In this document: piece after piece, positions 1-64,000 of the stretch
How the letters are laid out: the number at the start of each line of letters is the position of its first letter
How positions within the stretch are numbered: the first letter of the stretch is position 1
NCBI RefSeq assembly: GCF_000425585.1
Contig: NZ_AUDS01000010.1
Coordinates: forward strand, 62,001-126,000
Source: Terrimonas ferruginea DSM 30193
GTDB taxonomy: Bacteria > Bacteroidota > Bacteroidia > Chitinophagales > Chitinophagaceae
Reading direction: 5' to 3'
Length of the DNA stretch: 64,000 nucleotides
The notes under the pieces: generated by a model
What the model was told of the DNA's origin: nothing
Database searches by the model: none
What the model saw: only the letters and a program-made list of their open reading frames with translations
Program-made: the position numbers and the translations under genes

Positions 1-2
1 GG

Positions 3-470
3 TCCATTTTTTCCAACCGCAACTGGCGGCGCAACCTGAAAGAACAGCTCTTCAGTGCAGATGCATCGGATCGTCTCAAAGCCACATCCGTTGGTTTTGG
101 GGTATTCATGGGCATCGTGCCGATATGGGGTTTTCAATTGCTGGTGGCGATTGCGCTGGCAATCTTTTTCCGGTTGAACAAAGCATTGGTGATCATCGCC
201 GCCAACATCAGCATTCCGCCGATGATCCCGCTGATCATTTATCTCAGTTTCAAAGCAGGCGCTTTCTGGATGCCCGGCAGCGCCGCCGATCTTTCTTTTT
301 CCAAAGGCATCGACCTGGAAACGATCCGTATTAATCTCACCCAATATATCTGGGGCAGCATCACGCTGGCTGTCGTGGCCGGCCTTGGTTTCGGATTTAT
401 CACTTATGGTTTGCTGAAACTGGGACGCCGCCGCAAGAAAATCACCATCAACGAAACCGGAGTTTTGTAA
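3..470 (+). CDS. DUF2062-domain protein, C-terminal part (5' end outside window)
   Basis: The reading frame is open from base 3, so the start lies left of the window. About 155 residues are visible. A basic stretch (RNWRRNLKEQLF) leads into a DUF2062-like domain: a VGFGVFMGIVPIWGFQ motif, then two or three hydrophobic segments, and a basic tail. In Bacteroidota, DUF2062 domains are often fused behind a family 2 glycosyltransferase, and such fusions occur in flexirubin clusters. That the missing part is a glycosyltransferase is inference. The gene ends 8 bases before the exporter fusion gene and is probably in the same operon. Confidence 0.65.
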   Translation, partial: SIFSNRNWRRNLKEQLFSADASDRLKATSVGFGVFMGIVPIWGFQLLVAIALAIFFRLNKALVIIAANISIPPMIPLIIYLSFKAGAFWMPGSAADLSFSKGIDLETIRINLTQYIWGSITLAVVAGLGFGFITYGLLKLGRRRKKITINETGVL

Positions 471-478
471 TATAAGCA

Positions 479-3400
479 ATGGAAAAACTGTTCACCGGCA
501 TATTTGATTTTTTCAGCAGACGCAAGCCGTTGCTCTATGCAATCTTTCTGCTGACACTTGCCGTGTTCGGCTTCTTCGCATCGCGTGTGCGCTTCGAGGA
601 AGATATTTCGGCCATCATTCCTCATGACAATAAAACCGAAAAACTCACCGAAGTTTTTCAGAACTCGAAGTTTGCCGATAAACTGGTGATGATGGTGTCG
701 TTGCAGGACAGCACCAAAACGGAACCCGACAGCCTGGTAACGTATGCAGATACATTGATCGCAAGACTTCAGCAAAATGCGGCACCGCTGATCAAAGACA
801 TCCGCTACAAAGTAGAAGAAGAGTTTACACTGGAGTTATTCCGCATTATTCAATCCAATCTTCCGGTTTTCCTCGAGCAGCAGGATTACCTGCACATCGA
901 CAGCCTGCAGGATACTGCACGCATCCGGCAGACCCTTGAGAATGATATCCGTTTATTGAGTTCACCCAGCGGGTTTGCCGTGAAGCAGATCATCGCCAAC
1001 GACCCAAGCGGGATTTCTTTTATCGCTTTGAAAAAATTGCAGCAACTGCAACTCGAAGGCAACTTTGAACTCTACGACGGCTACATCGTTACCCGCGATC
1101 ACAAACACCTTCTCGCTTTTCTGACGCCCGCTTATCCCGCCGGCAATACGGGAAAGAACAGTGAGCTGCTCACACATATCGATAATATCCGCGACTCACT
1201 CTCTTCCGGAGCAGTGCGCATGCAATACTTCGGTGCCGCCGCGGTATCAGCTGGCAATGCCAGACAACTACGCACCGATACCCTGTTCACGCAGGGGCTG
1301 ACGGTAATATTTCTCATACTGTTCATCGGATTCTATTTCCGCCGCAAACGCGCGCCGGTGCTGGTGTTGCTGCCGGTTGTATACGGCGCTGCTTTCTCAC
1401 TCGCTTGTATTTATTTCCTCAAAGGGTCTATTTCAGTCATCGCGTTGGGGACAGGCTCCATCGTGTTGGGCATTGCCGTCAATTATTCTTTACACGTATT
1501 CAACCATCACCGGCACGTGCCAGATGTGCGGCAGGTGGTAAAAGACCTGGCATTTCCTTTGACTATCGGGGGCCTCACCACCATCGGCGGTTTCTTCTGC
1601 CTGGAATTTGTAAAGTCCGACATGCTGAAAGACCTTGGATTGTTTGCAGGGTTCAGTTTAATAGGCGCAGCACTTTGTTCACTGATCTTTTTGCCGCACT
1701 TCATCGGAAAGCAGAAAGCGAAAGTGAAGGAGCATCATCATTCATGGATCGATAAGCTGGCGCTGCTGCGGCCCGAACACAACAAATGGTTATTGGGCGG
1801 AGTAGCCGTATTGACGATTGTCTTCTTCTTTTTTTATAAAAAAGTGGGCTTTGAACCGGACATGACGAGCCTGAATTATCAATCGTCTGAACTCAAAGCC
1901 GCTGAAAAGGAATTGAACCGCATCAGTGGTAATGTGTTGCGTTCGGTATACCTGGTAGCCGAAGGGAAAGACCGGCAGGAGGCGTTGATGCATAATGAAC
2001 AATTGCAGCCAACCCTTCAGCAACTGCAGCAGAAAGGATGGATCAGTGCTGCGTCGGGTGTATCGGTATTATTATTATCCGACTCACTGCAATTTGAACG
2101 CATCGCCTTCTGGAACAACTACTGGAGCAACGGTAAAAAGGAAAAACTGGTAGAAGAACTCCGCAGGCAGGGAGCGTCCGTCGGATTCAAGCCAACAGCA
2201 TTCGATGCTTTCAGCAATCTGCTGAACAACGTCTACACGCCTTTGCCGAAAGAAGATGCCGATGTATTGCAGAAAAACCTGCTCGAAGATTATGTGTCGG
2301 AGAAAAAGGGCAACACATCGGTTGTAACCATTCTGAAAGTACCGCAGGAGCACAAGGCATCGGTGATCGATATATTGGATAAAAGAACGGAGGTGACTGT
2401 GCTCGATCGCCAATACCTCGCCAGCCGGTTAAGTGAAATAGTGAGTGAAGACTTCAATCGCATTGCGTTGCTGACTTCGGCACTCGTATTCATCGTGCTG
2501 CTGCTGACATTCGGACGTATCGAACTCGCATTGGTGGCGTTCATCCCGATGTTACTGAGCTGGGTATGGATACTCGGCATCATGGGCATGACGGGCATGA
2601 CCTTCAATATTGTCAACATCATCGTGTCGGCGCTCATCTTTGGCCTGGGGGATGATTATAGTTTGTTTATTATGGATGGTTTGTTGCAGGAATACAAAAC
2701 CGGCAAGAAAAACCTGTCTTCTTATAAATCCTCGATTCTTTTATCGGCCATTACCACTGTTGCAGGATTAGGTGTGCTGGCTTTTGCGCAGCATCCTGCC
2801 TTGCGTTCGGTGGCGTTTATCTCGGTTACGGGCATTCTCTGCGTGGTGCTGATGTCGCAGGTATTGATCCCGTTTTTATTTTCCTTATTGGTAAAAAGAC
2901 GTGCGGCCCGCGGCAGGCTGCCCTGGACATTGTGGAGCTGGACGCGCTCGGTGTTTTCCTTCCTGTATTTTGCCCTCGTAAGTTTGTTGCTGACGGTTTT
3001 GGGTTGGTTTCTCGTCAAGCTCAATCCATTCAACAAAGAAAAAGGCAAAGCCATTTATCATTACCTGCTTACCAAACTTTCAGCATCGGTATTGTATGTA
3101 ATGGCCAATTTTAAAAAACGGATCAACAATCCATTTAACGAAAGGTTTAAAAAGCCGGCCATCATCATCGCCAACCATCAATCCTTCCTCGACATATTGG
3201 CCATGAATATGCTCATGCCGAAGTCCATTCTCCTGACCAATCGCTGGGTCTGGAAATCGCCGGTGTTCGGTGCTGCCATACGCATGGCAGATTTTTATCC
3301 CGTGGCAGATGGCGCCGAGAACAGCGTGGAACTGATGGAGGATCGTGTGCGGAATGGTTACTCGATCATTGTTTTCCCTGAGGGGACGCGCACTTCCCAG

Positions 3401-4336
3401 GGACCAATGAAACGTTTTCACAAAGGCGCATTTTACCTGGCGGAAAAATTGAATCTCGATATCATTCCCGTAGTGCTGCACGGTACCGGTTATTGCATGA
3501 GCAAAGGAGATTATTTATTGAAAAATGGCATTGTAACTATCGAAATACTGCCGCGCATTACGCCGGATGATCCGCGGTTTGGCAGCGGTTATTCAGAACG
3601 AACCAAACGCATCAGCCGTTATTTCAAGGAAGAATATGCAAAGATCAGCCGCCGCCTGGAACAACCTGTTTTCTTCAAAGAAGAACTGATCCACAACTAT
3701 CTCTATAAAGGTCCCGTGCTGGAATGGTATATGCGCGTCAAATTGCGACTGGAAAAATATTACCAGACTTTCCACGACCTGCTGCCGCTGGAAGGACGCA
3801 TTCTCGATCTCGGTTGTGGCTATGGATTCCTGAGTTATATGTTGCATTTTGCCGGACCGCAACGGCGCATCACCGGGGTGGATTATGATGAAGAAAAAAT
3901 TGCGACCGCCAATCATTGCCTCAGCAAAACAGAACGCATCAATTTCGAACATTGCGATATCCTGCATTATCCCTTCAGTGAATACGAAGGCATCGTGATC
4001 AGCGACGTGCTGCACTACCTGCCGGCAGCCGAACAATTGCAGGTAATCGAAAAATGCATCCGCAGCCTGCGTCCCGGAGGCGTGCTGCTGATCCGCGACG
4101 GCGATACGGAAAAAGGAAACAAACACCAGACCACACGACTGACAGAATTCATGTCCACACGTGTGTTCAATTTCAACAAAACGCGTGAACACCGGATGAG
4201 TTACCTATCGGGCTCCACCATTGAAGCCATTGCGAAGCGACATGACCTTACGCTGACGGAGATCGACAATACCAGGTTCACCTCGAACATAATTTTTGTA
4301 CTGAAGAAGAAAGCAGAACCCGATGCAGACCTATGA
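479..4336 (+). CDS. Trifunctional MMPL exporter / PlsC-type acyltransferase / SAM methyltransferase
   Basis: A 1285-residue fusion of three modules. Residues 1 to about 810 are an RND/MMPL exporter: an N-terminal membrane helix near 18-35, a periplasmic loop, a helix bundle near 274-410, a second loop and a second bundle near 661-805. Residues about 880-1080 are a PlsC-like acyltransferase with NHQSFLD (HX4D) starting at 899 and FPEGTR at 966. The C-terminus is a class I SAM methyltransferase with DLGCGYG at 1110. This three-part architecture is known from flexirubin clusters. By inference the exporter moves the pigment or an intermediate across the inner membrane while the cytosolic modules acylate and methylate it. 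It overlaps the next gene by 14 nt. Confidence 0.9.
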   Translation: MEKLFTGIFDFFSRRKPLLYAIFLLTLAVFGFFASRVRFEEDISAIIPHDNKTEKLTEVFQNSKFADKLVMMVSLQDSTKTEPDSLVTYADTLIARLQQNAAPLIKDIRYKVEEEFTLELFRIIQSNLPVFLEQQDYLHIDSLQDTARIRQTLENDIRLLSSPSGFAVKQIIANDPSGISFIALKKLQQLQLEGNFELYDGYIVTRDHKHLLAFLTPAYPAGNTGKNSELLTHIDNIRDSLSSGAVRMQYFGAAAVSAGNARQLRTDTLFTQGLTVIFLILFIGFYFRRKRAPVLVLLPVVYGAAFSLACIYFLKGSISVIALGTGSIVLGIAVNYSLHVFNHHRHVPDVRQVVKDLAFPLTIGGLTTIGGFFCLEFVKSDMLKDLGLFAGFSLIGAALCSLIFLPHFIGKQKAKVKEHHHSWIDKLALLRPEHNKWLLGGVAVLTIVFFFFYKKVGFEPDMTSLNYQSSELKAAEKELNRISGNVLRSVYLVAEGKDRQEALMHNEQLQPTLQQLQQKGWISAASGVSVLLLSDSLQFERIAFWNNYWSNGKKEKLVEELRRQGASVGFKPTAFDAFSNLLNNVYTPLPKEDADVLQKNLLEDYVSEKKGNTSVVTILKVPQEHKASVIDILDKRTEVTVLDRQYLASRLSEIVSEDFNRIALLTSALVFIVLLLTFGRIELALVAFIPMLLSWVWILGIMGMTGMTFNIVNIIVSALIFGLGDDYSLFIMDGLLQEYKTGKKNLSSYKSSILLSAITTVAGLGVLAFAQHPALRSVAFISVTGILCVVLMSQVLIPFLFSLLVKRRAARGRLPWTLWSWTRSVFSFLYFALVSLLLTVLGWFLVKLNPFNKEKGKAIYHYLLTKLSASVLYVMANFKKRINNPFNERFKKPAIIIANHQSFLDILAMNMLMPKSILLTNRWVWKSPVFGAAIRMADFYPVADGAENSVELMEDRVRNGYSIIVFPEGTRTSQGPMKRFHKGAFYLAEKLNLDIIPVVLHGTGYCMSKGDYLLKNGIVTIEILPRITPDDPRFGSGYSERTKRISRYFKEEYAKISRRLEQPVFFKEELIHNYLYKGPVLEWYMRVKLRLEKYYQTFHDLLPLEGRILDLGCGYGFLSYMLHFAGPQRRITGVDYDEEKIATANHCLSKTERINFEHCDILHYPFSEYEGIVISDVLHYLPAAEQLQVIEKCIRSLRPGGVLLIRDGDTEKGNKHQTTRLTEFMSTRVFNFNKTREHRMSYLSGSTIEAIAKRHDLTLTEIDNTRFTSNIIFVLKKKAEPDADL

Positions 4337-5825
4337 TGTGGTGATAACAGGAAGTGGCATGGGCGGTCTCGTGTGTGCCAATCTGCTGGCGGCGGAAGGG
4401 CTGAAGGTATGTGTGTTGGAAAAAAACAACCAGGCCGGCGGCAACCTGCAGACCTTTGTCCGCGATAAACTCATTTTCGATTCCGGTGTGCATTATATCG
4501 GCGGACTCGGCAAAGGACAAAACCTTTACCAGATTTTCCGCTATCTCGGCATCATGGATGAACTGCGTATCGAGCAAATGGATCCTGATGGCTTCGATAA
4601 AATACTGATCGGCAACGACCCCAAAGTGTATAACCAGGCACAGGGTTATGAATCATTCATCCGGAATCTTGCTAAAGAGTTTCCGGGGGAAGAAAACAAT
4701 ATCCAACGCTATTGCGATCACATCCGGTATATATGCGCACAATTTCCATTGTACAACCTGCAAATGGATGGAGGGAATAAGACATCCGTAATGAGTGAAG
4801 GTGCGGAGGAAACCATTGCTTCCTTTACGTCGAATCCGAAGCTCCGGGCCATACTCGCCGGCAACAACCTGCTGTACGCTGGCGAAGGTGGCCGTACACC
4901 GTTTTATGTACACGCGCTTATCCTCAACAGTTATATCGAAAGCTCCTGGAAATGTATCCGGGGTGGTTCACAAATTGCAAAACAGCTCATTAAACAATTA
5001 CGTGCGCACGGCGGTGAATTGTTCCGGCATACCGAAGTAACCCGTTTTGTTTGCGACAACGATAAAGTGACGCATGTTGAGACAAACAACGGCAGTTTTG
5101 CGGCAAAACAATTCATTTCCAATATCAGTCCCGTGCATACACTCGCAATGACGGACAGTCCCTTGTTGAAGGAAGTGTATCGTCAGCGGATCAATCATTT
5201 ACCCAATACCATTGCCTCGTTTTCCGTGCATCTCGTATTGCAGGAGCAGACAGTGCCGTATAGTTCCGGCAACTATTACTATCACCGGGAAGGCCGTGTA
5301 TGGTCGATGAATGACTATACGCAGGAAGACTGGCCATTAGGATATGGCATGTTCTATACCCGTTCGGAACAATTTCCCGCGTATGCGGAATCGATCACGG
5401 TATTCACGGGCATGCATTACAGTGAAATGGAACCCTGGAAGGAAAGTTTTCATACGGTGGCCGGCGGTACCCCGCGCGGCGAAGCATACGAGTTATTCAA
5501 AAAACGCAAAGGAGAGCAACTGCTCGACCGGGTGGAAGAACGTTTTCCCGGTTTGCGTAAAGCCATAAAAGCCTGTTACACTACCACGCCACTCACGTAC
5601 CGCGATTATATCGGTTCGGGAGACGGCACGATGTACGGCTTTGCCAAAGATTACAACGACCCGTTAAAAACCTTCATGAGCCCGCGCACAAAGCTGCCAA
5701 ACCTGTACCTTACAGGTCAGAATCTGAACCTGCATGGCATACTGGGCACCGCGCTGAGCGGGATCATGACCAGCATTACCCTGTTGGGCGATGATAAAAT
5801 AGTGGAGAAAATAAGAAATGCCTAA
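4323..5825 (+). CDS. Phytoene-desaturase-like NAD(P)/FAD oxidoreductase
   Basis: 500 residues. The N-terminal dinucleotide-binding motif GSGMGGLVCANLLAAEG (from residue 10) is followed by an acidic EK and an AGG motif, as in the CrtI/retinol-saturase group. The C-terminal TGQNLNLHGILGTALSG matches the FAD-contacting end motif of that group. This group carries out desaturation, saturation or isomerisation of conjugated polyenes, which fits a polyene pigment cluster. The exact reaction is unknown. The start overlaps the preceding gene by 14 nt and the end overlaps the next by 8 nt, suggesting translational coupling. Confidence 0.8.
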   Translation: MQTYDVVITGSGMGGLVCANLLAAEGLKVCVLEKNNQAGGNLQTFVRDKLIFDSGVHYIGGLGKGQNLYQIFRYLGIMDELRIEQMDPDGFDKILIGNDPKVYNQAQGYESFIRNLAKEFPGEENNIQRYCDHIRYICAQFPLYNLQMDGGNKTSVMSEGAEETIASFTSNPKLRAILAGNNLLYAGEGGRTPFYVHALILNSYIESSWKCIRGGSQIAKQLIKQLRAHGGELFRHTEVTRFVCDNDKVTHVETNNGSFAAKQFISNISPVHTLAMTDSPLLKEVYRQRINHLPNTIASFSVHLVLQEQTVPYSSGNYYYHREGRVWSMNDYTQEDWPLGYGMFYTRSEQFPAYAESITVFTGMHYSEMEPWKESFHTVAGGTPRGEAYELFKKRKGEQLLDRVEERFPGLRKAIKACYTTTPLTYRDYIGSGDGTMYGFAKDYNDPLKTFMSPRTKLPNLYLTGQNLNLHGILGTALSGIMTSITLLGDDKIVEKIRNA

Positions 5826-7497
5826 ACCCAAAAGACCCTATCGTTTCTGGCGCAGACTGGCGCGCGTGCTGGCCGCTTTCATCGGCCTGATCGTGCTGTT
5901 GTTCCTGTACCTGGTGTGGGTATCGCAGGTCAATCCGCCGGACGTGCAGGATAAAAAAAGCCTTAGCTGGCAACGCCAGCAGCCCGACAGCGGTTTGTAT
6001 ACGATCGGCAATAGCTGGTTGCGTCACAGCTCATCCGGCCTTTATGAAATGTATGTGGAAGGTGCGCCGTTCGAGCGCGGCGTGGTAAACGGTAAACTGT
6101 CGAAAGAACTGGTACAAAGCCAGGAGGATTATTTTACCGCGCAGATCAATAAAATGATCCCCTCGCATTTCTACCGCCAGTTCCTGAAATATTTTATCGG
6201 CTTCTTCAACCGTAAACTGGTGAAGAATGTGATACCGGAATACAAAGAAGAAATTTATGGTGTATCGCAATCGGCGTCGGCCAACTATGGCTATATCGGT
6301 ACGCCCTACCAACGCATCCTCAATTATCATTCGGCGCACGATATAGGCCATGCGTTGCAAAACCTGGCACTGGTAGGCTGTACGTCCTTCGGCACCTGGG
6401 GCAGCGCATCGGCCGACAGCACGATGATTATTGGTAGAAATTTTGATTTTTATGTCGGCGATGATTTTGCACGCAATAAAATTGTGGAGTTTGTCAACCC
6501 TTCAGCGGGCTTCAAATTCATGAGTGTGACCTGGGGCGGATTTGTAGGCGTGGTGTCAGGCATGAATGAAAAAGGATTGACGGTTACCATCAACGCTGCC
6601 AAGAGCGATCTGCCCACGGGGTCTGCCACACCGGTATCGCTGGTAGCACGCGAGATATTGCAATACGCCGGCAACATCCAACAGGCCGTGGAAGTGGCGC
6701 GCCGCCGTAAAATGTTTGTATCGGAATCCTTCCTGGTCGGCTCTGCTGCCGATAACAAAGCTGTGATCATCGAGAAAACGCCGGACTCACTCGAAGTATA
6801 TGATCCGGGACGGAACAGTATTCTTTGCACGAACCATTTTCAAAGCCAAGGCCTCGGCGCCACCTCCATGAACCGGCAACAGGAACGGGAGAGCGCATCG
6901 GTATATCGTTATCACCGGTTGACAGAATTGCTGTCCGGTAATGGTCCGAATACTGTAGCCAAGACCGTATCCATTCTCCGCGACCAGAAAGGGATTGGTG
7001 GTGCCGACATCGGCACCGGCAATGAAAAAGCCGTGAATCAACTGATCGCGCATCACTCGATCGTGTTTGAGCCGCAGAAATTATTGGTATGGGTGTCCAC
7101 TTCGCCGTGGCAACTCGGATCATACGTGGCCTACGATCTGAAGAAAGTATTCAGTCTCGCCGGCATGAAAAAAAACCAGGAGATCTCCGAAGCGATATTG
7201 ACGATTCCGGCGGATAGTTTTATGCAGACAGCACAATTCAAAAACTTTGAACGCTTCCGTGTATTGAAACAACGGGTAATGGATGGGCAAACGGTGAACC
7301 CCGACAGCCTGGTGATCCTGAATCCTTCCTACTATCATGCGTATATTTTAGCGGGCGATTATCTGTACAAACAGAAAAATTATCAGCGGGCGTTGAATTA
7401 CTACCAGCAGGCATTGACAAAAGAAATTGCGACTGTGCCCGAAAAGAAACACGCGGAGGACAGGATTGAAGCATGTAAAAAGCGGTTGGCAAAATGA
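5818..7497 (+). CDS. C45-family Ntn-hydrolase/acyltransferase with membrane anchor and TPR tail
   Basis: 559 residues. A basic N-terminus and a membrane helix at about 14-38 anchor it. The central domain looks like the C45 family (acyl-CoA:6-aminopenicillanate acyltransferase-like), with GCTSFG placing the candidate nucleophile at Cys188, followed by IIGRNFDFY and a later NEKGLTVTINAAKS. Family members self-cleave so that this Cys becomes N-terminal. Residues about 500-545 look like one TPR pair. Within a pigment cluster an amide- or ester-forming or -hydrolysing role is plausible but inferred. It overlaps acpS by 4 nt. Confidence 0.75.
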   Translation: MPKPKRPYRFWRRLARVLAAFIGLIVLLFLYLVWVSQVNPPDVQDKKSLSWQRQQPDSGLYTIGNSWLRHSSSGLYEMYVEGAPFERGVVNGKLSKELVQSQEDYFTAQINKMIPSHFYRQFLKYFIGFFNRKLVKNVIPEYKEEIYGVSQSASANYGYIGTPYQRILNYHSAHDIGHALQNLALVGCTSFGTWGSASADSTMIIGRNFDFYVGDDFARNKIVEFVNPSAGFKFMSVTWGGFVGVVSGMNEKGLTVTINAAKSDLPTGSATPVSLVAREILQYAGNIQQAVEVARRRKMFVSESFLVGSAADNKAVIIEKTPDSLEVYDPGRNSILCTNHFQSQGLGATSMNRQQERESASVYRYHRLTELLSGNGPNTVAKTVSILRDQKGIGGADIGTGNEKAVNQLIAHHSIVFEPQKLLVWVSTSPWQLGSYVAYDLKKVFSLAGMKKNQEISEAILTIPADSFMQTAQFKNFERFRVLKQRVMDGQTVNPDSLVILNPSYYHAYILAGDYLYKQKNYQRALNYYQQALTKEIATVPEKKHAEDRIEACKKRLAK

Positions 7498-7871
7498 TCG
7501 AAGGCATCGGCATCGATATGATTGAAGTGGAGCGCGTGGGCTCGCGGATAGACAGGGAAAACGGATTCCGTGAACTGGTCTTTTCGCCAGGCGAGATTGC
7601 TTATTGCGAAAGCAAAACCCACAAACACCAGCATTACAGCGCGCGTTTTGCCGCCAAGGAAGCCTTTTTCAAAGCATTGGGCACCGGTTGGGCACAGGGC
7701 ACTTCTTTTAATGAAATAGAAATATTACCCGGAGAAAAAGGTGAACCGCATTTGCATTTATCAGGTAATACGGCGGTCACATTGGCGCATCTGAAAGGAT
7801 GTGTGATAAAAGTATCGTTGACGCATTTGAAGGATATTGCAGCGGCGGTGGTAATAATAAGTTATAAGTAA
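7494..7871 (+). CDS. acpS: Holo-ACP synthase (4'-phosphopantetheinyl transferase)
   Basis: 125 residues, the usual AcpS length. GIGIDMIE carries the metal-binding Asp8. FSPGEIAYC and ARFAAKEAF carry the second conserved block, with Glu56. The enzyme transfers phosphopantetheine from CoA to the serine of an acyl carrier protein. It overlaps the C45 gene by 4 nt (ATGA), so it is co-translated with the pigment genes. It may serve the two cluster ACPs, the housekeeping ACP, or both. Confidence 0.9.
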   Translation: MIEGIGIDMIEVERVGSRIDRENGFRELVFSPGEIAYCESKTHKHQHYSARFAAKEAFFKALGTGWAQGTSFNEIEILPGEKGEPHLHLSGNTAVTLAHLKGCVIKVSLTHLKDIAAAVVIISYK

Positions 7872-7877
7872 TAAGTA

Positions 7878-7971
7878 GCTCTTTGCGCCTTTGCTCCTTA
7901 CGCTACTTTGCGTGAAATTTGCACGCAAAGCCGCAAAGGGCATTCATTTATTCACTCCCGATACTTCGGGA
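7878..7971. repeat. REP-like intergenic inverted repeats
   Basis: A perfect 9-bp inverted repeat, CTTTGCGTG at 7906-7914 and CACGCAAAG at 7922-7930, is nested inside a looser outer pair (CCTTTGC near 7887, GCAAAGG near 7933). A second hairpin, TCCCGA-TACT-TCGGGA, lies at 7956-7971. There is no clear T tract, so these are better read as dispersed intergenic palindromes than as a strong terminator. They separate acpS from the next gene. Confidence 0.55.
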
Positions 7972-7976
7972 TGAAG

Positions 7977-8018
7977 ATTTTGACTTTTGAATTTTGACTT
8001 TTGAATTTTGACTTTTGA
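7977..8018. repeat. Three perfect 14-nt tandem repeats directly before a start codon
   Basis: The unit ATTTTGACTTTTGA occurs three times without a mismatch, then a partial ATTTT, then the ATG at 8024. A related copy, TTCAAAAGTCAAAAGT at 36150-36165, lies just upstream of the minus-strand DUF2461 gene, in the same orientation relative to translation. Promoter or untranslated-leader function is possible but not shown. Confidence 0.8.
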
Positions 8019-8023
8019 ATTTT

Positions 8024-9307
8024 ATGGCAGCATACCCGACAGCTTCACAAATCCGCTCCACGCAGGAACAAAAACTGCAGGAGCTGCTGCAATATGTAGG
8101 ACAGCATTCACCTTACTACAAACGTCTTTTCAAAGAAAAAGGAATTGATCCTTCTTCTATCCGCACACTCGAAGACCTGACCACCATTCCCCCGACACAA
8201 AAGGAACACCTGCAACAGCAGAACGAAGATTTTCTTTGTGTAGCTCCGGATAAAGTGATCGAATACACGGCTACTTCCGGCACGTTGGGCAGTCCGGTTA
8301 CCATTGCACTCACCGAGCGCGATTTGCAACGGCTGGCCAGCAACGAACACGAATCATTCCGCTGCGCCGGCGGCAGCGCGGAAGATATTTACCAGTTGAT
8401 GCTGACGCTGGATCGTCAGTTTATGGCAGGCATGGCTTATTATTCCGGTATCCGCAAACTCGGCGCAGGCATTATACGTGTCGGTCCCGGCGTACCTTCT
8501 TTGCAATGGGAAACCATTGCGAGGCTGAAACCTACCGCCATCGTTGCCGTTCCTTCTTTTATTGTAAAACTGATCCAATATGCCGGGGAACACGGCATAG
8601 ATCCCAATGCGTCGTCGGTGCGAAAAGCCATTTGTATCGGCGAGAATATCCGCAACACGGATTTTTCACTGAATGTTTTAGGAAAACGGATAACAGACGA
8701 CTGGAATCTCCATCTCTATTCCACCTATGCGTCTACAGAAATGCAAACGGCCTTTACCGAATGCAGTGAAGGGCAGGGCGGACACCTGCAACCCGAATTG
8801 GTGATCGCCGAATTGCTGGACGATGACGACAATCCGGTAGCCGACGGCACGCCCGGAGAAATCACCATTACCACGCTCGGCGTGGAGGGAATGCCGCTGA
8901 TCCGCTACAAAACCGGCGATATGTGCATCGCTTTCCGCGGACCCTGTGCCTGCGGACGCCACAGCCTGCGCCTGTCGCCCGTGATCGGCCGCAAAAAACA
9001 AATGATCAAATTCAAAGGCACCACTTTGTTTGCACCGGCCCTCTTCGAAATCCTGCACAGCATGGACCTGATCCGCGAATACGTGGCCGAAGTATCGACC
9101 AACGAAATCGGCACTGACGAAGTGCTCTTATACCTCGTGCCGGTCAATGAGGCACCCGAAACCGATCACAAGATCAGGGCTTATTTACAGGCACGCCTGC
9201 GCGTAACACCCCAGGTGAAATACCTGCTGCCCGCTGAAATGCAGCAACTTCAGTTTCCCGACGGCGGCCGCAAACCGGTACGCTTTATCGATAAACGCGG
9301 CGCTTAA
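8024..9307 (+). CDS. Phenylacetate-CoA-ligase-like AMP-dependent acyl ligase
   Basis: 427 residues from the ATG at 8024; an upstream in-frame TTG at 8015 lies inside the tandem repeat and is less likely. ANL-family motifs are visible: TATSGTLGSPVTIALT (ATP loop), YASTEMQTAF, GMPLIRYKTGDM, and a C-terminal RKKQMIKFKGTTLFAPALFE. The CACGRH segment resembles the Cys-rich loop of PaaK-type ligases. It is likely to adenylate an aryl acid, most simply the 4-coumarate made by the adjacent ammonia-lyase, and load it onto an ACP or CoA as the polyene starter. Substrate is inferred from context. Confidence 0.85.
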   Translation: MAAYPTASQIRSTQEQKLQELLQYVGQHSPYYKRLFKEKGIDPSSIRTLEDLTTIPPTQKEHLQQQNEDFLCVAPDKVIEYTATSGTLGSPVTIALTERDLQRLASNEHESFRCAGGSAEDIYQLMLTLDRQFMAGMAYYSGIRKLGAGIIRVGPGVPSLQWETIARLKPTAIVAVPSFIVKLIQYAGEHGIDPNASSVRKAICIGENIRNTDFSLNVLGKRITDDWNLHLYSTYASTEMQTAFTECSEGQGGHLQPELVIAELLDDDDNPVADGTPGEITITTLGVEGMPLIRYKTGDMCIAFRGPCACGRHSLRLSPVIGRKKQMIKFKGTTLFAPALFEILHSMDLIREYVAEVSTNEIGTDEVLLYLVPVNEAPETDHKIRAYLQARLRVTPQVKYLLPAEMQQLQFPDGGRKPVRFIDKRGA

Positions 9308-9431
9308 CGCCTGTTCGTGCCACCCTGTAATTGCCGCCTGTAAAGGCTCGCGCGGGAACAAAATTTTTCAGTCCCCCGTTTATTTTGTTCTTTTGCGCCT
9401 TGCGTTCGACTTAAAAAAACAATGATGTCTC

Positions 9432-10982
9432 ATGGTACAGGTAGGAGGTAAGCGGCTTTCCCTTGAAGATTTTTCCGCCATTATTTTCGACAAACAATCC
9501 ATTGAAATAGATCCGGTGGCGGCTGATAAAGTACTGGCCAGTCATCGTTTTCTCCAGGATTTCTCCGGTCAGAAACTGATTTACGGTATCAATACGGGTT
9601 TTGGTCCCATGGCTCAATACAAGGTGAGCCAGGAAAATATTCTGCAATTGCAGTACAACCTCATCCGCAGCCACAGCAGCGGAGCGGGTGGTATCATGCC
9701 CGCGCAACTGGCCAAGGCCGTAATGGTGGCCCGCCTCAACAGCCTGCTGCAGGGATATTCGGGTGTGCATCCCGATCTCACCAACCTGCTGGCCGGCATG
9801 ATCAACAACGATCTTATTCCCTGTATCTACGAACACGGTGGTGTGGGCGCCAGCGGTGACCTGGTGCAACTCGCACATCTCGGTCTTGCCCTCATCGGCG
9901 AAGGTGATGTTTGGTATGAAAATAAAATTCAGCCGGCCGCCGATGCCTTCCGTAAAGCAGGGTTGATACCGCTGAAAATTCATATCCGCGAAGGACTGGC
10001 TGTCCTCAACGGTACGTCCGCCATGACCGGCATCGGCATGCTGAACATCTTCCGCGCCAAGCGTCTGCTGCATTGGTCCGTGATGCTTTCTGCGCTTACC
10101 AACGAGTTGATGGAAGCTTACAACGATCACTTTTCCGCAGAACTGAATATCGTTAAACATCACCGCGGACAAAACCATATCGCGGCCATGTTCCGCTCGG
10201 TGGTAAAAGACAGCGGCATGATCCGCAGCCGTTCGGAACATCTGTATAACCCCGACAACATCAAACACGATGTGTTTGAAGATAAAGTGCAGGAATATTA
10301 TTCACTCCGTTGCGTAACGCAGGTGCTGGGCCCCGTATTCGATACGCTGGTACATGCTGAGCAAACCGTAACCGACGAGCTGAACTCTGCCAACGACAAC
10401 CCGATCGTGGATGTGGCGAACCAGAATATTTTCCACGGTGGTAACTTCCATGGCGATTATGTATCGCTTGAAATGGATAAAGTGAAAATTGCCATCACTA
10501 AACTTTCCATGCTCAGTGAGCGGCAGTTGAATTATCTCCTCAATAGCAAACTCAACCAGAAATTCCCTCCTTTTGTCAATCTCGGTGTGCTGGGTTTCAA
10601 CTTCGGTATGCAGGGTGTGCAGTTCACGGCTACTTCCACAGTGGCGGAGAACCAGACGCTCTCTTTCCCGATGTATGTACACAGCATTCCCAACAACAAC
10701 GACAACCAGGACATTGTAAGCATGGGTTGCAATGCCGCGCTGATGACCCGCAAAGTAGTGGAGAACAGCTATGAAGTGCTGGCTATCCAGGCCATGTCGC
10801 TGTTGCAGGCGGTCGATTACCTGAAATGTGAGCAGCGTCTGGCCACGGACACCCGCGCCGTGTACACGAAGCTGCGGGCACTGTTCCCCGTATTCGTGGA
10901 AGACCAGCCCCGCTACCAGGATATCAAAAACATAAAACATTACCTGGAAAATCACGAGCCGTTTACCGCAGCCGGTCTCTGA
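9432..10982 (+). CDS. Tyrosine ammonia-lyase (MIO-dependent)
   Basis: 516 residues of the aromatic amino acid ammonia-lyase family. The MIO-forming Ala-Ser-Gly is at 140-142 in GGVGASGDLVQLAH; the catalytic Tyr51 is in YGINTGFGPMAQY; later blocks NSANDNPI and VHSIPNNNDNQDIVSMG are intact. RSHSSG places His81 at the site where His favours tyrosine over phenylalanine. The sequence closely resembles, from memory, the characterised flavobacterial TAL. It converts L-tyrosine to 4-coumarate and ammonia, the aryl starter of flexirubins. About 120 bp separates it from the ligase; no perfect TAnnTTTG box was found there. Confidence 0.93.
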   Translation: MVQVGGKRLSLEDFSAIIFDKQSIEIDPVAADKVLASHRFLQDFSGQKLIYGINTGFGPMAQYKVSQENILQLQYNLIRSHSSGAGGIMPAQLAKAVMVARLNSLLQGYSGVHPDLTNLLAGMINNDLIPCIYEHGGVGASGDLVQLAHLGLALIGEGDVWYENKIQPAADAFRKAGLIPLKIHIREGLAVLNGTSAMTGIGMLNIFRAKRLLHWSVMLSALTNELMEAYNDHFSAELNIVKHHRGQNHIAAMFRSVVKDSGMIRSRSEHLYNPDNIKHDVFEDKVQEYYSLRCVTQVLGPVFDTLVHAEQTVTDELNSANDNPIVDVANQNIFHGGNFHGDYVSLEMDKVKIAITKLSMLSERQLNYLLNSKLNQKFPPFVNLGVLGFNFGMQGVQFTATSTVAENQTLSFPMYVHSIPNNNDNQDIVSMGCNAALMTRKVVENSYEVLAIQAMSLLQAVDYLKCEQRLATDTRAVYTKLRALFPVFVEDQPRYQDIKNIKHYLENHEPFTAAGL

Positions 10983-11047
10983 TCCGTTTGCAACGGCACG
11001 GCACAGGATACCCTATTCGTGGTAACCTCACCTATCGTTTTAACTGT

Positions 11048-11055
11048 TACTTTTG
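11048..11055 (+). promoter_or_regulatory. Candidate -7 box (TACTTTTG)
   Basis: TACTTTTG matches the Bacteroidota -7 consensus TAnnTTTG, 24 nt before the ketoreductase ATG. No good TTTG -33 element is present at the expected distance, so confidence is low. Confidence 0.35.
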
Positions 11056-11078
11056 ACCCTCAAATAAACAAGCTGAAT

Positions 11079-11807
11079 ATGAAATGTGCTCTGGTTACCG
11101 GCGGCTCACGCGGTATTGGCCGCGCAGTCTGCATCAGGCTGGCACAACAGGGATATTACGTATTGATCAATTACAAAGGCAATGAAGAAGCGGCTTCCGC
11201 CACACTCGCAGCAGTGCAGGAGGCGGGCAGTGCCGGAGAAGTGCTGGGCTTTGACGTAGCCAATAAAGAGCAGGTGGAAACAGTGCTGGGAGGATGGATC
11301 GAACGCAACGAAGACAAAATACTGGAAGTACTGGTCAACAATGCTGGAATTAAAGACGATGTGCTGCTGATGTGGATGAAAGACGAGCAGTGGAACAATG
11401 TACTCAATACCAACCTCGGCGGATTTTTCTTTGTCACCAGGCTGGTGGTCAACAGCATGCTGCGCCGCCGCTACGGACGCATCATCAATGTGGTATCGCT
11501 TTCAGGGTTGAAAGGCATGCCCGGACAAACCAACTATTCAGCGGCCAAAGGAGGCATCATTGCCGCCACCAAAGCACTGGCACAGGAAGTAGGGAAGAGA
11601 AATATCACGGTAAATGCCGTGGCGCCGGGCTTTATCAAAACCGACATGACGGCTGAAATCGATGAAAATCAGTTTAAAGCCCTGATCCCGGCCAACCGTT
11701 TCGGTACACCGGAAGAAGTGGCGCATGCCGTCGGATTCCTGGCCACGCCTGAGGCATCCTATATCACGGGTCACGTACTCAGTGTTAATGGCGGGTTATA
11801 TACCTGA
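11079..11807 (+). CDS. 3-oxoacyl-ACP reductase, FabG-type SDR
   Basis: 242 residues from the ATG at 11079. An in-frame GTG 60 nt upstream would put 20 non-family residues before MKCALVTGGS and overlap the -7 box, so it is rejected. SDR features: TGGSRGIGR (cofactor loop), NNAG at 87-90, catalytic Ser140, Tyr153 and Lys157 in NYSAAKGG, and a C-terminal ITGHVLSVNGGLYT typical of FabG. It probably reduces the 3-keto group in each polyene extension cycle, equivalent to ApeQ of aryl-polyene systems. Confidence 0.88.
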   Translation: MKCALVTGGSRGIGRAVCIRLAQQGYYVLINYKGNEEAASATLAAVQEAGSAGEVLGFDVANKEQVETVLGGWIERNEDKILEVLVNNAGIKDDVLLMWMKDEQWNNVLNTNLGGFFFVTRLVVNSMLRRRYGRIINVVSLSGLKGMPGQTNYSAAKGGIIAATKALAQEVGKRNITVNAVAPGFIKTDMTAEIDENQFKALIPANRFGTPEEVAHAVGFLATPEASYITGHVLSVNGGLYT

Positions 11808-11888
11808 CCAGGAAAATGCGGGTATTCCCGGAATTACTTAATTTACACGCAGGACACCATAACCATTTCACAAACGCACAAACACGGC

Positions 11889-13106
11889 ATGAACAGGGTA
11901 GTAATTACAGGACTGGGCATATATTCCTGTATAGGTAAGAATCTGGAAGAGGTAAAGGATTCTCTTTTCCAGGGCCGGTCCGGGATCATCTTCGATCCCG
12001 AGCGTAAGGCGTTTGGCTACAGGTCAGGGCTCACCGGCTGGGTGGAACGACCTTCCCTCAAAGGTGTACTCGACCGCCGCGCACGCATCATGCTTCCCGA
12101 ACAGGGCGAATATGCTTATGTGGCCACGGTGGAAGCACTGCAGCAGGCAGGTCTCACGCCCGAGCTCATCGAACACTTACAACCAGGTATTCTTTATGGC
12201 AATGACAGTTCCGCCAAATCCGTCATAGAGTCCACCGATATTATCCGGGAAAAGAAAGACACCATGCTGGTGGGTTCTGCTTCCGTATTCCAGACGCTCA
12301 ACTCCACGGTGACCATGAACCTGGCCACCATTTTCAAACTGAAAGGCATCAACCTGACCGTGAGTGCGGCCTGCGCCAGCGGATCCCACGCAATAGGTTT
12401 GGCCTACGTACTGATCAAAGCGGGCATGCAGGAATGCATCATCACCGGCGGCGCGCAGGAGATCAACTACCTATCGATGGGTACGTTCGATGCGCTGGGA
12501 GCCTTTTCGGTAAAAGAAGACGATCCGCAGCGGGCTTCGCGCCCGTTTGACCGCGACCGCGACGGACTGATCCCAAGCGGCGGAGCGGCCACCGTAATCC
12601 TGGAAAGCCTGGAATCGGCCCAGCGCCGCAATGCACCAATCATCGGCGAAATTGTCGGTTATGGCTTTTCTTCCAACGGCGAACATATTTCCAATCCAAC
12701 CGTCAGCGGCCCCGCCAAATCACTGCGGATGGCATTGAACGATGCCGGACTCGACGCCTCGGCCATCGATTATATCAACGCCCACGCCACTTCCACGCCC
12801 GCCGGCGACGCCAGCGAGGCGCAGGCACTGCTGGAGGTATTTGGCCAAAGCAAGACGCCCGTGAGCTCCACCAAGGGCATGACCGGCCACGAATGCTGGA
12901 TGGCCGGCGCCAGCGAAATCGTTTACTCCTGCCTGATGATGCAAAACGGTTTCATCGCCCCCAATATCAATTTCGAACACCCGGACGAACAAACAGCCGG
13001 ACTGAATATCATTGCAACCACCCGTAATCAGCCGATCAATACCTTCCTTTCCAACTCGTTCGGGTTTGGAGGAACCAATTCTTCGCTGATTGTAAAAAAA
13101 TGGTAA
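11889..13106 (+). CDS. Beta-ketoacyl-ACP synthase (KAS I/II type), first of three intact
   Basis: 405 residues. The triad is complete: Cys162 in SAACASGSHAIG, His299 in NAHATSTPAGD and His334 in GMTGHECWMAGASE, with the Lys in STKGMTGH. It ends with NSFGFGGTNSSLIV, the usual KAS C-terminus. It condenses acyl chains with malonyl-ACP. With two further intact ketosynthases nearby, the cluster probably divides initiation, elongation and side-chain synthesis among them; which one does what cannot be read from sequence. Confidence 0.88.
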   Translation: MNRVVITGLGIYSCIGKNLEEVKDSLFQGRSGIIFDPERKAFGYRSGLTGWVERPSLKGVLDRRARIMLPEQGEYAYVATVEALQQAGLTPELIEHLQPGILYGNDSSAKSVIESTDIIREKKDTMLVGSASVFQTLNSTVTMNLATIFKLKGINLTVSAACASGSHAIGLAYVLIKAGMQECIITGGAQEINYLSMGTFDALGAFSVKEDDPQRASRPFDRDRDGLIPSGGAATVILESLESAQRRNAPIIGEIVGYGFSSNGEHISNPTVSGPAKSLRMALNDAGLDASAIDYINAHATSTPAGDASEAQALLEVFGQSKTPVSSTKGMTGHECWMAGASEIVYSCLMMQNGFIAPNINFEHPDEQTAGLNIIATTRNQPINTFLSNSFGFGGTNSSLIVKKW

Positions 13107-13111
13107 TTTTG
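13104..13111 (+). promoter_or_regulatory. Candidate -7 box before ACP gene (TAATTTTG)
   Basis: TAATTTTG matches TAnnTTTG and overlaps the stop codon of the ketosynthase gene, 8 nt before the ACP ATG. There is no convincing -33 element. If used, it would give separate expression of the ACP and downstream genes, with a nearly leaderless transcript. Confidence 0.25.
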
Positions 13112-13118
13112 ACTGCTT

Positions 13119-13379
13119 ATGAAAAGTAATGAGGAAATTATCGGGACTATTAATGAGTTCCTGGTAGAGGAGTTTGAGACTGACGCTTCAAAAATTACTC
13201 CGGAAGCGAACCTGAAAGAAGTCGTTGACCTGGACAGCCTGGATTATATCGATCTGGTAGTGGTCATCGAAAACAATTTTTCTTTTAAGGTAAAACCGGA
13301 AGATTTTGCCGCCATCACCACCTTCCAGGATTTCTACGACTACATTATCTCCCGGGTTAATTCAAAAGTGTTAGCGTAA
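13119..13379 (+). CDS. Acyl carrier protein (first)
   Basis: 86 residues, acidic. The phosphopantetheine site is Ser40 in VDLDSLDYIDLV, followed by the usual recognition helix. It carries growing acyl chains as thioesters. Its stop codon shares one base with the ATG of the acyltransferase gene, indicating tight translational coupling. Confidence 0.9.
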   Translation: MKSNEEIIGTINEFLVEEFETDASKITPEANLKEVVDLDSLDYIDLVVVIENNFSFKVKPEDFAAITTFQDFYDYIISRVNSKVLA

Positions 13380-14260
13380 TGCCGCAATGGCAAGGCAAGT
13401 CCAAAGGTACCCGTTTCGGGTACAGTATCTTCATAGGCATACTGCAACGATGGGGTGTAATGCCCGCTTATTTCCTGCTTCGCTTTGTTTCCGCATATTA
13501 TTTTCTTTTTTCCTGGAAAACATCCCGCGCTACCTGGTATTATTTCCGGCAGCGGCTGCAATTCGGCTGGTGGAAATCACTGGGTCTTCTTTACCGCAAT
13601 TATTATCTCTTCGGGCAGACCATCATCGACCGCATCGTATTGATGAGCGGTGTTAAAAACCGCTTCAGCTTTGACTTCGACGGCGAACAACATCTGCACG
13701 ACATGGTGAAAAACGGTAAAGGCGGATTGCTGCTGAGCGCACATATCGGCAACTGGGAAATAGCCGGTTACCTGCTGAAACGTCTCAATACCCGCATCAA
13801 CATCGTGATGTTTGACGGCGAACACCAGAAAGTAAAAGAATACCTCGAAGGTGTAACCGGCAGCCGCAACGCGCGCATCATCGTCATCCGCGAAGACCTC
13901 TCTCACATTTACCAGATAACAGAAGCACTGGGCAACAACGAACTCGTGTGCATGCACGCAGACCGTTTCATGGATGGGAACAAAACTTTGCTGCTTCAGT
14001 TGCTGAACGAAGAAGCCCATTTTCCCGCAGGGCCCTTTATACTGACCTCAAAACTCAAAGTGCCGGTTTCGTTTGTGTTTGCCATGAAAGACAGCGCACT
14101 GCATTATCATTTTTACGCAACCGAAGGCAAACGCTTTGAAAGCCCCGACAGGCAGGCATTACCCGCCATCATCGGTCAGGCTTTTGCCAGCGCGATGGAG
14201 GAAAAAGTACGTGCCTATCCCGCTCAGTGGTATAACTACTACGCATTCTGGAAAAAATGA
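13379..14260 (+). CDS. LpxL/HtrB-like lysophospholipid/lipid acyltransferase
   Basis: 293 residues. The HX4E active-site motif is visible as HIGNWE (His122, Glu127), in the LpxL/HtrB family context (LLLSAHIGNWEIAGYLL). A hydrophobic N-terminal region near 28-48 suggests inner-membrane association. Family members transfer acyl groups from acyl-ACP. Immediately after the ACP gene, it could move the ACP-bound polyene or a fatty acid onto the pigment. That assignment is inference. Confidence 0.82.
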   Translation: MPQWQGKSKGTRFGYSIFIGILQRWGVMPAYFLLRFVSAYYFLFSWKTSRATWYYFRQRLQFGWWKSLGLLYRNYYLFGQTIIDRIVLMSGVKNRFSFDFDGEQHLHDMVKNGKGGLLLSAHIGNWEIAGYLLKRLNTRINIVMFDGEHQKVKEYLEGVTGSRNARIIVIREDLSHIYQITEALGNNELVCMHADRFMDGNKTLLLQLLNEEAHFPAGPFILTSKLKVPVSFVFAMKDSALHYHFYATEGKRFESPDRQALPAIIGQAFASAMEEKVRAYPAQWYNYYAFWKK

Positions 14261-14365
14261 TAAATAACTGATAAAATACACCAGACAACTCCGTGCAACA
14301 GCGCGCCAAACGGCTGTTTTTCCTGCCGGACTTCGTATCTTTCCGCGCTTTCCAAAGAGGTCAGA

Positions 14366-14779
14366 ATGTTACCCGAAACAGACATATTACCCCTGATTCC
14401 GCAACGGGCTCCGTTTGTGATGATCGACACATTGACCGCCTGTGATGAACAAGGCGCGTCCACCGAATTTACTGTACGACCCGGCAACCTGTTTGTGCAG
14501 GATAACCAGTTGCGCGAACCCGCACTGGTGGAAAACATTGCGCAGACCGCCGCCGCAAGGATGGGTTATATTTGCCGCACGGAAAACAAGCCTGTACCGG
14601 TAGGATTTATCGGCGCTGTGCAGAACCTTGTTGTGAAAGCATTGCCCGTAACCGGCGAAGTATTGCACACCACTATCCTGATCAAAAACCAGGTGTTCAA
14701 TGCCACCGTAATTTCAGGAGAAATAAAAACCGGGGAAAAGACGCTGGCAACTTGTGAGATGAAGATATTTACGTCTTAA
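14366..14779 (+). CDS. Hotdog-fold 3-hydroxyacyl-ACP dehydratase-like protein (FabZ/ApeP-like)
   Basis: 137 residues. LIPQRAPFVMID corresponds to the FabZ LPHRxPFLLID strand but with Gln where FabZ has His. LVENIAQTAAARMGY corresponds to the central hotdog helix and keeps the Glu. The dehydratase of a polyene pathway forms the double bond; either this protein or the one at 24631 may be the active partner, and the two could pair. About 105 bp without an evident gene separates it from the acyltransferase. Confidence 0.7.
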   Translation: MLPETDILPLIPQRAPFVMIDTLTACDEQGASTEFTVRPGNLFVQDNQLREPALVENIAQTAAARMGYICRTENKPVPVGFIGAVQNLVVKALPVTGEVLHTTILIKNQVFNATVISGEIKTGEKTLATCEMKIFTS

Positions 14780-14794
14780 AAAATAAACTAAACC

Positions 14795-15439
14795 ATGAAA
14801 CCCCTTAACCTCTTTGCAGCGTTACTCGGAACCCTGCTGCTTTCAACCGGAGCCGGCGCTCAAACAATCAAAGATGTATTTGCCAACGAAGAGACGCCGC
14901 TTTTCTACTACGGTATCGACTTCACCAAATTCAGATTGATCGACGACGCCACGGCCAATGCCGAAGACATTGTTGACCGCCAGTTCGACGGGATCAACGA
15001 CCTCATCGTCAACGAACCCAAAAAATATGATCTCGCCGGTGCCTTCCGCCGCAGCGCCATCAATCACGATCTGAGTTATGTGAGCAAAAAAAATGAGAAA
15101 GCCGATGTCAACGCGCTTAAATCAACGACCACGGATGACTTTGCACGTTTAACCGAAAAAGATATTGAAGCAACGGTAAAAGGAATGACCACCGGTAACC
15201 AGAAAGGTGTGGGACTTTTATTTGTAGCCGAAGCTGCGTCCAAATCGAAAAAAGCAATGGCGGTATGGGTAACTTTTTTTGATATCAAAACAAAAAAGGT
15301 ATTGCACACAGAACGTATAGAAGGAAAGTTATCGATGGCCTTCACCTTCCGCAACCAGATGGGGACTGCCATCAAGAGCGTGATCGACCAGGTAGATAAG
15401 AAGAAGTACAAAGAATGGAAAGCTAAATACGCGGGATAA
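14795..15439 (+). CDS. Secreted protein of unknown function
   Basis: 214 residues with a clear type I signal peptide (KPLNLFAALLGTLLLSTGAGAQ, cleavage after AGA-Q likely). The mature protein is rich in Lys and Asp and contains no motif I recognise. It ends 5 nt before the thioesterase gene and is embedded in the pigment operon. A periplasmic role in pigment transport or placement is a guess from location only. Confidence 0.7.
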   Translation: MKPLNLFAALLGTLLLSTGAGAQTIKDVFANEETPLFYYGIDFTKFRLIDDATANAEDIVDRQFDGINDLIVNEPKKYDLAGAFRRSAINHDLSYVSKKNEKADVNALKSTTTDDFARLTEKDIEATVKGMTTGNQKGVGLLFVAEAASKSKKAMAVWVTFFDIKTKKVLHTERIEGKLSMAFTFRNQMGTAIKSVIDQVDKKKYKEWKAKYAG

Positions 15440-15444
15440 AAGGA

Positions 15445-15879
15445 ATGCAATCATTAACAACCAGCACGGAAGTACTAATCCGATTCAATGAAGCCGATCC
15501 GTTGGGGATCGTATGGCACGGACATTATATCCGTTATTTTGAAGATGCCCGTGAAGCATTTGGCAAACAATACGGGTTGGGCTATCTCGATTGCTTCAAA
15601 GAAGGCGTGGTGATCCCGATCGTACACGCATCCTGTGATTATAAACGCTCACTTCGTTTCGGAGAAACCGTAACAGTGGAAGCTACTTATACACCCTGTG
15701 ATGCGGCCAAGATCAATTTCACGTATCGCCTTTTCAACGGAAAAAAAGAACTGGTAGCTACCGGCACCACGGTGCAGGTTTTTCTCGACAAAGACACACA
15801 AACCCTGCTGCTCACCAATCCTCCTTTTTTCGAGGAGTGGAAGAAGCGACAGGGCTTCACCTTAAAGGACAATGCCTGA
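15445..15879 (+). CDS. 4HBT-type hotdog acyl thioesterase
   Basis: 144 residues. The 4-hydroxybenzoyl-CoA thioesterase signature is present near the N-terminus: FNEADPLGIVWHGHYIRYF, with the catalytic Asp18. It hydrolyses acyl-CoA or acyl-ACP thioesters. In aryl-polyene systems a comparable enzyme (ApeK) acts on the chain or in proofreading. It is closely spaced with its neighbours on both sides. Confidence 0.82.
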   Translation: MQSLTTSTEVLIRFNEADPLGIVWHGHYIRYFEDAREAFGKQYGLGYLDCFKEGVVIPIVHASCDYKRSLRFGETVTVEATYTPCDAAKINFTYRLFNGKKELVATGTTVQVFLDKDTQTLLLTNPPFFEEWKKRQGFTLKDNA

Positions 15880-15904
15880 AGGCTGAAATAAACGTGCGCA
15901 ACGT

Positions 15905-17041
15905 ATGAAGCAGAAGACGGATGTTTTTATCATAGCCGACAGCATTTATGCTCCTTTGGAAAAAAATGCGGCCGCTAATTTTCAGGCGCTCTGCGCAGGA
16001 GAAAGTGGCGTACGCAGGCACGACGACGCACAGCGATCTCCCGTGCCTTTCTTCGCTTCACTTTTCAACAACTACGCAGACATCATTCTTCCGGGATTTA
16101 CACCTTTTGAAAGCCTGCTGCTGCATACGGCAAAAGAGGTGATAGCACAGGCAAACATACCGGTGCAGGATCCGCGCACAGGTTTTATCGTGTCTACTAC
16201 CAAAGGCAATATCAGTTTGCTGGAAGAAGGCGTTTCAGCAGACGATCCACGCTTGTCGCTGGCACACAGCGCGGGCGTGGTGGCGCGCGAATTGGGTTTT
16301 ACATCCACGCCGGTGGTGGTATCACACGCCTGTATTTCCGGGCTGGTGGCCATGATCACGGCCAAACGCCAGATCGAAGCGGGCCTGTATGACCAGGTAG
16401 TAGTGACAGGTGCCGACCTGATCACCCGGTTTATTTTATCCGGATTTCAATCATTCCAGGCCGTAGCCGACGAGCCCTGCAAACCGTTTGATGCAAACAG
16501 AAAAGGCATCAACCTGGGAGAGGGCGCCGCCGCCGTAGTGCTCTCGCGTTTCCGCCCGGAGGGGACAGCCATCCGGCTGGCAGGCGGTGCCGTGAGCAAT
16601 GATGCCAATCATATTTCCGGTCCTTCGCGGACGGGAGAAGAATTGTACCTGGCCATCCGCCGCGCCATGGAAGAAGCAGGCGTGGAAGCGGCAGACATCG
16701 ACATGATCTCGGCCCACGGAACGGCCACACGTTACAACGACGACATGGAAAGCAAAGCCATCAAACTGGCCGGACTGCAGGAAGTGCCGGTCAACAGCCT
16801 GAAAGCTTATTATGGGCATACGCTGGGTGCCGCGGGACTGATCGAAACAGTGGTGTCGGTTCACTCCATGAAAAACGGTCAAATGATCCCTACGCGCGGA
16901 TTTGAGCAGCCCGGCACCTCTGAAAATATCCATGTTTGCAGTACCTTGCAGCCCGGTATATTTGACACCTGCCTGAAAACGGCTTCGGGCTTCGGAGGAT
17001 GCAATGCCGCTATTATCCTTGAAACTGATAAGCTACTCTGA
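15905..17041 (+). CDS. Beta-ketoacyl-ACP synthase, second of three intact
   Basis: 378 residues. Triad: Cys143 in SHACISGLVAM, His271 in SAHGTATRYND and His305 in YYGHTLGAAGLIE. The C-terminus TASGFGGCNAAII is typical. The N-terminus is shorter and more divergent than in the other two ketosynthases, resembling ApeR-type enzymes. Which chain it extends is unknown. Confidence 0.86.
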   Translation: MKQKTDVFIIADSIYAPLEKNAAANFQALCAGESGVRRHDDAQRSPVPFFASLFNNYADIILPGFTPFESLLLHTAKEVIAQANIPVQDPRTGFIVSTTKGNISLLEEGVSADDPRLSLAHSAGVVARELGFTSTPVVVSHACISGLVAMITAKRQIEAGLYDQVVVTGADLITRFILSGFQSFQAVADEPCKPFDANRKGINLGEGAAAVVLSRFRPEGTAIRLAGGAVSNDANHISGPSRTGEELYLAIRRAMEEAGVEAADIDMISAHGTATRYNDDMESKAIKLAGLQEVPVNSLKAYYGHTLGAAGLIETVVSVHSMKNGQMIPTRGFEQPGTSENIHVCSTLQPGIFDTCLKTASGFGGCNAAIILETDKLL

Positions 17042-17068
17042 TTCAAACTGAACAACAGCTATAAAACA

Positions 17069-18145
17069 ATGAATTTTTACAAAAAAGACAACCGGTCTGC
17101 TATCGAGGCCAAACACATGGCACAGGTGATCGCTTTTGGTCCCGTTATTTTCCAGGTGGCCAAAGTGGCGCGTGATAAAGGAATCCTGAAAGTGATCGAA
17201 GACAGCCGCTCTGCGGGTGTAACCTTACAGGAAGTGGTGGAAAAGACCGGTGTGGCCGAATACGGCGTACGCATCATCCTCGAATCTTCACTCGGCATCG
17301 GCCTCGTGCTGGTAGACGATAACGGTCGTTATACACTTACCAGAACAGGTTATTTTATCCTGCATGATCCACTCACGATCGTGAACATGGACTTCGTGCA
17401 TGATGTATGTTATAAAGGACTTTTCCATCTCGACAAAAGCATCGAGACCGGCAAGCCGGAAGGATTAAAAGAACTGGGCAACTGGCCTACCGTTTATGAA
17501 GGTCTTTCGCAACTGCCCCCGCATATCCAGAAAAGCTGGTTCGCTTTCGACCACTTTTTCTCTGACATAGCCTTTCCCGAAGTAATTCAACACGTATACA
17601 AAGACGGTGTGAAGAACCTGCTTGAGATCGGCGGCAATACGGGTAAATGGGCAATAGCTTCGGCACGCTTTGCCGATGATATTCATGTCACCATCATGGA
17701 TCTCCCCGGTCAATCGGATATGGCGGAAAAGAAACTCGAAGAGCTCGGCCTTTCTGATCGCGTATCCTTTTTCCCAACAAATGTGCTCGATGAATCGCAG
17801 CCCTTCCCCAAAGGATTTGATGCGGTATGGATGAGCCAGTTCCTGGATTGTTTTTCTGAAGAGGAAATCGTTTCCATCATGAAGCGTTGCGGCGAAGCCA
17901 TTCATGACGACGGCTATATTTTTATCCTGGAAGCGTTCTGGGATACACAGCGTTTTGAAACGGCAGCCTTCTGTCTGCAACAAACCTCCGTGTATTTCAC
18001 AGCTATTGCTAATGGCAACAGCCAGATGTATGATTCACGCGTGTTCACCCGCTGCATAGAGAAAGCAGGATTTGAAATTGCCGAGCAGGTGGATGGTATT
18101 GGTTTGAGCCATACGTTGCTTAAGTGCCGGAAGAAGAAGGCGTAA
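17069..18145 (+). CDS. SAM-dependent methyltransferase with N-terminal winged-helix/dimerisation domain
   Basis: 358 residues. Residues about 20-110 resemble the dimerisation domain of the O-methyltransferase group (VVEKTGVAEYGVRIILESS). The SAM-binding motif is LLEIGGNTGKWAIA at about 184-197, followed by TIMDLPGQ. Flexirubin carries a ring methyl on its aryl end, so this enzyme or the methyltransferase module at the end of the exporter fusion could install it. Substrate and O- versus C-methylation are inferred. Confidence 0.8.
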   Translation: MNFYKKDNRSAIEAKHMAQVIAFGPVIFQVAKVARDKGILKVIEDSRSAGVTLQEVVEKTGVAEYGVRIILESSLGIGLVLVDDNGRYTLTRTGYFILHDPLTIVNMDFVHDVCYKGLFHLDKSIETGKPEGLKELGNWPTVYEGLSQLPPHIQKSWFAFDHFFSDIAFPEVIQHVYKDGVKNLLEIGGNTGKWAIASARFADDIHVTIMDLPGQSDMAEKKLEELGLSDRVSFFPTNVLDESQPFPKGFDAVWMSQFLDCFSEEEIVSIMKRCGEAIHDDGYIFILEAFWDTQRFETAAFCLQQTSVYFTAIANGNSQMYDSRVFTRCIEKAGFEIAEQVDGIGLSHTLLKCRKKKA

Positions 18146-18194
18146 GGCGGAATGTGCAAATGTGTAGATGTGAAAATGTGCAAATAAAACAGCC

Positions 18195-18250
18195 ATTCAC
18201 GATTGACGATTCACCATTCACTATTCACCATTGACCATTGACAATTCACA
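18195..18250. repeat. Array of eight ATTSACN heptads
   Basis: Eight contiguous 7-nt units fit ATT(C/G)ACN without exception: they begin ATTCACG, ATTGACG, ATTCACC and end ATTGACA, ATTCACA. The array ends 8 nt before the next ATG. The left flank ACAGCC is shared with arrays in the 32-kb intergenic block. The gap just before it (18150-18187) holds loosely repeated ATGTGCAAA/ATGTGNA words. Confidence 0.85.
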
Positions 18251-18258
18251 ACTTTGTT

Positions 18259-19503
18259 ATGAAAATAGAAAAGACAGATGTGCTGGTGATTGGCGCAGGC
18301 CCCGCGGGATCTGTAGCCGCTTCTATCGTATACCAGGCCGGATACAAAGTCCGCATTGTGGAGAAAATGAAATTTCCCCGCTTTGTGATCGGCGAAAGCC
18401 TGCTGCCGCGTTGCATGGAAGCGCTGGAAGAAGCAAAGTTCCTCGACGCCGTAAAAGCAAGAGGTTACCAGGAAAAATTCGGCGCCAAATTCGTGAAGGA
18501 CGGAAAAATCTGTGATTACCAATTTGCCAACCAGTTTACCAACGGATGGAATTGGACATGGCAGGTGCCGCGCGCAGATTTTGATTCCACACTCGCACGC
18601 ACGGTGGAAGAAATGGGCGTTCCCGTGGATTATGAAACCGCCGTTACGGCCATCGAATTCCGCGAAGACGGAAGTTCGCTTACAACTGTAGAAGATATCA
18701 ACGGAGAAAAAAGACAGATCGAAGCACGCTTCATCATCGACGGCAGCGGCTATGGTCGCGTGATCCCGAAGTTGTTCAATATGGAACGTCCTTCCAACCT
18801 GCCGCCGCGTAAAGCGCTGTTCGCGCACATGCAGGACAACAAAAGATCTACGGCCGACGAACCCAACCGCATTACCATCATCGTTCATGAAAAAGGAATC
18901 TGGATCTGGGTAATACCATTCTCCAATGGCGTTACATCGGTTGGTTATGTCGGTGACCCGTCTTTCTTCGATCAGTTCCCCGGCACACAGGAAGAACAAT
19001 TCCGCGCATTGATCGCCTCACAACCTTATATCGCAGAGCGTTTCAATGATGCCGAACTGGTATTTGAACCGCGCGTACTGCAATCCTGGTCTGCCACAAC
19101 CGACCGCTTCTTCGGCGAAGGCTTTGTGCTTACCGGTAACGTAACTGAATTCCTCGATCCCGTATTTTCCAGCGGCGTTACACTCGCCACCGTTTCCAGC
19201 CAACTGGCCGGTAAGCTTGTTGTGCGCAAACTGAAAGGAGAAACGATCGACTGGCATAAGGAATACATGGACATCATGATGCAGGGCGTAAACACTTTCC
19301 GCTCTTACGTGATGGCCTGGTACGAAGGCACACTCGATACCATTTTCTTTGCCGACAACCAGGATCCGATGGTGAACAAACAAATCTGCTCCGTTCTGGC
19401 CGGTTATGTATGGGATACCGACAATCCTTATGTAAAAAATCATGATACCGCTTTGAAAAAACTGGCGCGTACCATTGAACTAAGAGATATTATCAATTCA
19501 TAA
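18259..19503 (+). CDS. FAD-dependent oxidoreductase of the tryptophan-halogenase/geranylgeranyl-reductase group
   Basis: 414 residues from the ATG at 18259; the upstream TTG at 18238 lies inside the heptad repeats. Motifs: VIGAGPAGSVAA (FAD binding), FPRFVIGESLLPRCMEAL (typical of this group), WTWQVPRADFD, and WIWVIPFSNGVTSVGYV. Relatives halogenate or hydroxylate aromatic rings or reduce isoprenoid double bonds. Chlorinated flexirubins are known, so ring chlorination or hydroxylation is one hypothesis; an ordinary oxidase or reductase is equally possible. Confidence 0.82.
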   Translation: MKIEKTDVLVIGAGPAGSVAASIVYQAGYKVRIVEKMKFPRFVIGESLLPRCMEALEEAKFLDAVKARGYQEKFGAKFVKDGKICDYQFANQFTNGWNWTWQVPRADFDSTLARTVEEMGVPVDYETAVTAIEFREDGSSLTTVEDINGEKRQIEARFIIDGSGYGRVIPKLFNMERPSNLPPRKALFAHMQDNKRSTADEPNRITIIVHEKGIWIWVIPFSNGVTSVGYVGDPSFFDQFPGTQEEQFRALIASQPYIAERFNDAELVFEPRVLQSWSATTDRFFGEGFVLTGNVTEFLDPVFSSGVTLATVSSQLAGKLVVRKLKGETIDWHKEYMDIMMQGVNTFRSYVMAWYEGTLDTIFFADNQDPMVNKQICSVLAGYVWDTDNPYVKNHDTALKKLARTIELRDIINS

Positions 19504-19518
19504 AAGAGCAGAAGAAAG

Positions 19519-20163
19519 GTGAGCGCTCCGGAAATTTATATAACAGCCGACTGTGTAGTGCGTGATAACAAAGTTATCAGTAACGGCAGCCTGCTGTATG
19601 CGCAGGAAGGCGCGGCGGTGACGGAATTTCTCGAAGGGTTTTACCGCCACCTCGCCATCGACTACCCGAAGTTCTTTAAAATGGACCGGCTCAGTAAGCT
19701 GGGATTGCTGGCGGCGGAAGTGCTGACAAAAAACGGACGGCAACGTGCATATGCGCCGGAGAATACCGGCATCGTATTGACCAATGCACAGGCGAGCCTC
19801 GATGCGGATATCCGTTATTATGCGTCGGTGAGTAACTTGCCCAGCCCCGCGCTTTTTGTTTACACGTTGCCCAATATCGTTATCGGCGAGATCAGTATAC
19901 GCCATGGCTTTAAAGGGGAAAATGCATTTTTTGTGTCGGAACAGTTCGATCCTGCCATGCTCGGATTTTATGCAGGCGAATTATTCCGCACTACACCCAC
20001 ACAAGCCTGCATGGCAGGATGGGTAGATGTGATCGGAGAAAAATATGAAGCCGTGATGGTGTTGCTGGAAAAAGAAGCAGCGCCCGGTGCGAAACCATTC
20101 ACAACTGAACAATTAACTAAATTATACGCTACAGATCATGGAGCAATTAATGCAAACGCTTAA
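19519..20163 (+). CDS. Truncated ketosynthase-like protein
   Basis: 214 residues, starting at GTG 19519 just after a purine-rich AGAAGAAAGG. The N-terminus MSAPEIYI resembles that of the ketosynthase downstream (MSAPVYIAG). NTGIVLTNAQASLDADI and LPSPALFVYTLPNIVIGEISI look like the N-terminal half of a KAS fold, but the position of the active Cys reads FFVSEQFDP, with no nucleophile, and the His blocks are absent. It is about half the usual length. A structural or chain-length role is possible. It overlaps the ACP gene by 26 nt. Confidence 0.6.
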   Translation: MSAPEIYITADCVVRDNKVISNGSLLYAQEGAAVTEFLEGFYRHLAIDYPKFFKMDRLSKLGLLAAEVLTKNGRQRAYAPENTGIVLTNAQASLDADIRYYASVSNLPSPALFVYTLPNIVIGEISIRHGFKGENAFFVSEQFDPAMLGFYAGELFRTTPTQACMAGWVDVIGEKYEAVMVLLEKEAAPGAKPFTTEQLTKLYATDHGAINANA

Positions 20164-20410
20164 GGAGCAGATCATCCGACAGCTTAACCTGAATGACAAG
20201 AAACCGGAAGACATCGGCAACGATGATCCGCTGTTTGTGGAAGGTCTCGGCCTCGACTCGATCGATGCACTCGAGCTGATCGTACTGCTGCAACAGGAGT
20301 ACAAAATCAAATTGGCCAATGCTGAAGAAGGACAAACCGTGTTCCGCTCTATCCGCACCATGGCACAATACATCACCGACCGCCAGGCACAGGACGCGGC
20401 TGCCAGCTAA
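20138..20410 (+). CDS. Acyl carrier protein (second)
   Basis: 90 residues. Phosphopantetheine site Ser41 in GLGLDSIDALELIVLLQ. It overlaps the preceding gene by 26 nt and shares one base of its stop codon with the ATG of the following ketosynthase, so ACP and ketosynthase are tightly coupled. Confidence 0.92.
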   Translation: MEQLMQTLKEQIIRQLNLNDKKPEDIGNDDPLFVEGLGLDSIDALELIVLLQQEYKIKLANAEEGQTVFRSIRTMAQYITDRQAQDAAAS

Positions 20411-21609
20411 TGAGCGCTCCCGTTTACATAGCCGGTACTGGTGTGATCACGGCCATAGGCAATGATACCGCCGCCAATCTCGACGCCTTGCGTTCGGGAA
20501 GCGCCGGCATGGGCCCCATCCGCTGGCTGGAAACACGCCACCAGGGACAGTTGCCTGTTGCGGAAGTGAAGAGCAGCAATGAAATGTTAGCGGAGAAAGC
20601 CGGCCTGCCTGCTCACTTCAGCCGTACATCCTTATTGTCTACTATTGCGGCAAAGGAGGCGTTGCAAAACGCGGGTATCCCCGATTTAGGGAAATGGCGT
20701 ACCGGATTTCTATCGGCCAACACCGTAGGCGGTATGGATAAAACCGAGAATTTTTATCCGGCCTTTCTTCAAAATCCGGCCGCAGGCCGTTTAAGAGAGG
20801 TAGTGCATCATGAGTGTGGTGCTGCCACGGAAATCACCGCCGATGAACTGGGCATTCAACATTATGTGACCACCATCAGCACGGCCTGCTCATCATCCGC
20901 CAACAGTATTTTTTTCGCTGCGCGCATGATCCGCCAGGGATTGCTCGATGTAGCGGTGGCCGGCGGTGTGGATGCATTGACGCGGTTTACATTAAACGGG
21001 TTCAATACCCTGATGATCCTCGACAGCCAATTCTGCCAGCCGTTTGATGAAAACAGGCGAGGCCTCAACCTCGGAGAAGGTGCGGGTTATGTAGTACTTG
21101 TTTCAGAAAAAGTGGCGGCCACGCTGGCAAATAAACCCGAAGTGCAATTATCAGGTTGGTGCAATGCCAACGATGCCTATCACCAGACTGCCTCATCGCC
21201 CGATGGCACGGGATCCTATCTCGCCATGCAGGGTGCCTTGAAAAAAAGCGGACTGAAACCCGGCGATATCGATTACATCAACTTGCATGGAACCGGTACG
21301 CAAAACAATGATGTGGCAGAAGGAACAGCCATCAGCAAATTATTTGCGGAGGCTTATCCGCCGATGAGTTCAACCAAAAGTTTTACAGGGCACACCTTAG
21401 GCGCGAGCGGTGGCATTGAAGCGGTATTCTCTGTCTTGTCCATACAACAGGGATTGATTTATCCCAATCTTCGCTGGGAAACGCAAATGAAGGAACTGCC
21501 TTTTGCCCCCGTAACTACGTTGCAGGAAAAAAAGGTGGAGCATGTGTTATCGAACTCATTTGGTTTTGGCGGCAACTGTTCGTCATTGATTTTTTCAAGA
21601 ATAAATTAA
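20410..21609 (+). CDS. Beta-ketoacyl-ACP synthase, third of three intact (ApeO-like)
   Basis: 399 residues. Triad: Cys160 in STACSSSANS, His293 in NLHGTGTQNND and His328 in SFTGHTLGASGG; C-terminus SNSFGFGGNCSSLIF. It sits between the second ACP and a ketosynthase-like protein lacking the active residues. This matches the ApeO-ApeC ketosynthase/chain-length-factor pair of aryl-polyene systems, so it is the best candidate for the polyene-extending enzyme. Confidence 0.88.
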   Translation: MSAPVYIAGTGVITAIGNDTAANLDALRSGSAGMGPIRWLETRHQGQLPVAEVKSSNEMLAEKAGLPAHFSRTSLLSTIAAKEALQNAGIPDLGKWRTGFLSANTVGGMDKTENFYPAFLQNPAAGRLREVVHHECGAATEITADELGIQHYVTTISTACSSSANSIFFAARMIRQGLLDVAVAGGVDALTRFTLNGFNTLMILDSQFCQPFDENRRGLNLGEGAGYVVLVSEKVAATLANKPEVQLSGWCNANDAYHQTASSPDGTGSYLAMQGALKKSGLKPGDIDYINLHGTGTQNNDVAEGTAISKLFAEAYPPMSSTKSFTGHTLGASGGIEAVFSVLSIQQGLIYPNLRWETQMKELPFAPVTTLQEKKVEHVLSNSFGFGGNCSSLIFSRIN

Positions 21610-21619
21610 AAGAAACAAC

Positions 21620-22639
21620 GTGTATATCCGGTCTGCTGCTGCTGTATCTCCCCAGGCTTCCTTCGAAGCGTTGTTCACTGGTGCCGCCGGTTACCAGGGA
21701 GAGCAGTTGTCGTGCATCGAACCCGATTATACATCCTATATCGATCCGAAACTCATACGCCGAATGAGCCGCATCATCAAGATGGGAACGGCGGCGGCAG
21801 TGGAAAGCCTGAAAGCTGCGGGTCTTGAACAACCTGAGGCAATCATCACCGGCACAGCCTACGGCTGCCTGGCCGATACGGATGCCTTTCTTTCGCGGTT
21901 GGTAGAATTCAAGGAAGAACTGCTTTCACCAACAGCCTTTATACAATCTACACACAATACGGTGGCGGGCCAGATAGCATTACTGCTGAAATGCCATCGG
22001 CATAACAATACATTTGTTCACAAAGGATTTTCATTCGAGAGTGCGCTGCTGGAAGCACGCACGATGATGGGGGAAAATGAAATAACTACGGCGCTTGTCG
22101 GCGGCGTTGACGAAATCATTCCCGCCAGTCATGCGCTGCTGCGCCGTTTCGGATTGTACCGTGCTAACGGCGACAGTCTTCGTTTGGTGAATGAACCGGC
22201 GAAAGGGACGATGGCGGGTGAAGGAGCTGCCTTCTTTGTAGTCGACACACAGCAATCCGCTAATAGCCTTGCACGGCTCGATGCCTTGCAAACCTGGTAC
22301 AAACCTTCAACACCGAATAGGGTAGCTGACGGAATAAATGCATTGCTTGCAGAGCAGGGAATCGAATGGAAAGATATCGATCTGATTGTAGCGGGTCGAA
22401 ACGGCGATACGGGCGATGATGCGCTTTATGATTTATTTAAAAAAGACATTCCCGAAACTTCTTTCAAGCAATATTGCGGTGAATATCCTACCGCTACGGC
22501 ATTTGGTTTGTGGCTGGCCAGTCATATACTGCACGAGCAACGCGTGCCTGGCGTTGAAGGATTGAAACCACGAAGGATATTATTGTACAACCATTATCAA
22601 CAAACGCATCACGCGGCTTACCTGTTGTCGGCATGCTGA
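21620..22639 (+). CDS. Ketosynthase-like chain length factor (ApeC-like)
   Basis: 339 residues, starting at GTG 21620 (MYIRSAAAVSPQASF, a start typical of this group). The KAS fold is recognisable (IITGTAYGCLADTDAFL; STHNTVAGQIALLLK; TTALVGGVDEI), but the nucleophile region reads VHKGFSFESALL without Cys, and neither catalytic His block is present. This is expected of a chain length factor that pairs with the intact ketosynthase encoded 10 nt upstream. It overlaps the deacetylase gene by 7 nt. Confidence 0.82.
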   Translation: MYIRSAAAVSPQASFEALFTGAAGYQGEQLSCIEPDYTSYIDPKLIRRMSRIIKMGTAAAVESLKAAGLEQPEAIITGTAYGCLADTDAFLSRLVEFKEELLSPTAFIQSTHNTVAGQIALLLKCHRHNNTFVHKGFSFESALLEARTMMGENEITTALVGGVDEIIPASHALLRRFGLYRANGDSLRLVNEPAKGTMAGEGAAFFVVDTQQSANSLARLDALQTWYKPSTPNRVADGINALLAEQGIEWKDIDLIVAGRNGDTGDDALYDLFKKDIPETSFKQYCGEYPTATAFGLWLASHILHEQRVPGVEGLKPRRILLYNHYQQTHHAAYLLSAC

Positions 22640-23409
22640 CATTCCGCAATACCAATATATTTTTTGCCATCCTGGCGTTTGTATTAATCGGTCTGCAGGT
22701 TGGAAATGTCCGGATTCCCTTCTATTACTACCTGATTTTATTGTTCGTCTACAGCCTGGTGCTTTTTTACGGAAGCTATTATGTATTGTCACAATTTTAT
22801 TTTCCGGTAATTGGCAAAAGTGATACGCGGGAAAATGAAATAGCCATCAGCTTCGACGATGGTCCGTTGCCACAATACACAAATGACGTGTTGGCTGTGC
22901 TTGAAAAAACCAATACGCCTGCCACCTTTTTCTGCATCGGCCACCGTGTGGCGAAACACCCCGAGTTGCTGCAAAAAATTCATGCCGCAGGACATCTGAT
23001 CGGCAATCACAGTTACTCGCATAGTCCGGTATTTGATCTGTACGGAGCAAAAAAAATGACGGATGATCTGCAACAAATGAATGCCGGAGTTCGTCAGCAA
23101 CTGGGCATTACCCTGAAACTGTTCCGGCCGCCCTATGGTGTTACCAATCCGAATCTTGGAAGAGCCGTGAAAGCAGGCGGGTTTACCGCTGTCGGATGGA
23201 GCATCCGTTCGATGGACACGGTAACGAAAGATCCAGACCGCCTCCTGAAGAAAGTGTTAAAGTCATTGCATCCCGGAGCGGTGGTATTGTTCCATGATAC
23301 CTGTGCTTCAACTGCTTCGATGCTGGAAGAATTTATAAACGAGGCACGCCGCAAGGGTTATCGTATCGTGCCGCTCGATAAAATGCTAAATTTGAAGGCT
23401 TATGCGTAA
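22633..23409 (+). CDS. Membrane-anchored polysaccharide deacetylase-like (NodB) protein
   Basis: 258 residues. Two hydrophobic segments (about 7-22 and 29-52) precede a NodB domain with all family motifs: ISFDDGPLPQYT, NHSYSHS, FRPPYGVTNP, and LFHDTC. NodB enzymes are metal-dependent N- or O-deacetylases of polysaccharides. Its substrate in a pigment operon is not obvious; it might act on a glycosylated pigment or the cell wall. It overlaps both neighbours by 7-8 nt, so co-translation is likely. Confidence 0.85.
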   Translation: MLTFRNTNIFFAILAFVLIGLQVGNVRIPFYYYLILLFVYSLVLFYGSYYVLSQFYFPVIGKSDTRENEIAISFDDGPLPQYTNDVLAVLEKTNTPATFFCIGHRVAKHPELLQKIHAAGHLIGNHSYSHSPVFDLYGAKKMTDDLQQMNAGVRQQLGITLKLFRPPYGVTNPNLGRAVKAGGFTAVGWSIRSMDTVTKDPDRLLKKVLKSLHPGAVVLFHDTCASTASMLEEFINEARRKGYRIVPLDKMLNLKAYA

Positions 23410-24037
23410 ATATGGATTCATCATCGGTTTGTTGTTGCTGGCTGTTGTGGCCCATGCACAATATCCCGGCTTCAGGCTGGTGGCCGATGCAAGCGCCTTT
23501 AAAAAGGAATTTGCGTCCGTGTCTGCACGGACCAACACGATCAAAAGTGATTTTGTGCAGGAAAAAAACCTGAGCATGTTGTCGGAGAAGATCGTATCAA
23601 AAGGCAAGTTCTGGTTCAAAAAAGAGAATGCCGTGCGGATGGAATATACCACACCGTTTCAATACCTGATGGTGATCAACGGCAGCAAAGTTTATATCAA
23701 AGACAACCAGAAGGAAAGCCGCATGAGCAGCCGCTCCAACAAGTTGTTTCAGTCGATGAACAAGCTGTTGATGGATTGTGCGAGAGGAACCGTGTTTGAC
23801 AATGCCGATTTCACGGTGCGGCTTTTTGAAGGAGCAGACCAGTACCTCGCAGAGCTGACACCCGTTTCGAAAGAAATGAAAGGCTTTTTCAAAAAAATCA
23901 ACCTGGTGATGAAAAAGAAAACCTACCTGGTAAGCAAAGTGGAAATGTACGAACCTTCAGGCGACAACACCACCATCACTTACAGCAACCAGGAGTTGAA
24001 TACCAATCTTCCCGATGCGCTATTTGCTGTTAATTAG
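23402..24037 (+). CDS. LolA-like outer-membrane lipoprotein carrier protein
   Basis: 211 residues with a signal peptide ending VVAHAQ. The LolA-family pattern is visible: IKSDFVQEKNLSMLSEKIVSKGKFWFKK, then RMEYTTPFQYLMVINGSKVYI. Aryl-polyene clusters encode a comparable protein thought to carry the lipid-like pigment across the periplasm. The same role here is inferred. It overlaps the deacetylase gene by 8 nt and the lipoprotein gene by 23 nt. Confidence 0.82.
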   Translation: MRKYGFIIGLLLLAVVAHAQYPGFRLVADASAFKKEFASVSARTNTIKSDFVQEKNLSMLSEKIVSKGKFWFKKENAVRMEYTTPFQYLMVINGSKVYIKDNQKESRMSSRSNKLFQSMNKLLMDCARGTVFDNADFTVRLFEGADQYLAELTPVSKEMKGFFKKINLVMKKKTYLVSKVEMYEPSGDNTTITYSNQELNTNLPDALFAVN

Positions 24038-24644
24038 CCTGGTGCTGGGGCTTGGTGCCTGCAGCAACTCCTATAAACATCTGGCTGCCTCGAAGCCGGA
24101 CACAGACTGTATTGCGCAATTCAAACCTGCCATAGCAACCGTTGTATACAAAACACAGGTGGATGTAACGGGTCATCACCTGAGTGGGTTGCTGATCATC
24201 AAACGGATGGAAGACAGCACTACGCGCCTGGTATTTGCCAATGAAGCCGGATTTACTTTTTTCGATTTTGGCTTTACGCCTGACGGCGAAATGACGGTAT
24301 ACAAAATCATCGATAAGATGAATAAGAAAGCGGTGATCAAAACGCTGCGCAAAGACTTCCGGTTGATTTTGCTATTGCATGGAACATCGGTAGCTTCCTC
24401 GCAACGGGCTGCGGAAAATGAAGTATACCATATACGCCGGGAGGGCAAGGACCATTATTACTATGTTACCGATCCGGCCTGCGGAAAGCTGCTACGCATG
24501 GAAAGAGGCAATACGCGGAAGAAAGTACTGGAAGCCACAACCGGCGGTTACGAACACGGTATTCCTGATACCATCGGCATTCATCATACAAATTTTAGTT
24601 TTGACATCGGACTTAAACGTATCAGGGACTATGCTCAGCAATGA
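24015..24644 (+). CDS. Lipoprotein of unknown function, LolB/DUF3261-like position
   Basis: 209 residues. A lipobox LGAC at about 13-16 marks a lipoprotein. The body is beta-rich (IATVVYKTQVDVTGHHLSG; LVFANEAGFTFFDF) without a motif I can name. Directly after a LolA-like gene, it could be the outer-membrane acceptor of the pigment. It overlaps the next gene by 14 nt. Confidence 0.7.
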   Translation: MRYLLLISLVLGLGACSNSYKHLAASKPDTDCIAQFKPAIATVVYKTQVDVTGHHLSGLLIIKRMEDSTTRLVFANEAGFTFFDFGFTPDGEMTVYKIIDKMNKKAVIKTLRKDFRLILLLHGTSVASSQRAAENEVYHIRREGKDHYYYVTDPACGKLLRMERGNTRKKVLEATTGGYEHGIPDTIGIHHTNFSFDIGLKRIRDYAQQ

Positions 24645-24999
24645 TTTCTTTTTTCTTTCGGCAGTGCAGCCGGCCGAAGCTGCGGTAACGGCAGAAGTTC
24701 GTTTCAATGCGGACCATGCCATATTCCAGGGGCATTTTCCGGGTCAGCCGGTAGTGCCGGGTGTGTGCATGTTGCAATTGATCAAAGAAATAACAGAGCA
24801 GCAAACGGGCAAAGCGTTATTCATGCAGGAAGCACCGCTTTGTAAATTTTTATCCGTTATCGACCCATTGAAAACACCGAAGGTAACTGCGCAGTTGCAG
24901 TATACAAATGACGGGGCTCGTTACCAGGTAAATGCCACGCTCAGCGAAGGCGAGACAACCTTTCTGAAACTCAAAGCTGTTTTCGTCCCCGAAAACTAA
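24631..24999 (+). CDS. FabZ/ApeI-like 3-hydroxyacyl-ACP dehydratase
   Basis: 122 residues from the ATG at 24631. A longer in-frame reading from 24418 lies inside the lipoprotein gene and has no family similarity. FNADHAIFQGHFPGQPVVPG carries the hotdog catalytic His35 in GHFPG. The central-helix Glu of FabZ is displaced (MLQLIKEITEQ). It is the last gene of the pigment run and overlaps the convergent epimerase gene by 4 nt. Confidence 0.82.
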   Translation: MLSNDFFFLSAVQPAEAAVTAEVRFNADHAIFQGHFPGQPVVPGVCMLQLIKEITEQQTGKALFMQEAPLCKFLSVIDPLKTPKVTAQLQYTNDGARYQVNATLSEGETTFLKLKAVFVPEN

Positions 25000-25994
25000 A
25001 CATTGTCGTCGGTAACAGGGAATGGTCCCTCTGCAAAAGTTTCGGTGTGATAGCCTTTACTACCCGTTTGCAATGCAAGGCTGCTTCTGAAATCTATATT
25101 CTTCTTCAGGCATTCCAGTATATAAGCGAAGTCATATCGAGGATTCCAATCCAGTTCCCGGCGTGCTTTTTCATTTACATAAACCCGGTCGATGCGCGGC
25201 AGCATTTTCCATCCTTTTGCCGCATAAAGCTCCTTCATTTCCGGATACAATTTTTCTACAATAGCAATGGCATCTGTATGCAATTGTGCCAGGTGTTTTT
25301 GTTCAAAAGGCGAGGTGGCGCTGATAATATATTTGCCAAAACCGATAGCGGCAATTTTTTTAATGACGCAAAGATGAGCGTTGGCAGCATCTTCGATGTC
25401 TACGCGGCGATACAGGTATTCGTTGGCTTTACTGTTGAGGTCATCATACTGGTCACGTACAGATTTCCGGTCATCTTCTTCCGGAAAGAACCTTGATGTT
25501 TTCAGCACGATGCAGGGCAGTTTGTGGTTCCTGGAAAAAAGCTGGCAGAGGTCTTCCGCGGCATTCTTGGTGACGCCGTAAATATTTTTTGGAATGGCAA
25601 TGGTGTTTTCTGTGATCCAGGCGGCGGGTTCTCCGGCAGCCGGCGTCAGCATGTCGCCAAACGTGCTGGTAGTACTGGTGTAAACAAAACCTTTTACGTT
25701 GTGTGCCACCGCTGCTTCCAGCAGGTTCAGCGTACCCGTGATATTGGTATGGATAAAATCGTGATAGGCATGTGTGACCACGTGAGGTTTGTGCAAGGTA
25801 GCTACGTGCAGCACGTAGTCAATGCCGCCGCTGAATAATTTATTGACGAACGAGCGGTCTGTGATGGATCCGACGTGCGTGGTGAAAGCAGAACCGGTCA
25901 GGTCTGCTCCGGTGTAATCGATCTGCTTGTCTTTCAATATCCGGCAGATGGCTTCGCCGAGATGTCCGCTGCTGCCTGTAACGAGTATTTTCAT
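24996..25994 (-). CDS. NAD-dependent epimerase/dehydratase (extended SDR)
   Basis: 332 residues from the ATG at 25994. A longer frame to 26078 would run into the HD gene. The NAD-binding motif MKILVTGSSGHLGEAI is N-terminal; TSTTSTFGD and YGVTKNAAEDL supply Ser, Tyr and Lys of the active site. These enzymes act on nucleotide sugars or related metabolites; substrate unknown. It lies 11 nt after the HD-hydrolase gene, so the two are probably one operon. Its 3' end overlaps the pigment operon's last gene by 4 nt, tail to tail. Confidence 0.85.
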   Translation of the reverse strand: MKILVTGSSGHLGEAICRILKDKQIDYTGADLTGSAFTTHVGSITDRSFVNKLFSGGIDYVLHVATLHKPHVVTHAYHDFIHTNITGTLNLLEAAVAHNVKGFVYTSTTSTFGDMLTPAAGEPAAWITENTIAIPKNIYGVTKNAAEDLCQLFSRNHKLPCIVLKTSRFFPEEDDRKSVRDQYDDLNSKANEYLYRRVDIEDAANAHLCVIKKIAAIGFGKYIISATSPFEQKHLAQLHTDAIAIVEKLYPEMKELYAAKGWKMLPRIDRVYVNEKARRELDWNPRYDFAYILECLKKNIDFRSSLALQTGSKGYHTETFAEGPFPVTDDNV

Positions 25995-26005
25995 TTCAAC
26001 CAGAA

Positions 26006-26608
26006 TTAATGTTGCGCCTGTTTCCGGAGAATGCCTTTTTCCACACTCTCCTCGATCATTTGTGAAGCGTACCGCCACAAAGAAGCGGAGCCTTTTTCAA
26101 TCTGTTTTTTCTTTTCTACCACCTTGTGGTAGTCGATACCGAATTCGGCCCAGGTGCCGCCATTATTGGAAACGTTTTGCAGAAGGGGTTCCAGGCGGTC
26201 CATGGCTTTGGCAAATCTGGCTTCGCTGGTTATCCCTGCTTCAAATTCTTCCCAAAGTGCTATCAGTTCTGTGGCTTGTGCCGCGGGCAACAGGCCGAAA
26301 ATTCTTTCGGCTGCTTTCCGTTCCTCGGTTGAGTTGCTGTGGTTTTTTGTCTGGTCGTAAATGAATGTATCGCCTGCGTCTATTTCCACGATATCATGGA
26401 TCAGTACCATTTTTATTACTTTGAGGATGTCGACCGGTTCGTCGCTATGTTCGGCCAGCACGATGGCCATCAGCGCCAGGTGCCAACTGTGTTCCGCATC
26501 GTTTTCATTCCTGTCGCTGCCAAACAGCCTGGTTTTCCGCTGGATATATTTCACTTTATCGATTTCTCTGATGAAATCAATTTGTTTTAAAAGCTTTTCT
26601 GAAAACAT
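26006..26608 (-). CDS. HD-domain hydrolase (YfbR/HDDC2-like 5'-deoxynucleotidase family)
   Basis: 200 residues. NDAEHSWHLALMA and LIHDIVEIDAGD supply the His, His-Asp and Asp metal ligands of an HD domain. Length and motif spacing match the HDDC2/YfbR group, which removes phosphate from deoxynucleoside monophosphates. Nucleotide specificity is inferred. Confidence 0.8.
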   Translation of the reverse strand: MFSEKLLKQIDFIREIDKVKYIQRKTRLFGSDRNENDAEHSWHLALMAIVLAEHSDEPVDILKVIKMVLIHDIVEIDAGDTFIYDQTKNHSNSTEERKAAERIFGLLPAAQATELIALWEEFEAGITSEARFAKAMDRLEPLLQNVSNNGGTWAEFGIDYHKVVEKKKQIEKGSASLWRYASQMIEESVEKGILRKQAQH

Positions 26609-26877
26609 ATCAGCGGATTTATTTTACAGGGGATAAAGTGTAAAGTTCTGAAAAGGCGGTAAGAGAAAAAAAGACATTTGTCTTAAGGGAAATATATTAA
26701 GGATCAATCCATCAATTTTAGGGTCCAGGCGGCAAATCTTATCATAGGTCATCGTCCGGAATAAACGGTTTTCGCAATTTTGAGACCAGTAAGAAAACCA
26801 ATATCTGCCGGAGAGCAATGGATAGTGGCTCAGGATAAAGAAGGTATATTGTATTCTTAAAGAATAAAATATTGATT
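26609..26877. promoter_or_regulatory. Divergent promoter region with two palindromes
   Basis: This 269-bp gap between the HD-hydrolase and pirin genes holds a 14-bp palindrome AAGACATTTGTCTT at 26671-26684 and a 15-bp palindrome TATTCTTAAAGAATA at 26852-26866, the latter 11 nt before the pirin ATG. Either could be an operator. No exact TAnnTTTG box was found; TATATTG near 26845 is a one-base-short match. Confidence 0.35.
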
Positions 26878-27792
26878 ATGCTTGATATCGTCATAGAAGC
26901 CAGGCAGGCGGAAATTTCCCAGGGGTTTACTGTTAAGCGAATCCTTCCCTATCAGCTTCGCAGAATGGTGGGGCCGTTTATTTTCATGGATCACGGAGGG
27001 CCTTTACATATGCCTGCAGAAGCGGTGAAAAGTCTCGATGTGTTGCCGCATCCGCATATTGGTTTGTCCACGGTTAGTTATTTGTTTAGCGGAAACGTGA
27101 CCCATAGAGACAGTCTTGGAGTGGAACAGGTGATAAAACCCGGTGAGGTAAACTGGATGACCGCCGGAAAAGGTATTGCGCATAGTGAACGTTTTGAAGA
27201 TCCGGCGATGCTGGCCGGTGGAGAACTGGAAATGATACAAACCTGGGTAGCACTTCCTGAAAAGTTTGAAGAAAATGATCCCTCCTTTGAGAACTATAAG
27301 CCTGAACAGTTGCCCGTTTTTACGGATACAGGTGTCTGGATGCGCCTGATTGCAGGAGAAGCGTATGGCTTGAAAAGCCATGTCAAAACACATTCTCCGT
27401 TGTTTTATGTGCATGTCGTACTCGATCAGGGTATCCGTTTCAGTCTGCCAAAAGGCCATAGCGAGAGAGGCGCTTATATTGTGAAAGGCAGCGTGGAAGT
27501 AGGCGGCATCACTTATACTGCGGGAAAACTGATGGTATTTACCAAAGGAGTTGATCCGGTAATTATTGCCAAAGAACCAACCACGCTGATGATGCTCGGT
27601 GGTGAACATTTGGGAGACCGCTATATCTGGTGGAATTTCGTATCGAGTAGAAAAGACAGGATCGAACAAGCAAAAGAAGACTGGAAACAAGGGCGTATAA
27701 TCTTACCTCCAATGGATAATGAAGAATATGTACCTCTTCCCGAAGGGAAAAGCAAACCTGCAGGCGGACCTCCTCCGAATGCGCTTTCCTGA
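26878..27792 (+). CDS. Pirin family protein
   Basis: 304 residues from the ATG at 26878 (a TTG 6 nt upstream is also in frame). Pirin cupin motifs: GPFIFMDHGGP, LPHPHIGLSTVSYLF with the metal-binding histidines, and VNWMTAGKGIAHSER with the remaining His and Glu. Pirins bind iron; some have quercetinase activity, others act as redox-sensitive regulators. It is followed after 29 nt by an LLM flavin oxidoreductase, probably co-transcribed, suggesting oxidative or xenobiotic metabolism. Confidence 0.92.
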   Translation: MLDIVIEARQAEISQGFTVKRILPYQLRRMVGPFIFMDHGGPLHMPAEAVKSLDVLPHPHIGLSTVSYLFSGNVTHRDSLGVEQVIKPGEVNWMTAGKGIAHSERFEDPAMLAGGELEMIQTWVALPEKFEENDPSFENYKPEQLPVFTDTGVWMRLIAGEAYGLKSHVKTHSPLFYVHVVLDQGIRFSLPKGHSERGAYIVKGSVEVGGITYTAGKLMVFTKGVDPVIIAKEPTTLMMLGGEHLGDRYIWWNFVSSRKDRIEQAKEDWKQGRIILPPMDNEEYVPLPEGKSKPAGGPPPNALS

Positions 27793-27821
27793 TCGGCTAT
27801 AATAAATTCAATTAATAAAAA

Positions 27822-28847
27822 ATGGAAATAGGAATTGACAGTTTCGCATCTGCCATGTATGGCAGCAAAACCTTAAGTGGTGTTGATGCAATGGAACAGT
27901 TGCTCGAAAGAATTGTTCATGCCGATGAGGCAGGGCTTGCTGTTTATGGCATTGGTGAGCATCATAAGAAAGAGTTTCTGGATTCGGCACCGGCCGTGAT
28001 TCTTGCGGCGGCGGCAGCCAAAACAAAAAACATACGCCTTACCAGCGCTGTTACCGTATTGAGTACGTCAGATCCCGTACGTGTTTACCAAAGCTTTGCA
28101 ACGCTGGATCTTATATCCAAAGGCCGCGCGGAACTTGTTGTAGGAAGAGGGTCAGCGATAGAAGCTTATCCCTTGTTTGGTTTTGACCTGGATAATTACG
28201 ACGCACTCTTCAAAGAAAAGCTGGAACTTTTTTTAAAAATCCGGGAACAGGAGTTTGTTACCTGGTCAGGGAAATTCAGGCCGGCATTGCATAATCAGCC
28301 TGTTTATCCCCGGTCAGTGCAGGAAAAAATTCCCGTGTGGATCGGCGTAGGCGGAACACCTGAATCGTTTGTGCGGGCCGGATCTCTGGGGCTTCCTTTG
28401 ATGGTAGCGATTATTGGTGGTGAAACGGCGCGTTTCCGCCCATTAGTAGATCTGTATAGAGAAGCGGGGCATCGCGCTGGTTTTGCACCGGAACAGTTAA
28501 AAGTCGGTCTGCATTCGCCGGGCTATGTAGCTGAAACTACAGAAAAAGCTATTGCGGAATATTATCCGGGTTATGCTGAACTGTGGACCAGGCTCGGCAA
28601 GGAAAGGGGGTGGCCGCCTGTCACCAGGGCCGGCTTCGATGCGTTGATCGGACCTAAAGGTGCGTTAATGGTAGGCAGTGCCGAACAGGTGGCAGAAAAG
28701 TTGTTAAAACATAGCGAGGCATTGGGAGGTGTTGACCGGTTTACGTTTCAGATGGACAATGCCGGGCTAACCCATCAACAGCTTTTAAGCTCCATAGCAA
28801 TAATCGGTAAGCAATTAATTCCTCTGGTCAATGAGAAGCTTGGGTAA
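27822..28847 (+). CDS. LLM-class flavin-dependent oxidoreductase
   Basis: 341 residues of the luciferase-like monooxygenase fold: GIGEHHKKEFLDSAPAVIL, IRLTSAVTVLSTSDPVRVYQ, LDLISKGRAELVVGRG, and a C-terminal VGSAEQVAEKLL. These use FMN or F420 for oxidation of diverse substrates. No substrate can be inferred beyond its pairing with the pirin gene. Confidence 0.88.
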   Translation: MEIGIDSFASAMYGSKTLSGVDAMEQLLERIVHADEAGLAVYGIGEHHKKEFLDSAPAVILAAAAAKTKNIRLTSAVTVLSTSDPVRVYQSFATLDLISKGRAELVVGRGSAIEAYPLFGFDLDNYDALFKEKLELFLKIREQEFVTWSGKFRPALHNQPVYPRSVQEKIPVWIGVGGTPESFVRAGSLGLPLMVAIIGGETARFRPLVDLYREAGHRAGFAPEQLKVGLHSPGYVAETTEKAIAEYYPGYAELWTRLGKERGWPPVTRAGFDALIGPKGALMVGSAEQVAEKLLKHSEALGGVDRFTFQMDNAGLTHQQLLSSIAIIGKQLIPLVNEKLG

Positions 28848-28883
28848 CTTTATTGGAAGCCCTGTCACAAACATATTTTCACA

Positions 28884-29954
28884 TTAATCAAAATCCACTA
28901 CCAGCTTATCCGTCGTCGGATGACTCTGACAGGTGAGGATGTATCCCTGTTCGATCTCTTCCGGTTCCAGGCCCCAATGTACGTCCATGCTTACGGCACC
29001 TTCTACCACACGGGCTTTGCAGGTACAGCATACGCCGCCCTTGCAGGCATAGGGCAGATCGGCACCTTGAGCCAATGCGGCATCCAATACAGAAACATCA
29101 CCGGTTAACGGCATGTTGAAATGGATGGTGCGTCCATCCACCTGTACAGCTACTTCGCTCACAGCTTGTGTGTCCATCACCTGTGTGGTGCTGACCTGTT
29201 TTATCTGCTGGCCGGGCGTGGTGAATAACTCGAAATGAATATGGCGTGATGCAACGCCTTGTTGTTCCAGGAAATCCCTTACGGTGAAGATCATTTCTTC
29301 CGGTCCGCATACAAAATACTCATCGATGCGGGTGTAAGGGATCAGCCGGGAGAGTTCGATTAGTTTGTTGTTGTCGATGCGACCGGTGCTCACGGGTGTT
29401 TCGGTTTTTTCGCGGCTGAGGATATTGATCAGCGTAAACCGGTCCATGTATTTGTTCTTGATCGCTTCCAGTTCCTCGAAAAAAATGATGGAAGAACGCG
29501 TGCGGTTACCATACACCAATGTGAAACGGCTGGATGGTTCCGTGGCGAGTGTGGTTTTGATCAATGATAACACGGGAGTGATGCCACTGCCCGCGGCAAA
29601 AGCAACATAATGTTTGCGATTGGCCGGATCGAGAGGCGTATTGAAACGTCCCACCGGCTGCATTACTTCCAGGATATCGCCGGCTTTTAACCGGGAATGT
29701 GCAAAGGAAGAAAACACGCCGCCGTCAACACGTTTGATGGCCACGCGCCATTCGTTGTCGAGTGGCGAACTGCAAAGCGAATAAGTGCGTCGCACTTCCT
29801 GGCCTTCGATGACGGAGCGTACGGTAAGGCTCTGACCTTGTGTATACTTAAAAAGGGATTGCAGATCATCGGGGATCTCAAAACGCACGGATACGCAATC
29901 GGTCGTTTCGTTGCGTACTTCTTTAATGACAAGCGGGTGAAAATGGCGCGACAT
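28884..29954 (-). CDS. PaaE-like ferredoxin-type oxidoreductase (FAD, NAD(P), 2Fe-2S)
   Basis: 356 residues in the order FAD domain (RRTYSLCSSP), NAD(P) domain (AAGSGITPVLSLIKTTL) and C-terminal plant-type ferredoxin domain with the Cys set in YACKGGVCCTCKARV and a final LTCQSHP. This order is that of PaaE, the reductase of phenylacetyl-CoA epoxidase. No paaABCD genes lie within the window, so the electron acceptor is uncertain. The TetR gene lies 5 nt upstream on the same strand. Confidence 0.87.
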   Translation of the reverse strand: MSRHFHPLVIKEVRNETTDCVSVRFEIPDDLQSLFKYTQGQSLTVRSVIEGQEVRRTYSLCSSPLDNEWRVAIKRVDGGVFSSFAHSRLKAGDILEVMQPVGRFNTPLDPANRKHYVAFAAGSGITPVLSLIKTTLATEPSSRFTLVYGNRTRSSIIFFEELEAIKNKYMDRFTLINILSREKTETPVSTGRIDNNKLIELSRLIPYTRIDEYFVCGPEEMIFTVRDFLEQQGVASRHIHFELFTTPGQQIKQVSTTQVMDTQAVSEVAVQVDGRTIHFNMPLTGDVSVLDAALAQGADLPYACKGGVCCTCKARVVEGAVSMDVHWGLEPEEIEQGYILTCQSHPTTDKLVVDFD

Positions 29955-29959
29955 AATAA

Positions 29960-30553
29960 TTACTCCTGTTTACGCAGCCCGTCGATCATGATGGTGATCA
30001 TGTTGTCTTCCAACTCCTGGGCGGTGATCTTTGTTTTACTGCGGTGCCAGCTCTCGATACCGCTGACGGCGTGCAGCATGATAAGAATAGAGGTAGCTGC
30101 ATCGATTGAGCGGATCTCTTTTTTCTCGATACCCTGCTGAATGATGAGCGTGAATTTTTTACGGTAATTGCGGCGCTGGCTCTGGAAGTTGGACAGATAA
30201 GGTTCTTCCAGGTGTTTCCATTCGCGGTCGCTTACATATACTGATTCGTAGTTTTCAATCATTTGGTTGATGTGAAAGCGAAGCAGTGTTTCCACTTTCT
30301 GAATGGACGTCAGGTTACTTGCTTCGATCTCATCGAGGTGTGCGTTGAAGCGGTTGGCCACTTCAAAACAGATGGCTTCCAGGATCTCATTCTTGGAACG
30401 AATATGGTTGTACAGACTGGCGGCCTCGATACCTACAGATTCGGCGAGGTCACGCATGGAGGTGGCCGGGAAGCCTTTTTCCCGGAACATTGCCGCTGCC
30501 TTTACAAGGATCAGCTCTTTTTTAGATGCCTTACGGCGTTGAGTTTTAGCCAT
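29960..30553 (-). CDS. TetR/AcrR family transcriptional regulator
   Basis: 197 residues from the ATG at 30553 (a TTG 6 nt further upstream is also in frame). The N-terminal helix-turn-helix is typical: KELILVKAAAMFREKGFPAT, MRDLAESVGIEAASLYNHIRSKNEIL. The C-terminal ligand domain is unassigned. It is co-oriented with and 5 nt upstream of the PaaE-like gene, so it probably regulates itself and that gene, perhaps in response to an aromatic acyl-CoA. Confidence 0.88.
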   Translation of the reverse strand: MAKTQRRKASKKELILVKAAAMFREKGFPATSMRDLAESVGIEAASLYNHIRSKNEILEAICFEVANRFNAHLDEIEASNLTSIQKVETLLRFHINQMIENYESVYVSDREWKHLEEPYLSNFQSQRRNYRKKFTLIIQQGIEKKEIRSIDAATSILIMLHAVSGIESWHRSKTKITAQELEDNMITIMIDGLRKQE

Positions 30554-30620
30554 ATCCAAAGATAAGCCTGAAATGTATTAATTCATGGGCTAATACTGCC
30601 CTTCATGTCGATTTTTCCAG

Positions 30621-30628
30621 TACGTTTG
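30621..30628 (+). promoter_or_regulatory. Candidate -7 box for pfkB-type kinase (TACGTTTG)
   Basis: TACGTTTG matches TAnnTTTG, 92 nt before the kinase ATG, in the 167-bp gap between divergent genes. No TTTG element is found about 20 nt upstream. Confidence 0.35.
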
Positions 30629-30720
30629 CACGCCTTTTTGTAGTCAACAGCCTCCGGGAGGTCTTCCTTGCCGGCAAAAACTCATAAACAGGCGTTTTTT
30701 CTAACAAACATAAGTACAAC

Positions 30721-31644
30721 ATGTCGCTGATCACTGTAGGCACTATGGCCTTTGACGCAATTGAAACTCCTTTTGGCAAAACAAACCAGATCGTGGGAGG
30801 TTCCGCTACGTACGTAGCCTATGCTGCCAGTAATTTTGTAAAGTCTGTAAAGCAGGTATCCATCGTCGGGTATGATTTTCCCAAAGAGGAAATGGAAGAG
30901 TTGAAAAGCCGCGGCGTAGACCTGGAAGGCGTAGAAGTAATTGCCGATAAAAAATCGTTCTTCTGGAGCGGCCGCTACCATGAAGACATGAATACACGTG
31001 ATACACTGGTGACCGATCTGAACGTGCTGGCCGATTTCAATCCGCAGATTCCCGACAGCTACCAGGGCGCCGAGTTCCTCATGCTGGGCAACCTTGTTCC
31101 TGCCGTGCAGTTGAGCGTGATCAAGCAACTGACCACCCGCCCCAAGCTGATCGTGATGGATACCATGAACTTCTGGATGGAAGTGGCCATGCCCGACCTC
31201 GAGGAAGTTCTCAAGCATGTAGACCTGCTGATGGTTAATGACGCGGAAGCCCGCCAGCTCAGTGGCCAGTTCTCTCTCGTAAAAGCGGCCAAGAGCATCA
31301 TGGCAATGGGACCGAAATACCTGATCATCAAAAAAGGCGAGCACGGTGCTTTACTTTTCCATGGCGAGAATGTTTTCTTCGCCCCGGCGCTCCCGCTCGA
31401 AGAAGTATTTGATCCCACCGGTGCCGGCGACACTTTTGCAGGAGGCTTTATCGGTCACCTGGCGAAGACCGGCGATATCTCTTTTGAAAACATGAAGCGC
31501 GCAATCATCGTAGGCTCTGCTATGGCCAGCTTTTGCGTAGAGAAATTCGGTGCTACACGGTTGAAGGAAATCACGCAAGCCGACATCGATGGACGTATCC
31601 AGCAGTTCAAAGAGCTGGTGAGTTTCGAGATCGAATTGGTTTGA
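30721..31644 (+). CDS. PfkB-family sugar/nucleoside kinase
   Basis: 307 residues. The N-terminal GGSATYVAYAASNF corresponds to the substrate-binding GG motif; the C-terminal DPTGAGDTFAGGFIGHL is the PfkB signature, with catalytic base Asp237. The family phosphorylates ribose, adenosine, fructose-type sugars and others; specificity cannot be told. It is a single-gene unit followed by a strong terminator. Confidence 0.9.
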   Translation: MSLITVGTMAFDAIETPFGKTNQIVGGSATYVAYAASNFVKSVKQVSIVGYDFPKEEMEELKSRGVDLEGVEVIADKKSFFWSGRYHEDMNTRDTLVTDLNVLADFNPQIPDSYQGAEFLMLGNLVPAVQLSVIKQLTTRPKLIVMDTMNFWMEVAMPDLEEVLKHVDLLMVNDAEARQLSGQFSLVKAAKSIMAMGPKYLIIKKGEHGALLFHGENVFFAPALPLEEVFDPTGAGDTFAGGFIGHLAKTGDISFENMKRAIIVGSAMASFCVEKFGATRLKEITQADIDGRIQQFKELVSFEIELV

Positions 31645-31770
31645 GAGAAGGCGGAAGGTGTAAGGTGTAAGGCATAAGGTGTAGGGTTTACGGGTTGAAG
31701 GGTAAGGTAATAGGTTATAAGTGTTAGGCCTTAAGAGCTGACTATTCATTCCGGTTTATATTTTTCTGAA

Positions 31771-31797
31771 GGGGCAGTGGAAACTGCTCCTTTTTTT
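31771..31797 (+). terminator. Rho-independent terminator after the PfkB kinase gene
   Basis: Stem GGGGCAGT / ACTGCTCC (8 bp including one G-T) with a GGAA loop, followed by seven T. It is the terminator copy in module A1. Confidence 0.85.
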
Positions 31798-31945
31798 ATG
31801 AACGCGGTTGACGTGCGGGTGTTGTAAAGGTGATTGACGATTCACGATTGATCGTCGATCCGAAATGGTTCGTGAAAGAAGGCGGAAGGTGTAAGGCATA
31901 CGGTGTAGGGTAATAGGTTATTCATTCCGACTTATATTTTATAAA

Positions 31946-31972
31946 GGGGCAGTGAAGACTGCTCCTTTTTTT
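31946..31972 (+). terminator. Duplicated copy of the terminator
   Basis: The same 8-bp stem GGGGCAGT / ACTGCTCC with loop GAAG instead of GGAA, followed by seven T. Stem bases are unchanged between copies; only the loop differs. It has no gene of its own upstream. Confidence 0.75.
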
Positions 31973-32097
31973 ATGCACGCGGTTGGGGCGCTGGCGTTGT
32001 AAAGGTGATTGACGATTCACGATTGACGCGCCCCTTCGGGCGCCTTCGGGACTTCAGGTGAAACAGCCGGCCATTCACCTATTTCACTCATTGACCC

Positions 32098-32153
32098 ATT
32101 GACCATTCACTATTGACGATTGACGATTCACCATTGACGAGTCACGATTGATC
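32098..32153. repeat. ATTSACN heptad array, module B1
   Basis: Eight 7-nt units in phase, ATTGACC first and ATTGATC last; one unit reads AGTCACG and the last is degenerate. The left neighbour is another ATTGACC unit displaced by one base, as in module B2. Confidence 0.8.
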
Positions 32154-32295
32154 GTCGATCCGAAGTGGTTCGTGAGAACACGAAACAGGGAAGCATAGGA
32201 AAGTCCATTGACGATTCACGATTAACGCGCCCGTTCGGGCACCTTCGGGACTTCAGGTGACATAGCCGGCCATTCGCCTGTTCGCTCATTGACCC

Positions 32296-32351
32296 ATTGA
32301 CCATTCACTATTCACGATTGACGATTCACCATTGACGATTCACGATTGACG
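32296..32351. repeat. ATTSACN heptad array, module B2
   Basis: Eight perfect units in phase from ATTGACC to ATTGACG, again with one extra unit displaced by a base on the left. The array ends 5 bp before the stop codon of the lamin-tail gene. Confidence 0.85.
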
Positions 32352-32356
32352 CGCCC

Positions 32357-34060
32357 TCACTTCAATCTTCTCGCCAACACCACGGCCTTCTTGCTATGCT
32401 GCCTCCGGCCTTCCAGATCAAACCATTCCACATATACGATATACTGACCTACGGGTAAAGGCTGCATCCGCTGATCCAGTCCATCCCATTTCCAACAGCC
32501 TTGTATTCCCATCGTCTCATTCCTTACCAGGTGCCGCACTTTAATTCCCGTACCATCGAACAGGTACACATTTGCAACCGAACCGGGTTCCGGTAATTGA
32601 TAACAGATTTGCAACAGATCCTGCCATCCATCCTGATCTGGTGAGAATATTTCCGTGTCGAGCGTGATTTGCGCGTCGCCGGCTGTCATACTCAAACGCT
32701 GTTGCGAATTGACATAACCCGGTGTGCCATAACCCGCTGTTGATGCCGCCGAATGCCAGTTGTTTTGCTCACCCGCTGGTCTGTCCGGCGACAACCGCTC
32801 TAACGCCACACCTTTGTATTCGCTCAGCAAGGCGAAGTGCCATTTTTCCTCATAATTCAATTCTTCCAATATCAGTCCCTGCTCATCGAGCAACAACACC
32901 GTGCCTTTGTCATTGGGATAGGAGGGGAGCGACGATAGCTGTTGTATCGCACTTTTATTTCGTACCACATAGTGACGTTCCATTGCTTCCACATCTGTGG
33001 TAAATACATGGTAATCTCCCGGAAAGAATGGCCGGTTGACCGCCGACAGCCTGATCATATTCGCTGTTTGTCCGCTGCTGTTGCGGTTAGCCAGGTACAG
33101 CGCCGACATATCAATAATATGATCGCTGTTGTTATATAGCTCTACATAATCCTGCCCGCCAGACCGCGGATTGAAAAGTATCTCATTCAATACAACGTCT
33201 CCTTTTTGTATGGCTGTGGCGTTTCCCGTGCGGGTGCTTTGTTCCGTAAGCAGGTTGCCCGCGCAGTCAGGAATATTACGAACACGCAGGTTATATGTTT
33301 TTCCCTCTTCCATTGATCCTGTAATAAAAAGAACCGCCTGGTCAAACAAGGGCGGCGTTATTTCCGCCCGCGTTATGGTGTATCCTTCTATGTGGTAGTT
33401 GTCCGTCGAACCTGCGTGAAAACTATCAACCGGTTCATTGAACCGCACATGTATTTGGTTGCTGCCAAAGGCTATCGACCATAACACCTGCGGTGGTAAT
33501 TCATCCAGGGTTATGCCTTGCACCGCATTGCGCTGCCCGGGCGTACCGCCAATAGACGCGGTGCTCGCTGTCCAGTTGCCCGGGCCCTGGCAAGGCTTAT
33601 CCGGATCAATAATCTCCAGGGTCCATCCTCCTTCTTTCTTCAAAGAAGAGCCATACCACGCCACATCATATCTTACCGAATGTAGGGTAATGCCTGCCGC
33701 ATTCTTTATCACGATCAGGTCTCCGTCGTTGTCAAGCGAAGGAAAGGATGTAACGCCGAGTGCATTACCATATACACGCAAAGCCGACGCCGCAGCGGAC
33801 GATCCTATCAATACGTAAGCGCCTGCTGCCAGTTGATAGGCCGGAAGCGCATTGCTTGTGCCGGCGGCATCACTTATCCTCATGCCGGCGAGTTCAATGC
33901 TGTGATCGCTTCTGTTATAAAGTTCTATCCATTCATAAGATGGCAGCCCTACCGATGGAGCAGGATCGGCCATAATCTCGGATATGACCAGGTCGTATCG
34001 CTGGGCTGTGCAGGAAAATACGAACGTTAGCAGTAAAAGAATAAAACACAAGCGTCTCAT
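32357..34060 (-). CDS. Secreted lamin-tail-domain protein with C-terminal FlgD/CHU_C-like domain
   Basis: 567 residues. The N-terminus RRLCFILLLLTFVFSCTAQ is a signal peptide, possibly with a lipobox at FSC. Two lamin-tail-like (LTD) domains are visible: ISEIMADPAP.. YEWIELYNRSD (residues about 25-170) and LNEILFNPRSGGQDYVELYN (about 290-410). The C-terminal 90 residues (EIFSPDQDGWQDLLQICYQL, GQYIVYVEWFDLEGR) resemble FlgD-Ig-like/gliding-motility C-terminal domains. Such proteins are usual cell-surface proteins of Bacteroidota; function unknown. Confidence 0.8.
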   Translation of the reverse strand: MRRLCFILLLLTFVFSCTAQRYDLVISEIMADPAPSVGLPSYEWIELYNRSDHSIELAGMRISDAAGTSNALPAYQLAAGAYVLIGSSAAASALRVYGNALGVTSFPSLDNDGDLIVIKNAAGITLHSVRYDVAWYGSSLKKEGGWTLEIIDPDKPCQGPGNWTASTASIGGTPGQRNAVQGITLDELPPQVLWSIAFGSNQIHVRFNEPVDSFHAGSTDNYHIEGYTITRAEITPPLFDQAVLFITGSMEEGKTYNLRVRNIPDCAGNLLTEQSTRTGNATAIQKGDVVLNEILFNPRSGGQDYVELYNNSDHIIDMSALYLANRNSSGQTANMIRLSAVNRPFFPGDYHVFTTDVEAMERHYVVRNKSAIQQLSSLPSYPNDKGTVLLLDEQGLILEELNYEEKWHFALLSEYKGVALERLSPDRPAGEQNNWHSAASTAGYGTPGYVNSQQRLSMTAGDAQITLDTEIFSPDQDGWQDLLQICYQLPEPGSVANVYLFDGTGIKVRHLVRNETMGIQGCWKWDGLDQRMQPLPVGQYIVYVEWFDLEGRRQHSKKAVVLARRLK

Positions 34061-34132
34061 AACAATGTCTCTTTGCTACACCTGCAAAATAGTATAGTGA
34101 GGAGCCGAAGCAATGAGAAAAGAACTGAATAA

Positions 34133-34164
34133 TTTGGTGTAAATAATGCCAACGCTTATTTTTA
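34133..34164 (+). promoter_or_regulatory. Candidate promoter for asd leader transcript
   Basis: TTTG at 34133-34136 and TATTTTTA at 34157-34164 (seven of the eight TAnnTTTG positions, G replaced by A) are 20 nt apart, the spacing typical of Bacteroidota housekeeping promoters. Transcription would start near 34170, at or just before the leader ORF. Confidence 0.5.
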
Positions 34165-34169
34165 CATCC

Positions 34170-34214
34170 ATGATTATTATGAAACATACAAAACGCACGA
34201 AGAAGCTTTCATAG
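34170..34214 (+). CDS. Putative attenuator leader peptide for asd (14 aa)
   Basis: ATG at 34170 to TAG at 34212-34214 encodes MIIMKHTKRTKKLS. Ten of 14 residues are Lys (4), Thr (2), Met (2) and Ile (2), exactly the amino acids made through aspartate semialdehyde, the product of the downstream asd gene. A second ATG at 34179 gives MKHTKRTKKLS and may be the true start if transcription begins near 34170. Too short for routine gene finders. Translation is not proven; the support is the coincidence of composition, position and RNA folds. Confidence 0.6.
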   Translation: MIIMKHTKRTKKLS

Positions 34215-34289
34215 GAAGGTTTGCAGCGTTCTGTATGTCATCAGCATAAAAAATGTAGCAGGCCTTCCAAGTGGAAGGCCTCTTTTTTT
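34185..34289 (+). promoter_or_regulatory. Transcription attenuator upstream of asd
   Basis: Three helices can be drawn. Protector: 34185-34196 with 34226-34237 (CATACA and ACGC pair with TGTATG and GCGT around a 2x2 internal loop); its 5' arm lies in the leader ORF. Antiterminator: 34214-34224 (GGAAGGTTTGC) with 34258-34268 (GCAGGCCTTCC), 11 pairs including two G-U. Terminator: 34260-34268 with 34273-34281, a perfect 9-bp stem with AAGT loop, then C and seven T to 34289. Antiterminator and terminator share 34260-34268 and exclude each other. A ribosome on the stop codon would mask the antiterminator strand; one stalled early in the leader would break the protector and allow readthrough. The model is inference from pairing. 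Confidence 0.65.
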
Positions 34290-34362
34290 GCCGCATGATG
34301 ATCGTTCTTTAAAACTATTTTTAAACAAAACACTTCTTGCAGAAAGAAGCGAGGACACAACC

Positions 34363-35352
34363 ATGAAAGTCGCAGTCGTCGGCGCCACCGGTCTGGTAGG
34401 CACCAAAATGTTACAGGTATTGGCAGAAAGAAATTTCCCGGTATCCGAACTCTTACCGGTAGCTTCAGAAAAATCAGTGGGTAAGGAAATCACCTTCCGT
34501 GATAAAACGTATAAGGTGGTAAGCATGACGGATGCCATTGCCGCGAAGCCTGATGTGGCTTTGTTCTCAGCTGGTGGCAGTACTTCGCTGGAATGGGCTC
34601 CCCGTTTTGCAGAAGCAGGTATCACGGTGATTGATAACTCGTCTGCCTGGCGCATGGATCCGGCCCGTCCGCTGATCGTGCCCGAGATCAATGCTGATAT
34701 TCTTACAGCGGATGACAAGATCATCGCCAATCCCAATTGTTCTACGATCCAGATGGTCGTTGCGCTAAATCCGCTGCACAAACGCTATGGTATTAAGCGC
34801 GTGGTCGTGTCTACTTACCAGAGTGTGACCGGCACTGGCGTGAAAGCAGTTACACAGCTCGAAAACGAACGCAAAGGTGTATCCGGAGAAATGGCTTACA
34901 AGTATCCCATCGACCTCAACGTGATTCCGCAGATCGATGTATTCCTCGACAATGGCTATACCAAAGAGGAAATGAAGATGGTGCTTGAGACAAAAAAGAT
35001 CATGCGTGATGATAATATCCGCGTTACGTCCACTACCGTGCGTATTCCGGTTATGGGCGGCCACAGTGAAAGTGTGAACGTGGAATTTGCGCAGGACTTC
35101 GATCTTGCGGAACTGCGATCATTACTCGAAGCTGCGCCCGGCGTAGTGGTAACAGATGACATTGCCAATCAGTTGTACCCGATGCCCAAAGATGCGCATG
35201 AAAAAGATGAAGTATTTGTGGGCCGTCTCCGCCGCGATGAGACGCAGGAAAATACCCTCAACATGTGGATCGTTTCCGACAACCTGCGGAAAGGTGCTGC
35301 TACAAATGCGGTGCAGATCGCGGAGTACCTGACGGAAAAAGGTTTGCTTTAA
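34363..35352 (+). CDS. asd: Aspartate-semialdehyde dehydrogenase
   Basis: 329 residues from ATG 34363; an in-frame extension to 34288 runs into the terminator and is not coding. NADP-binding MKVAVVGATGLVGTKMLQVL, catalytic Cys126 in NPNCSTIQ, and His234 in GGHSESVNVEF are all present. It reduces aspartyl phosphate to aspartate semialdehyde, the branch point to Lys (and diaminopimelate), Thr, Met and Ile. The candidate attenuator directly upstream has a leader enriched in those amino acids. Confidence 0.95.
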   Translation: MKVAVVGATGLVGTKMLQVLAERNFPVSELLPVASEKSVGKEITFRDKTYKVVSMTDAIAAKPDVALFSAGGSTSLEWAPRFAEAGITVIDNSSAWRMDPARPLIVPEINADILTADDKIIANPNCSTIQMVVALNPLHKRYGIKRVVVSTYQSVTGTGVKAVTQLENERKGVSGEMAYKYPIDLNVIPQIDVFLDNGYTKEEMKMVLETKKIMRDDNIRVTSTTVRIPVMGGHSESVNVEFAQDFDLAELRSLLEAAPGVVVTDDIANQLYPMPKDAHEKDEVFVGRLRRDETQENTLNMWIVSDNLRKGAATNAVQIAEYLTEKGLL

Positions 35353-35364
35353 GGCAAACCTTTT
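35337..35364 (+). terminator. Hairpin overlapping the asd stop codon
   Basis: AAAAGGTTTGC (35337-35347) pairs with GCAAACCTTTT (35354-35364) around TTTAAG, 11 bp. The stop codon TAA sits in the loop. The T-rich 3' arm could act as a terminator. Confidence 0.55.
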
Positions 35365-35408
35365 AATTAGCCAATTTGATGATTTGACAATTTGAAAGTG
35401 GCGATAGC

Positions 35409-35438
35409 AAAAAGCTTTCCTGATCGGGAAAGCTTTTT
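35409..35438. terminator. Bidirectional terminator between convergent genes
   Basis: AAAAAGCTTTCC (35409-35420) pairs with GGAAAGCTTTTT (35427-35438), 12 bp with a 6-nt loop. A/T tracts on both sides allow function on both strands, serving asd and the convergent DUF2461 gene. Confidence 0.75.
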
Positions 35439-35472
35439 TATTGTCTAATTATCAAATTTTCAAATTAGCCGA

Positions 35473-36138
35473 TCAGCTCTGCATCGCCTCATTCAGAAAA
35501 GTATTCAACGGCTGAATGGCTTCAAAGGCCGCGACGACCTTTTTGGCCAGATCCGGAGAAGAAAGATCTTCATCGGGTATATCGACCATGGCAACAAAAC
35601 TTTTCAGTTTCAGGTATTCTGCCGCAGGGTTGTCGGCTTCGTATCCTTTGGGTACTCGACTCAGCGCGTCTTCCCTGGAAAGCTCACCAAAGAGCGATTG
35701 AAATTTCTTCGATTCCACTATTTTTTTAAAGGCAGGCAGATTATAATCGATCTCCTGGCGGATTTTAGCGAGCTCGGCTGGCTGCGGCTGCCACACGCCT
35801 CCGCCGGCGAAGGATTTTTTGCCTGGCTCCATGTGAAAGTAATAACCCGCCAGCGTCGACTTCTTGCCTCCCTGGTTGATACTGGCGGCAAAATTCTTTT
35901 TGTAAGGCGTTTTGTCTTTGGCAAAGCGGATGTCGCGGTTGATGCGGAACATACAGTTCTTACCGATCTGATCGCTGATCAACGGATCTTTTTTGCTGTG
36001 CTTGCGGATGATCTCATCAATCAAAGCTGCGAAGTCCTGCCGCGATGCTTCGTATATCGAACGGTTTTTGTCAAACCACGGCTTGTTGTTATTTTTCTGA
36101 AGATCCCTGAGGAACTTAATGGTTTCTTTCTGAAGCAT
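35473..36138 (-). CDS. DUF2461 family protein
   Basis: 221 residues. Family features: FLRDLQKNNNKPWFDKNR near the N-terminus, then FRINRDIRFAKDKTPYKKNF and GGGVWQPQPAELAKIRQEI. Biochemical function is not known to me. Its upstream gap carries TTTTGA- and TATTCAC-type repeats. Confidence 0.88.
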   Translation of the reverse strand: MLQKETIKFLRDLQKNNNKPWFDKNRSIYEASRQDFAALIDEIIRKHSKKDPLISDQIGKNCMFRINRDIRFAKDKTPYKKNFAASINQGGKKSTLAGYYFHMEPGKKSFAGGGVWQPQPAELAKIRQEIDYNLPAFKKIVESKKFQSLFGELSREDALSRVPKGYEADNPAAEYLKLKSFVAMVDIPDEDLSSPDLAKKVVAAFEAIQPLNTFLNEAMQS

Positions 36139-36149
36139 ATTTTTTTTAA

Positions 36150-36223
36150 TTCAAAAGTCAAAAGTGTGAATAAGTCAATAGGTGAATAGTGAATAGTGAA
36201 TAGTGAATAGTGAATAGTGAATA
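36150..36223. repeat. Repeat-rich leader: TTTTGACTTTTGAA copy and six GTGAATA units
   Basis: TTCAAAAGTCAAAAGT at 36150-36165 is the reverse complement of the 14-nt repeat found at 7977-8018, and likewise lies shortly before a start codon (of the minus-strand gene ending at 36138). GTGAATA is repeated six times without error at 36182-36223; its complement TATTCAC is the same heptad family as ATTSACN. The rest of the gap to 36270 holds nothing further I can name. Confidence 0.8.
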
Positions 36224-36270
36224 CTCTCTATACTTAATACTTATTACTTAATACGGCTGTTTAGACCACC

Positions 36271-38364
36271 TCACTCTTCCAGCAGTTTCAAAAACTCCGC
36301 CTCCGAAATTATTTTCACCGTATTGATCTTCTTCGCTTTTTCCAATTTACTGCCTGCATCTTCACCCACCACCAGGTAATTCAACTTGGCACTCACACCG
36401 CTGAGCAGCTTGCCACCCTTGGCTTCCGCCATGGCTTCGGCATCGCTTCTTTTTAAGGTCGGTAACGTACCGGTGAATAAAAATGTCAACCCTTCCAGAT
36501 TGCCCGAGGACACGAAATCCTTTTTATTATTACGCAGACTGAGCCCCAATTGTTCAAGCTGCTCCAGCATCGCAATGTTTTGCGGATTGCTGAAAAAATG
36601 TTGCACGCTTCCCGCAACTTTAGGGCCAATGTCTTCCAGTGATTGCAATTGTTCGAGGGTGAATTCTTTGAGATCCAGCAAATGCGTCACCGTATTGGCC
36701 AATGTTTTTGCTGTCGTTTCCCCGACAAAACGGATGCCCAGGCCAAAGACCAGCCTGTGCAGTGGTTGCTGCCGCGAATGATCGATTGCCGCTTTGAGGT
36801 TATCAATGGATTTTTTCCCAAATCCTTCCCAGGTGCCGATGGTTTCAAAGTCGAGCTGATAAATGCCGGGAATATCTTTCAACAATCCCGCCTCGTAAAA
36901 TTTGCGCACGTTGGCATCACCAAACCCGCGGATGTCCATGGCATCTTTACTCGCAAAGTGAATCATACGCTCCACCACCTGCGCGGGACATTCAATGTTG
37001 ATACAACGCCATACGGCTTCACCTTCTTCTTTGAATAAACGGCTGCTGCAGACCGGACAGGTACCGGGAAATACAACAGGTTTCTCACTGCCGGTTCTTA
37101 ACTCCGCCATTGATTTTACAATATAAGGAATCACATCGCCGGCTCTTTCCACCAATACGGTATCGCCAATCATCAGGTCCTTTTCTTTTATGATGTCTTC
37201 GTTGAAAAGAGAAATGGATGATACGGTTACACCGCCGATCGGTACCGGTTGTATTTTGGCTACCGGGGTAATAGAACCCGTACGGCCAACCTGGAATTCC
37301 ACATTTTGTAAAATACTGGTGGCCTGCCTCGCCTTGAACTTGTAAGCGATCGCCCAACGCGGATGGTGGGTGGTCATGCCCATCTTGTCCTGCAGTTCAG
37401 TGGAGTTTACCTTGATCACCATGCCATCGATCTCATAAGGGAGGTCATCTCTTGTTTGTTCAAACGAAAGACAATAATCGATCACACCCTGGATGCCTTT
37501 GAAAACCTGCTTTTCTTTCTGCGGGCTTCTGAAGCCGAGGTCCCACAACATTTTAAGTGAGCCGGCATGCGTGTCCAAAGCGTCCGGCGATTGCGCACCG
37601 GGCAAAAGGTTTACATAACTGATATGATAAACGAATGCTTCGAGTTTGCGGCGGCTTACTTCTGCGGAATCTTTGATGCGCAAGGTACCGGCAGCGGCAT
37701 TGCGCGGATTAGCCAGGGGGGCCTGTCCCTGCTCAATCAGTTTTTCATTGAATTGACGAAAGTTTTCTTTGTTGATCAATACTTCCCCACGAATTTCCAC
37801 CTGCTCAATGCCATATTTGGAAAAACCGGCAGATAACGGTAATGAACGAATCTGTTTCACATTGGTGGTGATCTCGTCGCCTTCCACGCCGTCACCGCGG
37901 GTGGCACCGCGCACCAGCATATCGTTTTCATAGATCAATGAAATGCTGCCGCCATCAAATTTGGGTTCAACGCAATATTCAATTTCGCTCAGGCCCGACA
38001 GTTCACGCGCTTTGCGGTCGAAGTCGAGCAGGTCGTCGCTGTTGTAGGAGTTGTCGAGCGAAAGCATCGGCACCAGGTGCGTGGCGGAGGGAAAGTCTCT
38101 GGTAAGCCCTTTGGCCACGCGTTGTGTGGGCGAATCTGCTGTCCGCAGTTCAGGATGAGCGGCTTCGATGCGCTCCAATGCTTTAAAAAGCTGATCATAT
38201 TCGAAGTCCGCAATCAGCGGATCGTTGAGAATATAATAACGGTATTCATGAAAGCGCAATACGTTGCGCAGGTCTTCCAATTGTTTGGTACCGATGGCAT
38301 CAGGTGCTTTCAGAAGCGAAGCCGTTTCCTGTTGCAGATGCCTGGTTTCATTTGCATTATACAT
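36271..38364 (-). CDS. ligA: NAD-dependent DNA ligase
   Basis: 697 residues, normal length. Domains in order: Ia (YYILNDPLIADFEYDQLF), adenylation domain with the active Lys in CVEPKFDGGSISL, OB fold, a four-Cys zinc finger (CPVCSSRLF...CINIECPAQ), helix-hairpin-helix repeats, and a C-terminal BRCT domain (LEGLTFLFTGTL to the end). It seals nicks in replication and repair using NAD. The terminal residues SEAEFLKLLEE are typical of LigA. Confidence 0.96.
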   Translation of the reverse strand: MYNANETRHLQQETASLLKAPDAIGTKQLEDLRNVLRFHEYRYYILNDPLIADFEYDQLFKALERIEAAHPELRTADSPTQRVAKGLTRDFPSATHLVPMLSLDNSYNSDDLLDFDRKARELSGLSEIEYCVEPKFDGGSISLIYENDMLVRGATRGDGVEGDEITTNVKQIRSLPLSAGFSKYGIEQVEIRGEVLINKENFRQFNEKLIEQGQAPLANPRNAAAGTLRIKDSAEVSRRKLEAFVYHISYVNLLPGAQSPDALDTHAGSLKMLWDLGFRSPQKEKQVFKGIQGVIDYCLSFEQTRDDLPYEIDGMVIKVNSTELQDKMGMTTHHPRWAIAYKFKARQATSILQNVEFQVGRTGSITPVAKIQPVPIGGVTVSSISLFNEDIIKEKDLMIGDTVLVERAGDVIPYIVKSMAELRTGSEKPVVFPGTCPVCSSRLFKEEGEAVWRCINIECPAQVVERMIHFASKDAMDIRGFGDANVRKFYEAGLLKDIPGIYQLDFETIGTWEGFGKKSIDNLKAAIDHSRQQPLHRLVFGLGIRFVGETTAKTLANTVTHLLDLKEFTLEQLQSLEDIGPKVAGSVQHFFSNPQNIAMLEQLEQLGLSLRNNKKDFVSSGNLEGLTFLFTGTLPTLKRSDAEAMAEAKGGKLLSGVSAKLNYLVVGEDAGSKLEKAKKINTVKIISEAEFLKLLEE

Positions 38365-38515
38365 GGCCGGATATGTTTCGGGGTAAAGGTAATATATGAA
38401 CGTGAAGCACCGCCGGTGAAACCCGACGAAGCGGGTTAGAAAAAATTAATGTGTAGAAAGTACATATTTATTATCTTCACTTTTCAAACGATGCCATCCC
38501 TAATCTGCTTGTCAA

Positions 38516-41443
38516 ATGAAGAAAGCTGCTTTTACCCTTCTGCTCATGCTGCCGGCGCTTTTTGCCGCGGCCCAGTTACTGGAAACAACTCCGTTTTTTC
38601 CTAAGGACAATGATAACCTTGTCATCACGCTGGATGCCTCTATGGGCAACCGTGAGCTGGTCGGTTATAATTCCGATGATGTGTATGTGCATATCGGGCT
38701 GATTACGTCAGCGAGTGCCGATCAGAATGATTGGAAGTATGTGCCGTTTGGCTGGGCCACCACGCCCGCTGCCGCAAAAGCGGTTTCGCTGGGCAACAAC
38801 CGTTTCCAGTACACCATCAACAACGTGCGGCAGTTTTTCAATGTACCGGTTGGTGAAACCATTCAACGGATCGCTATTTTATTCCGCAGCGGCGATGGCA
38901 ACCGCGTGCAGCGCAATGCGGACCAGTCCAACATGTATCTCAGGATTTATGGTACGGAACTCGCAGCACGTTTCACTGTTCCTTTTTTTCAACCGAAATA
39001 TGTACCCGTTCCCGAAACCATCAACAAGTTTGCAGGCGATAATTTCCCCGTAACCGGCGTAGCCAGCGCATCCTCAGCGATGAAGCTGTACCTCAATGGC
39101 GCCGTTATTCAATCCGCTGCCAACGCCACAACGATTGCTGCAAATCCCGTACTGGTAGCCGGTAATACGGAAGTGGTAGTAGAGGCGGACAACGGAACGA
39201 CGGTAAAAAAAGATACGGTCCGCTTTTTTGTGGGCGGTGGCGTTACCACCGCACCGCTTCCGGCAGGTGTGAAAGACGGCATCAACTACGCGGCGAACAA
39301 TACAGAAGTTACTTTGGTTTTATTCGCACCCGGCAAAACAAGAATTTGCGTGACCGGGGAGTTTCCGGGTGGAGCGTGGACCGAGAACGCGGCTTTTCAA
39401 ATGAATAAGACGCCCGATGGGCAGTATTGGTGGAAAACGATCACCGGCCTGACGCCGGGCACTGAATACGCTTTTCAATACCTGATCGACGGCACACTCC
39501 GAGTGGGTGATCCGTATTCCGAAAAAGTGTTGGACAAAGACAACGACCCTTTTATCTCTGCAGCTACTTATCCCGGATTGCGCGCTTATCCCGCCGGGCA
39601 GTCGGGCATTGTGAGCATTGTGCAGACAGCCGCGCCGGTCTATAATTGGAGAACGGCAGGTTATGCACGTCCCGACAAACGCAACCTGGTGGTATATGAA
39701 TTGCTGGTGCGCGATTTTCTTTCTGCCCGCAACTGGAATACGCTGCGCGATACATTGAATTACCTGCAGCGCATGGGCATCAACGCCATCGAACTGATGC
39801 CGGTAAATGAATTTGACGGCAACCTGAGCTGGGGTTATAATCCCGCGTATTTCCTGGCGCCGGATAAATATTACGGAACAAAAAATGCGTTCAAGGAATT
39901 TATCGATACCTGCCATGGCCGCGGCATTGCCGTAATCATGGACATCGCGCTCAATCATGCCACCGGTGCCTGTCCGCTCGCCGCTATGTGGTGGAATGGC
40001 AGCAACAATGAGACGGCGGCCGACAACCCTTATTTTAATGTAGTGGCCAGACATCCGTTCAATGTGTTTCATGATTTCAACCACGAAGCGGCACCAACGA
40101 AATATTTCTTTAAGCGGGTAGTGGAGCATTGGTTGACGGAATATAAAATTGACGGTTTCCGCTTTGACCTATCCAAAGGATTTACGCAATTCAACTCTGG
40201 GTCCAACGTGGAGTTGTGGGGGAAATATGATGCAAGCCGTGTGGCCATCTGGAAAGCTTATTACGATACCCTGCAACGCAAATCTCCCGGCAGTTATGCC
40301 ATTCTCGAACATTTTGCCGAAAATCCCGAAGAGCAGGAACTGGCTGATTACGGCATGCTGTTCTGGGGCAATCACAATAAGAATTTCTCGCAGGCGGCGA
40401 TGGGTTACAGTACACCCGACCCCGAAGGCAATACCTGGAACTTCGAAGGAGGTATTCACACCGTGCGTAACTGGACCAAACCGCACCTGATGACGTACAT
40501 GGAAAGCCATGACGAAGAAAGAATGATGTACCGCGCCGTAACATTTGGCAACAGCGCCGGTAGTTATAATACCAAAGACACCACCACCGCGTTGAAGCGC
40601 ATGGAACTGAGTGCGGCATTTTTCTACAGCATTCCCGGTCCTAAAATGATCTGGCAGTTTGGTGAAACGGGATACGATTATTCGATCACTTCCTGTCATC
40701 CGGGCAATACCATTCCGCAACCTTATCCGAGTGATAACTGCCGCACGAGCGAGAAACCAATTCGCTGGGATTACCGTCAGCAAGCACGTCGTACACAACT
40801 GTACAATGTGTATGCGAAACTCGGCCAACTGCGGGGCAACTGGCGGTTCCGCGACGTATTTACCGCCAATGAAACAACGATCGAGCGCGACCTGGCCGGT
40901 GCGTTCAAATGGATACGGCTGCGTTCGGCCAGTGATACATCCGATATTATGGTGATCGGCAACTTTGATGTAGTGGCCCAAACGGCTGCCGTTACTTTCC
41001 CACGTGCAGGCGAATGGCGCGATTACCTGACCGACGCGCGCTTTACGGCAACAGGCAATGCACAGACTATTACTTTACAACCTGGCGAATATCATTTATA
41101 CATCAACCGCGATCCGAACGGTCCTGCGGCCAACACGCCCGTTCCTCCCGATCCCGAACCGGAAGAAGAAGATCCGGGTACCGAACTGAAAGCGCAGGTA
41201 TATCCGAATCCCGGCCGCTCTGATGTAAGCGTGCGACTGCACTTGCCCGAAGCCGGTGCTGTAAGAATAGAGATCATCGGCGCTACAGGGCAACGCATCG
41301 GTACTGCCTTCTCGGGCACACTCAACCGCGGCGTTCACCAGGTGGCGATCAGCGAACAGACCAGCCGCCTGCCTGCAGGACTTTTCTTTGTACGTGTAAC
41401 CACGGCCATGGGCAATAAAACCTTAAAATTGCGTGTGCCGTAA
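38516..41443 (+). CDS. Secreted GH13 alpha-amylase-family enzyme with type IX secretion tail
   Basis: 975 residues. Signal peptide to FAAAQ; an N-terminal beta domain (about 20-160); a CBM48/E-set-like domain (about 255-345, FAPGKTRICVTGEFPGGAW); a GH13 catalytic barrel with DIALNH at 476-481, nucleophile Asp551 in GFRFDLSKG, acid Glu598 in ILEHFAE and Asp666 in MESHDEE; and a C-terminal Por sorting domain (KAQVYPNPGRSDV to KTLKLRVP). It would be exported by the type IX system and cleave alpha-glucans outside the cell. It heads the PUL that continues with a regulator and susCD. Confidence 0.92.
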   Translation: MKKAAFTLLLMLPALFAAAQLLETTPFFPKDNDNLVITLDASMGNRELVGYNSDDVYVHIGLITSASADQNDWKYVPFGWATTPAAAKAVSLGNNRFQYTINNVRQFFNVPVGETIQRIAILFRSGDGNRVQRNADQSNMYLRIYGTELAARFTVPFFQPKYVPVPETINKFAGDNFPVTGVASASSAMKLYLNGAVIQSAANATTIAANPVLVAGNTEVVVEADNGTTVKKDTVRFFVGGGVTTAPLPAGVKDGINYAANNTEVTLVLFAPGKTRICVTGEFPGGAWTENAAFQMNKTPDGQYWWKTITGLTPGTEYAFQYLIDGTLRVGDPYSEKVLDKDNDPFISAATYPGLRAYPAGQSGIVSIVQTAAPVYNWRTAGYARPDKRNLVVYELLVRDFLSARNWNTLRDTLNYLQRMGINAIELMPVNEFDGNLSWGYNPAYFLAPDKYYGTKNAFKEFIDTCHGRGIAVIMDIALNHATGACPLAAMWWNGSNNETAADNPYFNVVARHPFNVFHDFNHEAAPTKYFFKRVVEHWLTEYKIDGFRFDLSKGFTQFNSGSNVELWGKYDASRVAIWKAYYDTLQRKSPGSYAILEHFAENPEEQELADYGMLFWGNHNKNFSQAAMGYSTPDPEGNTWNFEGGIHTVRNWTKPHLMTYMESHDEERMMYRAVTFGNSAGSYNTKDTTTALKRMELSAAFFYSIPGPKMIWQFGETGYDYSITSCHPGNTIPQPYPSDNCRTSEKPIRWDYRQQARRTQLYNVYAKLGQLRGNWRFRDVFTANETTIERDLAGAFKWIRLRSASDTSDIMVIGNFDVVAQTAAVTFPRAGEWRDYLTDARFTATGNAQTITLQPGEYHLYINRDPNGPAANTPVPPDPEPEEEDPGTELKAQVYPNPGRSDVSVRLHLPEAGAVRIEIIGATGQRIGTAFSGTLNRGVHQVAISEQTSRLPAGLFFVRVTTAMGNKTLKLRVP

Positions 41444-41475
41444 AAACGCAGCAGCTATACTAAGCTGTAAGTTTA

Positions 41476-41483
41476 TATTTTTG
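41476..41483 (+). promoter_or_regulatory. Candidate -7 box for the Nudix-type regulator (TATTTTTG)
   Basis: TATTTTTG is an exact TAnnTTTG match, 23 nt before the regulator ATG. No TTTG -33 element is visible. Confidence 0.4.
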
Positions 41484-41506
41484 AACTCTTCATTCAATCA
41501 TCGGTT

Positions 41507-42238
41507 ATGCCCAAAAACTCATCGCTTAAGACGGCGGAACTTGAAAAAATAAGTCACCTCGACTATTTCAATATAGCCATCTCGGTGGACTGTGTGATCT
41601 TCGGATATGATAACAAAGAGCTGAAAGTGCTGCTGATCAAGTCGGATCTGGAGGAGTTTGAAGGATTGTATTCACTGCTCGGCGACCTGGTGCGTCCCGA
41701 TGAAGACCTGGATTCGGCATCCTACCGTGTATTACGCGAGCGCACAGGGCTGGACGATGTATTCCTGGAGCAGGTGCATACGTTCGGCAGCATTAACCGT
41801 CACCCTTCAGGGCGTGTAATCACTACCGCATATTATGCCCTGGTGGATATCAAACACCACAAGCTCAAGCTGAATCACAACGATCTGCACTGGCATTCGG
41901 TGAATGATATCCGTAAGCTGGCATTCGATCACAAAAGCATCCTGGAAACCTGTCTCAACCGTTTGCGCGAGCAGATCATGGAACATCCGGTGGTGTTCAA
42001 CCTGTTATCGGAGAAATTTTCGCTGCGGGAATTGCAGGAACTGTACCAAGCCATCCTGGATACGGACCTGGACCGCCGCAACTTCCGCAAAAAGATCGCG
42101 ATCAAAGACTGGCTGCTGGATCTCAATGAAATGGAAGACGATGTGCCGCACCGCCCGGGTAAACTCTACAAACTGAAGCCGGAATTCCGCAAAAAGAACC
42201 AGCGCCGCAAAGCGGGCAGTTCCGTACTGGCCGGTTAA
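41507..42238 (+). CDS. Nudix-fold transcriptional regulator (NrtR/AraR-like)
   Basis: 243 residues. The N-terminal two thirds is a Nudix fold (ISVDCVIFGYDNKELKVLLI), but the Nudix box is degenerate: GDLVRPDEDLDSASYRVLRE followed by RTGL lacks the catalytic EExG glutamates. The C-terminal third (EKFSLRELQELYQAILDTDL and RRNFRKKIAIKDWLLDLN) is the winged helix of the NrtR group. Bacteroides AraR is a sugar-responsive member of this group. Between the amylase and susC genes, it most likely senses a sugar and controls the PUL. Confidence 0.87.
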   Translation: MPKNSSLKTAELEKISHLDYFNIAISVDCVIFGYDNKELKVLLIKSDLEEFEGLYSLLGDLVRPDEDLDSASYRVLRERTGLDDVFLEQVHTFGSINRHPSGRVITTAYYALVDIKHHKLKLNHNDLHWHSVNDIRKLAFDHKSILETCLNRLREQIMEHPVVFNLLSEKFSLRELQELYQAILDTDLDRRNFRKKIAIKDWLLDLNEMEDDVPHRPGKLYKLKPEFRKKNQRRKAGSSVLAG

Positions 42239-42300
42239 TCCTTTTTTCTGAAAGCCCCGGCTGGCGCCGGAATACGCCCGATTTTAACCGAAAATAAATT

Positions 42301-42355
42301 TTTGACATATTGTTTTTTGTTCTAACATTGTGTCTTAAATACACATTGTGTATTT
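42301..42355 (+). promoter_or_regulatory. susC promoter with palindromic operator
   Basis: TTTG at 42301-42304, then 18 nt, then TAACATTG at 42323-42330 (one mismatch to TAnnTTTG). A perfect 19-bp palindrome, AAATACACA-T-TGTGTATTT at 42337-42355, would lie at the transcription start. ACATTGTGT occurs twice, 18 bp apart (42325 and 42343), so two sites on adjacent helical turns are possible. This is a good candidate operator for the Nudix-type regulator encoded just upstream. Confidence 0.6.
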
Positions 42356-42396
42356 TTTTCTCCTGAAACGAATTGCTTAACTATTAACGATTGCTT

Positions 42397-45300
42397 ATGT
42401 CGTGCAGAAAATTGCTCCGAGCGGCTGTATTTCTCATAGCCATGCTTGTGTCCCTCGTTTCTTACGCCCAGCAAAGAATTATTACCGGAAAAGTAACCGA
42501 CTCCAAAGACGGTAGCCCTGTTGCAGGTGCCACGGTAACGGCGAAAGGCACAAGAAATGCTACCCAGACCGGTTCGGACGGATCTTATCAATTAACGGTA
42601 GATGCAAGTGTGACCACACTTGTGCTGAGTTTCTCAGGCTATGAAACACAAGAAATAAATGTGAGCGGCAGAACCAGCGCCGATGTTGGTTTGACCGTTA
42701 ACAACGCTTCCCTGGGAGAAGTGATTGTAGTTGGTTACGGTGTTCAACGCAAGAAAGACGTAACCGGTGCCATCTCCCGTGTAAGTGGCGAAAAACTGAA
42801 TTCCATTCCCGTACCCAGCTTTGAAGCTGCCCTCCAGGGTAAGGCTCCCGGTGTACAGGTAATCCAGGGTAATGGCCTGGCAGGTTCCGGTTCCGTGATC
42901 CGTGTACGCGGTGTTGGTTCCATTTCTGCAAGTGGCGACCCGTTGTATGTGATCGACGGTATTCCCATTGTATCGGATCCTTTCCTCCGTGGCAACAGCG
43001 GTGCCATGAACCAGAACCCGCTATCTTCCCTGAACCCTTCCGATATCGAATCAGTGGAAATTCTGAAAGATGCCGGTGCTACCGGTATTTACGGAAGCCG
43101 TGGTGCCAACGGTGTAATCCTCATCACCACCAAACGTGGTAAGTCCGGCAAACCTTCTTTTACTTATTCCAACAGGCTCGGCTTTTCGCAGGCTGCTATC
43201 CGTCCGCATTTTGTAAATGGTCCGGAGTGGTTGCAACTGCGCCAGGAGGCCTGGGTCAACAGCGGTCATACCGGACAGGCGCCACTCCCCGGCAATCTTA
43301 CCTGGGCACAGGCGCAGGCGAATAATACCGACTGGTGGGACCTGCTGACCCAGACCGGTTTCATCAACGAACACAACCTTTCTTTCAATGCCGGTACGGC
43401 AAAACTGAAAACCTTTGCCAACCTTTCTTACAGCCAGAACGAAGGTTATATCAAAGCAAACTCTTACGACCGGCTCAGTGCGCGTCTCAACATGGACTAT
43501 CGTCCGGTAAAAACGCTGAAAATATCCCTGACATCCGGTTTCAACCGTGGTATAAATAAACGTGTACCTGCTGCGTGGGATGGTGGTATCGGTGATGCCA
43601 TGTCTTCCGCACTGCCCATCTTCAACGTTTACAAACCCGATGGTACTTACGAAGTAAATACAAGCAACCCGATCCGCCGCCTGAATGAAACGCGCCGCCG
43701 TGAGGTGGACAACCGTTTCCTGGCCGGATTATCAGCAGAGCTGGAGTTGTTCCGCAACTTCTTTATCAAAGCCAACGGTTCTGTTGAATACCGCCGTTCC
43801 TTCGACGACCAATACGAAACCAATCTGTGGACACAGAAACCACAGGACTCCGGTTATGCCAAGCGTTATCCTTATTGGGGTACCAACTGGAATACCCAGT
43901 TTACGGCCAACTATCTTATCGACATGAAGAACGGCCACAAGGTGAACATTCTTGCAGGTCAGGAAAACCAATCTGTTTCACTGCGTGAGTATACGGGTGA
44001 AATAGGTCAGTGGGCTGCCAAGCCTTACTGGACAGACGTAAACTCTGTGCAGGCTTACCGCAATCTCCGCGACCGTTTGCTCAACAACAACCAGATCCGC
44101 GAGCGCGAGAAAGACGCTTATACCTTTACCAGCTTCTTTGCACGCGTCAATTATAACATCAAAGACAAATACATCTTCCAGGTATCTGCACGTATGGATG
44201 GTTCATCCAAATTCGGTGCGAATAACAAATATGGTTTCTTCCCTTCAGGATCGGCTGCGTGGAATGTAAGCGAGGAAGATTTTATGAAAGATGTGACCTG
44301 GGTCGATTACCTGAAACTGCGCGCCAGCTATGGTATTGTTGGTAATGCCAACATTCCTTCCGGTGTATATTATGATAACTTCCAGGTGGGGGGTAATAAC
44401 TACAACGGCAGCACCACTGTTTATCTCAACAACCTGGGCAACCCCGATCTGCAATGGGAAAACATGCGCAACTTCGATGCGGGACTTGAATTCGGCCTCT
44501 TCAAAGGACGCATCACCGGTGAGTTGGCTTACTATCGCAAAATATCTACAGATATCCTCCTGTCTCCCGGTATTTCTCCTTCTGCTACCGGCCTGGGTGA
44601 TATCTGGCGCAACCTTTCCGATACGCGCATTCTCAACGAAGGCCTCGAACTCAGTGCCAACATCAAACTCGTTGACAACGATAAAGTGAAATGGACGGTA
44701 GGTGGCAACATCGCCCGCAACTACAACGAAGTACTCGACTACGAACTCGGACCTGATGCCGTGAGTGGTGGTACTAATGATACACGTATCGTAAGAGGAC
44801 TTCCGCTTGGTGTAAACTACCTGGTTCGTTATTATGGTACTGATCCCGCGGATGGCATGCCCATCTGGCTGGACAATACCGGCAAGCAAACAAAAACCTA
44901 CTCATTGAATCACCGTGTATTTGCCGGTTCCGTACTGCCTGACTATATCGGAGGATTCAACAGCTCTGTTTCTTATAAAAACTTTGAACTGAGCGCGCTC
45001 TTCACGTTTGTGATCGGTGGTAATATTTATGAGAACTCGGCAAAGTACCAGTTCCTCGGTACTTCCAAGAAAAACTGGAACTTCCGCAAGGACATGCTGG
45101 ACCGTTGGGTAAACCCCGGCGATCAGAGCCAGTATCCCAAACTGGTATATGACGCTACCGATTATCCCGGCGTACCGAGTGAAGACCAGTTCAATTCTAC
45201 CATGTTCCTCCGCGATGCCGATTATATGCGTCTGCGTGAACTGAGCCTGTCGTACCGGTTCAGACCCGCTTCGCTGAAAAAAGTGGGTATTCAGAGTCTG

Positions 45301-45474
45301 CGTTTGTTCGCAACAGGAAGTAACCTGCTGACGTTTACCAAGTATCCCGGCGGAGATCCGGAAATCACCCGTGACTTCGAGAATCCGCAGGATCGCAACC
45401 TGAGTCCTAACATTACTTACCTCACGGCGCCGACACAGCGGACCATCGTATTCGGACTGAACGTTACTTTCTAA
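42397..45474 (+). CDS. susC: SusC/RagA-type TonB-dependent outer-membrane transporter
   Basis: 1025 residues from ATG 42397. Signal peptide to SYAQ, a CarboxypepD_reg-like domain (GKVTDSKDGSPVAGATVTAK), a TonB-box region (GEVIVVGYGVQRKK), the plug (PLYVIDGIP, DAGATGIYGSRGANGVILIT) and a long beta barrel ending in VFGLNVTF. It imports oligosaccharides, probably maltooligosaccharides given the GH13 enzyme nearby. It forms a pair with the SusD gene 19 nt downstream. Confidence 0.95.
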   Translation: MSCRKLLRAAVFLIAMLVSLVSYAQQRIITGKVTDSKDGSPVAGATVTAKGTRNATQTGSDGSYQLTVDASVTTLVLSFSGYETQEINVSGRTSADVGLTVNNASLGEVIVVGYGVQRKKDVTGAISRVSGEKLNSIPVPSFEAALQGKAPGVQVIQGNGLAGSGSVIRVRGVGSISASGDPLYVIDGIPIVSDPFLRGNSGAMNQNPLSSLNPSDIESVEILKDAGATGIYGSRGANGVILITTKRGKSGKPSFTYSNRLGFSQAAIRPHFVNGPEWLQLRQEAWVNSGHTGQAPLPGNLTWAQAQANNTDWWDLLTQTGFINEHNLSFNAGTAKLKTFANLSYSQNEGYIKANSYDRLSARLNMDYRPVKTLKISLTSGFNRGINKRVPAAWDGGIGDAMSSALPIFNVYKPDGTYEVNTSNPIRRLNETRRREVDNRFLAGLSAELELFRNFFIKANGSVEYRRSFDDQYETNLWTQKPQDSGYAKRYPYWGTNWNTQFTANYLIDMKNGHKVNILAGQENQSVSLREYTGEIGQWAAKPYWTDVNSVQAYRNLRDRLLNNNQIREREKDAYTFTSFFARVNYNIKDKYIFQVSARMDGSSKFGANNKYGFFPSGSAAWNVSEEDFMKDVTWVDYLKLRASYGIVGNANIPSGVYYDNFQVGGNNYNGSTTVYLNNLGNPDLQWENMRNFDAGLEFGLFKGRITGELAYYRKISTDILLSPGISPSATGLGDIWRNLSDTRILNEGLELSANIKLVDNDKVKWTVGGNIARNYNEVLDYELGPDAVSGGTNDTRIVRGLPLGVNYLVRYYGTDPADGMPIWLDNTGKQTKTYSLNHRVFAGSVLPDYIGGFNSSVSYKNFELSALFTFVIGGNIYENSAKYQFLGTSKKNWNFRKDMLDRWVNPGDQSQYPKLVYDATDYPGVPSEDQFNSTMFLRDADYMRLRELSLSYRFRPASLKKVGIQSLRLFATGSNLLTFTKYPGGDPEITRDFENPQDRNLSPNITYLTAPTQRTIVFGLNVTF

Positions 45475-45493
45475 ATAAAAACTATTGCAACAT

Positions 45494-46891
45494 ATGAAAC
45501 GGATATACTGGCAATCAATCACCTTAATCCTGGCAGTGGCACTGTTCACTACCGGATGCAAAAAATTCCTCGAGCGTCCGCCGGAAGGTCAGATGACGGA
45601 GGAAGAGGCTTTGAAAGATGAAAACGGCGTGCTGGATTTCCTGAACGGCGAATATACTTTGCTGGGCGACGGTGATTTTATGGGAGGACGCCTGCAATCG
45701 CTTACCGACATGCTGGCCGACGAACTCGACGGCAGCCGCTTCACCGGCGATTTTTCAGAAATCTACAAACGTCAGAACTCGATCTTCGGGGATGTAAGAA
45801 ATAATTTTTATAAAAAAGGATACCGCATCATCAACGTAGCGAATGGTGTTTTGCGCAAGCTTTCACTGGTAAGCGCAGGAAACGCCGACAATGTAAAAGG
45901 TCAGGCTTTGTTCTTCCGCGGTGTGGCGCATTTCGAACTCGTGCGTTTGTTTGCACAACCCTGGGGTTATACATCCGACAATTCACACTACGGTATTCCG
46001 CTCCGGAATGAAATTGTGATCGGTTCCGTGCAGCGTGCAACTGTGAAGCAGGTATATGACCAGGTGATTGCCGATCTGAAAGATGCGGAAACACTTTTAC
46101 CCGAAACCTTTACCGGCAACTACAAAGCAACACGTTGGGCAGCAAAAGCCTACCTGGCAAAAGTTTATTTCCAGATGAATGATTTTGCCAATGCTTACAA
46201 ATATGCCGCAGAGATTGCAGCCAACAGCATGTTCGTGCCGGATGCCAGCCACAGCTCCCGCTTTTCACCCGGCCTGAGCCGCGAAGGCATCCTGGTTATT
46301 GCCAATGAAGCTACCCGCTTTCAACCCGGTAGCGAACTGCGCGGCAACTACCGTTCAGATCTCAACATACCGGTGCTGAATTTCACCAGCCAGTTTTATT
46401 CGTTTGTTAATGCCGATCCGCTGGATGTGAGAAAAAGCTGGTACAGCAACACGCTGCAATCGGGTTATTATGTGACCACGAAATACAACAAGGATTTCTT
46501 TGATCTGCCGATCGTACACCTGACGGAGATAAAACTGATCCTGGCGGAAAGCGGGGCGGAGATTGCTTCGTCCAATGCGGCGGCGTTAACCAATGCCATC
46601 ACGAATCTGAACCAATTGATGACCCGTGCTTACGGAGGCACAACGCGCAACCTGGCCACCAATGCCACGGCAGCGCTTGTGATTTCCACCGCACGCCGCG
46701 AGCGCGAACTGGAACTTGTGGCCGAGGGAAGCCGTTATCATGAGATCAAACGCATCGGCGCCCGCAACGGAACAAATGTCGACCGCAGAGGGTCGGTATG
46801 GAATTGCAATGGATTTATTCTTCAGTTTCCGAAAGGAGAACAGGACGCCTTTGCCCCTTTCATCATGAACCCCGAAGGCGGTTGTTTCTAA
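45494..46891 (+). CDS. susD: SusD/RagB-type surface glycan-binding lipoprotein
   Basis: 465 residues from ATG 45494 (a TTG 9 nt upstream is also in frame). Lipobox TTGC near residue 18, then KKFLERPPEGQ, the usual SusD start; TPR-like helices include QALFFRGVAHFELVRLFAQP and ATRWAAKAYLAKVYFQM; the C-terminal RRERELELVAEGSRYHEIKR is a family hallmark. It caps SusC and binds the glycan. Confidence 0.95.
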   Translation: MKRIYWQSITLILAVALFTTGCKKFLERPPEGQMTEEEALKDENGVLDFLNGEYTLLGDGDFMGGRLQSLTDMLADELDGSRFTGDFSEIYKRQNSIFGDVRNNFYKKGYRIINVANGVLRKLSLVSAGNADNVKGQALFFRGVAHFELVRLFAQPWGYTSDNSHYGIPLRNEIVIGSVQRATVKQVYDQVIADLKDAETLLPETFTGNYKATRWAAKAYLAKVYFQMNDFANAYKYAAEIAANSMFVPDASHSSRFSPGLSREGILVIANEATRFQPGSELRGNYRSDLNIPVLNFTSQFYSFVNADPLDVRKSWYSNTLQSGYYVTTKYNKDFFDLPIVHLTEIKLILAESGAEIASSNAAALTNAITNLNQLMTRAYGGTTRNLATNATAALVISTARRERELELVAEGSRYHEIKRIGARNGTNVDRRGSVWNCNGFILQFPKGEQDAFAPFIMNPEGGCF

Positions 46892-46911
46892 CACTATTAA
46901 ACTAAATCTGT

Positions 46912-47421
46912 ATGAAAAAGAATTCACGGAGATTACTCATACTGCTGGCAGCGATTGTAACGCTGAACGCCTGCCGCCCCGATAAATTTGAAGATACCGG
47001 TGCCGTGCGCAACGTGAAGACCTCCTTGGGCGGTACCTGGAAACTCAGCAAGGTGACGCAGAAAGATGAAGATGCGGCGCAGAAGGGATTCCCTTACAGC
47101 ATACTTGATCTGACCACGCTGTTTCCTTACACGGATTACTCGATCACACTCAACGTGACCAACAGCGGCCAAACGACCACTTTCACTACCACTCCCGGTA
47201 ATTCACCAACCGTGATCGCCGTGGCCAATGGAGACTGGAACGCCGGTCCTTCACAATACCCGACTTATCTTGCCTTCAAGCAAGGTTCCGCCACCGATAC
47301 ATTAACGCTGGGTAGTTATCCTGCCGGCGGCCGCAATGTATTGCAGTTGAAAAAAGAAAGGAGGGATGCGTCTACAGGTAAACTGCTCGTATCGTACACC
47401 TATGAATTCACCAAACAATAA
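46912..47421 (+). CDS. Small lipoprotein, DUF5004/lipocalin-like
   Basis: 169 residues. Lipobox LNAC, then a beta-rich domain starting LGGTWKLSKVTQKDED, similar to lipocalin-like DUF5004 proteins common in PULs. It is likely periplasmic or on the surface and may help glycan binding. In the susCD operon with 20-nt spacing. Confidence 0.7.
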   Translation: MKKNSRRLLILLAAIVTLNACRPDKFEDTGAVRNVKTSLGGTWKLSKVTQKDEDAAQKGFPYSILDLTTLFPYTDYSITLNVTNSGQTTTFTTTPGNSPTVIAVANGDWNAGPSQYPTYLAFKQGSATDTLTLGSYPAGGRNVLQLKKERRDASTGKLLVSYTYEFTKQ

Positions 47422-47433
47422 AACGAACGCTGT

Positions 47434-48240
47434 ATGAATAAACTAATTATCCTGCTTGCATTCAGCTGTTTGACAATCGGCGCATTGCACGCACAGAACC
47501 CGACCTTCAGTCCTTCCACGTATACCGCAGAGGACCAGGTAACACTTACGGTGGATGTAACCGGTACGCCGATGGCGGGTGAGGCCGAAGCCTATATCTG
47601 GATATTTTCCAACACATCCATTGATCGCAGCAATGCGGCATTGAGTGCGCAGTACCCTGCTGCAGACGGATCGACCAATACCAATTGGACCAACTCACCG
47701 CCTGAAGCCAAAATGACGGCTGCCGGCACCAACAAATGGTCTTTCACTTTTATCGGTACGCAGATTTTTGGTCAAAGCCCTGCACAGTTGAAAGATTTTG
47801 GGTTCCTGGTAAAAACGAAGACGGGCACTAAACAAACGTCGGATTACAAACCCAACTTTTTCGACCCGCTGGTATTTACTCCCACCATGTTGCGCGTGTT
47901 CCCGGCCAAGGTGAGCACATCGGATATTGTTACGATCAATTTCGACCGTTCATTGGGTGGCACTGTAAACGAACAACGCATGACGCCTGTATCGGCCACG
48001 GTTACTGCTTACGATGAAACGAATGCACAGATCGGAACGGCTGTTACGTTGCAGGTGCGTGTATTTGCTACCAACACTTGGGCTGCCACGTTTATTCCCA
48101 CACGTCACTTTACTCCGGGAGCAGGTCATCAATTGACTAAATTCCGTTACAAGTTCAACGGAACGGTACTCGATATTTCCGGCGCTACGGTGAATGTGAG
48201 TTCTGCCGAACAGGAAGTAACGTTTACAAGAATGAATTAA
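47434..48240 (+). CDS. Secreted beta-rich PUL protein with two Ig/CBM-like domains
   Basis: 268 residues, signal peptide ending LHAQ. The first domain (FSPSTYTAEDQVTLTVDVTG, AYIWIFSNT) resembles the N-terminal domain of the GH13 enzyme in this PUL (FFPKDNDNLVITLDASMGN, VYVHIGLIT). The second starts near VFTPTMLRVFPAKVSTSD. Possible accessory glycan-binding protein; no firm family. Confidence 0.65.
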   Translation: MNKLIILLAFSCLTIGALHAQNPTFSPSTYTAEDQVTLTVDVTGTPMAGEAEAYIWIFSNTSIDRSNAALSAQYPAADGSTNTNWTNSPPEAKMTAAGTNKWSFTFIGTQIFGQSPAQLKDFGFLVKTKTGTKQTSDYKPNFFDPLVFTPTMLRVFPAKVSTSDIVTINFDRSLGGTVNEQRMTPVSATVTAYDETNAQIGTAVTLQVRVFATNTWAATFIPTRHFTPGAGHQLTKFRYKFNGTVLDISGATVNVSSAEQEVTFTRMN

Positions 48241-48271
48241 ACTTATCCGTCATAATCTAAATACGATTGCA

Positions 48272-49744
48272 ATGAAAAAGATCCTGTTTCTGGCGGCTAT
48301 TGTAACACTGGTGATAGCCAGTTGCAAAAAAGCCGACTTTAATGATAACACGGTGACGGGGGAGGGACTCGTTGATTTTGCGCTGCAGGCTCCCGTGTCT
48401 GGAACGCAGGCCCGCCTGAATGCGGCCACTCCTTCTGTTGTCATCAATTTCAGTTGGAATGCTGCCAAACCCGGCACCACCACTGCTCCGAAATACAAGG
48501 TGGTGATGTCGCAGCGCGCCACGATTGATTTTACCAATCCGCTGGTGCAATTCGACGCAGGCAATGGCGGCACGGCCACTTCGCTTGCGCTCACGTATCA
48601 GCAACTCGATGCTGCGCTGAAGGCAAAAGGAATCGCCGACGGTGCCATCGCTGAATTGGCCTGGGCGGTGATCGCCGACAACGGCGACAAACAACTGCTG
48701 TCGCAGAATACTTTCTTCATCACGGTTACCCGTTTCAAAGATGGCGCAACGCCTTTCTTCCTGCTGGGACCTGTCTCTGCCGCCTCCAACGTAGATATCA
48801 GCCCCGCATCTACCAGTGATAATATCAAATTCAACTGGACGCGGTCCAAGCCTGCAACCGGCGGCCCCGCGGTTACTTACCGCATTCTTTTTGCGGAGCG
48901 TAAAACAGATGCAGAAGGCAACGAGATAGCAGTAGATTGGAATACGCAAACACTTTTCCGCCTCACCGCCGACAATGGTGGTCTGGACAGCACCGGCACT
49001 TACACGCATAAGCGTTTCAATGATTCACTGGCAGCACACGGCTTCGGTGATCCCGGAACGGATGCTAAACTGAAATGGACCGTGGAAGCCACTTCGGGCA
49101 CCTGGAAACAACTGTCCGACTATCAGAATACCCTGTTCATCAGCCGCCTGATTAAATATGTATATCCGCAGGCCCTGAATGTGGCGGGCAACCACCAGGG
49201 TTGGTCACCGGAAACGGCTCCGCAACTGGTAGCGTTGACCCCTGTGGGCGGACCTTACAGCGAATACACCGGCTTTATCGATTTCAGCAACGACCCGGCC
49301 GAATTCAAAATTGTAAAAGGAGACAACTGGGGAGCAGGTGATTACGGCGGCTCAACAGGCATATTGACCAACGGCGGCAGCAACCTCAGCGTGCCGACCA
49401 CCGGCGTTTACCTGGTAAAAGCCAATACTACGGCCATGACCTGGAGTGCCGATAAGATCAATTCATTTGGTTTGATCGGCGACGCCACCGGCAGTTGGAG
49501 TACAGACCAGGACATGACCTACAACGGCACAACTAAGAAGTACAGTATCACACTCAACCTTTCTCCCGGAAATATCAAGTTCCGCGCAAATGATGCCTGG
49601 GATATCAATCTCGGCGGAGGCGCTACAGCGGGCTCCCTGGCCTTCGGTGGCAGCGATATCCCGGTTGGCACTGCCGGCAACTATACCATTACACTCGACG
49701 TTTCAAAAGCAGGTAACTGGCGCTACTCAGTGGTCAGGAACTGA
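48272..49744 (+). CDS. SusE/SusF-like surface starch-binding lipoprotein
   Basis: 490 residues. Lipobox IASC, then an N-terminal SusE-like domain (VNFSWNAAKPG-type FnIII modules at about 45-290) and two C-terminal starch-binding-like domains beginning YPQALNVAGNHQGWSPETAP and FGLIGDATGSWSTDQDM. SusE/SusF proteins hold starch at the cell surface. It is the last gene of the PUL, followed by a terminator. Confidence 0.85.
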   Translation: MKKILFLAAIVTLVIASCKKADFNDNTVTGEGLVDFALQAPVSGTQARLNAATPSVVINFSWNAAKPGTTTAPKYKVVMSQRATIDFTNPLVQFDAGNGGTATSLALTYQQLDAALKAKGIADGAIAELAWAVIADNGDKQLLSQNTFFITVTRFKDGATPFFLLGPVSAASNVDISPASTSDNIKFNWTRSKPATGGPAVTYRILFAERKTDAEGNEIAVDWNTQTLFRLTADNGGLDSTGTYTHKRFNDSLAAHGFGDPGTDAKLKWTVEATSGTWKQLSDYQNTLFISRLIKYVYPQALNVAGNHQGWSPETAPQLVALTPVGGPYSEYTGFIDFSNDPAEFKIVKGDNWGAGDYGGSTGILTNGGSNLSVPTTGVYLVKANTTAMTWSADKINSFGLIGDATGSWSTDQDMTYNGTTKKYSITLNLSPGNIKFRANDAWDINLGGGATAGSLAFGGSDIPVGTAGNYTITLDVSKAGNWRYSVVRN

Positions 49745-49772
49745 TTTTTGGCGAGATAGATAGACAAACAAC

Positions 49773-49810
49773 AGCAGCCGCGCTTTTTTGAAGCCGGCTG
49801 CTTTTTTTTT
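49773..49810 (+). terminator. Terminator of the PUL operon
   Basis: AGCAGCCG (49773-49780) pairs with CGGCTGCT (49795-49802), followed by a run of T to 49810. Confidence 0.8.
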
Positions 49811-49837
49811 ATCACCTTCGCAGAAAATAAGACTGAC

Positions 49838-50545
49838 ATGACGGACGAATTGAAAAAAGGACGGGTAGTTTCTGTGAATGCAGCCAAGGGACTGCTGACG
49901 ATCGAATATGTTTCTAATGGAAAGAAAACAGTGGTGGGAAGAACAGGAGATACTTTGCATTCAAAGTTGCAGACTTTTCGTCCGGGTGATGAAGTGAGCT
50001 TCCGTACGCGTCTTACAGACAGAGGTGATAAGCTGGCGGCTTATGATCTCAAATTTTTATACAATAATGCGCTGCACCTGATGATTCAGAAGGCGCGTAT
50101 CGAAAACCGCTTCTCCGGTTACCTCAAAGAAGTGGAAGGGAAATTTTTTGTAAAGGAAATAGGCAACTACCTCTTCTTCCCGTTGCAATTGTCACGCTGG
50201 GAGAAAGTGCCTTCGGAAAAAGTGGTGAACGAAGCCGTTGCCTTCAAATTGATCAATCTCGATAATCCCGCACGTCTTTCTGCGGAACTCTTTTCGCATG
50301 CTTATATCGCCTCCTATTACGAAGCCCAGAAGCTGGTGGCCTCAGGCCAGGCTGTGGAGGCCGTGGTTGAGCGCATTACACCCCATGCCGTATATGTGCA
50401 ATTGTTTGATGGCAACATCACGGCAAAACTCGGAGGCGAAGGGCTGAGCGAACTTAATCCCGGCGATAAAGTGCAGGCAAAAATCACATATCTCTCCCCG
50501 GATAAAATATCGGTTGAAAAAATCAACGAAGTAAAAAAGGATTAA
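49838..50545 (+). CDS. Protein with S1-like C-terminal domain, function unknown
   Basis: 235 residues, no signal peptide. The N-terminus (KKGRVVSVNAAKGLLTIEY) looks like a short OB/cold-shock-like strand set; the C-terminal 60 residues (GQAVEAVVERITPHAVYVQL, LNPGDKVQAKITYL) look like an S1-type OB fold. RNA binding is plausible, not shown. Its stop overlaps the stop of the convergent M23 gene by 4 nt. Confidence 0.65.
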   Translation: MTDELKKGRVVSVNAAKGLLTIEYVSNGKKTVVGRTGDTLHSKLQTFRPGDEVSFRTRLTDRGDKLAAYDLKFLYNNALHLMIQKARIENRFSGYLKEVEGKFFVKEIGNYLFFPLQLSRWEKVPSEKVVNEAVAFKLINLDNPARLSAELFSHAYIASYYEAQKLVASGQAVEAVVERITPHAVYVQLFDGNITAKLGGEGLSELNPGDKVQAKITYLSPDKISVEKINEVKKD

Positions 50546-51513
50546 TCAAAACTCTGGTTACTGGCGGCTGCCTGTTTCAGCAGACGGTCGAACTGTTCGG
50601 GCGAAAGGTCGTTGTAGAAGAAGTAAACCGGATCGATCTTGTTGCCGTTCTTGTGCACTTCATAATGGCAGTGAGGTCCGGTGCTTTTGCCTGTGCTGCC
50701 TACCCAGCCGATTACTTCACCACGCTTCACCTGCTGGCCTACCCGCGCTTTTACCCTTACCATGTGACCATATAAGGTTTCATAACCGTAACCATGATTG
50801 ATGATCACGTGGTTGCCATAACCGTTGCCGGCGTTGCCGGCAAGCGATACGGTGCCATTGGCGGTAGCATAGATAGGAGTGCCCTGCGGGGCCGCAAAAT
50901 CGAGGCCCGCATGCATCTTCGGCGTTTTATATACCGGATCGATACGATAACCAAAACCGGAGGCAATGCGCGAAAGATCCTGGTTGCTCACCGGCTGAAT
51001 GGCCGGCGTATGCGCGAGGAGTTGTTCTTTGTTACGGATCAGTTCGTCAATTTCTTTATAAGAACCCTGCTGCGCCTTGATACGGCTTCTGAGCGTATTG
51101 ATGGTCTGATTGATGGACGCATAAAGCTGGTTGTTGTTCATGCTGGTAACGGTGCGCATTTCCTGTTCCATTTCCAGCTCCTTGGCGCGGGCGCTGTCGG
51201 GAATGGGGTTGGCTTCGAAGATGGCCCGGTAAACATTGTTGTCTCTTTTCTCCAGTTCTTTCAATTGTTTCTCCAATTCCTGCAATTGATCGTCCAGGTC
51301 GCGGTAGTTGTCGCGCAGGCCGGCATTCTGCATGCGCAGCAATTTTTCGTTGGGAGAACCTACAAATTGAAAGGCGAAATAGGAGATGAGGGCAGCAGTA
51401 ACCAGGGCGGCAGCAATGAATCCGAATATGCGCAGGAGCTTGACCCGCAACGGTGACTCCAGTTTTTCGTAGCGAAGGGTATTGGTATTGTAATAATATT
51501 TGATCTTCTTCAT
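50542..51513 (-). CDS. M23-family metallopeptidase, membrane-anchored
   Basis: 323 residues. One membrane helix at about 28-50, a coiled coil at about 60-95 (LDDQLQELEKQLKELEKR), and a C-terminal M23/LytM domain with MHAGLDFAAPQGTPIYA (His and Asp zinc ligands) and GPHCHYEVHKNG (HxH). It probably cleaves peptidoglycan cross-links, or activates amidases, in the periplasm. Confidence 0.92.
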   Translation of the reverse strand: MKKIKYYYNTNTLRYEKLESPLRVKLLRIFGFIAAALVTAALISYFAFQFVGSPNEKLLRMQNAGLRDNYRDLDDQLQELEKQLKELEKRDNNVYRAIFEANPIPDSARAKELEMEQEMRTVTSMNNNQLYASINQTINTLRSRIKAQQGSYKEIDELIRNKEQLLAHTPAIQPVSNQDLSRIASGFGYRIDPVYKTPKMHAGLDFAAPQGTPIYATANGTVSLAGNAGNGYGNHVIINHGYGYETLYGHMVRVKARVGQQVKRGEVIGWVGSTGKSTGPHCHYEVHKNGNKIDPVYFFYNDLSPEQFDRLLKQAAASNQSFD

Positions 51514-51575
51514 GACTAATCAGTAGCCTTTCGCATTCCGGAACCGCCGGACGCAGGATTACACAGCGAAACAAT

Positions 51576-51583
51576 TACCTTTG
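51576..51583 (+). promoter_or_regulatory. Candidate -7 box for alaS (TACCTTTG)
   Basis: TACCTTTG matches TAnnTTTG, 81 nt before the alaS start, in the divergent gap with the M23 gene. No matching -33 element was seen. Confidence 0.35.
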
Positions 51584-51664
51584 CCCACTCCGTGAGCGGC
51601 CGGAGAAGCAAACAAATATAGGCCGTTCGCGAGCAAAAATCAACCCAAATTATTTGGCAAATTT

Positions 51665-54310
51665 ATGATGACCAGCACCGCCATAAGACAGACATTCCTG
51701 GATTTCTTCCGGAGCAAAGGCCATGAGATCGTGCCTTCTGCCCCCATTGTTGTGAAAAATGACCCGACCCTCATGTTCACCAATGCAGGCATGAACCAGT
51801 TCAAAGATTATTTCCTCGGCAACCGCAAACCCGCCAGCGCCCGGGTGGCGGATACACAAAAATGTCTCCGTGTCAGCGGCAAACATAACGACCTGGAAGA
51901 GGTGGGCGTGGATACCTATCACCATACCATGTTCGAAATGCTGGGCAACTGGAGCTTTGGCAATCCGGACGCACCGGAAGAGGGCTATTTTAAAAAAGAA
52001 GCCATCGCCTGGAGCTGGGAACTGCTCACCGAAGTATATAAACTCGATAAGGAACGCCTTTATGTAACCATTTTTGAAGGCGATAGCGAACAAGGACTGG
52101 AACGCGACAACGAGTCCTTTAACGAGTGGAAAAAATACATTGCGGAGGAACGCATTTTACTGGGAAATAAAAAAGACAATTTCTGGGAAATGGGTGATAC
52201 CGGCCCTTGCGGTCCCTGTACTGAAATACACGTCGACTGCCGCACGGATGCCGAGCGCGCAGCCACTCCCGGTAAAGACCTCGTGAACGCCGACCATCCG
52301 CAGGTGATTGAAATATGGAACAACGTATTCATTCAATTCAACCGCTTAAAAGATAAAAGCCTCGAGCTGTTGCCTGCCCGTCACGTAGATACCGGCATGG
52401 GCTTCGAGCGGCTTGTGCGTGTGTTGCAAGGCAAAACATCCAACTACGATACAGACGTATTCACCGGCACCATTGCCGAAGTAGAAAAGATCACCGGTCG
52501 CAAATATGATTTCAGCGACAGCCATGAGGCGGTTGCCTTCCGCGTACTGGCCGATCATATCCGCGCCATCAGCTTTACCATTGCCGACGGACAATTGCCT
52601 TCGAATACGGCTGCCGGTTATGTAATCCGCCGTATTCTGCGCCGTGCGGTACGGTATTATTATTCTTATCTCGATCATAAAACGCCGTTGCTGTTTCACC
52701 TGGTGCCGGTGATCGCTGCGCAATTTGCCGGCGTGTTCACAGAGCTCGATCAACAAAAAGAATTTGTAGGACGCGTGATCCGCGAAGAAGAAGAAGCTTT
52801 CCTGCGCACGCTGGAAAAGGGGTTGAAAAAAATCGACGACGTGATGGCGGCAAGCAAAACCGGCGTCATCGACGGCGAGAGCGCCTTTGAACTGCTCGAC
52901 ACTTACGGATTTCCGATCGACCTTACCAGGTTGATCGCCTCTGAAAATAAACTCACGGTTGACGAACCCGCCTATGAAGCGGCGCTGCAACGCCAGAAAG
53001 ACCGCTCACGTGCGGCCACCGCCATCGATACTGAAGACTGGATAGAAATCAATAAGGCCGACAAAACAAGTTTCGTCGGCTATACTGATCTCCAAACTGA
53101 AACACAGGTAGTGAAATACCGGAAAGTAAAGGCCAAAGGCAAAGAACAATATCAACTGGTATTGGAAACAACGCCGTTTTATGCAGAAAGCGGCGGCCAG
53201 GCCGGCGACACCGGTGTACTGCGTTTCGGCGAACAGACAGTGCCGGTTGTCAACACCAAAAAAGAGAATGATCTCTTTATTCATTTTACCGACATACTAC
53301 CGGAAGATATCACGGCACCTGTAAAAGCCGAAGTAAATGCAGCAAAACGTCTTGTGATTACTTATAATCACACGGCCACCCACCTGCTGCATGCTGCGCT
53401 TCGCCAGGTATTGGGTACGCATGTGGCACAGAAAGGATCATTGGTATCGGCCGATACCCTGCGTTTCGACTTCTCGCATTTTTCCAAAATGACGGAGGAA
53501 GAGATCCGTCAGGTTGAAGACATCGTGAATGAAAAAATCCGTCAGAATATTCCTGTTGTGATCCGTGAAATGCCGAAAGAAGAGGCGATGCAATCAGGCG
53601 CCACAGCGTTGTTCGGAGAAAAATATGGCGATATGGTGCGTGTGGTAACCATCGATCCTTCTTACTCGGTAGAACTTTGCGGAGGCACGCACGTTGCCAG
53701 CACCGGCATGATCGGTTTATTTACCATCGTGGCAGAATCGGCCGTGGCCGCAGGTGTACGCCGTATCGAAGCATTGACCGGAGCAGAAGCCTTTCAATCA
53801 CTGCGTGAAAAAGCCACCCAATTCAAACAGATCGGTGAATTGCTGAAATCACGCGAGCCGCTGAAGAACGTGGAGAAACTGATGGAAGACAAATCTGCGT
53901 TAGAAAAAAAGATTGAAAGCTTCGAAGCTAAACAGGTAACACAATTACGCCAGGAACTATTACACAAAGTGGAAAAGGTTGGCGGCATCGATTTTATCGG
54001 AGCACAGGTAGAAGTAGGCAATGCAGATAATCTGAAAAAATTATCGCTTGAACTCAAACCGCTGCTTGCTGCGGATCACCTGATCGTGCTGGCCGCTGTT
54101 ATCGGTGGTAAACCATCGGTGTCACTGGCTGTATCGGAAAGCCTGAATGAAACACGCGGCTGGGATGCCGTGAAAATCATCAAAGAAAAAGTAGCCGGCC
54201 TCATCAAAGGTGGCGGCGGTGGACAGAAAACGCTGGCGTCAGCGGGAGGTCAGGATGCAGGTCAGTTGCCGCAGGTAATGCAGGCCGTAAAGGAGCTGGC
54301 AGCCGGTTAA
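51665..54310 (+). CDS. alaS: Alanyl-tRNA synthetase
   Basis: 881 residues (the second ATG at 51668 is an equally likely start). Class II catalytic core: FLDFFRSKGHEIVPSAPIV, PTLMFTNAGMNQFKDYFLG, HHTMFEMLGNWSFG; the editing domain has HTATHLLHAALR and CGGTHVASTG zinc motifs; the C-terminal part with a coiled coil and C-Ala domain ends GGGGQKTLASAGGQ. It charges tRNA-Ala and edits Ser/Gly errors. Confidence 0.97.
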   Translation: MMTSTAIRQTFLDFFRSKGHEIVPSAPIVVKNDPTLMFTNAGMNQFKDYFLGNRKPASARVADTQKCLRVSGKHNDLEEVGVDTYHHTMFEMLGNWSFGNPDAPEEGYFKKEAIAWSWELLTEVYKLDKERLYVTIFEGDSEQGLERDNESFNEWKKYIAEERILLGNKKDNFWEMGDTGPCGPCTEIHVDCRTDAERAATPGKDLVNADHPQVIEIWNNVFIQFNRLKDKSLELLPARHVDTGMGFERLVRVLQGKTSNYDTDVFTGTIAEVEKITGRKYDFSDSHEAVAFRVLADHIRAISFTIADGQLPSNTAAGYVIRRILRRAVRYYYSYLDHKTPLLFHLVPVIAAQFAGVFTELDQQKEFVGRVIREEEEAFLRTLEKGLKKIDDVMAASKTGVIDGESAFELLDTYGFPIDLTRLIASENKLTVDEPAYEAALQRQKDRSRAATAIDTEDWIEINKADKTSFVGYTDLQTETQVVKYRKVKAKGKEQYQLVLETTPFYAESGGQAGDTGVLRFGEQTVPVVNTKKENDLFIHFTDILPEDITAPVKAEVNAAKRLVITYNHTATHLLHAALRQVLGTHVAQKGSLVSADTLRFDFSHFSKMTEEEIRQVEDIVNEKIRQNIPVVIREMPKEEAMQSGATALFGEKYGDMVRVVTIDPSYSVELCGGTHVASTGMIGLFTIVAESAVAAGVRRIEALTGAEAFQSLREKATQFKQIGELLKSREPLKNVEKLMEDKSALEKKIESFEAKQVTQLRQELLHKVEKVGGIDFIGAQVEVGNADNLKKLSLELKPLLAADHLIVLAAVIGGKPSVSLAVSESLNETRGWDAVKIIKEKVAGLIKGGGGGQKTLASAGGQDAGQLPQVMQAVKELAAG

Positions 54311-54445
54311 TTAAATACTGGAGAATTTTTCCTGCTCTTCTTCCACACGCAGGCGCGCCTGGCGCGACTCACGCATTTTTTGACGGGCAAAAAATATAGA
54401 GGTGCCGAAAAGTGCAACAGATATGATGAATATGAATAATTCCAT
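54311..54445 (-). CDS. Small single-pass membrane peptide (44 aa)
   Basis: A 44-codon ORF, ATG at 54445, stop directly abutting the alaS stop. It encodes an N-terminal membrane helix (MELFIFIISVALFGTSIFFA) and a charged tail (RQKMRESRQA, EEEQEK). Hydrophobic start followed by a basic then acidic tail is a plausible real microprotein rather than a shadow frame. It resembles in size small inner-membrane subunits of larger complexes, but I do not recognise a family. Confidence 0.55.
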   Translation of the reverse strand: MELFIFIISVALFGTSIFFARQKMRESRQARLRVEEEQEKFSSI

Positions 54446-54548
54446 AAGAGTTAGTGCTTAAGTATAATGGTCTGGCAAAAGTCTGTAATAAAAATTAATT
54501 TTTAGTTCATTCCGGCATGGAAATGCACTAAGGATTTACACTACCCAA

Positions 54549-55064
54549 ATGATCGTAAAAACACATAATCTTTACCTGCGCCGGTTTACTGCCGATGAAG
54601 CGTTGCTGATCCTCGATCTGAATGCCGATTCAGCCGTTACGCAGTACACCCACGATCCGATCCGCGATATTGTACATGCAGAAGAAATATTACACCAGGT
54701 AATAATACCGCAGTACGAGAGAGGACTCGGTCGTTGGGCTGTTTTTCTGGCAGAAACCAATGCCTTTATGGGATGGTGCGGGCTGAAATACCGCCCGGAA
54801 CTGGATGAAGTAGACCTCGGCTACCGTTATCATAAAGCGTTCTGGGGCAAGGGATATGCAACCGAAGCTGCCAGGGCCAGCCTGGAGTATGGCTTCAACG
54901 AGGCAAAGCTGCAGCGCATCGTCGGAAGAGCCGAACATGCCAATATCGGCTCGCTCAAAGTACTGGAGAAATCCGGTATGCAATATATAGGGGATGAAAC
55001 AGTCGATGGATGCGACGTGCGCACCTACGAGGCACTGGCTGTTAATTTTATTAAAGAACTTTAA
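54549..55064 (+). CDS. GNAT-family N-acetyltransferase (RimJ/RimL-like)
   Basis: 171 residues. LYLRRFTADEALLILDLNAD and GWCGLKYRPELDEVDLGYRY are typical; the acetyl-CoA loop is FWGKGYATEAARASLEYGF; then VGRAEHANIGSLKVLEKSGM. It transfers acetyl from acetyl-CoA to an amine, perhaps a protein N-terminus; substrate unknown. Confidence 0.9.
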   Translation: MIVKTHNLYLRRFTADEALLILDLNADSAVTQYTHDPIRDIVHAEEILHQVIIPQYERGLGRWAVFLAETNAFMGWCGLKYRPELDEVDLGYRYHKAFWGKGYATEAARASLEYGFNEAKLQRIVGRAEHANIGSLKVLEKSGMQYIGDETVDGCDVRTYEALAVNFIKEL

Positions 55065-55077
55065 CATTTCCGAAGTC

Positions 55078-55129
55078 TTTCGTATTTCAGAAATGTGTTT
55101 ATATTTGATCTACGAAAAAAAACGTAGAT
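55078..55129 (+). promoter_or_regulatory. Promoter plus 5' hairpin for the PDZ protein
   Basis: TTTC at 55078-55081, then 18 nt, then an exact TATATTTG -7 box at 55100-55107. Immediately downstream is an inverted repeat, ATCTACG (55108-55114) and CGTAGAT (55123-55129) around eight A. It may be an operator at the start site or a 5'-terminal mRNA hairpin. Confidence 0.5.
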
Positions 55130-55134
55130 AAATC

Positions 55135-56127
55135 ATGATACAACGAATCAAAACATCCATCAAGCCGCTGCTGGCACTTGGTCTTACTGCTTTCCTTTTG
55201 CCTGGCGCGCTCCATGCCCAATCCGATTCCAATAGCCGTAATGAGCGCATTGTCATTCTCCGCCCTGCCGACAGCAAAGAGAAGCTGACCATAGAGGTTG
55301 ACGGCGACAAAGTAACCGTTAACGGCAAAGAAGTGGACAAAGGCGATACACCCAAAGGCGTATCGGTATCCCGCACCCGCGTGAACAACCGTACCGTAAC
55401 AGGTGGTGGAATGACCATTACAAGCGATGGCAACGAGCTGGCCGACGTAATCGTTACCGGTTATGGCAACAAAGCCATGCTGGGCGTTACCACACAATCA
55501 GATACCAAAGGAGCCAAAATAATTTCCGTCATCAAAGGGGCCGGTGCCGAAAAAGCAGGCATCAAAGTAGGAGACATCGTTACACGCATTGACAACGCCA
55601 AAGTTGAAAAAGCAGACGATATTACCAAGGCCATTAAAGACAGAAAAACAGGGGACAAAGTAGCCGTTACTTTTCTCCGCGACGGGAAAGAGCAGAAAGT
55701 AACAGCCGAACTTACCAAATGGAGAGGGGTGGCTTACAGCTATAACTTCGATGACATGGCCCGTACATTTGACATCGATTTCGACAATATTCCTCAACCA
55801 CCAAACCCTCCGGGCGCAACGGTACGTGGTTACTCGTTGTTCAACAGTGCACCCAAGATCGGTCTGTCTGTACAGGATACCGACGATGGTAAAGGCGTAA
55901 AAGTGCTGTCTGTGGAAGATGAATCGGCTGCTTCAAAAGCCGGCCTCAAAGAAGGCGACATCATCCTGCAGGTGGGCGATCGCGAGATTACCGGCACTTC
56001 AGATATTACTAGCCAGATCCGCGATTCACGCACCAAAGCGAGCGTACCCGTGAAAATAAGCCGTAGCGGTAAAACGCAGACAATCGACCTCCGCATGCCC
56101 CGCAAGATCAGAACGGCAGAGCTCTGA
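55135..56127 (+). CDS. Secreted protein with two PDZ domains, no protease domain
   Basis: 330 residues. Signal peptide to LHAQ; a region at about 37-100; PDZ1 at about 108-200 (KIISVIKGAGAEKAGIKVGDIV); PDZ2 at about 235-325 (VKVLSVEDESAASKAGLKEG, DIILQVGDREI). No HtrA-type Ser protease domain is present. Residues 104-111 (DVIVTGYG) resemble the region after the TonB box of SusC proteins. A periplasmic scaffolding or chaperone role is possible. Single gene with its own promoter and terminator. Confidence 0.82.
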   Translation: MIQRIKTSIKPLLALGLTAFLLPGALHAQSDSNSRNERIVILRPADSKEKLTIEVDGDKVTVNGKEVDKGDTPKGVSVSRTRVNNRTVTGGGMTITSDGNELADVIVTGYGNKAMLGVTTQSDTKGAKIISVIKGAGAEKAGIKVGDIVTRIDNAKVEKADDITKAIKDRKTGDKVAVTFLRDGKEQKVTAELTKWRGVAYSYNFDDMARTFDIDFDNIPQPPNPPGATVRGYSLFNSAPKIGLSVQDTDDGKGVKVLSVEDESAASKAGLKEGDIILQVGDREITGTSDITSQIRDSRTKASVPVKISRSGKTQTIDLRMPRKIRTAEL

Positions 56128-56154
56128 TCCGGATTAAAAGATATTTCCCTTAAC

Positions 56155-56187
56155 AAAGCCCCCGCAGAATTGCGGGGGCTTTATTTT
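56155..56187 (+). terminator. Strong terminator after the PDZ gene
   Basis: AAAGCCCCCGCA (56155-56166) pairs with TGCGGGGGCTTT (56171-56182), 12 bp with a GAAT loop, followed by a T-rich tract. Confidence 0.9.
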
Positions 56188-56209
56188 CCGATTTCTGTGC
56201 TCAAACAGC

Positions 56210-56217
56210 TAATTTTG
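56210..56217 (+). promoter_or_regulatory. Candidate -7 box for gatB (TAATTTTG)
   Basis: TAATTTTG matches TAnnTTTG, 10 nt before the gatB ATG, just after the terminator of the preceding gene. Position implies a very short or absent 5' leader. Confidence 0.3.
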
Positions 56218-56227
56218 CTGCACTTTT

Positions 56228-57676
56228 ATGATGAGCCATCCCGAATACGAAATCGTGGTAGGACTGGAAGTGCATGCCCAGTTGCTGACTAATAGTAAAT
56301 TGTTTTGCGGTGACAGCATCGCATTCGGAGCAGCTCCCAATACCAACGTAAGTCCGGTTACACTTGCCCATCCGGGTACTTTACCGGTAATGAACCACCG
56401 GGCTATCGAGCTGGCCGTACGCATCGGCCTCGCCTGCAACTGCACCATCGAGCAGCACAATTATTTCGCCCGCAAGAATTATTTCTATCCCGATCTTCCC
56501 AAAGGCTACCAGATCTCGCAGCACACAACGCCCATCTGCGGCGGCGGTGAAGTGCGGATCAGTGTTTCGGGTGAAGAAAAAACCATACGCCTCAACAGGA
56601 TTCATCTCGAAGAAGATGCCGGCAAAAGCATCCACGATGCCAATCCCGACTTTACCGCCGTGGACCTCAACAGGGCCGGCACGCCGTTGGTAGAGATCGT
56701 GAGCGAACCGGATATCCGCAGCAGCGATGAAGCTTTTGCCTACCTCACCGTGCTGCGCCAATGGGTGCGTTACCTCGAAGTATGCGACGGCAACATGGAA
56801 GAAGGCAGTCTCCGCTGCGATGCCAATATTTCCGTTCGCAAAAAAGGTGACACACGCCTCGGCACAAAAGTAGAGGTGAAAAACCTGAACTCCATCCGCA
56901 ACGTTAAAAGAGCTATCGACGCAGAAGCGGTCCGCCTTACAGCGATGTTGGAAAACGGTGAAACCATCATCCAGCAAACGCGTGGCTTCGATGTCAACAG
57001 CGGCACCACCTACGCTATCCGTGATAAAGAAGATGCAGACGACTACCGTTATTTTGCGGACCCCGATCTCACACCGTTCGTGCTCGAAACAGCCGAGATC
57101 GACCGCATCCGCGAAGCACTGCCCGCGCTGCCCGAAGCCCGCATCCTGCATTATACGCAGGCATTGGGACTAACCGAATATGACGCAGGCGTGCTCACGG
57201 AAGAAAGAAATTTTGCAGAATATTTTGAATCGGTCACACAGCATACTACGTACTATAAATCAGCAGCCAACTGGATGCTGGGCCCGGTGAAATCCTGGCT
57301 CAACGAACCGGGGCGTCAACTCGCAAACTTCCCGCTTGCACCGGCTAAACTGGCTGCATTGCTGGAATGCGTGGAAAAAGGGCAACTCAGTTTTTCAATA
57401 GCCTCTTCCCGGTTGTTTGAAAAGCTGCTGGATCAGCCTGATGCGGAACCATTGGAATTGGCCCGCTCGTTGAACCTGTTGCAGGACTCCGACGCGTCTT
57501 CGCTCGAACCGGTGATCGATGCTGTGCTGGCGAAATTTCCGGACAAGGTCGAAGCTTACCGCAAAGGGAAAAAAGGATTACTCGCCTTGTTTGTCGGGGA
57601 AGTAATGAAACAGTCAAGAGGAAAGGCCGACCCCCGTGTAACCAATGAACTGCTGCTGGAAAAGCTTAAATCCTGA
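56228..57676 (+). CDS. gatB: Asp/Glu-tRNA amidotransferase subunit B
   Basis: 482 residues. YEIVVGLEVHAQLLTNSKLFC at the start, HPGTLPVMN, the YFYPDLPKGYQISQ motif, and a C-terminal YqeY-like tail. With GatA and GatC, not in the window, it converts Glu-tRNA-Gln or Asp-tRNA-Asn to the amidated form. A second ATG 3 nt downstream is an alternative start. Confidence 0.96.
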   Translation: MMSHPEYEIVVGLEVHAQLLTNSKLFCGDSIAFGAAPNTNVSPVTLAHPGTLPVMNHRAIELAVRIGLACNCTIEQHNYFARKNYFYPDLPKGYQISQHTTPICGGGEVRISVSGEEKTIRLNRIHLEEDAGKSIHDANPDFTAVDLNRAGTPLVEIVSEPDIRSSDEAFAYLTVLRQWVRYLEVCDGNMEEGSLRCDANISVRKKGDTRLGTKVEVKNLNSIRNVKRAIDAEAVRLTAMLENGETIIQQTRGFDVNSGTTYAIRDKEDADDYRYFADPDLTPFVLETAEIDRIREALPALPEARILHYTQALGLTEYDAGVLTEERNFAEYFESVTQHTTYYKSAANWMLGPVKSWLNEPGRQLANFPLAPAKLAALLECVEKGQLSFSIASSRLFEKLLDQPDAEPLELARSLNLLQDSDASSLEPVIDAVLAKFPDKVEAYRKGKKGLLALFVGEVMKQSRGKADPRVTNELLLEKLKS

Positions 57677-57700
57677 CGGACTCAGTTAAAGCGTAAAAAC

Positions 57701-58879
57701 ATGATGAAACAATTATTGATAGGATTAGGGATCGTTATCACCCTTCTTTCCTGTGGCGCGAAAGATACCGGTACGGCCAAAACATCCGTACACGGACGTA
57801 TTTCCGGCAGCAAGGCTAAAATGGTATACCTCGAAGAAGTGCCCCTGGGTTCCATGAATCCGCAGGTGGTGGATTCGGCGAAGCTGGACAAAGACGGCAG
57901 CTTTACCTTGCATTCGCAGGCGGCTGAAGCAACGCTGCTCAATCTACGCCTCGATCAATTTTCCTTCCCCATACTTTCTCTTGTAAACGATACCAGCGAG
58001 GTGGATGTTACCGTGCGCATGAACGATCAGCAGCCTGATTTTGCCAGCGACTACGATGTAAAAGGTTCACCGGCCAGTCAGCGGATGAAAGATTATATCG
58101 TAAAGGTGACGGGTTACCTGCAGGATATTTACCGCGATGCAGTGACCTTCGACAGCCTCCGCAAACAACCCGGTACCGATAGCTTGCAGGCAGTGGCTAC
58201 CGGCAGAAAAAGACAAACAGCCACTAAACTCCGTGAATATGCTTTTGCTACAGTGCAGGAAGCCAACAATCCGGCCTTGTCTGTTTTTGCCTTGACCTAT
58301 TATCTTTCTGCGGCGGGCAACCAGGCTTATGAACTGGAGCCGGTTTCCGACGAAGAGCTGGATAAGGTAATCGCCGACCTGGTGAAACGTTATCCCGCTC
58401 ACAAAGCATTGGCTGCTTTGAAAAAATCAATGGACGATGCCAATGCACAAAAACCGGCATCGCTGGTAGGCCGGCCCGCTCCTGAGTTTACCCTGCCGGA
58501 TGTGAACGGTAAACAGGTAAGCCTGAACTCCTTCCGTGGTAAATATTTGCTGGTTGATTTCTGGGCCAGTTGGTGCGGTCCCTGCCGCCGTGAGAACCCG
58601 AATGTGGTAAAAGCGTTCCAGCAATTCAAAGACAAGAACTTTACGATTCTGGGCGTGTCGCTTGATGAAACGAAAGAGGCCTGGATGAAAGCCATTGTGC
58701 AGGATCAGCTCAAATGGACCCAGGTAAGCGATCTCAAACACTGGGAAAGCAGTGTAGTTGGTCTTTATGGCATTCAGGGCATTCCCTATAATGTATTGCT
58801 CGATCCGGACGGCAAGGTCATTGCTGAAAACCTTACCGGCAGCAGCCTTGAGCGAAAGCTTTCGGAAGTGCTGAAATAA
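57701..58879 (+). CDS. TlpA-like thioredoxin lipoprotein with DUF4369 domain
   Basis: 392 residues. Lipobox LLSC at about 15-18, an N-terminal DUF4369 beta domain (VHGRISGSKAKMVYLEEVPL), a helical linker, and a C-terminal AhpC/TlpA thioredoxin domain with the CGPC active site in FWASWCGPCRRENP and cis-Pro GIQGIPYNVLL. It likely reduces periplasmic disulfides. It lies 24 nt after gatB, so may be transcribed with it. Confidence 0.9.
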   Translation: MMKQLLIGLGIVITLLSCGAKDTGTAKTSVHGRISGSKAKMVYLEEVPLGSMNPQVVDSAKLDKDGSFTLHSQAAEATLLNLRLDQFSFPILSLVNDTSEVDVTVRMNDQQPDFASDYDVKGSPASQRMKDYIVKVTGYLQDIYRDAVTFDSLRKQPGTDSLQAVATGRKRQTATKLREYAFATVQEANNPALSVFALTYYLSAAGNQAYELEPVSDEELDKVIADLVKRYPAHKALAALKKSMDDANAQKPASLVGRPAPEFTLPDVNGKQVSLNSFRGKYLLVDFWASWCGPCRRENPNVVKAFQQFKDKNFTILGVSLDETKEAWMKAIVQDQLKWTQVSDLKHWESSVVGLYGIQGIPYNVLLDPDGKVIAENLTGSSLERKLSEVLK

Positions 58880-58912
58880 CATCCTTTACTGATATATCTA
58901 AATTGAACGTTC

Positions 58913-61381
58913 ATGTGGCGTAAACTTGGTCAGTTTATACTGAAATTCCGTTTCCCCCTTTTAACCATTCTTTTACTGTCTACAGCCTTGATGGCTTATT
59001 GGGCCAGTAAAGTGGGTATGAGTTATGAATTTACCAGGGCCATTCCTACCAATCACCCGGCTAACATTACATACCAGGAGTTCAAAAAGAAATATGGTGA
59101 AGATGGCAACCTGCTGGTGATCGGTATTCAAACGGATAAGTTATTCACAGAAAAGATGTTCAACAGCTATGCGGAACTCAACCGCTCGCTGAAAAAAATA
59201 AAAGGGGTGGAAGATATCGTCAGCGTTCCCGGTGCGGTGAACCTGGTGAAAGACTCTGCTACGGAACGGCTCCGCGCAGTGCCATTGTTCCCCGATACAC
59301 CACTGAACCAGGCGCAGCTCGACAGTGCCGCCAATGTATTTTACAGCCTGCCGTTTTACAAAGGACTTCTATACAATGCCGACACGAAAGCTTACCTGAT
59401 GGGTGTGCGCCTCAACAAGGGGCTGATGAGTACTCCCAAACGTAATGAGGTAACGGCCGCTATTGAAGCAGAAGCACTCGCATTCGGACAGGCACATCAA
59501 CTGGATATAAAGTTCAGTGGTCTTCCCTTTATCCGTACACAGATGTCGACACGTATTGCCAATGAAATGAAATGGTTCCTGTTCGCTTCGGTCATATTGT
59601 CGGCGATTATCCTGCTGGTGTTTTTCCGTTCGATAAGTGCCATGGTATTGTCCCTGGGTGTGGTGATCATTGGTGTGTTGTGGAGTTTAGGTACCATGCA
59701 TTTGCTGGGCTATAGCATTACCTTGTTAACTGCATTAATCCCACCGCTGATCGTGGTAATCGGTATACCCAACTGTATTTACTTCCTGAATAAATACCAT
59801 ACGAGCTGGCAATACCTGAAAGGTGATGCCAGCATAACAAACGATAAGGAACGCAAACAAAAGGCGCTGGTAAACATGGTGAGCCGCATGGGTATCGTGA
59901 CGTTGTTCTGTAACCTGGCGGCGGCGATCGGATTTGCGGTATTTGCCTTAACGAAGAGTGAGATTTTGCAAGAATTTGGTGTGGTTTCGGGTATCAATAT
60001 CATGCTGCTGTTTTTCATTTCCCTGGTATTGATTCCTGCTGCGCTCAGTGTGCTGCCGGCACCCAAGAGCCGTCATACCCGTTATCTCGACAATGCGCGC
60101 TTGAAGCGCTGGCTTGACAGGCTGGAGCGTTGGTCGCTCGGCCATAGAAAACTTATCTACGGCATAACGGCATTGTTGCTGATTGCTTCTATTGCCGGTA
60201 TATTCAGGTTGAAGAGTGTGGGATATATGGTGGATGATATTCCGAAGACCGATAAGATCTATACTGACCTGAAATTTTTTGAAACTAACTTCAAAGGCAT
60301 CATGCCATTGGAAATCCTGGTAGATACCAGGAAGAAATTGGGGGTAACAAGAAGCCTCAATAACCTGATGAAGATCGATTCGCTGGCAGGTTATCTCGCG
60401 GCAAAAAAAGAAATAGCACGCCCGCTCAACCTGGGTGAAGGATTGAAATTTGCACGGCAGGCTTTCTTCGATGGCGACAGTGCCAACTACATGATGCCAA
60501 ATGAATACTTATTGCCGGCATTATCGCGTTACCTGAGTGCCAAAGGAGGCGAGGGCGACTCTGCATCGGCGGGTAGCGGCAACAACTTTACACGGTTGGT
60601 AGAAAGTTTCATGGACAGCAGCCGGCAGGAGGCGCGCATCAGCGTGAATATGGCCGATGTTGGCAGCACCAGGCTTCCGGAAATACTGGAAGATGTGCGA
60701 TTGGAGGCAGAACGGCTGTTCAATGCCGACAGCCTGGCTTACCAGCCTTATGCAGACAGCATCCGCCGCACGCAACCGGCCGCCAAATGGCCGGAACTGA
60801 TTGATTCCAGCCGCCTTCAGCGTAAAGCGAATATCAAGCTTACCGGGGCCAGTATCACGTTCCTGGAAGGCAGCCGTTTTATTATCAATGGTCTGAAGGA
60901 AAGTATTTTTTATGCTTTTATCCTGATCGCGCTTTGCATGCTTTACCTGTTCCGTTCGTTCAGGATACTGGTGTGCTCGCTGATCCCGAACCTGATACCG
61001 CTGGTGATCACAGCGGGCGTGATGGGCTGGGCCGGTGTACCGCTGAAACCCTCTACAGTACTGGTTTTCAGCGTAGCATTGGGTATAGCTATCGATATTA
61101 CCATCCGCTTCCTGGTCAATTATAAACAGGAGTTACCGCACCAGGACAATGATCGTAAACGTACGGTGATACAAACCATCCACAGTACGGGTATCAGCAT
61201 CATCTACACATCGCTGGTACTGATTGCGGGATTTGTGATCTTTTGTTTCAGTGGATTCGGGGGTACGCAGGCGCTTGGCTGGCTTACTTCCCTTACGCTG
61301 GTGACGGCTACTTTTACCAACCTTGTGCTGCTTCCGGCGCTGCTGATCAGCCTTAACCGGGATAAAAAACAAAAAAAATAA
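58913..61381 (+). CDS. RND/MMPL-family transporter
   Basis: 822 residues in two repeats: helix 1 at about 15-33, a periplasmic loop, helices at about 222-385, helix at about 420, a second loop to about 655, then a C-terminal bundle (ESIFYAFILIALCMLYLF, SVALGIAIDITIRFLVNY). The Asp in the last bundle (AIDIT) is in the family's proton-relay place. It resembles hopanoid/lipid exporters of the MMPL group. Substrate unknown; unlike the fusion at 479 it has no extra domains. Confidence 0.88.
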   Translation: MWRKLGQFILKFRFPLLTILLLSTALMAYWASKVGMSYEFTRAIPTNHPANITYQEFKKKYGEDGNLLVIGIQTDKLFTEKMFNSYAELNRSLKKIKGVEDIVSVPGAVNLVKDSATERLRAVPLFPDTPLNQAQLDSAANVFYSLPFYKGLLYNADTKAYLMGVRLNKGLMSTPKRNEVTAAIEAEALAFGQAHQLDIKFSGLPFIRTQMSTRIANEMKWFLFASVILSAIILLVFFRSISAMVLSLGVVIIGVLWSLGTMHLLGYSITLLTALIPPLIVVIGIPNCIYFLNKYHTSWQYLKGDASITNDKERKQKALVNMVSRMGIVTLFCNLAAAIGFAVFALTKSEILQEFGVVSGINIMLLFFISLVLIPAALSVLPAPKSRHTRYLDNARLKRWLDRLERWSLGHRKLIYGITALLLIASIAGIFRLKSVGYMVDDIPKTDKIYTDLKFFETNFKGIMPLEILVDTRKKLGVTRSLNNLMKIDSLAGYLAAKKEIARPLNLGEGLKFARQAFFDGDSANYMMPNEYLLPALSRYLSAKGGEGDSASAGSGNNFTRLVESFMDSSRQEARISVNMADVGSTRLPEILEDVRLEAERLFNADSLAYQPYADSIRRTQPAAKWPELIDSSRLQRKANIKLTGASITFLEGSRFIINGLKESIFYAFILIALCMLYLFRSFRILVCSLIPNLIPLVITAGVMGWAGVPLKPSTVLVFSVALGIAIDITIRFLVNYKQELPHQDNDRKRTVIQTIHSTGISIIYTSLVLIAGFVIFCFSGFGGTQALGWLTSLTLVTATFTNLVLLPALLISLNRDKKQKK

Positions 61382-61478
61382 AAAAGCAGGCAGCAAAATG
61401 GGGCATGGCCTTGTCCTAACTATATTTTTGCCGAACCATGCTTTTTTGCGCTTAAGGAGTGAATTATTTGTTTTCGAT

Positions 61479-61511
61479 TTTGGAATTTGTTAAGGAGTTT
61501 TCTTAGTTTTG
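61479..61511 (+). promoter_or_regulatory. Promoter of the second susC gene
   Basis: TTTG at 61479-61482, 21 nt, then an exact TAGTTTTG box at 61504-61511. Both elements and the spacing fit the Bacteroidota consensus. It would give a 5' leader of about 65 nt. A second exact -7 match, TATTTTTG, lies at 61423-61430 without a partner. Confidence 0.6.
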
Positions 61512-61582
61512 ACGATTCTTACTTCTTGAGCAAAGAAAGTTAAGGCCACATTTTCTTTATTTTTTTTAAAAACTAATCGCAA

Positions 61583-64000
61583 ATGAGAAAACTGTTACTC
61601 ACACTAACAGCCATGCTCTTCTTTTCGGGCATGCTGTTAGCGCAAAAAGTCATCACCGGTAAGGTGGTCGACGACAAGGGCAGTCCTGTTCCAAACGCCT
61701 CCGTTACGGTAAAAGGCGCAGCCAGTACAGGTACTGTTACCGGAATCGACGGCGGGTACTCTCTCACTGTTCCTGCTACCGCCAAAGAGCTTGAAATTTC
61801 AGCTGTTGGCTTTGCTCCCCTTACTGTTACGCTGGATGACAAGAGTTTTTACTCCACTACTTTGAGCAGTCGCGCTCAGGACATCGACGAAGTGGTTGTA
61901 ACTGGTTACACCTCTACGAAGAGATCCAAGTATGCGGGTGCTTCAACTGTGGTGAACAAGGACAAAATCAACTTCATCCCCAACGCATCTTTCGACCAGA
62001 TCCTGCAAGGTAGAGCTCCTGGTTTGCTGGTAACAGCAGGTTCCGGTCAGCCCGGTGCTGCTGCCCGTGTGCAATTGCGTGGTCAGGCTTCTATCTCTGG
62101 TGGCAGCGGTCCGCTGTATATCCTGGATGGTATGCCAATCGAAGCTGCCGTGTTCCAGTCTCTCAACCCTAACGACTTCGAAGACGTTCAGGTTCTCCGT
62201 GACGCCGTAGCTACCGCTCAGTACGGTAACCGTGGTGGTAACGGTGTTATCATCATTACTTCCAAGAGAGGCAAGGCTGGCAAACCTCAGTTGACTTACA
62301 CTGGTCAGGTGGGTATCACTGAGCCAGGTAAGCAGCAGTTCAACATGATGAACACTGCCCAGCTCCTCGAATTCCAGGAAGTATTGGGAAGAATGGGTGT
62401 TGCTAACCTCCCAGGCTGGCAGTATTCCAGAAACAACCCTGCTTACGCTGCATCTACTCCTACGCAACAAGCGGCTACCGATCGCTTCCGCGACAGCTTG
62501 CTGGCTATCAATACAGACTGGCGTGATGTGTTCCTGCGCAATGGTAAGTTCACCAGCCATGACGTTAACCTGACTGGCGGTAGTGCTACAAGCAACTACT
62601 TCCTCGGTCTCGGTTACTATGATGAAGATGGTATTGGTCTGCGTTCTGATCTGAAGCGTTATACGCTGCGTGCGAACATGAACATTAAAACTGATAAACT
62701 GACTGCTCAGTTCAACAACTCCGTAGGTTACACACGTCGTAACTTCATCGAGTCTGAAGCTTCAGTTACCCTGGCTAACCCGTTTGCTGCTGCTTACCTG
62801 GGTCTGCCTTATCAAAAACTTTTCAATGACAACGGTACCGTATCTGTTGGTTCAGGCCGCGTAGGTCCTAACGCTTACGACCGTGTTTTCACTACTACCT
62901 CTTTCAACGACCAGATCAAGGCTAACACTGCTTACTCTCTCGAGTATGCTGTTACCAAGAATGTGTACGTTGGTGGTTTTGGTGGTATCGACTATCGCGT
63001 TACTATCGCCGAGCGTTCTGTTTTCCCCAACACCTGGGCTGCTAACAGCTCTGGCTTCCCTGTTGGTCCGGACGTTGGTCAAACTACAGGTCGTGGTTCT
63101 TATAACAACGGTCTGACTAACTTCTTCCAACTCGTTACACGTGCTTATGCCGGTTACAGAAATCGCTTCAACAAGCATGATCTGGATGTTAAAGTTTTGG
63201 CCGAGTACACTCGTGAGAAACAAAAAGCATTCAGCTACACTGGTTACGGTATCAACCCCAAATTGCTCGAAACTCCTGCTGGCATCACCGCTGGTAGCGT
63301 TGACAACAAGCTGATCCCTGCTGTGGGTGGTTCTAAAACAGGACGTACCCTTTCCGGTATCCTGGGTACCATCAATTACACGTACAACGACCGTTATACC
63401 CTGAACGCTTCTATCCGTCGTGACGCCTCTTCACAGCTGTCCGAAGATCAGCGCTGGGTTAACTTCTACGGTGCAGGTGTAGCCTGGAACATCCTGAAAG
63501 AAGACTTCACTACCAACTGGAACAAAGTAAGTGATCTGCGTCTGCGCTTCTCTTACGGTTCTAACGCAAACGCTGACGGATTCTACTTTGGTAACTTCGG
63601 TTATCTGCCTCTGTTCGGCGCCGGTTCTTATGCAGGTAGCAACCCTACACTGGCTCCATCTAACGCTGGTAACCTGAACGTAACCTGGGAAAAGCTGATC
63701 ACTGCCAACCTCGGTCTTGATTACGGCTTCTTCCGCAACCGCGTTTACGGTACTTTGGATGTTTACCATCGCAAAACAATTGATAACATCATTCCTCAGA
63801 CAATCTCTGCAACTGGTGGTTTCGGCGACGGAGCAAGCATTCCTGTTAACGCGGGTATTGTTGTAAACAAAGGTGTGGAATTGGCTATCAATGCTGATAT
63901 CATCAAAACAAACGACCTGTTGTTCACTGTAGGTGGTAACATCGCTTACAACAAGAACGAAGTAACTGATCTCGGTCAGGTAGCTCAGTTCGAACAAGGT
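61583..64000 (+). CDS. susC: SusC/RagA-type TonB-dependent transporter, 3' end outside window
   Basis: 806 codons visible, open to the window edge. Signal peptide to GMLLAQ, CarboxypepD_reg domain (ITGKVVDDKGSPVPNASVTV), TonB-box region (DIDEVVVTGYTSTKRSK), plug (PLYILDGMPIE, VLRDAVATAQYGNRGGNGVI), then the barrel. Codon choice looks strongly biased (GGT Gly, AAC Asn, CTG Leu, CGT Arg, GCT Ala) compared with susC at 42397, suggesting very high expression. Its SusD partner would lie to the right of the window. Confidence 0.93.
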   Translation, partial: MRKLLLTLTAMLFFSGMLLAQKVITGKVVDDKGSPVPNASVTVKGAASTGTVTGIDGGYSLTVPATAKELEISAVGFAPLTVTLDDKSFYSTTLSSRAQDIDEVVVTGYTSTKRSKYAGASTVVNKDKINFIPNASFDQILQGRAPGLLVTAGSGQPGAAARVQLRGQASISGGSGPLYILDGMPIEAAVFQSLNPNDFEDVQVLRDAVATAQYGNRGGNGVIIITSKRGKAGKPQLTYTGQVGITEPGKQQFNMMNTAQLLEFQEVLGRMGVANLPGWQYSRNNPAYAASTPTQQAATDRFRDSLLAINTDWRDVFLRNGKFTSHDVNLTGGSATSNYFLGLGYYDEDGIGLRSDLKRYTLRANMNIKTDKLTAQFNNSVGYTRRNFIESEASVTLANPFAAAYLGLPYQKLFNDNGTVSVGSGRVGPNAYDRVFTTTSFNDQIKANTAYSLEYAVTKNVYVGGFGGIDYRVTIAERSVFPNTWAANSSGFPVGPDVGQTTGRGSYNNGLTNFFQLVTRAYAGYRNRFNKHDLDVKVLAEYTREKQKAFSYTGYGINPKLLETPAGITAGSVDNKLIPAVGGSKTGRTLSGILGTINYTYNDRYTLNASIRRDASSQLSEDQRWVNFYGAGVAWNILKEDFTTNWNKVSDLRLRFSYGSNANADGFYFGNFGYLPLFGAGSYAGSNPTLAPSNAGNLNVTWEKLITANLGLDYGFFRNRVYGTLDVYHRKTIDNIIPQTISATGGFGDGASIPVNAGIVVNKGVELAINADIIKTNDLLFTVGGNIAYNKNEVTDLGQVAQFEQG

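Follow-up and report, generated by a model that had tools for sequence, protein, structure and literature searches.

The asd gene of Terrimonas ferruginea is very likely controlled by a ribosome-mediated attenuator that senses the charging of Lys-tRNA and Thr-tRNA. The basis for this conclusion is the layout of the region before asd, its conservation, helix covariation, the composition of the leader peptide and folding around a masked ribosome. From these we infer the start site of the leader, its translation, the stalling and termination events and the response to amino acids.

The leader region of asd

The window, a stretch of 64,000 nucleotides, is part of contig 6 in a 4.69-Mb genome; the features under study are listed in Table 1. 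The long ORF preceding asd (32357-34060) lies on the opposite strand and reads away from the attenuator site, so that no other transcript is seen in the window for the terminator of the asd leader to end. The promoter that the first-pass annotation had placed just upstream of the leader is present, and its elements, TTTG and TATTTTTA separated by 20 nt, are of the Bacteroidota type. A sigma-70 scan of the asd leader region returned no site on the + strand. The recomputed ORF has the 14 codons reported earlier (34170-34214) and encodes MIIMKHTKRTKKLS; on recounting, ten of the 14 residues are indeed Lys, Thr, Met or Ile (K4, T2, M2, I2). His and Arg codons are also present in the sensing stretch.

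Table 1. Features of the asd leader region, in window positions.
Feature	Position	Strand	Basis
-33 promoter element TTTG, Bacteroidota sigma-A type	34133..34136	+	sequence
-7 promoter element TATTTTTA, 5/6 of consensus TAnnTTTG	34157..34164	+	sequence; consensus from PMC9723704
Predicted transcription start; leader 5' UTR of 0-2 nt	34168..34170	+	inferred from position of -7 box
Leader ORF MIIMKHTKRTKKLS, 14 codons, stop TAG at 34212-34214	34170..34214	+	sequence, recomputed ORF; leaders of relatives
Protector helix, 5' arm (leader codons His6-Arg9 and preceding base)	34184..34196	+	folding, covariation
Antiterminator, 5' strand; begins at last base of leader stop codon	34214..34224	+	fold; permutation test in relatives
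Protector helix, 3' arm; also supplies inner stems of antiterminator	34226..34238	+	folding, covariation
Inner antiterminator partners with conserved CATAA element (34244-34248 with 34234-34238, 34252-34256 with 34226-34230)	34244..34256	+	fold
Antiterminator, 3' strand; 34260-34268 common to terminator	34258..34268	+	fold; permutation test in relatives
Intrinsic terminator (stem 34260-34268 with 34273-34281, T7 34283-34289)	34260..34289	+	fold; covariation in relatives
asd, aspartate-semialdehyde dehydrogenase, controlled gene	34363..35352	+	TIGR01296, 438 bits vs cut-off 324.2

The three helices described in the first-pass annotation were all recovered. In the protector (34185-34196 with 34226-34237), which can be extended to 34184-34238, 11 of 12 positions pair and 34191/34231 is a mismatch. 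Eleven pairs, including two U-G, make up the antiterminator (34214-34224 with 34258-34268); the terminator has nine perfect pairs followed by T7 (-16.8 kcal/mol) and is the only terminator-like site on the + strand within 34060-34400. Since bases 34260-34268 are shared, antiterminator and terminator exclude each other, as had been claimed. The region therefore has the make-up of an attenuator, with a mutually exclusive antiterminator and intrinsic terminator, and with a short ORF, rich in codons for products of the pathway, between the promoter and the terminator. The fold of 34155-34295 has a z of -4.55, and none of 200 shuffles is equally stable.

The antiterminator helix is also the outer stem of a longer hairpin: 34213-34268 alone folds with 21 pairs at -24.2 kcal/mol (z -6.53). 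In this extended hairpin, the 3' arm of the protector pairs with the downstream CATAA element, which recurs among relatives. The predicted extended antiterminator, a new feature of the model, would thus account for the conservation of CATAA, which is otherwise unexplained.

Conservation and covariation in Chitinophagaceae

The asd gene is present in 186 of 195 family genomes. From the 150 matches listed of these 186, we examined 147 asd upstream regions, comprising 30 loci (the window's own included) and a further 117; G106, G121 and G150 were excluded as partial or near contig ends. The layout rule applied to them has four requirements (protector, antiterminator, terminator and a short ORF with an ATG start) and takes no account of amino acids. 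Its thresholds were fixed after viewing the sequences under laxer rules, one of which ranked ORFs by K/T/R/H content, and the nulls were run with identical thresholds. The rule holds for 110 of the 147 regions, compared with 0 of 1470 dinucleotide shuffles of the same regions and 2 of the 147 opposite strands; these shuffles, and the permutations below, ignore the relatedness of the genomes. One match, L292 (MIFKPVSMNLLA), was dropped as a chance match, and the helices whose conservation in relatives had been proposed as a check are accordingly found, as a layout, before asd in 109 of 147 family genomes. Among the 37 rule-negative regions, ten show a leader by eye (L004, L023, L025, L195, L197, L221, L237, L259, L260, L261), 26 have none by rule or by eye, and L263 is doubtful.

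In a plain MAFFT alignment of 45 leaders, RNAalifold recovered four terminator pairs only and no protector. The leaders are of two length classes and the alignment slipped; model R1 was therefore built from 16 leaders of one length class. R1 matches six of the ten leaders found by eye. At E up to 0.001 it matches 99 of 100 leader-bearing sources, the sole miss being L197; these sources are the loci as far as L258 in which the rule or inspection by eye had shown a leader, excluding L028, L203, L243, L247, L248, L250 and L256. At E up to 0.1, matches occur in 152 of 195 family genomes, a count raised by leaders of hisG and dapA and by some chance matches. In the order-wide scan, 56 of 298 genomes are matched at E up to 0.001, 55 of them within the family; the one outside, G343, looks like the terminator at the end of a gene. 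Nine of 60 named loci (L052-L111) pass the rule: leaders are clear in L060, L063, L074, L095 and L101 and plausible in L065, and the matches in L064 (Pedobacter), L072 (Sediminibacterium MAG) and L098 (Flavobacterium), which have no Lys/Thr leader, were judged to be chance. No locus in this set labelled Mucilaginibacter, Sphingobacterium, Polaribacter, Algoriphagus, Dyadobacter or Hymenobacter passes. On present sampling, the attenuator appears to be confined to Chitinophagaceae.

Across the alignment of 16 leaders, standard pairs fill 96.2% of the pair cells, and none of 500 shuffles attains the covariation score; pairs changed on both sides number 4, which 29 of 500 shuffles reach. In an alignment of 99 model-fitted sequences, which leans towards the modelled helices, both-side changes are seen in 10 of 11 protector pairs and 8 of 9 terminator pairs, each helix with a covariation score above all 500 shuffles. 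A gapless permutation test of the protector gave 2 of 5000. The antiterminator, absent from the model, is 92% paired by columns and no better than shuffles: 31 of 500 reach its covariation score and 490 of 500 its number of both-side changes. Hence, an alignment-free permutation test was added, in which, among the 109 rule matches, the antiterminator strand fits the terminator arm of its own genome better than foreign arms (18.1 vs 16.3, sd 0.23, 0 of 5000 permutations). Because this set was chosen partly by having an antiterminator, the test was repeated on the 99 R1 matches, most of whose sources had passed the layout rule as well, with a similar preference for the own arm (17.6 vs 15.7, sd 0.23, 0 of 5000). 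Examples of such strand and arm pairs are CCTTCTC with GAGAAGG (L026) and CCTTTCC with GGAAAGG (L192). The covariation check suggested in the first-pass annotation thus comes out positive, with protector and terminator covarying and the antiterminator strand matching its own terminator arm.

Antiterminator and terminator have the same mean energy (-17.5 kcal/mol), which is what a switch needs. In 109 relatives, the inner antiterminator structure is more stable than with its inner letters shuffled (mean z -1.28, standard error 0.11).

Ribosome position and the codons of the leader

We propose a transcription start no more than about 2 nt from the leader AUG. When translation is undelayed, the ribosome would reach the stop codon at 34212-34214 and cover 34214-34224; with the antiterminator strand covered, the terminator would form and RNA polymerase would halt near 34289. 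When charged Lys-tRNA or Thr-tRNA is scarce, the ribosome would stall at Lys/Thr codons 5, 7, 8, 10 or 11, keeping the protector arm open and leaving the RNA from 34214 on free. The long antiterminator hairpin (34214-34268) could then form, and asd would be transcribed. With no ribosome, the protector would form first and the terminator would win in the full-length RNA.

Masked equilibrium folding of the window leader, which assumes a ribosome footprint reaching 12 nt upstream and 15 nt downstream of the first P-site base, gives the terminator 0.99-1.00 without a ribosome or with a ribosome at the stop, and the antiterminator 0.92-1.00 for stalls at codons 4, 5, 7, 8, 10 and 11. A stall at Lys12 leads mostly to the terminator (0.94), with footprint edges that are uncertain by a few nt. 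At equilibrium, RNA that ends at 34270 and carries no ribosome favours the antiterminator; for an untranslated leader, the off state would therefore depend on the protector folding first. Together with the geometry, these model-based folds indicate that a stalled ribosome frees the antiterminator strand and a ribosome at the stop masks it, Lys12 being the exception.

The same geometry is seen in the relatives. In 106 of 109 leaders, 60% or more of the antiterminator strand lies under a ribosome at the stop, where about 80 are expected since the layout rule searched near the stop only. At least three Lys/Thr codons are placed so as to open the protector and spare the antiterminator strand when stalled in 107 of 109. 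The strand begins at the end of the stop codon (-2 to +3 nt) in 38 leaders and 9-18 nt before the stop in 69, with two elsewhere; in the larger class the strand is thus itself coding, often for ...EGV or ...EGA. A ribosome at the stop codon masks the strand in both classes. Leaders L006, L013, L020 and L026 are examples of the two.

Across relatives, the main excess in the asd leaders is in Lys and Thr, each at about twice background: Lys is 0.241 vs 0.110 and Thr 0.122 vs 0.057 in other short ORFs of the same regions. The enrichment that the first-pass annotation had asked for in relatives is therefore present, in leaders collected by a rule without an amino-acid criterion. Of the four end products it had named as sensed by the leader codons, Lys and Thr stand, Met is weak (0.050 vs 0.021), and Ile, though sought, is not enriched (0.094 vs 0.089). 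The Lys/Thr excess remains when only codons that lie in neither the protector arm nor the antiterminator strand are counted (K 0.245, T 0.101). The leaders end in all three stops (TAA, TGA and TAG), and in the 71 of 109 that share a core motif, which itself fixes two Lys, third codon positions are the most variable (0.39 vs 0.12 and 0.22). In L003 (G001), the only other genome of the window's genus, the leader is kept with one extra in-frame core codon (MITMMHTTKRIKKRS), as expected under selection on the reading frame.

R1 also matches leaders before other genes. Eighteen are His-rich (His 0.35), and 16 of these have a hisG-like ORF next; the other two counted as hisG, L151 and L153, directly precede a different ORF. 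A further nine stand before dapA and are asd-like (e.g. MQLIKKHTKRVKKHSVYREG), with Lys at 0.243 and Thr at background (0.059); part of this resemblance is owed to the search, since the model had been trained on asd leaders. Gene checks with TIGR00674 and TIGR00070, for loci common to both sets, cover one dapA and two hisG, and the remaining dapA and hisG names are putative, assigned by likeness. In the hisG regions of 13 genomes, a clear His-rich ORF was seen by eye in 12, L350 being weaker. The window genome carries one before hisG on contig 9 (L355), with the His-rich leader MFNNTHIHHHFLHSRKP, a -7 box 7 nt upstream and a terminator before hisG. The dapA leaders are patchy: 20 of 22 dapA loci of relatives are readable at the gene start, and one (L335) has a leader by eye; at dapA of the window genome (L332), no leader lies within the 300 nt examined.

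Leaders before hisG are thus rich in His and those before dapA carry Lys without Thr, so that the leader codons appear to follow the product of the downstream gene. We consider this codon match, as read from the sequences, the strongest argument for tRNA sensing. Further R1 matches are Lys/Leu-rich leaders in genus g50, at L159 and L165 (MTNTKLYKGLKKLAAR; MVIKKLHKELKRLAAGRPQ), before ORFs that we take to be aspartokinase-like and aminotransferase-like.

The codon match also bears on whether the leader could be a general sensor of translation, with any slowing of the ribosome (shortage of His or Arg, antibiotics) inducing asd without specificity for Lys or Thr. Every codon tested from 4 to 11 gives the antiterminator when stalled, Arg is present in the leader, and His is enriched (0.063 vs 0.026 in other short ORFs of the same regions). 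However, the hisG and dapA sister leaders carry different, pathway-matched codons, and at the position of Thr10 the 71 core-motif leaders have Thr in 43 cases, using all four Thr codons, and Ile in 17, which makes a general sensor improbable. Less probable still is a switch worked by a metabolite riboswitch or an RNA-binding protein, with an incidental ORF. In its favour, the alternative hairpins are stable and conserved, and the L-box riboswitch controls lysine genes in other bacteria (PMC1262725). Against it, the ORF is kept with three different stops and variable third positions, its composition tracks the downstream pathway, and in 107 of 109 leaders the stop occupies either of two fixed positions with respect to the antiterminator strand. 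Furthermore, the covariance models of Rfam release 15 (leaders, riboswitches, the asd motif, Bacteroid-trp and others) gave no match at the gathering threshold in 20 loci; within 33000-35600 of the window there are four sub-threshold matches only, that at the asd leader being Phe_leader with 26.6 bits vs 55. Finally, an ordinary terminator or insulator with a short ORF arisen by chance, which would suit a region between divergent ORFs in the window, is hardly credible, given a layout absent from all shuffles but kept in 109 of 147 genomes, and given that no other + strand transcript needing the terminator is seen in the window. In some relatives (e.g. L043, L047) the upstream gene is co-oriented with asd, and the terminator could end that transcript too.

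Near-leaderless starts and relation to known systems

In 91 of 109 asd leaders, 4-10 nt separate the best -7 box from the leader ATG. These leaders appear nearly leaderless, which is a new point. Their predicted 5' UTR is about 0-6 nt (1 nt in the window), and six others have about 28-32 nt. A strong promoter (TTTG followed at 16-24 nt by a -7 box with 5/6 matches or more) is found in 96 of the 109 leaders vs 13 of 545 shuffles, and in 81 of the 96 it stands 4-10 nt before the ATG (2 of 545 shuffles). At asd starts of two sets of loci taken as lacking the leader, a strong promoter occurs in 5 of 50 and 4 of 20, at 4-10 nt in 2 and 1. The spacing of 4-10 nt recurs in 15 of 18 hisG leaders and all nine dapA leaders. 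In the window's genome at large, promoters 4-10 nt before an ATG are not enriched (20 pattern matches vs 20 in the control), and this search gave no further attenuator.

Bacteroidota are described as lacking Shine-Dalgarno sequences. The chances are about even that the asd, dapA and hisG leaders represent a reusable Chitinophagaceae cassette, copied between genes and recoded (Lys and Thr for asd, Lys for dapA, His for hisG), near-leaderless by design and with lysine sensed by leader codons. The cassette would consist of the promoter, the almost leaderless ORF, the protector, the antiterminator strand abutting the stop codon, and the terminator. If so, the near-leaderless start would load a ribosome as the transcript emerges.

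Ribosome-mediated attenuation is a classical mechanism; a new element here is the probable reading of lysine through leader codons. In enteric bacteria, the Thr/Ile-rich thrL leader precedes thrABC, with an alternative antiterminator and terminator. The asd leader resembles it in having a leader rich in aspartate-branch residues, alternative hairpins and an aspartate-family target, but differs in using Lys and Thr before asd, in its near-leaderless start and in having no Rfam match at threshold. The Bacteroid-trp motif is a trp attenuator with Trp codons, and thus concerns another gene and another amino acid; it gives no match at threshold here. The trpL leader of Sinorhizobium meliloti likewise uses Trp codons and has trpE(G) as its target in another phylum, while resembling the asd leader, which is predicted to be near-leaderless, in having a leaderless attenuator peptide.

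The trpL mRNA of S. meliloti begins with the ATG of the leader peptide (PMC7298713). Bacteroid-trp (RF01692) is listed as a candidate cis-regulatory RNA of Bacteroidetes, and the asd RNA motif (RF01732) of Lactobacillales is named for asd (PMC2864571); the latter belongs to another phylum and does not match our leader at threshold. In the same phylum there are the leader-peptide candidates of Flavobacterium psychrophilum, where 'strong clues' for leader-peptide attenuation before amino-acid biosynthesis operons are mentioned, the -7 box spans -12 to -5 and 5.5% of mRNAs are leaderless (PMC9723704). Upstream of asd in Flavobacterium frigidimaris (L098), no clear Lys/Thr leader was seen. For Bacteroides thetaiotaomicron, short ORFs 'reminiscent of leader peptides' are noted, and 3.7% of 5' UTRs are under 10 nt (PMC7366714). 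A 2010 survey has leader-peptide systems shown until then only in Proteobacteria and Actinobacteria, the ermC leader aside, to which it adds Firmicutes (PMC2965389). Among the matches listed from a literature library that lacks most subscription papers, no description of a Lys/Thr leader before asd or of Chitinophagaceae attenuators was found; the survey of bacterial attenuation by Lopatovskaya and others (2010) could hold part of it.

In other species, threonine and histidine are under attenuators and lysine is under the L-box riboswitch (2005, PMC1262725). If the asd attenuator operates as proposed, lysine would join the amino acids read via leader codons, a task of the L-box elsewhere, and the branch point to lysine, threonine, methionine and isoleucine would have a simple account of its control in a family of Bacteroidota. 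It would also suggest that attenuation can operate on nearly leaderless messages, and would offer recodable sensors for bacteria poor in genetic parts.

Two further observations concern neighbouring subjects. Short Thr/Ile-rich ORFs stand before a long aspartokinase gene on contig 11 of the window genome, G000 (L363), and in relatives (L364-L368, L370, L373, L375), where the long open frame has 816-892 aa, except for 353 in L375. A small hairpin (aacccGCTAAgggtt) has the end of the short ORF (e.g. MAFVSTYTTTTTTITTR, L364) within its loop or next to it; no T-run was seen, and the arrangement is possibly another, different attenuator. Lastly, two tandem hairpins, both terminator-like, lie 3' of asd at 35337-35364 and about 35406-35438, spanned by a Phe_leader match below threshold; the asd stop codon sits in the loop of the first.
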